Shown here one piece after another: positions 1-32,496 of a stretch of DNA of 32,496 nt. The notes beneath the pieces are model-generated. The model did not search any database. It had not been told where the DNA came from and saw only the letters and a list, made by a program, of their open reading frames with translations. The position numbers were made by a program, and so were the translations under genes. Each line of letters starts with the position of its first letter. Position 1 is the stretch's first letter. Source of the DNA: Salinicola peritrichatus (GTDB lineage: Bacteria > Pseudomonadota > Gammaproteobacteria > Pseudomonadales > Halomonadaceae); contig NZ_PZJU01000075.1 of NCBI RefSeq assembly GCF_003206715.1, forward strand, positions 1 through 32,496. Reading direction: 5' to 3'.

Positions 1-1063
1 GCAGCGTTTCCCTTAGTCTATCCAGCTTCACGACCAAATCCTCGGCTCTCAAGTGCGTATACCGTCTCAGCATCTGCATCGACTTGTGCCCGCTGATCGC
101 GGCGACCTCCTGATCGGATAGTCCTGCCTCTACCAGCCGGCTCACGGCCTCATGGCGTAAGTCGTGGAAGCGAAAGTCATCGAGCCCTGCTTGCTTCTTC
201 GCCTGGTTCCAGAGCTTGGTGTAGGCATAGGGGCCGCGCTTTCCGTCCCTGCCAGGCTCACCGAAGAACACCAGATCGCAGTCGAGCGGGCGCACCGGAT
301 TGCTCAGCGCCTGCTTGAACACCTCGGTGGCGGCCTGAGTCAGCGGTACCAGGCGGGCTTCGTTATTCTTGGTGTCCGTAAGGCGCACCACGCGGCGTTT
401 CACGTCGACCTGGGAGCGAGTGAGGGTCAATATCTCTGAGGAGCGCATGCCCGTCTCCAGGGCGATTCTGGCGATCCAAGCCAACATGGGATTGTTGTGC
501 TGTCGTAGCACGGCGAACAGGCGCTTCTCCTCGTCGGGGCTCAGGCGGCGGTCACGCCCCTCTCCCGGGCTGGGCTTACGGATGTTCTGGACGGGGTTGT
601 AGGTCAGGCCGAGGCCCCACTCCTGGATGGCTACGGTGTAGAGGTGGCCGAGCAGTGCGAGCTCAAGGCGCACGGTATTGGGGCTGATGGGCTTTCCCCG
701 GTGCCCCAGGCTGTTCAGCCGCGTATCGCGGTAGTTGGCAATCAGTTCCGGCGTCAGGGCCGCGAGGGAGTATTTACCCAAGTGATCGATCAGCGTGTTG
801 GCCTTGTGGCGTTCGCTCTTTTGGGTGCTGGGCTTCTTGGTAGGGGTAACGTCGGCAAGGTAGCGCTTGAGTGCCGCTTCGAGCGTCATGCGCTCCGAGG
901 CACTGCGCTGGATATAGACGCCACGCGCCATTTCGTCTTCGGTGCGGCGTGCCCAATCTTGAGCGTCACGCTTGGTGCGGAAGGTCTTGGCAGTGGTGGG
1001 CCAGCCGGTTTTGCGGATGACGGCTTTCCAGCTACCAGAGGGGGTCTTGACGATGGTGGCCAT
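1..1063 (-). CDS. Tyrosine recombinase (integrase), C-terminus cut by window edge
   Basis: Site-specific recombinase that would integrate and excise the element lying left of the tRNA. The reading frame is open from an ATG at 1063 to the window edge, giving 354 residues without a stop; probably only a short tail is missing. The catalytic set of the phage-integrase family is visible: Arg207 in ETGMRSSE, a candidate Lys232, His300-x-x-Arg303 in HDLRHE, His326 in SGHKS and the nucleophile Tyr335 in RRYTH. The N-terminal 60 residues look like an arm-binding domain, followed by a SAM-like core-binding domain (about 60-150). The start is preceded by GGAG. It lies 97 bp from the 3' end of the tRNA and is transcribed away from it, the usual layout of a tRNA-integrated genomic island or prophage. 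The overlapping plus-strand reading frames here are shadows. Family certain; type of element unknown. Confidence 0.93.
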   Translation of the reverse strand, partial: MATIVKTPSGSWKAVIRKTGWPTTAKTFRTKRDAQDWARRTEDEMARGVYIQRSASERMTLEAALKRYLADVTPTKKPSTQKSERHKANTLIDHLGKYSLAALTPELIANYRDTRLNSLGHRGKPISPNTVRLELALLGHLYTVAIQEWGLGLTYNPVQNIRKPSPGEGRDRRLSPDEEKRLFAVLRQHNNPMLAWIARIALETGMRSSEILTLTRSQVDVKRRVVRLTDTKNNEARLVPLTQAATEVFKQALSNPVRPLDCDLVFFGEPGRDGKRGPYAYTKLWNQAKKQAGLDDFRFHDLRHEAVSRLVEAGLSDQEVAAISGHKSMQMLRRYTHLRAEDLVVKLDRLRETL

Positions 1064-1092
1064 GAAAAACTCCAGGGGGCTGAAGGATCGGC

Positions 1093-1111
1093 ACTGTACC
1101 GAAACTGTACC
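1093..1111. repeat. Tandem direct repeats between integrase and tRNA
   Basis: ACTGTACC occurs twice, at 1093-1100 and 1104-1111, with an 11-bp period, so both copies face the same side of the helix. The repeats sit 30-48 bp upstream of the integrase start, between the gene and the tRNA end. In tRNA-targeting integrative elements this interval commonly carries arm-type integrase sites or excisionase/repressor sites. The repeat is seen directly; the role is inferred. Confidence 0.5.
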
Positions 1112-1160
1112 CTTGGAACATGGGACTCACCAGCAGGAATCACTAAATGTTTGATTTTAA

Positions 1161-1237
<77 letters not shown>

Positions 1238-1320
1238 TGAAACGCGGGAGCCGTATGATAACCAAAGCAGCCGGCGCAGGCTAGCCGCTGCTTTGAGCTC
1301 AGACGTCCAGGGAGGAGACA

Positions 1321-1929
1321 ATGTCATCGAAAGCGATCATTCGCCGGCTCACCGGTGTGGGCCTCGTCGTTGGGCTGGCTGCGTTCAGTACCCTGGCCCG
1401 GGCAGCGTGGCAACTCGATCCCGACCAGTCCCACGTCACCGCCACGGTGACCGAAATCACCAGCGGCAACGAAAGCGTACCGCATAAGCATTCGCTGCGT
1501 CGCATGGAAGGCCAGATCAGCCCGGACGGTACGCTCAAGTTGCCCATCCGACTTAACCAGACCGACGTACTCGACCGCCTTGGCGATCTGCCACCGTGGA
1601 TGTCCTCGCTGACAAATACCACGCTGGTGACGATCGTCACTCGGCTGCCTCCCGAGCGGATCAATTCGCTGAGAGTTGGCGACTCCACCGTCCAGACCTT
1701 GACGCTACGTACCGATGCCAACGGCGAGCAGCGTCAGGAACGACTCCCCGTTCGCTTTACCCGAGAGGCCAGCAATGTCGTGCGTGCCAACAATGCGGAG
1801 CCGGTTTCGCTGGATGGCAAGGAACTGATGAAGAACCAGACCGTGCGTTCGATCCTGTCGCTGATGGGTTATCAGCGGATCGGTGATCGGGTACCGGTGG
1901 AGTTGGACGCCGTACTGGTCGACCGCTAG
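1321..1929 (+). CDS. YceI-like periplasmic protein
   Basis: Exported protein of 202 residues. The N-terminus has a basic start and a hydrophobic segment ending in STLARA, a good signal peptidase I site near residue 28, so it should be periplasmic. The mature start AWQLDPDQSHVTATVTE resembles the opening of YceI-family proteins (W-x-LD-x-x-H/S-x-V), which fold as a lipocalin-like barrel and bind polyprenoid-type lipids. The rest (LPIRLNQTDVLDRL, VPVELDAVLVDR) fits the alternating pattern of that family but is divergent, and the usual H-x-x-F segments are weak. The gene stops two bases before the phosphopantetheinyl transferase start, so the two are probably co-transcribed. The ATG follows GGAGG at 1311-1315. 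The YceI assignment is moderate; export is confident. Confidence 0.6.
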   Translation: MSSKAIIRRLTGVGLVVGLAAFSTLARAAWQLDPDQSHVTATVTEITSGNESVPHKHSLRRMEGQISPDGTLKLPIRLNQTDVLDRLGDLPPWMSSLTNTTLVTIVTRLPPERINSLRVGDSTVQTLTLRTDANGEQRQERLPVRFTREASNVVRANNAEPVSLDGKELMKNQTVRSILSLMGYQRIGDRVPVELDAVLVDR

Positions 1930-1931
1930 CG

Positions 1932-2678
1932 ATGTCTGCTCCTGCGCTTCATCCGGATGCCCTACCATCAGGCTGCCACTCGCCACAAAGCGAGTGGCCC
2001 TGGCCCACGCCTTTGCCCGGTGCGTGTTTCCGTGCAATAGGCTTCGAGGCCGAGCCGCTCTGTGTTGCCAACCTGAGCGCCTGGGAAATCGTGCTACCGA
2101 AGCGGCTCGAAACGGCGGCAGCCAAACGGCGGGCGGAATTTCTGGGTGGGCGTCTGTGTGCCCGTCATGCCCTTGCCGCCCTCACCGGCACTCCTTTCAC
2201 ACCGGCGATGGATGAAGAAAGGCTGCCTGTCTGGCCCGACGGTATCGTTGGATCGATCACCCACAGTCGAGAACTGGCAGCAGCGGCCGTGGCCCGCCGG
2301 GAGAGTGTCGGCGGTATCGGGATCGACGCCGAATTGCTATTATCCAACGAGCGCGCCCGGCGATTGGCACCACAAATTCTGGTGGATTCAGAGCGAGACT
2401 GGCTCGAGCGCCTGCCCCCGATAACCCAGGGAGAATTCGTCACGCTGGTATTCTCGCTCAAGGAAAGTCTGTTCAAGGCACTCTATCCGTTGGTACGCCG
2501 ACGCTTCTACTTCCCCCATGCACGACTCACGAACTGGCGTCGGGACACCGGCGAGGTCACTCTCGTGCTGCTGGAAACATTGTCGCCGCACTGGCGAGCC
2601 GGGCACCATTTCGATGGGCAGGTCACCGGGATCGGAGATCACCTCTTGACCTTGGTATCAGTACCCCCAACATCGTGA
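1932..2678 (+). CDS. 4'-phosphopantetheinyl transferase (EntD/Sfp-like)
   Basis: Transfers the phosphopantetheine arm of coenzyme A to a conserved serine on carrier proteins, converting apo to holo form in the cytoplasm. The 248-residue length fits the EntD/PcpS group. Visible motifs: WPDGIVGSITHS (101-112), the Mg-binding GIGIDAE (128-134, Asp132 and Glu134) and FSLKESLFKA (174-183), which supplies the catalytic Glu/Lys. The start ATG lies two bases after the stop of the YceI-like gene. No NRPS, PKS or carrier protein is encoded in the window, and the siderophore pathway nearby is of the NRPS-independent kind that does not need this enzyme. It may therefore be the general carrier-protein activator of the cell, as PcpS is in Pseudomonas, or serve an NRPS elsewhere. 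Confidence 0.9.
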   Translation: MSAPALHPDALPSGCHSPQSEWPWPTPLPGACFRAIGFEAEPLCVANLSAWEIVLPKRLETAAAKRRAEFLGGRLCARHALAALTGTPFTPAMDEERLPVWPDGIVGSITHSRELAAAAVARRESVGGIGIDAELLLSNERARRLAPQILVDSERDWLERLPPITQGEFVTLVFSLKESLFKALYPLVRRRFYFPHARLTNWRRDTGEVTLVLLETLSPHWRAGHHFDGQVTGIGDHLLTLVSVPPTS

Positions 2679-2751
2679 GTTTTCGAACTCTGTGCCGCTC
2701 CGGGGGTCACTGCCGCAGTGACTCGCCGACAGCCAGGATGAACCAATCGCT

Positions 2752-3648
2752 ATGATCAAATGGATTCTGATACTGCTATTCGTTGCCAGCGTTCTCTATA
2801 CCCACTTTCGTGGGCGAGTTCGCCATAGACCGTTACGCCAAATCTCGGACCACTCTACCTTCATGGCACCGATCAACGCCCTGATGACGCTGTTCGGCCG
2901 TGACAAGGATCAGCCCTACCACGATCTCTCCAACTACCCGGAGCTGGAGAAGCTGACCTACAGCTGGCAGGAAATTCGTGACGAGGCACTGGCCATGCAA
3001 GATCACATCAAGGCCTCCTCGCGCTACGACGACGCCGGCTTCAACTCCTTCTTCCGCCGTGGCTGGAAGCGTTTCTACCTGAAGTGGTATGGCGACAGCC
3101 ATCCTTCCGCCATGCAACTCTGCCCGCGAACCACGCAACTGCTGGCGGGAATTCCCAGCGTCAAGGCGGCCATGTTTGCCGAGCTCCCCGCGGGTAGCCA
3201 CCTGACCCTGCATCGCGACCCGTATGCCGGTTCGCTGCGCTATCACTTGGGGCTGGTCACACCGAACGACGACCGCTGCTACATCGATGTCGATGGAGAG
3301 AAATACAGTTGGCGCGACGGCGAGGCGGTCATGTTCGACGAGACTTACCTGCATCGTGCCGAGAATGGATCCGAGCAGGACCGCCTGATCCTGTTCTGCG
3401 ATATCGAACGACCGATGAAATACGGCTGGGCACGGCGCTTGAATCACTTTTTCGGCCGCACGCTGATGGCCGCCGCCACCTCGCCGAACGACGACAACGA
3501 CCGTACTGGCGGCCTCAATCGTGCGTTCAAGTACCTCTACGCCGTGCGCAAGAAAGGCAAGGCGCTGAAGAAACGCAACAAGACGCTCTACTACGCGATC
3601 AAGTGGGGCATCTTCGCTCTCGTCGTCATCGCCATCATCGCCTGGTGA
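2752..3648 (+). CDS. LpxO-like Fe(II)/2-oxoglutarate lipid A hydroxylase
   Basis: Member of the aspartyl/asparaginyl beta-hydroxylase family, most like LpxO, which 2-hydroxylates a secondary acyl chain of lipid A at the inner membrane. 298 residues, with an N-terminal membrane helix (about 3-17) and a C-terminal one (about 282-298) after a basic stretch. The metal-binding triad is visible as His154-x-Asp156 in HRDPYAG and His201 in HRAENGS, with Arg211 placed to bind the 2-oxoglutarate carboxylate. A strong hairpin follows 32 bp after the stop. It lies directly before the iron-uptake locus and its cofactor is iron, but nothing in the sequence ties it functionally to siderophores. LpxO subfamily is likely; the exact substrate is not shown. 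Confidence 0.85.
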   Translation: MIKWILILLFVASVLYTHFRGRVRHRPLRQISDHSTFMAPINALMTLFGRDKDQPYHDLSNYPELEKLTYSWQEIRDEALAMQDHIKASSRYDDAGFNSFFRRGWKRFYLKWYGDSHPSAMQLCPRTTQLLAGIPSVKAAMFAELPAGSHLTLHRDPYAGSLRYHLGLVTPNDDRCYIDVDGEKYSWRDGEAVMFDETYLHRAENGSEQDRLILFCDIERPMKYGWARRLNHFFGRTLMAAATSPNDDNDRTGGLNRAFKYLYAVRKKGKALKKRNKTLYYAIKWGIFALVVIAIIAW

Positions 3649-3679
3649 TTCATCCCCGAGGGACCGTGCTGAAATGCAG

Positions 3680-3707
3680 GGAGGCAACGCCGCTTGGCGT
3701 TGCCTCC
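3680..3707 (+). terminator. Strong intergenic hairpin, likely terminator
   Basis: GGAGGCAACGCC (3680-3691) pairs perfectly with GGCGTTGCCTCC (3696-3707) around a GCTT loop: a 12-bp stem 32 bp after the hydroxylase stop. The tail (ATGGTTATCC) is only weakly U-rich, so termination may be partial. It separates the LpxO-like gene from the AraC-type regulator. Confidence 0.75.
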
Positions 3708-3851
3708 ATGGTTATCCTGCATGGATTTGCCGCGCTTGAACGCCTGGATGCCTATATGCAGTGGCCCGTGATACGGCAGTGACGGCTGGCAATGATACGC
3801 GAATGAAACGTATTATCACTGTTATGTCGTTATCGTACCCAGGAGCTCGCC

Positions 3852-4826
3852 ATGTCGTTCGCCACTGAATCTGCTGGAGTTCCCCGACACTGCGCACTGA
3901 GCATCGACGATTTCGCCCACTTCGAACATCGTTACCAGCTCGCCCATCACTTCCCCGATAGGGATAGGCGCCATCCATCGAAGACGCAGTTGGTGGTCGA
4001 GGGTCGAATCACCGAAGTTCAACCGCTACCCGGTTGCCAACTGGTCAGCTCGGATCTGGGCATTCATCAGACATACGAAACCCATGCCCTCGACAGCGCC
4101 CCGCGGCACCTGTCGGTGATCGTGTTACTCGATGGCCAGGCAGAACTGGCGCTGGGAGGTCACCATTGCCACCTCGGCCCCGGGCAGGGTGCGATGCTGA
4201 CCTACAGTACCCGCCAGCACCTGAGTGCACGTCACGCCAGCCAGCCGCGAGTACGCGCCGTCAACATCACCGTATTGGCGGAAGCGCTCGATCTCGACGC
4301 GCGTCTCGCGCCGTTTCGTGCCCTCATGGCCCGTGGCAGTGGATGTCGCCCCATCTCGCTCACGCAGGGCCTGCTGCGCTCCCTGGACGAATGGATGAAT
4401 ATGCCACGAGGCGATGACGGAGAGACGTTGCTGCTCGAAGGGCTGGCGCTCCAGATGCTGTCACAGGCGCTACGAACTCCCGTGGCACCTCAACCCGATG
4501 CTTCCTCCCTGACACCACGAGACCATGATCTCCTGGCACGAGTGCGCCAGCACCTCGAAACACATCCGGAAGCGCCTCATTCGCTGGCCGCCCTGGCGAG
4601 GCTGGCCTGCATGAGTCCGAGTGCACTGCGCGACAAGTATCGCCGTTACTACGGCCGCTCGATATTCGATCACTTGCGTGAGCATCGCCTTCAGCTCGCC
4701 ATGCGCCTGTTGCGAGAAGGCCTGAAAGTGCAGGAAGTCGCGTTCCGCGTGGGCTATCGCCATTCGACCAACTTCGCGACGGCCTTCCGGCACTACCATG
4801 GCGTGGTCCCCAGCGAAATCCGCTGA
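3852..4826 (+). CDS. AraC-family regulator, PchR-like
   Basis: Transcription factor of 324 residues with the layout of siderophore-sensing AraC regulators such as PchR: a variable N-terminal sensor half (about 1-220) and a C-terminal pair of helix-turn-helices (about 230-324). The DNA-binding part is recognisable from SLAALARLACMSPSALRDKY, then REGLKVQEVAFRVGYRHS and FATAFRHYHGVVPSEIR at the extreme C-terminus. The ATG is preceded by AGGAG at 3841-3845. It lies 144 bp upstream of a TonB receptor gene in the same direction; in PchR-type systems such a regulator activates the neighbouring receptor and biosynthesis genes when the ferric siderophore is present. Family assignment is firm; the ligand is inferred from context. 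Confidence 0.9.
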   Translation: MSFATESAGVPRHCALSIDDFAHFEHRYQLAHHFPDRDRRHPSKTQLVVEGRITEVQPLPGCQLVSSDLGIHQTYETHALDSAPRHLSVIVLLDGQAELALGGHHCHLGPGQGAMLTYSTRQHLSARHASQPRVRAVNITVLAEALDLDARLAPFRALMARGSGCRPISLTQGLLRSLDEWMNMPRGDDGETLLLEGLALQMLSQALRTPVAPQPDASSLTPRDHDLLARVRQHLETHPEAPHSLAALARLACMSPSALRDKYRRYYGRSIFDHLREHRLQLAMRLLREGLKVQEVAFRVGYRHSTNFATAFRHYHGVVPSEIR

Positions 4827-4831
4827 GCGTT

Positions 4832-4871
4832 CCCTCGCCCGAGGGTTCCCCTCCCGCCACGACTTCTGGCG
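4832..4871 (+). terminator. Short hairpins after the AraC gene
   Basis: CCCTC (4832-4836) pairs with GAGGG (4841-4845) around GCCC, and CGCCA (4855-4859) with TGGCG (4867-4871). Both are short stems without a U-run, starting 6 bp after the stop. At most a weak terminator or attenuating structure. Confidence 0.3.
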
Positions 4872-4923
4872 TGTGACATAGCATTCATGGCATACCGCAT
4901 AGGTCATCCGGCCGCCAGTCAGG

Positions 4924-4958
4924 AATAATTCTCGATCACATAAACACACGATTCTCAT
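4924..4958 (+). promoter_or_regulatory. Candidate double Fur site before TonB receptor
   Basis: Two Fur-like cores lie in tandem: AATAATTCTCGATC (4924-4937) and GATTCTCAT (4950-4958). The second nonamer is identical to the core of the better Fur box at 13042-13050. The sites are 13-47 bp before the receptor start, so Fur-Fe would block the promoter or early elongation. No match to the full 19-bp palindrome. Confidence 0.45.
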
Positions 4959-4970
4959 CAGGAGCCAGAT

Positions 4971-7085
4971 ATGCCGGTCAGGCGCTACCGCTCTCCTTTC
5001 CCGATCTGCCTGCTGGGCGTCTCGCTGTTGCCCTTGACGGCAGTCGCCCAATCTGCCGACAGCGTCTCTTCCGACAGCAGCAACAACCTGGAAACCGTCA
5101 CCGTGACCGGGCAGTCGGCCGCGACCAAGACCGAGACCCCCTTCGTGGAGACCCCACAATCCATTTCCACGATCAGCCAGGACGAGATCACCGAACAGGG
5201 CTCGAGGACCGTGGAAGAGGCAGCACGCTACACCGCCGGGGTATTCACCAATCAATATGGCGCGACTTCGACACGCTACGATGCGCTCGTACTGCGCGGC
5301 TTCACCTCGGGCAGCATCGACAACACCTATCTCGACGGTCTGAAGCTGCTCAACGACGAGGGCACCTACAGCATCCTGCAGATCGACCCCTATTTCCTGG
5401 AGAACATTCAGGTCGTCAAGGGGCCTTCGTCGGTACTCTATGGCCGCGCCTCTCCTGGTGGCCTGGTCGCGCTGACCAGCAAGCGCCCCCTGTTCACGCC
5501 GTACCATCAGATCCAGGTGAGCGGAGGCACCCAGGGTTATCGCTCGACGGGGTTCGATTTCAGCAACCAGTTGGGTGACTCCGGACGCGTCGCCTATCGC
5601 CTGGTCGGCAAGGCCATGGGCTCGGATTCTCAGTTCGACCGCATTCAGAACGAGCGCTACACGCTGGCGCCGTCATTGACGATCGACATGACCGACGACA
5701 CCTCGCTGACGCTGATGGCTTATCTGCAGCGGGAACCGGAAGGAGGATACTACGGCGGCGTTCCCGCGGACGGCGCGCTTCACGATCACGCCGGTCGCAA
5801 GATTTCCAACTCCTTCTACGATGGCGAACCGGACTACGAGGAATTCAATCGTCGCCAGACCATGCTGGGATACGAACTGACCCACCGTTTCAACGACGTA
5901 TGGTCGGCGAGACAGAACTTCCGCTACGTGAACGCAGCCACCGACTACGGCCAGGTCTATTTCAGCCAGTGGCTCAACGACCGCGAATTCAGTCGCGCCT
6001 ACTTCGGCGCCGACGAGAAGCTCGACGCCTATGCCGTCGACAACCAGCTACAGGCGAATTTCTCTACCGGAACGCTCGACCACACCGTTTTGATGGGCCT
6101 CGATTACCAGCATCGCCAGGTCAAGTCCAAGCAATCCTATGGATCGTTTCCGGCACTCGACGCCTTCGATCCCAGCTACGGTGCCGACGGCACGATCGAT
6201 CCCTATGCCGACGTCAATCGCAAGCTGGAGCAGACCGGTGTCTACCTGCAGGATCAGATCGCACTGGATCGCTGGCGCTTTACCCTTGGCGGGCGGCAGG
6301 ACTGGGTCGATATCGACAACCGGGACACCCTCAACGACACCCACAATACCGGTGATGACACGCAGTTCAGCGGTCGTGCCGGGGTGCTGTATCTGTTCGA
6401 CAACGGTGTCGCGCCCTACCTGAGCTACTCGGAGTCGTTCAACCCCAACAGCAACACCGACGAAAATGGGGACCTGCTCGAGCCGACCGAGGGCAAACAG
6501 TACGAAGCCGGCCTGAAGTACCAGCCGCCGGGCACGGAGGATCAGTACAGCATCGCCGTGTTCCATATCGCGCAGGAGAACGTGGCCAACTACATCCAGG
6601 ATATCCAGAGCTATCGCGCCGTCGGCAAGGTCCGCTCTCGCGGCATCGAGCTCGAGGCACGCCACCACTTCACCGATCAGTTCCGCGTCCAGGCGAGCTA
6701 CACCTACACCGACGTCGAGTACGAGAAATCGGATGCCGGCTACGAAGGCAATACCGTCAACTCGGTTCCGAAGAACATGGCCTCGGTCTGGGGCAACTAC
6801 GCCTTTGACTCCGGACCGCTGCGCGGTCTCGATGTCGGAGCCGGCGTGCGCTACAACGGTGAAAGCTACGTCGACGAAGCCAATACCGACAAGGTGTCCG
6901 ATTACACCCTGGTCGATGCCGCATTGCACTACGATCTTGGCGAACTCGGCCTGACCGGCGTGGAAGCCCGCCTCAACATCAACAATCTGCTCGACAAGGA
7001 CTACGTCGCCTCCTGCTACAGCGCCGCCCGCTGCTACTTCGGCGCTGAACGGAGCGCCATCGCCACACTGAGCTATCAGTTCTAA
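4971..7085 (+). CDS. TonB-dependent siderophore receptor (FoxA/FhuA type)
   Basis: Outer-membrane gated channel that takes up a ferric siderophore using TonB energy. 704 residues, the usual length. A signal peptide is predicted to end after TAVA (about 26). A TonB box ETVTVTG lies at 41-47, followed by a plug domain starting FVETPQSISTISQDEI and containing LRGF and IQVVKGPSSVLYGRASPGGLV, then a beta-barrel ending in aromatic Phe704 (LSYQF). The C-terminal pair in YVASCYSAARCYFGAER is typical of hydroxamate receptors of the FhuA/FoxA group. GGAG at 4961-4964 precedes the ATG by 6 bases. It sits between a PchR-like regulator and the hydroxamate biosynthesis genes, so it most likely takes up the self-made siderophore. 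Function class firm; exact ligand inferred. Confidence 0.93.
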   Translation: MPVRRYRSPFPICLLGVSLLPLTAVAQSADSVSSDSSNNLETVTVTGQSAATKTETPFVETPQSISTISQDEITEQGSRTVEEAARYTAGVFTNQYGATSTRYDALVLRGFTSGSIDNTYLDGLKLLNDEGTYSILQIDPYFLENIQVVKGPSSVLYGRASPGGLVALTSKRPLFTPYHQIQVSGGTQGYRSTGFDFSNQLGDSGRVAYRLVGKAMGSDSQFDRIQNERYTLAPSLTIDMTDDTSLTLMAYLQREPEGGYYGGVPADGALHDHAGRKISNSFYDGEPDYEEFNRRQTMLGYELTHRFNDVWSARQNFRYVNAATDYGQVYFSQWLNDREFSRAYFGADEKLDAYAVDNQLQANFSTGTLDHTVLMGLDYQHRQVKSKQSYGSFPALDAFDPSYGADGTIDPYADVNRKLEQTGVYLQDQIALDRWRFTLGGRQDWVDIDNRDTLNDTHNTGDDTQFSGRAGVLYLFDNGVAPYLSYSESFNPNSNTDENGDLLEPTEGKQYEAGLKYQPPGTEDQYSIAVFHIAQENVANYIQDIQSYRAVGKVRSRGIELEARHHFTDQFRVQASYTYTDVEYEKSDAGYEGNTVNSVPKNMASVWGNYAFDSGPLRGLDVGAGVRYNGESYVDEANTDKVSDYTLVDAALHYDLGELGLTGVEARLNINNLLDKDYVASCYSAARCYFGAERSAIATLSYQF

Positions 7086-7094
7086 CGCCACGCC

Positions 7095-7120
7095 GCCGGC
7101 CCGGACAGTCCAGCCGGCGC
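7095..7120 (+). terminator. Inverted repeat after the receptor gene
   Basis: CGCCGGC (7095-7101) pairs with GCCGGCG (7114-7120) around a 12-nt loop, 10 bp after the receptor stop. It is GC-rich but lacks a U-tract. Possible receptor terminator separating it from the biosynthesis genes. Confidence 0.4.
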
Positions 7121-7489
7121 GCTCCCCTCGCCGAGCGCTATCTCCTTTCCAAGCACCAAAACGCCATCTCTCTCATTATCTGGCCAGTCCGGGGCAATGT
7201 GTCCCAATCCTCCCGACCCACGTTTTCGCCACCAATATTTATTTTTTGCAACAAGATGTTATTTCGATTCAGAAATTTCCGGTCGATTCGTCTACCTGTT
7301 GGTAGCATCAAAAAATTAACGCTTTTCATTCTCATGTAGAGACGTCAATGCATTGGCCCGGGTACAGGGACGCGCCCGTGTCGCTCGAGATTCACCACGC
7401 CATGAGTTTTCAACGCGTGTCATGTGCACGCAGGAGCGCTTTTGTCTCGAAAAAGCGCGGATAGACACGACACATCAGGAGGATACGTC
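7121..7489 (+). promoter_or_regulatory. Long upstream region of the siderophore operon
   Basis: About 370 bp with no convincing gene. Positions 7220-7330 are visibly richer in A and T than the flanks. CTACC-TGTT-GGTAG is a perfect inverted repeat at 7292-7305, followed by CATCAAAAAATTAAC. ATTCTCAT at 7328-7335 matches eight bases of the Fur-like cores found before the receptor and the sigma factor. A promoter for the biosynthesis genes is expected here, with Fur and possibly the AraC regulator acting on it; the transcript would have a leader of up to about 150 nt. Individual promoter boxes are not clear. Confidence 0.45.
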
Positions 7490-9061
7490 ATGCGCTACGA
7501 TACGGAGTTCGCCCCCGCCATCCGGCCAATCGCGGCCTCGACCGACGACGCCGGAGAGAACCTGCTGACCCTGTTCGGCGATCACTCGCTGGACGCCTAC
7601 CGCCACGGCATGCAGCGCTGTGTCGAGCTGGTCGGGCGCACGCTGAGCCACAATCGCCGCCCTTTCAGCGGCGTCGAGCCGCAGGAACTGCAACCCGAAC
7701 TGGAAGCGATCGACCTCGACCGCCCGCTGGAGAGCCTCGAAGCCAGCCTGGAGGAGATCCAGCGGCTCTATCTCGACCACGCCGTGCACTTCCACGACCC
7801 GCGCTACGTGGCCCATCTCAACTGCCCGATCACGCTGCCCTCGGTATTGGCGGAAGCGATCGCGACCCCGCTCAACACCGCGGTGGAGACCTGGGACCAG
7901 AGCGCCGGCGCCACCCTCATCGAGCAGAAACTGATCGACTGGACCAGCGCCCGCATCGGCCTGGGCGACGACGCCGATGGCGTCTTCACCAGCGGCGGCA
8001 CCCAGTCCAACCTGATGGCACTGATGATCGCCCGCGACAACGCCTGCGCGGCCATGCCGGGCCACGCCGGCAATCGCCACCACGGCCTGCCGCAGGGGTA
8101 CCGTGCCCTGCGCATCCTGACCTCCGAGATCAGCCACTTCAGCGTGCAGAAGGCCGCCGCCCTGCTCGGGCTCGGCTACGACGCGGTGATCCCGGTGCCC
8201 TGCGGAGACGACAAGCGCATGGACATCGCCGCCCTCGCCGCGATCCTCGAAGACTGCGACGCCCAGGGACTCCAGCCGTTCGCCGTGGTCGCCACCGCCG
8301 GCACCACCGACTTCGGCAGCATCGACCCGATTCCGCGTATCTCGACGATCTGCCGCCAACGGGGCCTGTGGCTGCATGTCGATGCCGCCTACGGCGGCGG
8401 ACTGCTGCTCTCGACCCGCTATCGCCACTGGCTCGCCGGCATCGAGCAGGCCGACTCGGTCACCATCGACTACCACAAGACCTTCTTCCAGCCGGTGAGC
8501 TGCAGTGCCTGCCTGGTGCGGAAGCGCCACCAACTACGCCATGCCACCTACCACGCGGACTATCTCAACCCGCGCGACCAGGCCGAGGAAGGCACCCCGG
8601 ACCTGGTCAACAAGAGCCTGCAGACGACACGCCGCTTCGATGCGCTGAAGCTGTGGATGACGTTGCGCACCCTGGGCGCGGAACGCCTGGGCGGCTACCT
8701 CGAGACGGTGATCGGGCTCGCCCGCGCCATCCATCGCCAGTTGCAGCACCGCGACGACTTCGAGGTGCTGATGGCGCCGGCGCTGAGCACGCTGGTCTTC
8801 CGCTACCGCCCCAGCCACGTCGATGAAGACGCCGACATCGAAGCGATCAACCGTCATGTCCGCCAGACCCTTTCGCGTCGCGGCGAAGCGGCCGTCGCCG
8901 CCACCCGGGTCGAGGGCCGCCTCTACCTCAAGTTCACGCTGCTCAATCCACACACGCGGCTAGAGGATCTCGAATCGCTGGTCGAGCGTATCGTCGCCCA
9001 CGGCAAGGATGCCGCCGGCGCGCCGAACGTGCCGCCAGCCGTCGTCGCCAGCGGCAGTTGA
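7490..9061 (+). CDS. dfoJ: PLP-dependent diamine-forming decarboxylase (DfoJ/DesA-like)
   Basis: Group II pyridoxal-phosphate decarboxylase of 523 residues, the first enzyme of the siderophore pathway. Homologues decarboxylate lysine (DesA/DfoJ, giving cadaverine), ornithine or 2,4-diaminobutyrate; sequence alone does not settle which. Visible motifs: TSGGTQSNLMA (cofactor phosphate), HVDAAYGGG near 296-304 (Asp on the PLP nitrogen) and SVTIDYHKTFFQP, in which Lys330 should form the Schiff base. The start at 7490 is chosen because AGGAGG lies seven bases upstream (7477-7482); a longer frame from 7424 exists but has no such site. The N-hydroxylase follows after 59 bp and the synthetase after that, giving the order decarboxylase, hydroxylase, synthetase of desferrioxamine loci. 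In that context cadaverine or putrescine is the likely product. Confidence 0.88.
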   Translation: MRYDTEFAPAIRPIAASTDDAGENLLTLFGDHSLDAYRHGMQRCVELVGRTLSHNRRPFSGVEPQELQPELEAIDLDRPLESLEASLEEIQRLYLDHAVHFHDPRYVAHLNCPITLPSVLAEAIATPLNTAVETWDQSAGATLIEQKLIDWTSARIGLGDDADGVFTSGGTQSNLMALMIARDNACAAMPGHAGNRHHGLPQGYRALRILTSEISHFSVQKAAALLGLGYDAVIPVPCGDDKRMDIAALAAILEDCDAQGLQPFAVVATAGTTDFGSIDPIPRISTICRQRGLWLHVDAAYGGGLLLSTRYRHWLAGIEQADSVTIDYHKTFFQPVSCSACLVRKRHQLRHATYHADYLNPRDQAEEGTPDLVNKSLQTTRRFDALKLWMTLRTLGAERLGGYLETVIGLARAIHRQLQHRDDFEVLMAPALSTLVFRYRPSHVDEDADIEAINRHVRQTLSRRGEAAVAATRVEGRLYLKFTLLNPHTRLEDLESLVERIVAHGKDAAGAPNVPPAVVASGS

Positions 9062-9120
9062 CGCTTGGCCGCCGCATCGTTCGTGACGTTTCCATTCATC
9101 GCCCCCACGGGATTTTCATC

Positions 9121-10443
9121 ATGCCGAGCAAGATTCACGATTTCATCGCCATCGGACTGGGGCCGTTCAATCTCGGTCTCGCCTGCCTCACCGACCCGAT
9201 CGACGACCTCGACGGCCTGTTCCTCGAGCGTCGGCCGGGCTTCGACTGGCATCCGGGACTGCTGCTCGAGGACGCTTCCCTGCAGACGCCCTTCATGGCC
9301 GACCTGGTGACGCTGGCCGACCCCACCAGCCGCTTCAGCTTCCTCAACTACCTCAAGACCCAGGGCCGACTCTACAACTTCTACATCCGCGAGAACTTCT
9401 TCCTGCTGCGCAACGAGTACAACCGCTACTGCCAATGGGTGACCACCCAACTCGACTCGCTGCGCTTCGACTGCGACGTCGAAAGCATCACCTTCGATGA
9501 CGAGACGCGCTGCTATCGGGTTCACTGCCGCGACACACGCAGTGGCGAGAAGCACATCCGGCGCGCACGCAGGCTGGTGCTGGGAACCGGAAGCGAGCAG
9601 CTGATCCCCGACTGCTGCCGCCCACTGGCCGAACGGATCGTGCACTCGTCGCACTACCTCGACCACAAGGCCGCGCTGCAGGCGAAGTCGTCGATCACCC
9701 TCGTCGGCAGCGGCCAGAGCGCGGCGGAGATCTACCTTGATCTGCTCGAGGGCATCGACGAACACGGTTACACCTTGAATTGGGTCACCCGCTCGCCGCG
9801 TTTCTTCCCGCTGGAATACGGCAAACTGACGCTGGAAATGACCTCGCCGGACTACATCGACTACTTCCATGCCCTGCCGGAGTCGACCCGCGACCGGTTG
9901 ATGCGCGAACAGAAGGGACTCTACAAAGGGATCAATCTCGATCTGATCAATGCGATCTACGACCGCCTCTATGCCAAGTCGCTAGACGGTCCGGTGGATA
10001 CGCACCTGCTCACCTGCGCGGCGCTAGAAAGTAGCCGCTTCGACCCGGCCAGCCGGCAGTTCGAACTGACCTTCACCCACACCGAACAGGCACGCCGGTT
10101 CCATCACCGGACCGAGGGCCTGATTCTCGCCACCGGCTACGCTCCACGCCGGCCGGATTTCCTCGCTCCGATCGAGAGCCGCATTCGTCGCGATCGCGCC
10201 GGCCGCTACGACGTCGGCCGCTTCTACGACGTCGACGACCATGGCGAGATCTTCGTGCAGAACGCGGAGCTGCATACCCACGGCCTGGTCGCGCCCGACC
10301 TCGGCATGGCCTGCTACCGCAACGCCTGCATCATCCGCGCGCTGGCCGGGCGCGAGGTCTACCCGGTGGAGCGCAGCTTCACCTTCCAGGACTTCGGCGC
10401 ACCGGACGATGCCGTGTTCCAGCCGCAGCGCGCTACCGCTTGA
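9121..10443 (+). CDS. dfoA: Diamine N-monooxygenase (DfoA/AlcA/IucD-like)
   Basis: FAD- and NADPH-dependent N-hydroxylase of 440 residues that converts the terminal amine of a diamine to a hydroxylamine, the future hydroxamate group. The FAD site is FIAIGLGPFNLGLA (about 7-20), the NADPH site is VGSGQSAAEIYLDLL (about 195-209), and the C-terminal family signature is LILATGYAPRRPDFL. The ATG at 9121 is preferred, giving MPSKIHDFIAIGLG, the normal family start; the frame is open upstream to a TTG at 9058 that would add 21 atypical residues. The ribosome site is weak (CGGGA at 9107-9111). It lies between the decarboxylase and the fused synthetase, which points to a free diamine rather than the amino acid lysine as substrate. 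Family firm, substrate inferred. Confidence 0.9.
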   Translation: MPSKIHDFIAIGLGPFNLGLACLTDPIDDLDGLFLERRPGFDWHPGLLLEDASLQTPFMADLVTLADPTSRFSFLNYLKTQGRLYNFYIRENFFLLRNEYNRYCQWVTTQLDSLRFDCDVESITFDDETRCYRVHCRDTRSGEKHIRRARRLVLGTGSEQLIPDCCRPLAERIVHSSHYLDHKAALQAKSSITLVGSGQSAAEIYLDLLEGIDEHGYTLNWVTRSPRFFPLEYGKLTLEMTSPDYIDYFHALPESTRDRLMREQKGLYKGINLDLINAIYDRLYAKSLDGPVDTHLLTCAALESSRFDPASRQFELTFTHTEQARRFHHRTEGLILATGYAPRRPDFLAPIESRIRRDRAGRYDVGRFYDVDDHGEIFVQNAELHTHGLVAPDLGMACYRNACIIRALAGREVYPVERSFTFQDFGAPDDAVFQPQRATA

Positions 10444-10489
10444 TGCATTCCGACGCGACGGGTCGCAACACCGACAAGGAGAGACGAAG

Positions 10490-12979
10490 ATGAATCAGCC
10501 CCAATCCCGGCTGCCCGCCACCACCGCCAGCAGCCTCTACGCCAACGACATCCGCTTCCGCCGCGATTGGCCCGATATCGGTACCCTGGCCCTGCGCCCG
10601 CTGGCGCTCGAACGCGACCTTGCCACCGTCCACGACTGGGTCAGCCGCGACTACGCCAGGTTCTGGGGGATGAACGGCGACAGCCGCGACCAGGTCGAGA
10701 CGTTCTACCGCGACATGCAGCAGAGCGATACCGCTCAGGCCTACCTGGGCCTGCACGACGGACGCCCGGCCTTCCTGGTCGAGTGCTACGCGCCCGAGTT
10801 CGACCCGGTCGGCGAGCACTACGCCGTACAGCCCGGCGATCGCGGCATGCACTTTCTGATCGCGCCGCTCGGCACCACTTCCCCGAAACCGATCCACGGC
10901 TTCAGCCAGGCGGTCATCGACACCATCGTGGCCTTTCTGTTCAGCGATCCGGCGACCCAGCGCATCGTGGTCGAGCCGGACGTCACCAACACCAGGATCC
11001 ACCCGCTCAACCGCCGCGCCGGTTTCGTCTACGAGCGCGAGATCCAGCTCGCCGAGAAGACCGCGCACCTGGCGTTCCTCACCCGGGAGGCACATCTCGG
11101 CAACGCCACGCCGCACGCCGGCGACGCCTCCGCGCACCTGCAGCCCTCGCGCTGGCACCGCGCCAACCGTGACCTGCTCGCCAAGGCAATCGCCGAATTC
11201 ACTCATGAGCGCCTGCTGCGGCCCGAGCGGACAGCCGCGCCGGCTTCCGCAGGTGCAGGCCAGGCCGGCCGGGAAGGGTTCGACGAATACCGCCTGGCCA
11301 GCACGGACGGCAGCACCGTGTACCGCTTCCGGGCACGGGTGATGGCGCTCGACCACTGGTGGATCGACAAGGTATCGCTGGTCAAGACCCGGGGCGGCGA
11401 GGCGTGCCCGCTGGACATCGCCGCCTTCCTGCTCGAGTTCCGCGAGCGGCTGGGCATCGCTGCCGACAACCTGCCGACCTACCTGGAGGAGATCTCCAGC
11501 ACGCTGGCGGGCATGGCCTACAAGCTCGGCCGCGAGTTGCCCGACGCTTCACGACTGGCGCTGGCCGACTTCCAGACCCTGGAAGTGGCGATGAGCGAGG
11601 GACACCCCTGCTTCGTCGCCAACAGCGGCCGGATCGGCTTCGATGTCGAGGACTACCACCGCTACGCCCCGGAAGCCGGCGCCCGGGTCCGCCCGCTGTG
11701 GCTGGCCGCCGCCCGCGCCTGCACCGACTACAGCGCCATCGACGGGCTCGACATCGAGACGCTGATGAACGACGAGTTGGACGCCTCGACGCGGCAACGC
11801 TTCGCCGCACGGCTGCGCGAGCTCGAACTCGACCCTATCGATTACGTCTACATGCCCGTGCATCCCTGGCAGTGGCGACACAAGCTGGCGATCACCTTCG
11901 CCGGCGAGGTCGCCGAACGCCGCTTGGTCCTGCTCGGCGAGGGCGATGACGACTACCGCCCGCAGCAGTCGATCCGCACCTGGTTCAACGTCTCCCAGCC
12001 CCAGCGCCGCTATGTCAAGTTCGCGCTGTCGATTCTCAACATGGGCTTCATGCGTGGGCTGTCGCTGCACTACATGCACGGCACCCCGGCGATCAACGCC
12101 TGGGTCGAAAACGTGGTGGCGAGCGACCCCGAACTGCAGGCACAGGGCTTCAGCGTGCTGCGAGAAGTCGCCACCCTGGGCTACCACCACGCCCACTTCG
12201 AGGCCGCCACCGACAAGCAGAGCCCCTATCAGAAGATGCTGGCCTGCCTGTGGCGGGAAAGCCCCTACACCCGTATCGCCCCCAATCGCCGGCTGATGAC
12301 CATGGCGGCATTACTCCACCGGGACGCTGACGACCGCCCCCTGCTGCCGGCGCTCATCGCGGCCTCCGGCATCGGTGCCCGCGCCTGGGTCGACCGTTAC
12401 CTGACGGCCTACATGACGCCGTTGCTGCACTGCTTCTACGCCCACGACATGGTGTTCATGCCGCATGGCGAAAACCTGATCCTGCAACTGGAGAACCACG
12501 TGCCGGTCGGCGCTATCCTCAAGGACATCGGCGAGGAGACGGGGATCTTCGACAACGGCCAGTCGCTGCCGGAAGCGGCGCGGCGCATCGCCGTCGAAGT
12601 CCCCGAAGCGCTCAAGATCCTGTCGATCCTGACCGATCTGTTCGACTGCTTCTTCCGCTTCCTGGCGCCGATCCTGGTCGAGGCCGGGCTGCTGTCGGAG
12701 CGGGATTTCTGGGAGCGGGTCGCCGCCTGCATCGGCGACTACCAGCGTCGACACCCCGAGCTGGCCGACAAGTTCGCACGTTTCGACCTGTTCGCGCCGA
12801 GGTTCCAGCTTTCGTGTCTCAATCGCCTGCAGTTGCGCAACAACCGGCAGATGATCGATCTCGCCGATCCGGCCAAGAACCTGCAGTTCGCAGGTGATCT
12901 GATCAACCCGATCGCTGAGTTCCGGACATCGAAGCCGACCAAGGAGGCCAGGTCCGAGGCGGCAAGCACGCTGAAGTAG
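10490..12979 (+). CDS. dfoC: Fused acyltransferase-NIS synthetase (DfoC-like)
   Basis: Bifunctional enzyme of 829 residues that acylates the hydroxylated diamine and condenses the units with ATP. The N-terminal part (about 20-205) is an AlcB/DesC-type GNAT acyltransferase, seen in RRDWPDIGTLALRPL and IHPLNRRAGFVYE near 169. After a linker rich in Ala and Gly (about 240-262) comes an IucA/IucC-type synthetase of the DesD/AlcC class: SEGHPC near 368, MPVHPWQWRHK near 457, NMGFMRGLSLHYMHG near 516, HGENLILQLE near 658 and LQFAGDLINPI near the end. AAGGAGA lies just before the ATG. Fusion of these two activities is the hallmark of DfoC in Erwinia and Pantoea desferrioxamine loci; in Streptomyces they are separate genes. 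The product is probably a succinyl-linked hydroxamate such as a ferrioxamine, bisucaberin or putrebactin; which one depends on the diamine. Confidence 0.9.
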   Translation: MNQPQSRLPATTASSLYANDIRFRRDWPDIGTLALRPLALERDLATVHDWVSRDYARFWGMNGDSRDQVETFYRDMQQSDTAQAYLGLHDGRPAFLVECYAPEFDPVGEHYAVQPGDRGMHFLIAPLGTTSPKPIHGFSQAVIDTIVAFLFSDPATQRIVVEPDVTNTRIHPLNRRAGFVYEREIQLAEKTAHLAFLTREAHLGNATPHAGDASAHLQPSRWHRANRDLLAKAIAEFTHERLLRPERTAAPASAGAGQAGREGFDEYRLASTDGSTVYRFRARVMALDHWWIDKVSLVKTRGGEACPLDIAAFLLEFRERLGIAADNLPTYLEEISSTLAGMAYKLGRELPDASRLALADFQTLEVAMSEGHPCFVANSGRIGFDVEDYHRYAPEAGARVRPLWLAAARACTDYSAIDGLDIETLMNDELDASTRQRFAARLRELELDPIDYVYMPVHPWQWRHKLAITFAGEVAERRLVLLGEGDDDYRPQQSIRTWFNVSQPQRRYVKFALSILNMGFMRGLSLHYMHGTPAINAWVENVVASDPELQAQGFSVLREVATLGYHHAHFEAATDKQSPYQKMLACLWRESPYTRIAPNRRLMTMAALLHRDADDRPLLPALIAASGIGARAWVDRYLTAYMTPLLHCFYAHDMVFMPHGENLILQLENHVPVGAILKDIGEETGIFDNGQSLPEAARRIAVEVPEALKILSILTDLFDCFFRFLAPILVEAGLLSERDFWERVAACIGDYQRRHPELADKFARFDLFAPRFQLSCLNRLQLRNNRQMIDLADPAKNLQFAGDLINPIAEFRTSKPTKEARSEAASTLK

Positions 12980-12991
12980 ACACGCATTAAC

Positions 12992-13023
12992 GTCGGGGAT
13001 ACATCGCCACACGTTTCCCCGAC
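12992..13023 (+). terminator. Hairpin after the synthetase gene
   Basis: GTCGGGGA (12992-12999) pairs perfectly with TCCCCGAC (13016-13023), an 8-bp stem with a 16-nt loop, 12 bp after the synthetase stop. No U-tract follows, and the right arm ends just before the sigma-factor promoter. Likely a weak terminator or boundary between the two transcription units. Confidence 0.5.
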
Positions 13024-13029
13024 TCACTC

Positions 13030-13054
13030 TATACTGTTAATGATTCTCATTTTT
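13030..13054 (+). promoter_or_regulatory. Fur box over the sigma-factor promoter
   Basis: GTTAATGATTCTCATTTTT (13036-13054) matches 14 of 19 positions of the Fur consensus GATAATGATAATCATTATC. It directly follows TATACT (13030-13035), a plausible -10 box, so Fur would block this promoter when iron is sufficient. This is one of the two clearest Fur sites in the window. Confidence 0.75.
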
Positions 13055-13093
13055 GCCATGATCGCGACTCCTTAGCCAGATGCCGTCGCGATC

Positions 13094-13597
13094 ATGCGCG
13101 AATCCCTCTTCGATGACCTCTATCGCCAGTATCAGCCCGAGCTGTTGGGGTTTCTCAGCCGCCAGCTCGGCTGCCGCGAACTGGCCGCCGATCTATGCCA
13201 CGAGGTTTATCTGCGTCTGTTCAACGCACCTCGGAAAAGCGAGCCCGACAACCCTCGCGCCTACCTGTTTCGCATCGCTCGCAATCTACTGATCGACCAG
13301 CGTCGCCGCCAGGCCCCGGAATTGATCGCCATCGAGACCCTGGAACCGATGCTGGCCTGCCCACGTGCCTGTCCGGAGACCGCGATCTGCGACCAGCAGT
13401 GCGCGCATCGACTCGGCGAGACGCTGTCCCGGCTGCCCGAGCGCCTGCGTCGGGCACTGGTCTGGCATCGACTGGAAGGACTCACCCAGCGCGAGATCGG
13501 CGAACGCCTCGGCGTCTCCGAGCGCATGGCGGGGCGCTATATCGCCCAGGCGGTGACACGATGCCAGGCCGAGCTGGATGCCATGGAGCCGGCATGA
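13094..13597 (+). CDS. ECF sigma factor, FecI-like, with a cysteine cluster
   Basis: Extracytoplasmic-function sigma factor of 167 residues that would direct RNA polymerase to iron-uptake promoters. Region 2 spans about 5-75 (FDDLYRQYQPELLGFLSR, ending NLLIDQRRR) and region 4 about 108-160 (LSRLPERLRRALVWHRLEGL, then TQREIGERLGVSERMAGRYI). FecI-type factors usually have a membrane anti-sigma FecR next door, but the following gene is an unrelated acetyltransferase on the other strand, so this one is an orphan. The linker between regions 2 and 4 holds four cysteines, Cys89, Cys93, Cys99 and Cys103 (C-x3-C-x5-C-x3-C), followed by His105; this could bind a metal or sense redox state. A Fur box precedes the gene. 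The ribosome site is weak and the start is chosen from the family N-terminus. Confidence 0.88.
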   Translation: MRESLFDDLYRQYQPELLGFLSRQLGCRELAADLCHEVYLRLFNAPRKSEPDNPRAYLFRIARNLLIDQRRRQAPELIAIETLEPMLACPRACPETAICDQQCAHRLGETLSRLPERLRRALVWHRLEGLTQREIGERLGVSERMAGRYIAQAVTRCQAELDAMEPA

Positions 13598-13603
13598 ACG
13601 CGA

Positions 13604-14032
13604 TCAGAGTGGAGCGGGTTTTGGATACCACGCCATGCCGATGGCATAAGGGGCGGTGGGCGCGAACCCGAACTGGGCGTAAAGCCGATGCGCTTCACCG
13701 TCGGCGAGCAAGCTGACCAATGCGTTGTCCGGCGCTTCGCGCAGGAGGTAGTCGCGGATCTCGCGCATGATCCGTTTGCCCAGGCCGCGTCCCTGATATG
13801 CCGGTTTCACCGCGATGTCGACGACTTGGTAGAAACAGCCGCCATCGCCGACGACCCGACCCATGCCCACGCTCTCGCCGTCGTGGATTACCTGTACCGC
13901 GAACAGGCTGTTGGGCAGTGCACGGGCGGCACCGGCGACACTGCGGCTATGCATGCCGGCCTCCCGCCGCAGGGCCATGTAGGTATCGATATCGGGCGGT
14001 TCGAAGATCAGCGTGTAGGGATCGTCATTCAT
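13604..14032 (-). CDS. GNAT-family N-acetyltransferase
   Basis: Small cytoplasmic acetyl-CoA-dependent N-acetyltransferase of 142 residues, nearly a bare GNAT domain. The acetyl-CoA pyrophosphate loop is YQGRGLGKRIM (79-89) after the beta-strand VVDIAVKP; the C-terminal part LYAQFGFAPTAPYAIGMAW is typical of the fold. The substrate cannot be told. Its start overlaps the end of the upstream membrane-protein gene by 8 bp, so the two are translated from one message. Its end faces the sigma-factor gene with only 6 bp between the two stops. It lies inside the siderophore locus, but the acylation step of that pathway is already covered by the fused synthetase. Confidence 0.85.
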   Translation of the reverse strand: MNDDPYTLIFEPPDIDTYMALRREAGMHSRSVAGAARALPNSLFAVQVIHDGESVGMGRVVGDGGCFYQVVDIAVKPAYQGRGLGKRIMREIRDYLLREAPDNALVSLLADGEAHRLYAQFGFAPTAPYAIGMAWYPKPAPL

Positions 14033-15266
14033 GTCGGCTTGTCGGTTCGGCGGCGGAAGAAGCGACCATCATGCCACTGCTTGCCATGTCGCCGCTCCCC
14101 GCCCGCTGTCTTGCGGCCAGCCAGCGCGGCATCCTCGATGTCACTTTCAACAGTGGCACGAGCAGCCACAGCAGCGGCGCGACGATCCAGCGATAGACGA
14201 ACCGGGCCACGATCAACAGCGGCAGCAGCACCAGCGTCCAGATCAGGAACTGCCCCAGCCATACCGGCCAACCGAGCCATTCGGCGATGTTGGCGCCCAG
14301 GGCGCTGACGAGACTCGGATGGCGCGCCACCACGTAGGCGGTGCCGGCAATCGCGGTCACCTTGGCCGCGCGGGACAGGTTGGCAAAACGGCCGCCGCCA
14401 GCCAGTGCGCCACGCCCGGCGCTCCGCGCGCCCTGTCCCTCGACGGCGACGCCCGCGCGAATGCCACGGCCGGCGCGCAGCACCTTGACGGCGCTGGTCA
14501 TCACCAGCAGGTCGACGCCGGCCCAGCCGATATCGGCAACGCCAATCGGTTCGCCGCGTCGCCACTGGCGCTCCAGGTCGCGCATGCCGCTGGTGAAGAA
14601 GTCGCCGATGTCGCTGACGAGCCGTTCGCTCTGCAGCCACTGCACCTGACCATCGCCATCGACAACGAACTGATCGAGAAAGTCGTGGCCTTCCCTCTGC
14701 AGAATGGCGATGGCGATTTGACCACGGCGTTCGGGCGTCAACGTCGCCGGTTCGACTTCGGTGCCCTCGGTAACCTTTGCCCCGGCGTCATCGGGCTCGC
14801 TCCGCGGCGCCTCCGAGGAGGCTTTACCCTCGTCGTCGCCCCACCAGCGGTCGAGCTGCTCGCTCGCCTGGCGGTAGCGCTCACCCAGCCAATGCCGGGC
14901 GCGCAACGTGGCGATATCGTGGTCGCGGTAGTAGACCACCGGCAACACCGCATCCGCGCCGAAGCGTGCCAGCACCTGCTGGAAAGCGGGATCGAAGCCG
15001 TAATCGATAAGCGCTTCGCGGGCCAGATCGCCGTGATTGAGAATCGCCAGCCGTGCGTTCATCCAGAGCCTTGGATCGTCGGCGTAGCCAAGAAACACGG
15101 CATTGATCGCGGGCGACTCCTCGGCCAGCGCGTCCGCCAGCGACGGCAGTACGCGTTGCGTTTCCAGCTTTACCAGCCGCGGCGCGAAGGGCTCGTGGGA
15201 GGCAACGGCGGCGAGTACGCCGGCGGCGGCCAACGCCACGATCAGGATCGACAACCAGACTTTCAT
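14025..15266 (-). CDS. Membrane protein of unknown function
   Basis: I do not recognise this 413-residue protein. It starts with a signal anchor (MKVWLSILIVALAAAGVLAAV, about 4-21). A periplasm-sized segment follows, rich in charged residues, with an acidic low-complexity stretch near 145-175 (EGKASSEAPRSEPDDAG). An Ala/Gly-rich part near 260-310 (GRGIRAGVAVEGQGARSAGRG) comes next. Two or more hydrophobic helices follow near 320-375 (GWPVWLGQFLIWTLVLLPLLIVA and IVAPLLWLLVPLL), and the tail is basic. It is upstream of and overlaps the GNAT gene by 8 bp, and is divergent from the ABC ATPase gene with about 170 bp between starts. Location in or at the inner membrane is confident; no enzymatic motif is visible. 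Confidence 0.75.
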   Translation of the reverse strand: MKVWLSILIVALAAAGVLAAVASHEPFAPRLVKLETQRVLPSLADALAEESPAINAVFLGYADDPRLWMNARLAILNHGDLAREALIDYGFDPAFQQVLARFGADAVLPVVYYRDHDIATLRARHWLGERYRQASEQLDRWWGDDEGKASSEAPRSEPDDAGAKVTEGTEVEPATLTPERRGQIAIAILQREGHDFLDQFVVDGDGQVQWLQSERLVSDIGDFFTSGMRDLERQWRRGEPIGVADIGWAGVDLLVMTSAVKVLRAGRGIRAGVAVEGQGARSAGRGALAGGGRFANLSRAAKVTAIAGTAYVVARHPSLVSALGANIAEWLGWPVWLGQFLIWTLVLLPLLIVARFVYRWIVAPLLWLLVPLLKVTSRMPRWLAARQRAGSGDMASSGMMVASSAAEPTSRHE

Positions 15267-15435
15267 GCGTTTCCCGCTCCGTTGCGCTGTTGAGGCCTGA
15301 TGCTGCCGAACGCGAGCCCGGCGAGACTGGTGTAATCGATAAAAGCCGACAACTGCCTTTGATAACCGTTCGTATTTGAATTAGGATGGCTGTCCATCTT
15401 GCGTGTCCTTCATTCGTTGCGAGGTTGCCCCGGCT

Positions 15436-16203
15436 ATGTTCGAAGTCCAATCGGCGAGCTTCGAGATCGCGGGCCAGACACTACTCTCCCCCATCGATTT
15501 CACCTTCGGTGAAGGCCGGATCTACGGCCTGATCGGACACAACGGTTCCGGCAAGTCTACGCTGTTGAAGCTGCTCGCCCAGCAGCAGCCGGTCAGTCAC
15601 GGCAGCATCCGGCTCGACGGTCGCCCATTGGAACAGTGGAAACCGCGCGAGTTCGCCCGCCACGTCGCCTATCTGCCGCAGCATTTGCCCAGCGCCGAAA
15701 ACCTCACCTGCCGCGAGCTGATCGGTTTCGGCCGCTATCCGTGGCACGGCCTGCTGGGCCGGCTCAATCGCCACGATCACCAGCAGATCGAGCGCGCCAT
15801 CGCCCTGACCCATACCGAAGCCTTCGCCGACCGCCTGGTCGATACGCTTTCCGGTGGCGAGCGCCAGCGGGTGTGGCTGGCCATGCTGCTGGCCCAGGGC
15901 AGCCGCTATCTGCTGCTGGACGAACCGTTGGCGGCGCTGGATATCGCCCATCAGGTGGAAGTCCTCGCGCTGGTACGCAAACTCTGCCACGAGCTGGGTC
16001 TCGGCGTGATCATCGTGCTGCACGATGTCAATATGGCTGCCCGTTACTGCGACCATCTGGTCGCGCTGCACAGCGGCAGACTGCTCGCCGAAGGTCCGCC
16101 CGCCAGCATGATGAGCGATACCACGCTGGAAGCCATCTACGGTATCCCCATGCGGGTCATGAACCATCCCGCCGACGAGTGCCCCATCGCCGTGCTGCAG
16201 TGA
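15436..16203 (+). CDS. Iron-siderophore ABC importer ATPase (FhuC/FecE-like)
   Basis: Cytoplasmic ATPase subunit of a FecCD-type iron-siderophore importer, 255 residues from the ATG at 15436. An in-frame ATG at 15403 would add 11 residues but has no visible ribosome site, while GAGG lies before 15436. The Walker A site is GHNGSGKS (34-41), the ABC signature is LSGGERQR (about 139), Walker B is YLLLDEPLAALD (about 157-168), and the switch His is in IIVLHDVNMAARYCDH. The last is characteristic of FhuC/FecE/BtuD ATPases. No permease or binding protein lies beside it; the matching FhuD- and FhuB-like genes start about 7.7 kb further right. It probably powers that importer. Confidence 0.92.
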   Translation: MFEVQSASFEIAGQTLLSPIDFTFGEGRIYGLIGHNGSGKSTLLKLLAQQQPVSHGSIRLDGRPLEQWKPREFARHVAYLPQHLPSAENLTCRELIGFGRYPWHGLLGRLNRHDHQQIERAIALTHTEAFADRLVDTLSGGERQRVWLAMLLAQGSRYLLLDEPLAALDIAHQVEVLALVRKLCHELGLGVIIVLHDVNMAARYCDHLVALHSGRLLAEGPPASMMSDTTLEAIYGIPMRVMNHPADECPIAVLQ

Positions 16204-16299
16204 TTTCGTCGTCGCGTCCCGCCGGCGAGAGGCATAGCGTTGCCGCATGTGGCTTGCCTATCGTCGATAGCACTGGACGCTCGGGTTCAGAGTCAGGAT

Positions 16300-16312
16300 G
16301 CTAACGATTAGC
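16300..16312. promoter_or_regulatory. Small palindrome before the MFS exporter gene
   Basis: GCTAA-CGA-TTAGC is a perfect 5-bp inverted repeat 55-67 bp upstream of the exporter start, in a 163-bp intergenic stretch that otherwise shows nothing clear. It is placed like an operator, but it matches no regulator I can name and does not fit the Fur consensus. Confidence 0.3.
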
Positions 16313-16366
16313 GCCGAGTCGATGTAAAAGGCGCAATCCGATCCGCCTCCTGTCCGCGAGCTTGTC

Positions 16367-18139
16367 ATGCTGCAACCCGTTTCCCGCCAGAGTGATCTGA
16401 CCCTCGAATCCGAACAGACGCCGCCACGCCCGGCGGACGTCAGCACCTTCGCGCCCCTGGGGGTGCCCGCCTTCCGCATGATCTGGATTGCCAACCTGTT
16501 CGCCAACCTCGGCGTATGGGCGCAGTCGGTCGCGGCGGCCTGGGTGGTGACCTCGAACGACGGCGGCGCGGTGCTGGTGGCGATGATCCAGGTCGCCGCC
16601 GCCCTGCCGCTGGTGCTGATGTCGATCGTCACCGGCGTCATCGCGGACAACTACGATCGGCGCAAGGTGATGCTGTTCGGCTTGAGCATCGAAGTTCTGG
16701 GCGGCGCCTTCATCACCCTGGTGGCGTTCTTGAATCTGCTCAGCCCGCTCCTGCTGATCGCTTCGATATTCTGCGTGTCCATCGGCGCCGCGATCACCAC
16801 CCCGGCATGGCAGGCGGCGGTCAACGAACAGGTGCCGCGCAACCTGGTCAGCAGCGCGGTACTGCTCAACAGCGTCAACTACAACGCCGCTCGCGCCATC
16901 GGCCCGGCGATCGGCGGCCTGCTGCTCGCCGCCGTCGGCCCGGCATGGATCTTCCTGCTCAACGTGATCTGTTTCTGCGGCCTGATCACGGCATTGTGGC
17001 GTTGGCGCCGGGCGGTACTGCCGAAATCGCTGCCGCCGGAGCGAATCTGGGAAGGCGTCAAGGCGGCGCTGCATTTCGTGCAGTATTCCAGCGTGACCCG
17101 ACTGGTGATGCTGCGCTCGTTCATCTTCGGCATCTCCGCCAGCGCCATCTGGGCACTGCTGCCGCTGCTGGCACACCAGCATCCCAGCGGTAGCGCCTCG
17201 CTCTACGGCTACATGCTCGGCGGCCTGGGAATCGGCGCCATCGCCGGCAGTACGCTGGTCAATCGCGCTCGCCAGCGACTCGGCAGCAGCCGCCTGATCA
17301 GCATCGCCGCCATGGTGCTGGGGCTGGTGATGCTGACGCTCGGCGGGCTCGACACGCTGTGGATGCTGTTTCCGGCATTGATCATCGGCGGTAGCTGCTG
17401 GATCGCCGCCGTGGCGTCCTACAACTCCTCGGTGCAGATCCTGGTGCCGGACTGGGTCAAGGCGCGCGCCCTGGCGCTCTATCAGACGGCGCTCTATGCC
17501 GGCCTGACGCTGGGCTCGCTGCTGTGGGGTCAGTTGGCCGACGGCCTCGGCGTGCAGATGGCGCTGCTGCTCGCCGGCGCCCTGCTGCTCGTCTCCGCGC
17601 TGCTGCTGTTGCCGTCCAGGCTGCCGGACCTGGACGCCAGCGGCCTGGTGGAAGCGCCCGAGGCGCACACCGAAAACCCCGACTTCGATTTCGACCCGGC
17701 GCGCGGCTCGGTCATGGTGACCATCGAATACCGCATCGACACCGAGCATCTGCGGGAATTCGCCCGCGCCGTGCGCCCGTTGCGCAAGCTGCGCCTGCGC
17801 AACGGCGCCAAGCGCTGGTCGCTCTACCGCGACGTGGTCGATCGCGAGCTGTGGCAGGAAGTCTTCCTCGTGCCCAACTGGCTGCAGCACTTGCGCATGC
17901 TCGACCGCCTGACCCTGGCCGACCGCGCGATCATCGACCGGGTGACCGCGCTGCACGGCGGAACCGAACCGCCACGCGTCCGCCATGGTGTCAGCTATCG
18001 CTCCTCGCGCCATGCCCAGCCCGCGCTGATCCCCAACCAGACCGAGCCGCCGGCGGAAACACCGCCGCCGGCTCGTTCCCTCGATTCCAAGGCTTCCAGT
18101 CTCGACCTGAACCATCGCCGTGCCAAGGAGAACCCATGA
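16367..18139 (+). CDS. EntS-type MFS exporter with C-terminal ABM-like domain
   Basis: Inner-membrane major-facilitator transporter of 590 residues, probably a siderophore exporter like EntS or DfoS. The 12-helix transporter part covers about 30-425. It carries the loop-2 motif DNYDRRKVMLFGL, and the ARAIGPAIGGLLLAAVGPAWIF and VLLNSVNYNAARAIGP segments typical of the DHA3/MFS_3 group. After about residue 445 comes a soluble cytoplasmic domain (VMVTIEYRIDTEHLREFARAV to HGVSYRSSRHAQPAL, about 447-545). It resembles the dimeric alpha-beta barrel of antibiotic-biosynthesis-monooxygenase proteins, a fusion known in some MFS_3 members. A proline-rich tail follows. The stop codon overlaps the RecQ start (ATGA), so the two genes are translationally coupled. 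Substrate is inferred from the neighbouring pathway. Confidence 0.85.
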   Translation: MLQPVSRQSDLTLESEQTPPRPADVSTFAPLGVPAFRMIWIANLFANLGVWAQSVAAAWVVTSNDGGAVLVAMIQVAAALPLVLMSIVTGVIADNYDRRKVMLFGLSIEVLGGAFITLVAFLNLLSPLLLIASIFCVSIGAAITTPAWQAAVNEQVPRNLVSSAVLLNSVNYNAARAIGPAIGGLLLAAVGPAWIFLLNVICFCGLITALWRWRRAVLPKSLPPERIWEGVKAALHFVQYSSVTRLVMLRSFIFGISASAIWALLPLLAHQHPSGSASLYGYMLGGLGIGAIAGSTLVNRARQRLGSSRLISIAAMVLGLVMLTLGGLDTLWMLFPALIIGGSCWIAAVASYNSSVQILVPDWVKARALALYQTALYAGLTLGSLLWGQLADGLGVQMALLLAGALLLVSALLLLPSRLPDLDASGLVEAPEAHTENPDFDFDPARGSVMVTIEYRIDTEHLREFARAVRPLRKLRLRNGAKRWSLYRDVVDRELWQEVFLVPNWLQHLRMLDRLTLADRAIIDRVTALHGGTEPPRVRHGVSYRSSRHAQPALIPNQTEPPAETPPPARSLDSKASSLDLNHRRAKENP

Positions 18140-20151
18140 CGGACATCACCGCCGCCCGGCAGACGTTGCGCCATGTGTTCGGTTTCGACGACTTTCGCGG
18201 CGGCCAGGGCGCGGTCGTCGAGCGGGTGATCGCCGGCCGCTCGACCGCTGCCATCTTCGCCACCGGCGCCGGCAAATCGCTCTGTTATCAACTGCCGGCG
18301 CTGCATCTGCCGCATCTGACGCTGGTCGTCTCGCCGTTGCTGGCGTTGATGCAGGATCAGCTCGCGTTCCTGCAGCGCCACGACGTGGCCGCCGCCAGCA
18401 TCGACTCGACCCAGGATCGCGACACCACCCGCGAGATCATGGAGCGCGCGCGCCGCGGCGAACTGAAGATCCTGATGGTCTCGGTGGAGCGCCTCAAGAA
18501 CGAACGTTTTCGCCATTTCCTGCGCCAGGTCGCCATCTCGCTGCTGGTGGTCGACGAAGCCCACTGCATCTCGGAATGGGGCCACAACTTTCGCCCTGAC
18601 TATCTCAAGCTGCCGGATTATCAGCGGGAATTCGCCATTCCCCAGGCACTGCTGCTGACGGCCACCGCGACGCCGGCGGTGATCGCCGACATGCGCGAGA
18701 AGTTCGCCATTGCCGAAACCGACGTCATTACCACCGGCTTCTACCGTCCCAACCTGGAGCTGCTGGTACGCCCGGTGCCGGCCAGCGAACGCGTGGCGGC
18801 ATTGATAGACTGGCTCGCGCCGCAGCAGCAACCCGGCGCCGAGGCGTCGACGATCGTCTACGTCACCCTGCAGCAGACGGCGGAAACGGTGGCCAAGGCA
18901 CTCGCCAACCAGGGGCTGTCGGCGCGCGCCTACCATGCCGGGCTCGACAGCGAGACGCGCGAGGCGATCCAGCACGGCTTCATGCGCGGCGAGATTCCCT
19001 GCATCGTGGCGACCATCGCCTTCGGCATGGGCATCGACAAGGGCGACATCCGCAACGTGGTGCACTTCGATCTACCCAAGTCGATCGAGAACTACAGCCA
19101 GGAGATTGGGCGCGCCGGCCGCGACGGCCTGCCTTCGCGCTGTCTGACGCTGGCCGGTCGCGATGGCCTGCGCGTGCTGGAGAACTTCGTCTACGGCGAC
19201 ACTCCGGAACGCGAGGGCATTCGCCACGTGCTCGAGGAGATCGCCGCGGCGGGACGCCAGCCGGACCGCCAATGGGCGGTGCTGCTCAACACGCTCTCCC
19301 GCGACAGCAACGTGCGCCTGCTACCGCTGAAGACGTTGCTGGTGCATCTCGAAATGCAAGGCGTGATCGCCCCGCGCTACGCCTTCCTGGCGGATTACCG
19401 GCTGCGCTACGTGGAAGACCCCGACGCGCTGATCGCCCGCTTCGAGGGCGAACGGGCCGAATTCGTGCGACTCATCGTCGACAACGTTCCCGTGGCGCGC
19501 ACCTGGGGCACGGTGGATTTCGAGCGTCTCTACCGCGCCGGCGTGGATGCAGAAATCAATGCCTCGCGCTCACGCCTCATCACCGCATTGGAATATTTCC
19601 AGGACAAAGGCTGGGTCGTGCTCGAGGGCAAGCGCATGACCGATGTCTACGAGGTCCGCCGGCCCGGGTTCGATGTCGACGCGCTGACCGACGAGCTGTA
19701 CGCGGCGTGCCAGGTGCGTGAACGCGCCGAGATCGGGCGGCTTCATGACATGCTCGCGCTGTTCGAATCCGAGACCTGTTTGACGTACCGCCTGGCGGCT
19801 TATTTCGGCGACGACACCATCGGAATGAACCCAAAATGCGGGCACTGCTCGGTCTGCCATGGCCGGATCGCACACTTGCCCGACGCCCCACCACTGCCAC
19901 CGCTGACGGATGCCGATTTCATCCGCGATGCCTTGCCGTTTATCGAACGCCATCGGGAGCAACTCGGCAGCGAACCCGGCGCCCAGCGCATCACCCACTT
20001 TCTGTGCGGCCTGCCGATGCCGGTATTCACGCCGCTCAAGGCGCGCCAGCTATCGGGCTTCGGAGCTTATGAGCAGCGCCCTTATGCCGAAGTCAAACGA
20101 TGGGTCGAGACCATAGCGAAGGTGCATGGTCCCGACGTGTCACAACCATGA
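18136..20151 (+). CDS. RecQ-family ATP-dependent DNA helicase
   Basis: Superfamily 2 3'-5' DNA helicase of 671 residues. Motif 0 is FRGGQ; Walker A is TGAGKS (43-48) with Lys47; motif II is DEAH (140-143) followed by CISEWGHNFRP; motif VI is QEIGRAGRDG. The RecQ zinc site is complete with Cys548, Cys568, Cys571 and Cys574, followed by a winged-helix-like region. The last 90 residues do not look like a classical HRDC domain. The start at 18136 has AAGGAG six bases before and overlaps the exporter stop. The frame stays open far upstream inside the exporter gene, but that part is a shadow. Coupling of a RecQ paralogue to a siderophore exporter is unusual. It may be a second RecQ of the cell; a housekeeping role cannot be excluded. 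Confidence 0.92.
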   Translation: MTDITAARQTLRHVFGFDDFRGGQGAVVERVIAGRSTAAIFATGAGKSLCYQLPALHLPHLTLVVSPLLALMQDQLAFLQRHDVAAASIDSTQDRDTTREIMERARRGELKILMVSVERLKNERFRHFLRQVAISLLVVDEAHCISEWGHNFRPDYLKLPDYQREFAIPQALLLTATATPAVIADMREKFAIAETDVITTGFYRPNLELLVRPVPASERVAALIDWLAPQQQPGAEASTIVYVTLQQTAETVAKALANQGLSARAYHAGLDSETREAIQHGFMRGEIPCIVATIAFGMGIDKGDIRNVVHFDLPKSIENYSQEIGRAGRDGLPSRCLTLAGRDGLRVLENFVYGDTPEREGIRHVLEEIAAAGRQPDRQWAVLLNTLSRDSNVRLLPLKTLLVHLEMQGVIAPRYAFLADYRLRYVEDPDALIARFEGERAEFVRLIVDNVPVARTWGTVDFERLYRAGVDAEINASRSRLITALEYFQDKGWVVLEGKRMTDVYEVRRPGFDVDALTDELYAACQVRERAEIGRLHDMLALFESETCLTYRLAAYFGDDTIGMNPKCGHCSVCHGRIAHLPDAPPLPPLTDADFIRDALPFIERHREQLGSEPGAQRITHFLCGLPMPVFTPLKARQLSGFGAYEQRPYAEVKRWVETIAKVHGPDVSQP

Positions 20152-20197
20152 AGTGTCATATCACGATAGAGAAAACGGGCAGGACCGGCATCCGCTG

Positions 20198-21235
20198 TCA
20201 GGCACTGATCAGCACCTTCATGGTCTTTTCGCGCGCGGCGTTGGCAAAGACTTCATAGGCATCGAGAATATCGTCCAGCTTGAAACGATGGGTAATCAAC
20301 TGGGCCGGATCGACCTTGCCCGACTGCAGGATATTCAACAGCATCGGCGTGGTATTGGTGTTCACCAGCCCCATCGAGATGTTGATGTTCTTTATCCAAA
20401 GCTCTTCGATGTGGAGTTCGACCGGCTTGCCGTGCACGCCCACGTTGGCGATCGAACCACCGGCGGAGACGATCTTCTGGCAGGTATCGAAGGTCGCCGG
20501 CACGCCGACCGCTTCGATGGCCACGTCGACGCCCCGGCCGTCGGTCAGCTTCATGATCTCGCTCACGACGTCGTCTTTGCCGACCTGGAAAGTGTGGGTC
20601 GCACCAAACTTCACGGCGCTGGCCAGCCGGTTCTCGTCCATGTCGACCATGATGATGCGACCCGGCGAATGGAATTGCGCGGTCAGCAGGACCGACATGC
20701 CCACCGGACCGGCACCGACGATGGCGATAGTGTCTCCGGGCTTCACGTGGCCGTACTGCACGCCGATCTCGAAGCCGGTCGGCATGATGTCCGACAGCAT
20801 CACCAGCGCGTCTTCGTCGGCGTCTGCGGGGATCGGATACAGCGAGTTGTCGGCATGGGGAATGCGGACGTATTCGGCCTGGGTGCCGTCGATCAGGTGA
20901 CCGAGAATCCAGCCTCCGTCCTCACAGTGGGCATACAACTGCCGCTTGCAGTTGGAACAGGCGCCACAGGAGGTCACGCAGGAAATCAGGACATGATCGC
21001 CCTTGTTGAAATTCTTCACCGCATCGCCGACCTCTTCGACGATGCCGACACCTTCATGACCGAGCGTCAGTCCCTCGGGCACTTCCGGCGTATCACCCTT
21101 GAGGATGTGCAGGTCGGTGCCGCAGATCGTCGTCTTGGTGATCTTGACGATAACATCGGTCGGCTTTTGCAGCGTAGGCTTCGGTTTTTCGATCCAGCCT
21201 TTCTGACCCGGGCCCTGAAAGACAAGCGCTTTCAT
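20198..21235 (-). CDS. Zinc-dependent alcohol dehydrogenase
   Basis: Cytoplasmic NAD(P)-dependent medium-chain dehydrogenase of 345 residues. Catalytic zinc ligands appear as Cys38 (TICGTD) and His60-Glu61 (GHEGVG). The structural zinc lobe is complete with Cys90, Cys93, Cys96 and Cys104 (CGACSNC and YAHC). The nucleotide fold shows VGAGPVGMS. The sequence style (MKALVFQGPGQKGWIEKPKP, IMPTGFEIGVQYG) fits the bacterial class related to isopropanol/butanediol-type dehydrogenases; the substrate is not fixed by sequence. The start at 21235 is chosen because a very strong GGGGGGAG lies before it; the frame is open to a start 144 bp further out. It faces RecQ end to end with 46 bp between and does not obviously belong to the iron locus. 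Confidence 0.92.
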   Translation of the reverse strand: MKALVFQGPGQKGWIEKPKPTLQKPTDVIVKITKTTICGTDLHILKGDTPEVPEGLTLGHEGVGIVEEVGDAVKNFNKGDHVLISCVTSCGACSNCKRQLYAHCEDGGWILGHLIDGTQAEYVRIPHADNSLYPIPADADEDALVMLSDIMPTGFEIGVQYGHVKPGDTIAIVGAGPVGMSVLLTAQFHSPGRIIMVDMDENRLASAVKFGATHTFQVGKDDVVSEIMKLTDGRGVDVAIEAVGVPATFDTCQKIVSAGGSIANVGVHGKPVELHIEELWIKNINISMGLVNTNTTPMLLNILQSGKVDPAQLITHRFKLDDILDAYEVFANAAREKTMKVLISA

Positions 21236-21550
21236 TGTGCTCCCCCCTTCCATTCGACGCTTCCCAGACAGACGGCCCATCCGCCCCTGGTTGATTGCAG
21301 AATAGTTCGCCGCCGCCCCACTCGGAAGGTGAGATGACGTGGCACTTTGCCGCGCCACGAATCGAATTCTCACCGCCATGACTAGCCGAGGCTTCCAGCT
21401 CCATGCCTAAACCTGCCAGCCGAAACTGGCGTAGAGCCGTTGGATGTGCCTGGTCGGATGTCCGACCTGCAGTGGGCAGGTTGTCGAATTGGACGAACGC
21501 TGGGTACCTGCGGTTGCGTTGGGATGAGAAGTCGGGCATCCTCAATCGCG

Positions 21551-21577
21551 AATAACAATAATTATCATTCATATACT
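21551..21577 (+). promoter_or_regulatory. Fur box before the broken receptor operon
   Basis: AATAACAATAATTATCATTC (21551-21570) contains overlapping GATAAT-like hexamers in both directions, including ATTATC, the exact complement of GATAAT. TATACT at 21572-21577 is a possible -10 box immediately next to it. The site lies 32 bp before the receptor start. The flanking 220 bp between the dehydrogenase and this operon hold no other clear feature. Confidence 0.65.
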
Positions 21578-21601
21578 AAAAATCAATCTAACGGGCTCTT
21601 C

Positions 21602-23820
21602 ATGGGAAATCGACGATTGCCACTTCCTCCTTTGCGCCGGCGACTACTGAGCATTGCCATCGCCAACGTCTGCACCACGCTTGTCGCCATACCCGCTACC
21701 ACACTAGCCCAGGACACCACGACACAGTCATCGCCTTCGGATAGCGACGAACGTTCGACTGCCCTCCCCACATTCACGATAACGGACGAGGCCATGCTCG
21801 ACTCAACGACCGAAGGCACCGATTCCTTTACCGCCCAGCGCACGACCATCGGGCTGGCCGAAAAGGAGATCAAGGAGATCCCGCAGTCGGTCAGTGTGTT
21901 GACCCGCGAGCGACTCGACGACCAGAACCTGACCTCGCTCAAAGAAGCAATGGAACATACTACCGGTGTCTCGGTGCAATCCTACGGCCCCAACCAATAC
22001 CAGTTGCGCTCTCGCGGCTACGACATTGACTCGATGATGCTCGATGGGAGCCGTGTCGAGGCACCCTCGGCGGCGCTCTCCAACAGCGGACTCTACGACA
22101 CCGCGCTTTACGACCGTATCGAGGTCATGCGTGGCCCACCGGCATTCTCAAGGGCAGCGGCGAGCCCAGTGGCACCATCAATCTGGTACGCAAACGCGCG
22201 CAACGCGATTTCGGCCTCGACATGTCGCTGTCGGGGGGCAGTTGGGACCACTACCGCAGCACGCTCGACGTCACCGGTCCGCTGAACAAGAGCGGCAGTC
22301 TGCGTGGGCGTGTGGTGGGCGTCTACGAAGACCAGGATTCGTTCGTCGACAAAGTGTACGCCAGAGACTACATCGGCTACGGCACGCTGGAATACGATTT
22401 TACGCCGGACACCACACTGTCGGCCGGTATCTCTCGGCAGGTCGGCCATTCGCGGCCTTACTCGGGCCTGCCCGTATCCAGCGATGGCGACCTCTTCGAT
22501 GTCGACCGTTCGACCTATCTCGGCTCGGACTGGGATAGCTCCCATTCGGACGCCACCCGATACTTCGCCGAGTTGGAGCATCATCTCGATAATGGGGGTA
22601 TTTTTACGATCAAGGCCAACCAGATCGAGACGTACCGCATGAACAAGACCAGCAGTGAGAGCGCCCTGGTTCTTGACGAAAATACCGGCGCGATTGCAAC
22701 TCGTAACAATAAATGGAGTGATGAATCGAAGAGTAAGTCGCTGGATACAAGACTGACCACACCTTTCTCGCTGTTGGGCGCTGAACACAGCGCGACGCTA
22801 GGGGCCAGCTACTACAAGACCGAAGATCGCACCCCTTACGCTTACGGCGCAGGAAACTACCTGGGCCAGTACTCGCTGCAAAACCTCTACGACCCCGTCG
22901 ACCTGCCCGAACCCGAAGACTTCGACCTGTTTCCCGGCTGGGTGAGTTCCGACCTTCGCCAGAAGAGCATTTACGGCCAGACCGACTTGAACATTACGCC
23001 GCGTTTCACTTTCGTTGCCGGCGGCCGCGTCGACTGGTACGAGATTGATTCCAGCAGGTATGAAGAGGGTTCCGGCGGAGCCAACGACCATGACACGGGG
23101 CGCGAGTTCGTACCTTATGCCGGTGTGATATACCGATTGACGCCAAGCATCAATCTCTACACCAGTTATACGGAGATATTCCAACCGCAGACCGAACAGA
23201 CCGTCGACGGCGATCTGCTCAAACCTCGCACCGGCAAGCAGGTCGAGGCTGGTATAAAGGGCGGCTCCCCCAACGGTTCATTCAATTGGCATCTTGCAGT
23301 CTTCAAGATCAAGGACAAGGATCGTGCCTATGCGGATGCGGATAACATCGGTTATTACGTCGCCATTGGCGAGAGTCAAAGCAAGGGCTTCGAGGCGGAA
23401 ATCTCCGGCAGTCCGCTACCACGTTGGGATCTTGCCGCTGGCTATACCTACACCGATGTCGATTACAAGGATGACCTGGACACCGCCACGATCCCGGTCA
23501 TTTACGATCCACGCCACGCCTTCAACCTGTAGACACGCTATCGTTTCTCCGACGACATCGACCATGGCTGGCAAGTCGGCGGTGGCGTCGATGTAGTCAG
23601 CCGAACCTATGCCGACGACGGCGATACCCAGTGGATCCAGGGTGGGTATACCCTGCTATCGGCCAAGCTCGGTTATCGCTTCAACCGCCATTTCGATGTG
23701 AGTCTCAACGGCAACAACCTGACCGACAAGAAATACTACGCCACCGTCCGGGGAAGTTCCCGTCACAACTATTATGGCGAGCCTAGAAACGTCACCCTGA
23801 CCATGAATTACAGCTATTGA
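21602..23820 (+). pseudogene. Broken TonB-dependent receptor (FhuE/FpvA type)
   Basis: Former outer-membrane ferric-siderophore receptor of about 740 residues, now split by two lesions. It begins MGNRRLPLPPLRRRLLSIAI with a signal peptide ending near TTLAQ, and shows the FhuE/FpvA-type opening LPTFTITDEA and EIPQSVSVLTRERLDDQNL. At 22133-22145 the plug motif reads RGPP then leaves frame; one missing base would restore RGP-x-GILKGSGEPSGTINLV. The frame then runs correctly to a TAG at 23530-23532 (FNL-stop-TRYRFSDD), where Trp (TGG) is expected. In the same frame the barrel end continues after the stop (SLNGNNLTDKKYYATVRGS, ending MNYSY) to a TGA at 23818. Two independent changes argue against a single sequencing error. 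No working receptor should be made. Confidence 0.9.
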
Positions 23821-23834
23821 GGGATCGTCAGGCT

Positions 23835-23939
23835 ATGCCACTCGATCCCGATATCGCCTACTTTCTCGACATCATCGGTTCCTCCGACATCGAGTGGACA
23901 TTGTTCGCTTATCGAATCTCCGGCCAGGAAACACCGTGA
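23835..23939 (+). CDS. Possible 34-residue ORF coupled to the binding-protein gene
   Basis: A 34-codon frame starts at an ATG 15 bp after the receptor remnant (MPLDPDIAYFLDIIG...SGQETP). Its TGA overlaps the GTG start of the FhuD-like gene (GTGA at 23936-23939). A weak CAGG precedes the ATG. The sequence is acidic and aromatic and not obviously a fragment of a known domain; I do not recognise it. It could be a genuine small protein, a leader that couples translation to the next gene, or a chance frame. Confidence 0.35.
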   Translation: MPLDPDIAYFLDIIGSSDIEWTLFAYRISGQETP

Positions 23940-24835
23940 CCATTCGCCCCGCCGTCTCTCAGCGACTGTTGATCCACTTGCTTGCCGGATTGCTACTTAT
24001 GACGATGGTAATGATCGCACCGCCACCCGCCAGGGCCAGTCAGGCACACCCCATCGTCGCCCTAGATCAAGCGATCGCCGAAACGTTGCTCGAACTAGGC
24101 ATCGCCCCGGTCATGATCAGCCAACGCGATTATTTCGATTTCTGGACGGACGACGCCTACGACGCCTCCCAGTTGATCGAGGTCGGCCAACCGCTGCCAA
24201 ATATTGAACTTCTGCGGCAGGTGTCGCCGCGGCAGATCCTGCTCGCGCCCTGGCAAGCGGCTGTCGCCTCGCAACTCGATGCCGTCGCACCGATCGAAAT
24301 CGTCGATGACTATCCCTATTCCAGCGAGGGCGATATCTGGATACATCTGCTCGCTTTCACCCGGCAGCTCGGCCAGCAAGTCGGTCGCCCACAGGCGGCA
24401 GCACATCTGATTCAGCAAACCGAGACACACCTCGATGCCCTGCGCAACAAGGCAATGGATGAGGATATGCCGCTACTGATCGTGCAACTCATGGACCAGC
24501 GACATGTCCGCGTGTTTGGCGGACATAGTCTGCCGCAGGGCGTGCTGCAACGGCTGGGCTTGCACAACGCCTGGCATGGCGCGACCAATCAGTGGGGCTA
24601 TGCACTGGTCGGTATCGACTCTTTGTTCGATATCGAGGCCCGCCTGGTGGTGATCCGCGATCCTTTCCCCATTGGCATCGAGCAGAGCCTGGCACAGAAC
24701 GGCCTCTGGCGTCATCTGCCCAGCGTCAAGCGCGGCGACGTCATCACGCTGACCCATGCTTTCTGGTTCGCCGGTGGGTTGCCTTCCGCCCGTCGTTTCG
24801 CCGACGCTCTAGTCGAGGCCCTTGACGATGACTAG
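23936..24835 (+). CDS. Periplasmic iron-siderophore binding protein (FhuD-like)
   Basis: Substrate-binding subunit that carries a ferric hydroxamate from the outer-membrane receptor to the inner-membrane permease. 299 residues from the GTG at 23936, close to the 296 of FhuD. This start has AGGA six bases upstream and yields a clean signal peptide (LLIHLLAGLLLMTMVMIAPPPARA, cleavage after about 34); a further in-frame GTG at 23894 would give an unusually long leader. The mature part follows the FhuD pattern: IVALDQAIAETLLELGIAPV, the W-D-x-x pocket region DFWTDDAY, GQPLPNIELLRQVSPRQILLAP, and the C-terminal LPSVKRGDVITL with FWFAGGLPSARRFADAL. It overlaps the permease gene by 8 bp. Binding of a hydroxamate siderophore is likely. 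Confidence 0.9.
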   Translation: MTIRPAVSQRLLIHLLAGLLLMTMVMIAPPPARASQAHPIVALDQAIAETLLELGIAPVMISQRDYFDFWTDDAYDASQLIEVGQPLPNIELLRQVSPRQILLAPWQAAVASQLDAVAPIEIVDDYPYSSEGDIWIHLLAFTRQLGQQVGRPQAAAHLIQQTETHLDALRNKAMDEDMPLLIVQLMDQRHVRVFGGHSLPQGVLQRLGLHNAWHGATNQWGYALVGIDSLFDIEARLVVIRDPFPIGIEQSLAQNGLWRHLPSVKRGDVITLTHAFWFAGGLPSARRFADALVEALDDD

Positions 24836-26813
24836 CCGATCCTTGGCATGGCTGCCCCCCGCTGGCATCTGTCTACTGCTGGGACTACCTCTGCTATGGC
24901 TGGTCGGCTCGGCTCTGGCTGTCCATGGCGATATCCTCGACACGTTGCGAACATTAGCCACCCCTGCGCCAACGGCAATCGATCGGTTGCTGCTGTACTA
25001 CGCCTGGTGGCCGCGTTTCGTCATGGCGCTGTTGGCCGGCGCGGGACTCGCCGTGGCAGGAGTGCTGATGCAGCAGGTGCTCCGCAATCCGCTGGCGTCA
25101 CCGACCACGCTGGGTGTCGCTTCAGGCGCCAACCTGGCGCTGATGGCAAGCACCCTGCTGGCGCCTGGACTGCTCGCCATCGGACGCGAGTGGATCGCTC
25201 TGGCCGGTGGTGGTGCCGCCGTGGGATTGACGTTTCTGCTAAGCTGGCGGCGCGGCTTGGCGCCGACAGTGATCGTACTCGCTGGGCTAGTGGTCAATCT
25301 CTATCTGGGCGCCCTGAGTACCGTCTTGCTGCTGTTCCACCACGAGTCGCTCAACCGTTTGCTGATCTGGAGCGCCGGCTCACTGGTCCAGAACGGTTGG
25401 GACGATGTCGCCATGCTGTGGCCTCGCCTGCTGTTCGCCATGCTGACAGCGATGGCGCTGCTTCGACCCTTGCGCTTGCTGGAGTTGGACGACGCCAACA
25501 TGCGTAGCCTTGGCGTGCCTCTGAAATACCTGCGCCTGGCTGGCCTTGGGCTCGCGGTAGCTCTGACAGGCAGTATCGTCAGCGTCATCGGCGTGATCGG
25601 TTTCATCGGCCTGGCCGCCCCCAACATCATCGCCCTAGCTGGCGGTCGCACACTCGTCCAACGACTGTTCTGGTCACCTCTGCTCGGCGCCTTGCTGTTG
25701 GCATTGACCGACCAACTTCTACAGCGAGTCGGCGGCGACTATTTGGCGACACTGGTTCCCACCGGGGCCATCACCAGCCTACTGGGCGCACCGCTGCTAT
25801 TGTGGTTGATCCCCCGTCTGCGAATGACGGGGAACCGGCCACGGGACACAACGCCCCTTGCCGGATACCGGCACCTCGACCTGAAGGCAACATCCTGGCT
25901 GCCGTTCCTCCTGGCATCGATCGTCGTCGTGGCGCTGCTGCTCGGGCAGGGAGTCGATGGCTGGTACTGGCTGAATCCCACGCAATGGCCGTTCATCGAA
26001 GGCCGTCTGAATCGTCTGCTCGCCGCTGCCAGCAGTGGCGTCATGCTGGCGGTGTCCGGCACGGTACTGCAGCGTTTGTCCGCCAACCCCATGGCCAGCC
26101 CCGAAGTATTGGGGATTAGCGGCGGCAGTGCCATTGCCGTGATTCTGGGCATCTATCTGCTGCCCGCGCCATCCTCGCCGATGTTGGCTGGCGTGGGCAC
26201 CCTGGGTGCCTGTCTTACTCTGGGACTATTGCTCGCCCTGACGCGACGGCGCGATTACGCGCCAGGGCAATTGCTGTTGGCAGGTGTCGCCATTGGCGCA
26301 TTGTTCAACGCAGTGAGTAGCATCATCCTGGTCAGCGGCGATCCCCGCACTCAGCAGGTACTCGCCTGGATCACCGGCTCAACCTACTACGCGACGCCGT
26401 CCCAAGCTCTCCTACTGTCCGCGCTGGCCTGCTTGGCGACGCTGCTCGCCTGCCGTTTCAATCACTGGCTGGATATCCTGCCGCTGGGTGGCGGTATCGC
26501 CCAGGCCATCGGTATCGATGTGAAACTCGCCCGCTTATCGCTGCTGCTGCTGGTCGCGGCCATGACTGCCAGCGCCACATTAATTGTCGGCCCGCTGTCG
26601 TTCATCGGCCTGCTCGCTCCGCACCTGGCGCGCATGCTGGGATTTACGCGGGCCCTTCACCACCTGCTGGGCGCCGCGCTGTTAGGGGCCCTGCTGATGA
26701 TCGTTGCCGACTGGCTGGGACGCCAATTGTTGTTCCCCAACGAAATACCAGCGGGTACCGCCGCTTCGCTGATCGGCGGTGCCTATTTCATGTTGCGATT
26801 GCGTCGACTTTGA
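24828..26813 (+). CDS. Double-length siderophore ABC permease (FhuB-like)
   Basis: Inner-membrane channel of the importer, 661 residues, made of two FecCD-type permease halves in one chain as in FhuB. The first half spans about 1-330 and contains GVLMQQVLRNPLASPTTLGV and IGVIGFIGLAAPNIIALAGG. The second spans about 345-661 and contains VLQRLSANPMASPEVLGISGG and GPLSFIGLLAPHLARMLGF. The second set of motifs in each half forms the loop that docks the ATPase. Single-chain double permeases are typical for hydroxamate importers; most FecCD systems use two separate subunits or a homodimer. The ATG at 24828 overlaps the binding-protein stop and has GAGG upstream; a TTG at 24822 is also in frame. No ATPase gene follows; the FhuC-like gene at 15436 is the obvious partner. 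Confidence 0.93.
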   Translation: MTSRSLAWLPPAGICLLLGLPLLWLVGSALAVHGDILDTLRTLATPAPTAIDRLLLYYAWWPRFVMALLAGAGLAVAGVLMQQVLRNPLASPTTLGVASGANLALMASTLLAPGLLAIGREWIALAGGGAAVGLTFLLSWRRGLAPTVIVLAGLVVNLYLGALSTVLLLFHHESLNRLLIWSAGSLVQNGWDDVAMLWPRLLFAMLTAMALLRPLRLLELDDANMRSLGVPLKYLRLAGLGLAVALTGSIVSVIGVIGFIGLAAPNIIALAGGRTLVQRLFWSPLLGALLLALTDQLLQRVGGDYLATLVPTGAITSLLGAPLLLWLIPRLRMTGNRPRDTTPLAGYRHLDLKATSWLPFLLASIVVVALLLGQGVDGWYWLNPTQWPFIEGRLNRLLAAASSGVMLAVSGTVLQRLSANPMASPEVLGISGGSAIAVILGIYLLPAPSSPMLAGVGTLGACLTLGLLLALTRRRDYAPGQLLLAGVAIGALFNAVSSIILVSGDPRTQQVLAWITGSTYYATPSQALLLSALACLATLLACRFNHWLDILPLGGGIAQAIGIDVKLARLSLLLLVAAMTASATLIVGPLSFIGLLAPHLARMLGFTRALHHLLGAALLGALLMIVADWLGRQLLFPNEIPAGTAASLIGGAYFMLRLRRL

Positions 26814-26834
26814 GACGAGGTATCCGCCAGACGG

Positions 26835-28520
26835 TTACGAGATTCTTTCCACCGCGTCGCGGCTGGCCAGATCGCGCTCTTCGCCAGTGAGTTCACGCAG
26901 TCGGCCGTCGCGCATTTCCAGCAGGCGATCCGCGTGAGCGAAGTAGTGGTCGTCGTGGCTGATAGCGAAAACGGTGATGCCGAGTTCGCGGAAACGCGGC
27001 ATCAGTTCGCGATAGAAGGCGCGCCGGAATTGCGGATCCTGATCCGCCGCCCATTCGTCGAGCAACAAGATCTGGCGCTGCTCGACCAGCGCCATCAGCA
27101 GCGCCAGGCGCTTGCGCTGCCCCTGGGAGAGTTCGGTATCCAGCACCCGGCCGTCCTCGAGCCGGAGCTTCTTCGCCAGTTGCAGCGTCTCGAGCCAGTT
27201 GTCGAGCAGCGCGGGATCGGCACTGCCACCGCGTGGCCCCATCAACCGGTCGAACTGGTGGAAGTCGGTGTAAACCGCCGAAAAGCGCTGACGGTAACGA
27301 TGCCAATCCGCCTCGCCGACGGCCTCGCCGTCGATGCGAATCTCGCCGCCATGCGGCCGATAGAGCCCGGTCAGCAGCTTGGCCAGGGTCGACTTGCCGC
27401 TGCCGTTGCCGCCGATCAGATAGACCTGCTCGCCCCGCTCGAGACGCAGATTGATCGGGCCTATTTCGAAACCCATACGTTCAAAACCCTCGCGGCCGGT
27501 CTTGGCCGGATAGCGATAGGTGATGTCGCGCAATTCCAACGTCTGCCACTCGCCGTGATCGTCGACCAGATCGAAATCCTCGCGGTACGGCGCCAGCGAC
27601 AGTTCGCGCAGCTTGTCGAACGAGACCTGCGCCGTGATCAGCGTCGGCGTCGCCCCCACAGCCTGAATCAGCGGCGAGCGCAGGAACAGCAGGGTCAGCG
27701 AGAAGGTCGCGGCCACCGCGGTATTCGACCAGCCGAGCCCGTTGGCGAGAAAGAACACCACGCCGATGGCACCGAGCATCATGATGTTGGTCCAGTTGCC
27801 CGCGCTCAGATGATAGGTGTCGGCACGAATGATGTGGTCGCGATAGGTTCGGGCATCGACACCATAGACCGCTTCCAGCAGATGGCGCGCGCGGTCGCGG
27901 TTGAGTCTCAACTCCTTGCGTCCGTGGATGACGGTCTCGTATGCCCGATAGAGCCGGTCGTCCGCTTCCCGCGTGATGCGAATATGGTGGTAGACCTTGG
28001 AAACCAGCCACCACCCCACCAGCATGGTGATGGCGATCCACACCGCCGTCACCAGCAACAGCGGTGGCGAGAGCCAGAACAGGTAAGCCACCGACGCCAG
28101 CGTGATGATCACGCCCTGGACCAGCTCCGGCAGACGCACGAAAGCGATGGTGATGTTGCGAATGTCGCTGGAGAGACTCGCCAGCAGGTGCGCGCTGCCC
28201 AGCTGTTCCAGGCGTTCGACGTCGGTATCGAGGATGCGCTTGACCAACCTCTCACGCAGGCGGTAGACGAAGTGATGGCCCAGCGTGGTCAGCGCCAACT
28301 GCGAACCCAGCGTCACCGCCAGCAGCAGCATGACCAGGCCGATGAACGGCAGCAGCGTCGTCATCGCACCGATTTCTATCGGCTGCGGACCGGTGACGAT
28401 CAGATAGTGATTGATGAAGGCGATCACCCCGATACCCAGCACCGCACTCAGCAGGCTGAGCAGCATGACGCCGACGAATGGCCAGCGATAGTGACGAAAG
28501 ACGACGCGCAGTAGTTCCAT
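26835..28520 (-). CDS. ABC exporter of the PvdE/SyrD/YojI family
   Basis: Half-size ABC exporter of 561 residues with a six-helix membrane domain (about 1-310) and an ATPase domain (about 340-545). The ATPase has Walker A GGNGSGKS (about 373-380), signature [12 protein letters not shown] and Walker [18 protein letters not shown]. The DEWAADQDP form is the fingerprint of the cyclic-peptide exporter family that includes PvdE (pyoverdine precursor), SyrD and YojI. It should work as a homodimer in the inner membrane. It converges on the permease gene with 21 bp between stops and has a Fur-like site upstream. It is a second candidate exporter for the siderophore; since no NRPS is present in the window, its peptide-exporter type is unexpected here. 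Family firm, substrate unknown. Confidence 0.9.
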
Positions 28521-28580
28521 TCGGATCCCGTAGACTGCGATATGGCTCGCCCGGGACGTCGAGCGAGAAGAGCGGAGACG

Positions 28581-28597
28581 CGAATGATTCTAACCTT
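28581..28597 (-). promoter_or_regulatory. Weak Fur-like site before the ABC exporter
   Basis: CGAATGATTCTAACCTT (28581-28597) shares AATGATTCT with the sigma-factor Fur box at 13039-13047. It lies about 60 bp before the exporter start, in the 105-bp gap between the LysR gene and the exporter. The right half of the palindrome is poor. Confidence 0.35.
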
Positions 28598-28625
28598 CAC
28601 CAGCGAAGTCAAGCGACGCCGGTAC

Positions 28626-29537
28626 TCAAGCTTCCTCGTCCGAGAACATCATCTGGATGCGGGAACGCAACCAGCGCTCGGCCGGGTCATTGTCGTAGAC
28701 GCTCTGCCACACCATGCTCAACGGGGCCGGCGGGCGCTCCAGCGGCAGTTCGTCGACCCGCAACCCCCCCTGGGCCGCCAGCACGTCGGCGGCATAGTCC
28801 GGCACGGTTGCGACCATGTCGGTATTCTGCAGTAGCGACGCCAGGCTGTTGAACTGCGGTACCGCCAGCACGATCCGTCGCTTGCGGTCGAGTGCCGCCA
28901 GCAGGTCGTCGACGTAACCGTTGAGATCGCCGTCGAACGAGACCAGCGCGTGGGGACGCTGGCAATAGTCATCGAGCGTCAGCGCTCCCGGACGTCCATC
29001 GGCACGCAGCACCTTGGCGTGGGTCCGACGCAGCACACGCTGCTTGGCGTTGGCGGGCAGATCGCGAGCATAACCCGCGGCAACCGTGATTTCGCGCGTA
29101 TTGAGCAGTTGCGGCATGAGATGGAAGTCGGCACGGCGGACGACCAGCACGATGCCCGGCGCCTCACTGCGCAGCCGCTTGAGCAGAGCCGGCAGCAGCG
29201 CGAATTCGACGTCGTCGCTGAACCCGACCCGGAACACGGCCTCGCTGGTCGCCGGATCGAAACTGCTGGTTCGGCTCAACACGTTGGAAATGGCATCCAG
29301 CGCGGGTTGCAGCTGTTCGTAGATCTCCTGGGCGCGGGCGGTGGGCACCATCTGGCGCCCGGTACGCACCAGCAGAGGATCGCCAAAGACGTCTCTCAAA
29401 CGGGCAAGCGCCGCGCTGGTCGCCGGCTGGCCGAGAAACAGGCGCTCGGCCGCCCGCGAGACGCTACGCTCTTGCATCAAGGTTTCGAACACGACCAGCA
29501 GCTTGAAATCGACGCCGCGCAGGTCACTACGATTCAT
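28626..29537 (-). CDS. LysR-family transcriptional regulator
   Basis: DNA-binding regulator of 303 residues with the standard LysR plan. A winged helix-turn-helix lies near the N-terminus (LKLLVV-type start DFKLLVVFETLMQERSVSRAAERL, then GQPATSAALARLRDVFGDPLLVR, about 10-68), followed by a periplasmic-binding-protein-like effector domain (about 95-295). The NodD/LinR-like opening (LRGVDFKLLVVFETLM) suggests a regulator of a small catabolic or detoxification gene. It is divergent from a quinone-oxidoreductase-like gene with 200 bp between starts; LysR proteins usually repress themselves and control the divergent gene in response to a small molecule. Target inferred from position. Confidence 0.93.
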   Translation of the reverse strand: MNRSDLRGVDFKLLVVFETLMQERSVSRAAERLFLGQPATSAALARLRDVFGDPLLVRTGRQMVPTARAQEIYEQLQPALDAISNVLSRTSSFDPATSEAVFRVGFSDDVEFALLPALLKRLRSEAPGIVLVVRRADFHLMPQLLNTREITVAAGYARDLPANAKQRVLRRTHAKVLRADGRPGALTLDDYCQRPHALVSFDGDLNGYVDDLLAALDRKRRIVLAVPQFNSLASLLQNTDMVATVPDYAADVLAAQGGLRVDELPLERPPAPLSMVWQSVYDNDPAERWLRSRIQMMFSDEEA

Positions 29538-29665
29538 TAACGGCTCGCTCTTCCCTGTCGAGTGGCGGCGCCCGCCCGACCGCGTTCAGCGTACACCAAG
29601 CGCGATCGTCCTCGGGAAACCTTGCGGGCGCCATATCGATACGGGTTATATCCGGTATCGATTTG

Positions 29666-29696
29666 CAAACATAGTGTTTGTCACTTATCGCCGATA
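29666..29696. promoter_or_regulatory. Two palindromes in the LysR/oxidoreductase gap
   Basis: CAAAC-ATAGT-GTTTG (29666-29680) and TATCG-C-CGATA (29686-29696) are perfect inverted repeats lying 40-70 bp before the plus-strand start and 130-160 bp before the LysR start. Their position suits LysR recognition and activation sites on the divergent promoter. The palindromes are directly visible; the regulator match is inferred. Confidence 0.5.
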
Positions 29697-29737
29697 GAGT
29701 CAAAGACCGGTATCGGAATCTCCGAGGTACGTACACC

Positions 29738-30757
29738 ATGTCACGCGCAATACAATTTCAACGATTTGGCGACGCCGACGTGCTCGAAGTCATCGAGCGC
29801 CAGCCGACCTCGCCCGCCGCTGACGAAGTGCTGATCGCCACCGAGGCGATAGGCGTCAACTGGCATGACGTGCTGTGGCGGCGCGGCATGAGTTCGACCA
29901 GGGCTACCCTGCCGGCCGGTATGGGCAGCGAGCTGGCGGGGAGCGTGATCGAGGTCGGCTCCGGTGTCAGCGATTTTGCACCCGGCGACCGCGTTGCGTC
30001 GATTCCTGCCTTCGATCCCAACCGCTACGCGACCTACGCCGAACGGGCGCTGTTGCCGGTAACGTCGCTGATTCGTTATCCCGACTGTCTGACGCCAGCC
30101 GAAGCGGGCGTCCATTATGTGCCGTCGCTGATCAGCTGGCTCGGCTTTCGCGAAGTCGCCGACCTGCAACCCGGGGAGACGGTACTAATCACCGGCGCCT
30201 GTCACATCGGCGGTCCCTATGCGGTTCAGGTCGCCCGCGCCTTCGGTGCACGAGTCATCGCCGCCACGCCCCATGAAAGCGCTGTCGACTATCTCGAGTC
30301 ACTGGGCGCCGACGCCGTGATCCATACCGAAACCCAGGACCTGGTGAAGCGCGTCGACAAGCTGACCGACCATCGGGGGGTCGACGTGGTCCTGGATGCG
30401 CTGGGCGGCCCGCAAATGAGCCTGTTGGGCGAGGTCCTGGCGACCCGTGGCCGCCTGATTCTCTACGGCATGCTGGGCGGCAACGAGACTTCGTTCCCGG
30501 CCCAGGCGGCCTTCCGCAAGAATATCCAGTTTCATGTCCACTGCCTGTCCAATTTCAGCGGCAAGCCGGAACTGGGCATCCCCCAAAATCGTCCGGCACT
30601 CGACCGCGCCATTGCCGGTGTCGACCGGCTCACACGACGCGGCGAACTCAAGCCGCAGATCGATCATCGTTTTGGATTCGATGAAATCGTCGAGGCACAC
30701 CGCTATCTGGAGACATGCGCCAATCATCACGGCCGGATCGTGGTGGAGATGACCTGA
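29738..30757 (+). CDS. Quinone-oxidoreductase-like MDR dehydrogenase
   Basis: NADPH-dependent medium-chain reductase of 339 residues lacking the zinc ligands of alcohol dehydrogenases. The catalytic-domain motifs read IGVNWHDVLWRRG and GMGSELAGSVIEVGSGV, where zinc enzymes have C-G-T-D and G-H-E. The nucleotide fold shows VLITGACHIGGPYAVQVARAFGA (about 150-172) and GVDVVLDALGG. Such enzymes reduce quinones or enones and often serve in detoxification. GAGG lies 10 bases before the ATG at 29738, which gives the normal family start MSRAIQFQRFGDADVLEV; an upstream in-frame start at 29678 would overlap the regulatory palindromes. It is divergent from the LysR gene and upstream of an AEC permease in the same direction. 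Confidence 0.9.
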   Translation: MSRAIQFQRFGDADVLEVIERQPTSPAADEVLIATEAIGVNWHDVLWRRGMSSTRATLPAGMGSELAGSVIEVGSGVSDFAPGDRVASIPAFDPNRYATYAERALLPVTSLIRYPDCLTPAEAGVHYVPSLISWLGFREVADLQPGETVLITGACHIGGPYAVQVARAFGARVIAATPHESAVDYLESLGADAVIHTETQDLVKRVDKLTDHRGVDVVLDALGGPQMSLLGEVLATRGRLILYGMLGGNETSFPAQAAFRKNIQFHVHCLSNFSGKPELGIPQNRPALDRAIAGVDRLTRRGELKPQIDHRFGFDEIVEAHRYLETCANHHGRIVVEMT

Positions 30758-30849
30758 CGGATCGCAGTCACGGATATTGCCAGTGACCTGACCGATTGAC
30801 GACAATAGGCGTTTGCACTTTCGTCGCAATCGCGCTCTGGGGATACCGA

Positions 30850-31725
30850 ATGCTCGCTCAACTGTTCGCCGTCATGGCTCCGGTACTGGTCGGCGCGGGC
30901 ATCGGTTTCGGCTGGATTCGCCGTGGGCTCTCCTATCCGACCGAGTTCGTGACCAAGCTGGTGTTCAATATCGGCACGCCGGCGCTGGTCATCGCCTCGC
31001 TGTCGAATGCCGAGGTGGACCCCGACGACTTCGGTCGTACCCTGGCCGCGACGTTCATCGTCCTGGCGGGGATGGCACTGGCCAGCTTCGGTGTCGCCCG
31101 GCTGCTGGGCAAGTCGTGGCGCGTCATCATCTCACCGATGATGTATCCCAACGCCGGCAACATGGGCCTGCCGGTATCGCTCTATGCCTTCGGTCACTAC
31201 GGTTTCACCTTCGCCATGACCGCCTGGGTCGCGAATGCGCTGATCCAGTTCACCGTCGGCATGATGATGGCTTCCCGCGGCAATCCCTGGAAGTCCCTGG
31301 CGCGCAATCCCACGCTTTACAGCATCGCCATTTCGCTGGCCTTGTTGCTGACCGGCACGCCCCTGCCCGCCTGGCTGAACAACTCCGTCCATCTGCTCTC
31401 CGGCCTGACGATTCCGCTCATGCTGATCACCCTCGGCGTGTCGCTGGCCAGCATCCAGGTGCGCAATCTGTCGTCCGGCTTCGTCTTCACGCTCTGCCGT
31501 GTCCCGATCGCGCTGGGGCTCTCCTTCGGCGTCGCTCACTTGCTGAGTCTGCCGCCGGTCGCCGCCAGTGCCGTCGCCCTGCAGATGAGCATGCCGGTGG
31601 CGGTCTACAACTATCTGTTCGCGCAGCGTTCCCGCCAGGAACCGGAATACGTGGCCAGCCTGGTGTTCTGCTCGACGCTGCTGGCTTTCATCTACCTGCC
31701 GCTCGAACTCGCTTTCATGCTGTGA
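30850..31725 (+). CDS. AEC-family transporter (auxin efflux carrier type)
   Basis: Inner-membrane permease of 291 residues with about ten hydrophobic helices. Family marks: FVTKLVFNIGTPALVIASL in the first half, and the central MMYPNAGNMGLPVSLYAFG with the Asn-Gly-Asn-type break. The second half has LSGLTIPLMLITLGVSLAS and ALQMSMPVAVYNYLFAQ. Bacterial members move malate, malonate or other small carboxylates. GGGGA precedes the ATG at 30850; a TTG at 30796 in the same frame would add 18 residues without support. It begins 92 bp after the oxidoreductase and may be part of the same LysR-controlled unit. Substrate unknown. Confidence 0.9.
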   Translation: MLAQLFAVMAPVLVGAGIGFGWIRRGLSYPTEFVTKLVFNIGTPALVIASLSNAEVDPDDFGRTLAATFIVLAGMALASFGVARLLGKSWRVIISPMMYPNAGNMGLPVSLYAFGHYGFTFAMTAWVANALIQFTVGMMMASRGNPWKSLARNPTLYSIAISLALLLTGTPLPAWLNNSVHLLSGLTIPLMLITLGVSLASIQVRNLSSGFVFTLCRVPIALGLSFGVAHLLSLPPVAASAVALQMSMPVAVYNYLFAQRSRQEPEYVASLVFCSTLLAFIYLPLELAFML

Positions 31726-31740
31726 TTCCGGTCAACGGCG

Positions 31741-31764
31741 AGCCAGGCCTGGCTTGAAAAAGCC
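31741..31764 (+). terminator. Overlapping hairpins after the AEC gene
   Basis: AGCCA-GGCC-TGGCT (31741-31754) and GGCTT-GAAA-AAGCC (31751-31764) are alternative short hairpins starting 15 bp after the AEC stop. Neither is followed by a U-run on the plus strand. Weak terminator candidate. Confidence 0.35.
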
Positions 31765-31778
31765 GCCCGAGCAACTAC

Positions 31779-31793
31779 ATTACACATTGTAAT
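31779..31793. promoter_or_regulatory. Palindrome before the PRC-barrel gene
   Basis: ATTACA-CAT-TGTAAT is a perfect 6-bp inverted repeat in a distinctly AT-rich stretch (31770-31830), 79-93 bp before the PRC-barrel start. It is placed as an operator upstream of a promoter. I cannot assign a regulator. Confidence 0.45.
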
Positions 31794-31871
31794 CTTAAAA
31801 AAATTAATGGATTACAGCTATTTGCATAAAACGGACACCACGCAATGGAGCCGCGAGGCAAGGAGACACAG

Positions 31872-32405
31872 ATGCGTAACCTGTCATGGAAGCAGACATT
31901 CGGCGCCGCTGCGCTGATAGTGGGGACGACAACGATGTCCCAGGCCGCCCTGGCCCAGGATGAGAACCAGGATGTGCAAGGGCTCTACTCCGCCGATGAA
32001 CTGATGGACGCGGACGTCTATCTGAAGAGTTCGCCGGACGAGGATGTCGGCGATGTCGAGGATATCCTGCTGGGCGAGGACATGTCCGTTCAGGCACTGG
32101 TGGTCGAGGCCGGCGGCGTACTCGACATGGGCGACAAGGAGTTCGTCGTCAAGCAAGGCAATTTCCGCGTCGAGACCAGCCAGGACGATAATCTCGATAC
32201 CATCCGCTATCGCGTCGTCCTCGACCTCGATCGCGACTCGCTGAAACAGCAGCCGGCCTACAACAACGACTGGTGGCAACAGGCCAAGACTCAGGCCGCC
32301 GGTGCCTGGGAAAATACCAAGCAGGGTGCCGCCAGCGCGTGGCAGGGCACCAAGGATGCCACGTCCGACCTGCTGCGCGACGCCAGCAATGCCATCAATA
32401 ACTGA
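31872..32405 (+). CDS. Secreted PRC-barrel protein with 11-residue repeat tail
   Basis: Exported protein of 177 residues. A signal peptide ends after SQAALA (about 28). A PRC-barrel-like domain covers about 37-122 (LYSADELMDADVYLKSSPDEDVGDVEDILL, then VQALVVEAGGVLDMGDKEFVV). Such domains are small beta-barrels found in photosynthetic reaction centres, RimM and many stress proteins. The last 45 residues form an amphipathic repeat: Trp135, Trp146, Trp157 and Leu168 lie exactly 11 apart, as do Lys139, Lys150 and Lys161. The 11-residue period is that of LEA-like helices that protect against drying or salt. The mature protein is strongly acidic, as usual in halophiles. AAGGAGA precedes the ATG at 31872. 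The PRC assignment is good; a protective role is inferred. Confidence 0.85.
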   Translation: MRNLSWKQTFGAAALIVGTTTMSQAALAQDENQDVQGLYSADELMDADVYLKSSPDEDVGDVEDILLGEDMSVQALVVEAGGVLDMGDKEFVVKQGNFRVETSQDDNLDTIRYRVVLDLDRDSLKQQPAYNNDWWQQAKTQAAGAWENTKQGAASAWQGTKDATSDLLRDASNAINN

Positions 32406-32496
32406 ATCGACGTCGTAACCTCTCACCAGGAGCGATTGACGACGTTGCGCCTGGAATGGGGAGCGAAAAAAGCAAGCGAAAAAAAACCGCCGACTC

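Follow-up and report, generated by a model that had tools for sequence, protein, structure and literature searches.

A FecI-like sigma factor encoded in Salinicola peritrichatus raises the question of how such a factor is controlled when FecR, the anti-sigma partner of its type, is not encoded beside it. A sequence-only reading of the stretch of DNA analysed here (32,496 nucleotides, hereafter the window) had proposed that four cysteines of the protein might themselves sense iron, an iron-sulfur cluster, zinc or redox state, an interpretation that our analysis partly supports. The gene and its cysteine codons are located as follows.

13094..13597, + strand: FecI-like ECF sigma factor, 167 aa (open reading frame; Pfam Sigma70_r2 and r4_2; TIGR02937)
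13358..13402, + strand: codon stretch of linker Cys89/Cys93/Cys99/Cys103, C-x3-C-x5-C-x3-C (sequence and conservation)

Both regions of a FecI-type ECF factor are present, region 2 (PF04542) at residues 9-74 and region 4 (PF08281) at residues 106-157. In NCBIfam the protein scores above the cut-off for the ECF superfamily TIGR02937, and the FecI models match below their own cut-offs. The sequence and the Pfam boundaries confirm that the four cysteines, with codons starting at 13358, 13370, 13388 and 13400, sit between regions 2 and 4 in the spacing first reported. Their placement in a joining loop is correct as far as the inter-domain linker is concerned, but has to be amended for two of them. 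In an AlphaFold2 model (mean pLDDT 78, built on a 22-row alignment) residues 75-89 have no confident structure (pLDDT < 50) and a helix is predicted at 96-113, so that Cys99 and Cys103 would form the head of a helix rather than a loop, with Cys89 and Cys93 in the coil before it. No confident metal-site fold appears in the modelled linker (pLDDT < 50), and for that reason the model was dropped as a guide to metal-site geometry. Among solved structures, the closest are those of distant ECF factors (best E-value = 1.6e-11).

The setting of the gene points to siderophore production. The features concerned are:

4971..7085, + strand: TonB-dependent receptor lacking the STN signalling domain (Plug and barrel match above cut-off)
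7424..9061, + strand: PLP-dependent decarboxylase, DesA/DfoJ-like, of the siderophore pathway, with a likely start near 7490 (PF00282; synteny)
9058..10443, + strand: lysine/ornithine N-monooxygenase (PF13434)
10490..12979, + strand: GNAT acyltransferase fused to an IucA/IucC-type NIS siderophore synthetase (PF13523, PF04183, PF06276)
15403..16203, + strand: ABC transporter ATPase of the siderophore locus (PF00005; a neighbour in many relatives)
16367..18139, + strand: MFS_3 exporter of the siderophore locus (PF05977; a neighbour in most Salinicola loci)

The decarboxylase, the N-monooxygenase and the GNAT-IucA/IucC fusion (its open reading frame as listed starts at 10241; the start near 10490 was counted by hand) lie upstream of the sigma gene on the same strand, and the gene that follows it (13604-14032) encodes a GNAT protein on the opposite strand. 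A 413-residue protein is encoded further on, at 14025-15266 of the minus strand; it has no Pfam match at E 1e-5, and its homologues lie beside the locus in the fetched Salinicola loci. The neighbour map across relatives, which covered homologues of the proteins of the S. peritrichatus stretch, shows the order decarboxylase-monooxygenase-synthetase-sigma to be kept in the mapped Halomonadaceae orphan loci, the stretch fetched for one of them (L075) not showing the decarboxylase. The 48 distinct Halomonadaceae orthologues share one conserved siderophore locus. A cluster with the same kinds of genes, a sigma-70 family factor among them, is described for a Halomonas strain that reportedly produces desferrioxamine E (PMC10291192), and the product of the S. 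peritrichatus locus is presumably a siderophore of the desferrioxamine E type. The receptor of the window has no STN domain at E-values up to 0.01, nor has any of the five orphan-locus receptors tested; in seven further ones, read by eye, the signal peptide leads directly into the TonB-box region. An STN domain is present in both Alcanivoracaceae receptors tested.

The partners of a FecI-type factor were detected neither in the window nor in the rest of the genome. The absence of an adjacent FecR gene was confirmed, and a search of the entire 4.62-Mb assembly, whose completeness is rated at 100%, gave no match to FecR (PF04773); the possibility of a FecR encoded elsewhere was therefore rejected. 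An STN receptor elsewhere was rejected likewise, the sole STN match of the genome lying within a secretin, so that neither the receptor at 4971-7085 nor any other TonB receptor supplies this domain. Seven proteins with sigma region 2 are encoded in the genome; apart from the factor studied here they were read by eye as RpoD, RpoS, RpoH, FliA, an RpoE/AlgU-like factor and another ECF factor. In the family, 86 of 275 genomes have a FecR match, and FecR was undetected in 40 of the 49 genomes carrying an orthologue of the sigma factor (E < 1e-35; overlap compared by eye; G008 and G015 covered by short loci only). The nine carriers with a match are G049, G052, G079, G102, G173, G193, G234, G239 and G272, and in two of them (G173 and G079) FecR adjoins a different sigma gene. 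A profile built up from the FecR of Alloalcanivorax found no FecR within 6 kb of the orphan sigma genes. A class-level sample (369 genomes, E 1e-27) yielded matches in S. peritrichatus and one Kushneria genome only. An order-level sample (390 genomes, E 1e-25) yielded 13 genomes outside the family, in all of which FecR adjoins the sigma gene or is fused to it, though in L113 it lies on the other strand only. No independent orphan case outside Halomonadaceae was found in these two samples. As judged from gene content, the description of the factor as an orphan without FecR is supported.

Is the cysteine cluster a lasting property of these orphans? We compared 73 distinct sequences: the 48 Halomonadaceae orphans, 24 sequences with FecR adjacent or fused, and L113, a paralogue from the order-level family f21 with two linker cysteines, which a same-strand rule labels FecR-less, yet a FecR frame lies 115 bp away on its other strand, and which was left out of the 48. 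Linker cysteines were counted as any cysteine within residues 74-111, and conservation was judged among related sequences. Cys89, Cys93, Cys99 and Cys103 are invariant in all 15 Salinicola/Kushneria sequences, both TGC and TGT being used at each position; as 13 of the 38 linker columns are invariant in these rows, the chance that all four cysteines are among them is p ~0.01, a figure that ignores relatedness. His105, put forward earlier as an accompanying residue, varies in the same 15 rows (11 histidines, three arginines, one glutamine), and was rejected as a conserved fifth ligand. Among the 48 orphans, 24 rows have four linker cysteines, nine have three, six have five, six have one and three have none; at least three are thus found in 39 of the 48. 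The FecR-linked rows have none (20 rows) or one (four rows). Expressed as content, cysteine makes up 159 of 1840 linker residues in the orphans vs 4 of 906 in the FecR-linked rows, and 1.7-2.5% in orphan and FecR-linked rows alike over two stretches outside the linker. Two other cysteines, Cys35 (45/48 orphans, 7/24 FecR-linked rows) and Cys157 (46/48 and 24/24), also occur in FecR-linked rows and are therefore not special to the orphans.

Position by position, the orphans have cysteine at residue 86 in 20 rows, at 89 in 38, at 93 in 35, at 99 in 17 and at 103 in 33, and the 24 FecR-linked rows have none at 86, 89, 99 or 103 and a single one at 93. No orphan row has both Cys86 (20 rows) and Cys99 (17 rows), and 11 have neither. 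The commonest combinations at the five positions are 89/93/99/103 (15 rows), 86/89/93/103 (12), none (six), 86/89/103 (five) and 93 only (four), the rest being smaller. Residue 103 is a histidine in L076, which is cysteine-rich, and in the cysteine-poor L014 and L084. The Cys86/Cys99 exchange and the histidine of L076 form the pattern that a ligand set with movable members would leave. The linker cysteines therefore look to be under constraint and to accompany the absence of cell-surface signalling, so far as alignments can tell. The expectation that homologues keep the cluster holds, however, only in part, since nine FecR-less rows have at most one linker cysteine: L059, L062, L063, L064, L066 and L069 of one genus, and L014, L082 and L084 of Modicisalibacter type. 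No FecR lies within 6 kb of these nine, and their genomes (G016-G021; G145, G150, G155) are absent from the FecR matches of the family. All nine retain the siderophore locus, which means that the linker cluster is not indispensable and favours a tuning role for it.

A tree of the 73 rows places the nine nearest FecR-linked sequences (seven from Alcanivoracaceae and two from family f21, at a guess Pseudomonadaceae) inside a 57-row orphan clade, beside Chromohalobacter and Modicisalibacter. In a second tree, from which six long-branch rows had been removed, the 48 orphans fall on one side of a branch whose support (56/86) is not firm. With the same six rows removed, a single clade of cysteine-rich rows is weakly rejected (p-AU 0.048), and losses of the cysteines must therefore be assumed. 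One loss of FecR, one gain of the cysteines and at least two losses of them would fit these data, the direction not being proven. The loss of FecR was perhaps one event, which leaves few independent replicates for its link with the cysteines. In four Alloalcanivorax relatives (L017-L020) a hydrophobic stretch connects the sigma factor to a FecR domain within a single fusion protein (L017, 5965-7143); the fusion adjoins an STN receptor related to that of S. peritrichatus, and the receptor of an unfused Alcanivoracaceae relative also has an STN domain. The best explanation would include that the orphan factor either arose from FecI-type factors under FecR control, which apparently recognise the same promoter, or has an ancestor in common with them.

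Alignment of the sequences upstream of the decarboxylase gene gave a conserved block TTCAGAA-N14-CGTC, preceded by GG in most relatives (GA in S. peritrichatus) and followed by T.

7268..7293, + strand: predicted target promoter of the sigma factor, -35 TTCAGAA, 14-nt spacer, -10 CGTCT (sole exact match in the genome; also kept before the operon in relatives)

The best match to TTCAGAA-N14-CGTC was exact in 38 of 47 upstream regions, had one mismatch in six and two mismatches in three. These regions comprise 41 from orphan loci (the subset fetched far enough upstream), of which 32 match exactly, and six from FecR-linked Alcanivoracaceae, all exact. The four cysteine-poor orphan loci examined (L142-L145) also have the motif, three exactly and one with one mismatch. 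On the same 47 regions the reversed motif and the motif with swapped halves always had at least two mismatches, and a permuted-letter control reached one mismatch in two regions. Varying the spacer gave one mismatch in one region at 13 nucleotides, never fewer than two mismatches at 15, an exact match in one region and one mismatch in nine at 11, and one mismatch in 29 regions at 17; we read the matches at 11 and 17 as arising because a shift by three leaves the true -35 in place while letters can be drawn from the TTCGTCTTC run. The motif stands before the receptor gene in receptor-first loci and before the decarboxylase gene otherwise, and in the FecR-linked Alcanivoracaceae it stands before the STN receptor gene. 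Two FecR-linked sigma loci from family f21 genomes have the same motif (L105 at 7456, L106 at 5013); both matches are exact, are unplaced relative to the receptor start and lie outside the 47. In the S. peritrichatus genome the exact match including the final T occurs at 7268-7293 only. Allowing up to one mismatch gives six matches vs ten for the reversed control; only the exact match is therefore meaningful, and a wider regulon is not claimed. From this co-conservation we infer that the sigma factor reads the promoter at 7268-7293. The same promoter precedes the siderophore operon here and the receptor gene of relatives, which suggests that the target stayed and the signal input changed.

The sigma gene itself appears to be under Fur.

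13036..13054, + strand: Fur-box-like site GTTAATGATTCTCATTTTT upstream of the sigma gene (14 of 19 positions agree with the consensus, counted by hand)

An overlapping 19-base register at 13030 agrees equally well (14/19), and none of 100 mononucleotide shuffles did as well; the Fur-box-like sequence spans 13030-13054, the register at 13036 being the one shared by relatives. This register lies 40-58 bases before the start codon, directly after a -10-like TATACT (13030-13035), and a consensus scan of 12960-13110 found neither a sigma-70 promoter nor a terminator. The site is kept in all 13 Salinicola rows and in a number of Halomonas-type rows. None was found within 200 bp in Kushneria (two rows), Chromohalobacter, Modicisalibacter, Vreelandella-type rows, L060, L085 and some others. 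The iron role proposed earlier is supported by this Fur-like site together with the siderophore locus and the conserved target promoter. In the same upstream region the two Kushneria loci (L011 and L086) have a perfect palindrome, CCGGATAACCAC...GTGGTTATCCGG, which might be a different operator or form a hairpin. The gap between the synthetase and sigma genes of S. peritrichatus has a predicted hairpin without a T run (GTCGGGGA...TCCCCGAC, 12992-13023), and in several Salinicola the same gap has predicted hairpins of different sequence (no shuffle control).

Taken together, we hold with moderate confidence that this is a siderophore sigma factor which Fur represses and which carries an iron brake of its own, the linker cysteines, in place of FecR, in the manner of OrbS though at a different place in the protein and by a putative binding of metal. 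The factor would be a dedicated activator of the desferrioxamine-type siderophore operon. When iron falls, Fur would release the sigma gene, and the sigma factor would bind RNA polymerase and open TTCAGAA-N14-CGTC before the decarboxylase operon (or the receptor-decarboxylase operon); the sigma gene directly follows the operon on the same strand, so that read-through, if it occurs, could raise the sigma level. Once iron in the cytoplasm is restored, the linker cysteines may hold Fe(II) or a different metal signal; the linker would then fold up, and the sigma factor would no longer seat on core RNA polymerase. The linker of ECF factors runs through RNA polymerase, and a metal-folded linker might not follow this path. 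Fur would thus set the amount of the sigma factor and the linker cysteines its activity. Metal binding, the identity of the metal and inhibition over activation are all presumptive parts of this scheme.

Control by the amount of sigma factor alone would dispense with such a brake: Fur would do all the regulation, and the cysteines would be non-sensory, for instance holding a structural metal or being a habit of the clade. The Fur-box-like site in the Salinicola and some Halomonas-type rows is what this explanation expects, the nine cysteine-poor orphans manage without a cluster, and AcsS is described as responding to iron at the transcript level (PMC3329529). Yet the cysteines are conserved at positions that apparently compensate for each other. 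In several lineages that have the cysteines, the 200 bp scanned contain no Fur-box-like site, and there control could rest with the protein itself; we consider Fur alone unlikely. A different signal is conceivable. Cys-Pro motifs are linked to heme regulation, and Cys89-Pro90 and Cys93-Pro94 could be motifs of this kind, or the cluster could hold an Fe-S centre, the protein then reading heme or Fe-S status and not free Fe(II). In the orphans, Cys89 is followed by proline in 36 of the 38 rows that have it and Cys93 in all 35, but FecR-linked rows have Pro94 (16/24) and Pro90 (8/24) without the cysteine, so that the prolines may be older than the cysteines, and no conserved histidine partner stands at 105. 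A heme or Fe-S reading is accordingly rather improbable.

Sets of four cysteines are also typical of zinc and redox switches, and the cluster might bind zinc or form disulfides and report zinc or oxidative state, iron control being left to Fur; as siderophore iron uptake is what the identified neighbours and the predicted target promoter point to, we give this a shade less credit still. An unrecognised anti-sigma protein, encoded elsewhere and binding the cysteine linker, has in its favour that the genome-wide searches covered FecR (PF04773) and STN only, and that the neighbour map, limited to homologues of the window's proteins, would miss other partners. The GNAT gene after the sigma gene is on the opposite strand, so no partner follows in an operon, and we regard this possibility as very remote. 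The on-board iron brake thus remains the reading that we prefer.

We propose more tentatively, with doubt slightly outweighing belief, that these orphans are a second class of siderophore sigma factors able to regulate themselves, evolved independently of the first, in which cell-surface signalling (FecR and the receptor STN domain) was replaced by a metal-sensing cysteine cluster in the linker while the promoter stayed the same, the ligand positions drifting (86 or 99) between genera and the device being lost at least twice. If so, a sigma factor has been rewired from an outside signal, the ferric siderophore, to an inside one, cytoplasmic iron, with its promoter unchanged, and an iron sensor can reside in the linker of an ECF factor. 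Environmental relatives offer cysteine-rich, cysteine-poor and FecR-fused versions with one promoter motif, which makes side-by-side tests easy, and for desferrioxamine-type siderophore production in Halomonadaceae the locus provides a promoter and a regulator that can be tested.

Several known systems resemble the S. peritrichatus factor in part. AcsS, a FecI-like factor that Pseudomonas syringae encodes among siderophore biosynthesis genes, is described as up in low iron (PMC3329529); the likeness covers the FecI-like type, the siderophore-cluster setting and the low-iron response. CorE and CorE2 (ECF238), to which the cysteines had first been compared, are parallels in being sigma factors under direct metal control through cysteines, metal binding by the S. 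peritrichatus factor being presumed. They are activated and not inhibited by copper or cadmium/zinc through a C-terminal cysteine domain (PMC9023288), and no such domain is present in the S. peritrichatus protein. IutY of Pseudomonas putida is a sigma/anti-sigma hybrid (PMC5411451), a build shared by the Alloalcanivorax relatives; the S. peritrichatus protein ends at 167 aa, without an anti-sigma part. With the FecI/FoxI type it shares the sequence family, and its nearest FecR-linked relatives have the same promoter motif before a related TonB receptor gene. Where that type has FecR and an STN receptor, neither was found here, the predicted target is biosynthesis and the linker is cysteine-rich. 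FoxI, for which PMC5411451 gives a ferrioxamine role, is likened here by description and not by sequence. We found no FecI-type factor with a linker cysteine cluster in the literature searched, which included few subscription journals.

A closer parallel than CorE is OrbS of Burkholderia cenocepacia, which, with MbaS and PhmS, is a sigma factor for siderophore biosynthesis with a Fur box, a four-cysteine cluster and no known anti-sigma factor. According to PMC9023288, Fe(II) inhibits OrbS through a C-x2-C-x3-C-x5-C cluster, binding to core RNA polymerase being lost, and no anti-sigma factor is involved. The S. peritrichatus factor similarly has no FecR, the one anti-sigma family searched, and it has a Fur-box-like site judged by consensus and a siderophore target presumed from the motif. 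The OrbS spacing corresponds to positions 86, 89, 93 and 99 of the Halomonadaceae proteins, which may be a coincidence, all four being cysteine in none of the 48 rows. With OrbS as a precedent for on-board Fe(II) sensing, the idea is less new than the sequence-only reading supposed. The two factors differ in the site of the cluster, as compared by published description: the cysteines of OrbS are found at the end of region 4.2 and past it (same source, which assigns OrbS to ECF243 with PvdS), whereas the S. peritrichatus protein has one cysteine past residue 150, Cys157, the only one past region 4.2, and instead of a C-terminal cluster has its own in the sigma2-sigma4 linker. OrbS also differs in its grouping, since the closest relatives found for the S. 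peritrichatus factor beyond Halomonadaceae are factors of FecI type linked to FecR.
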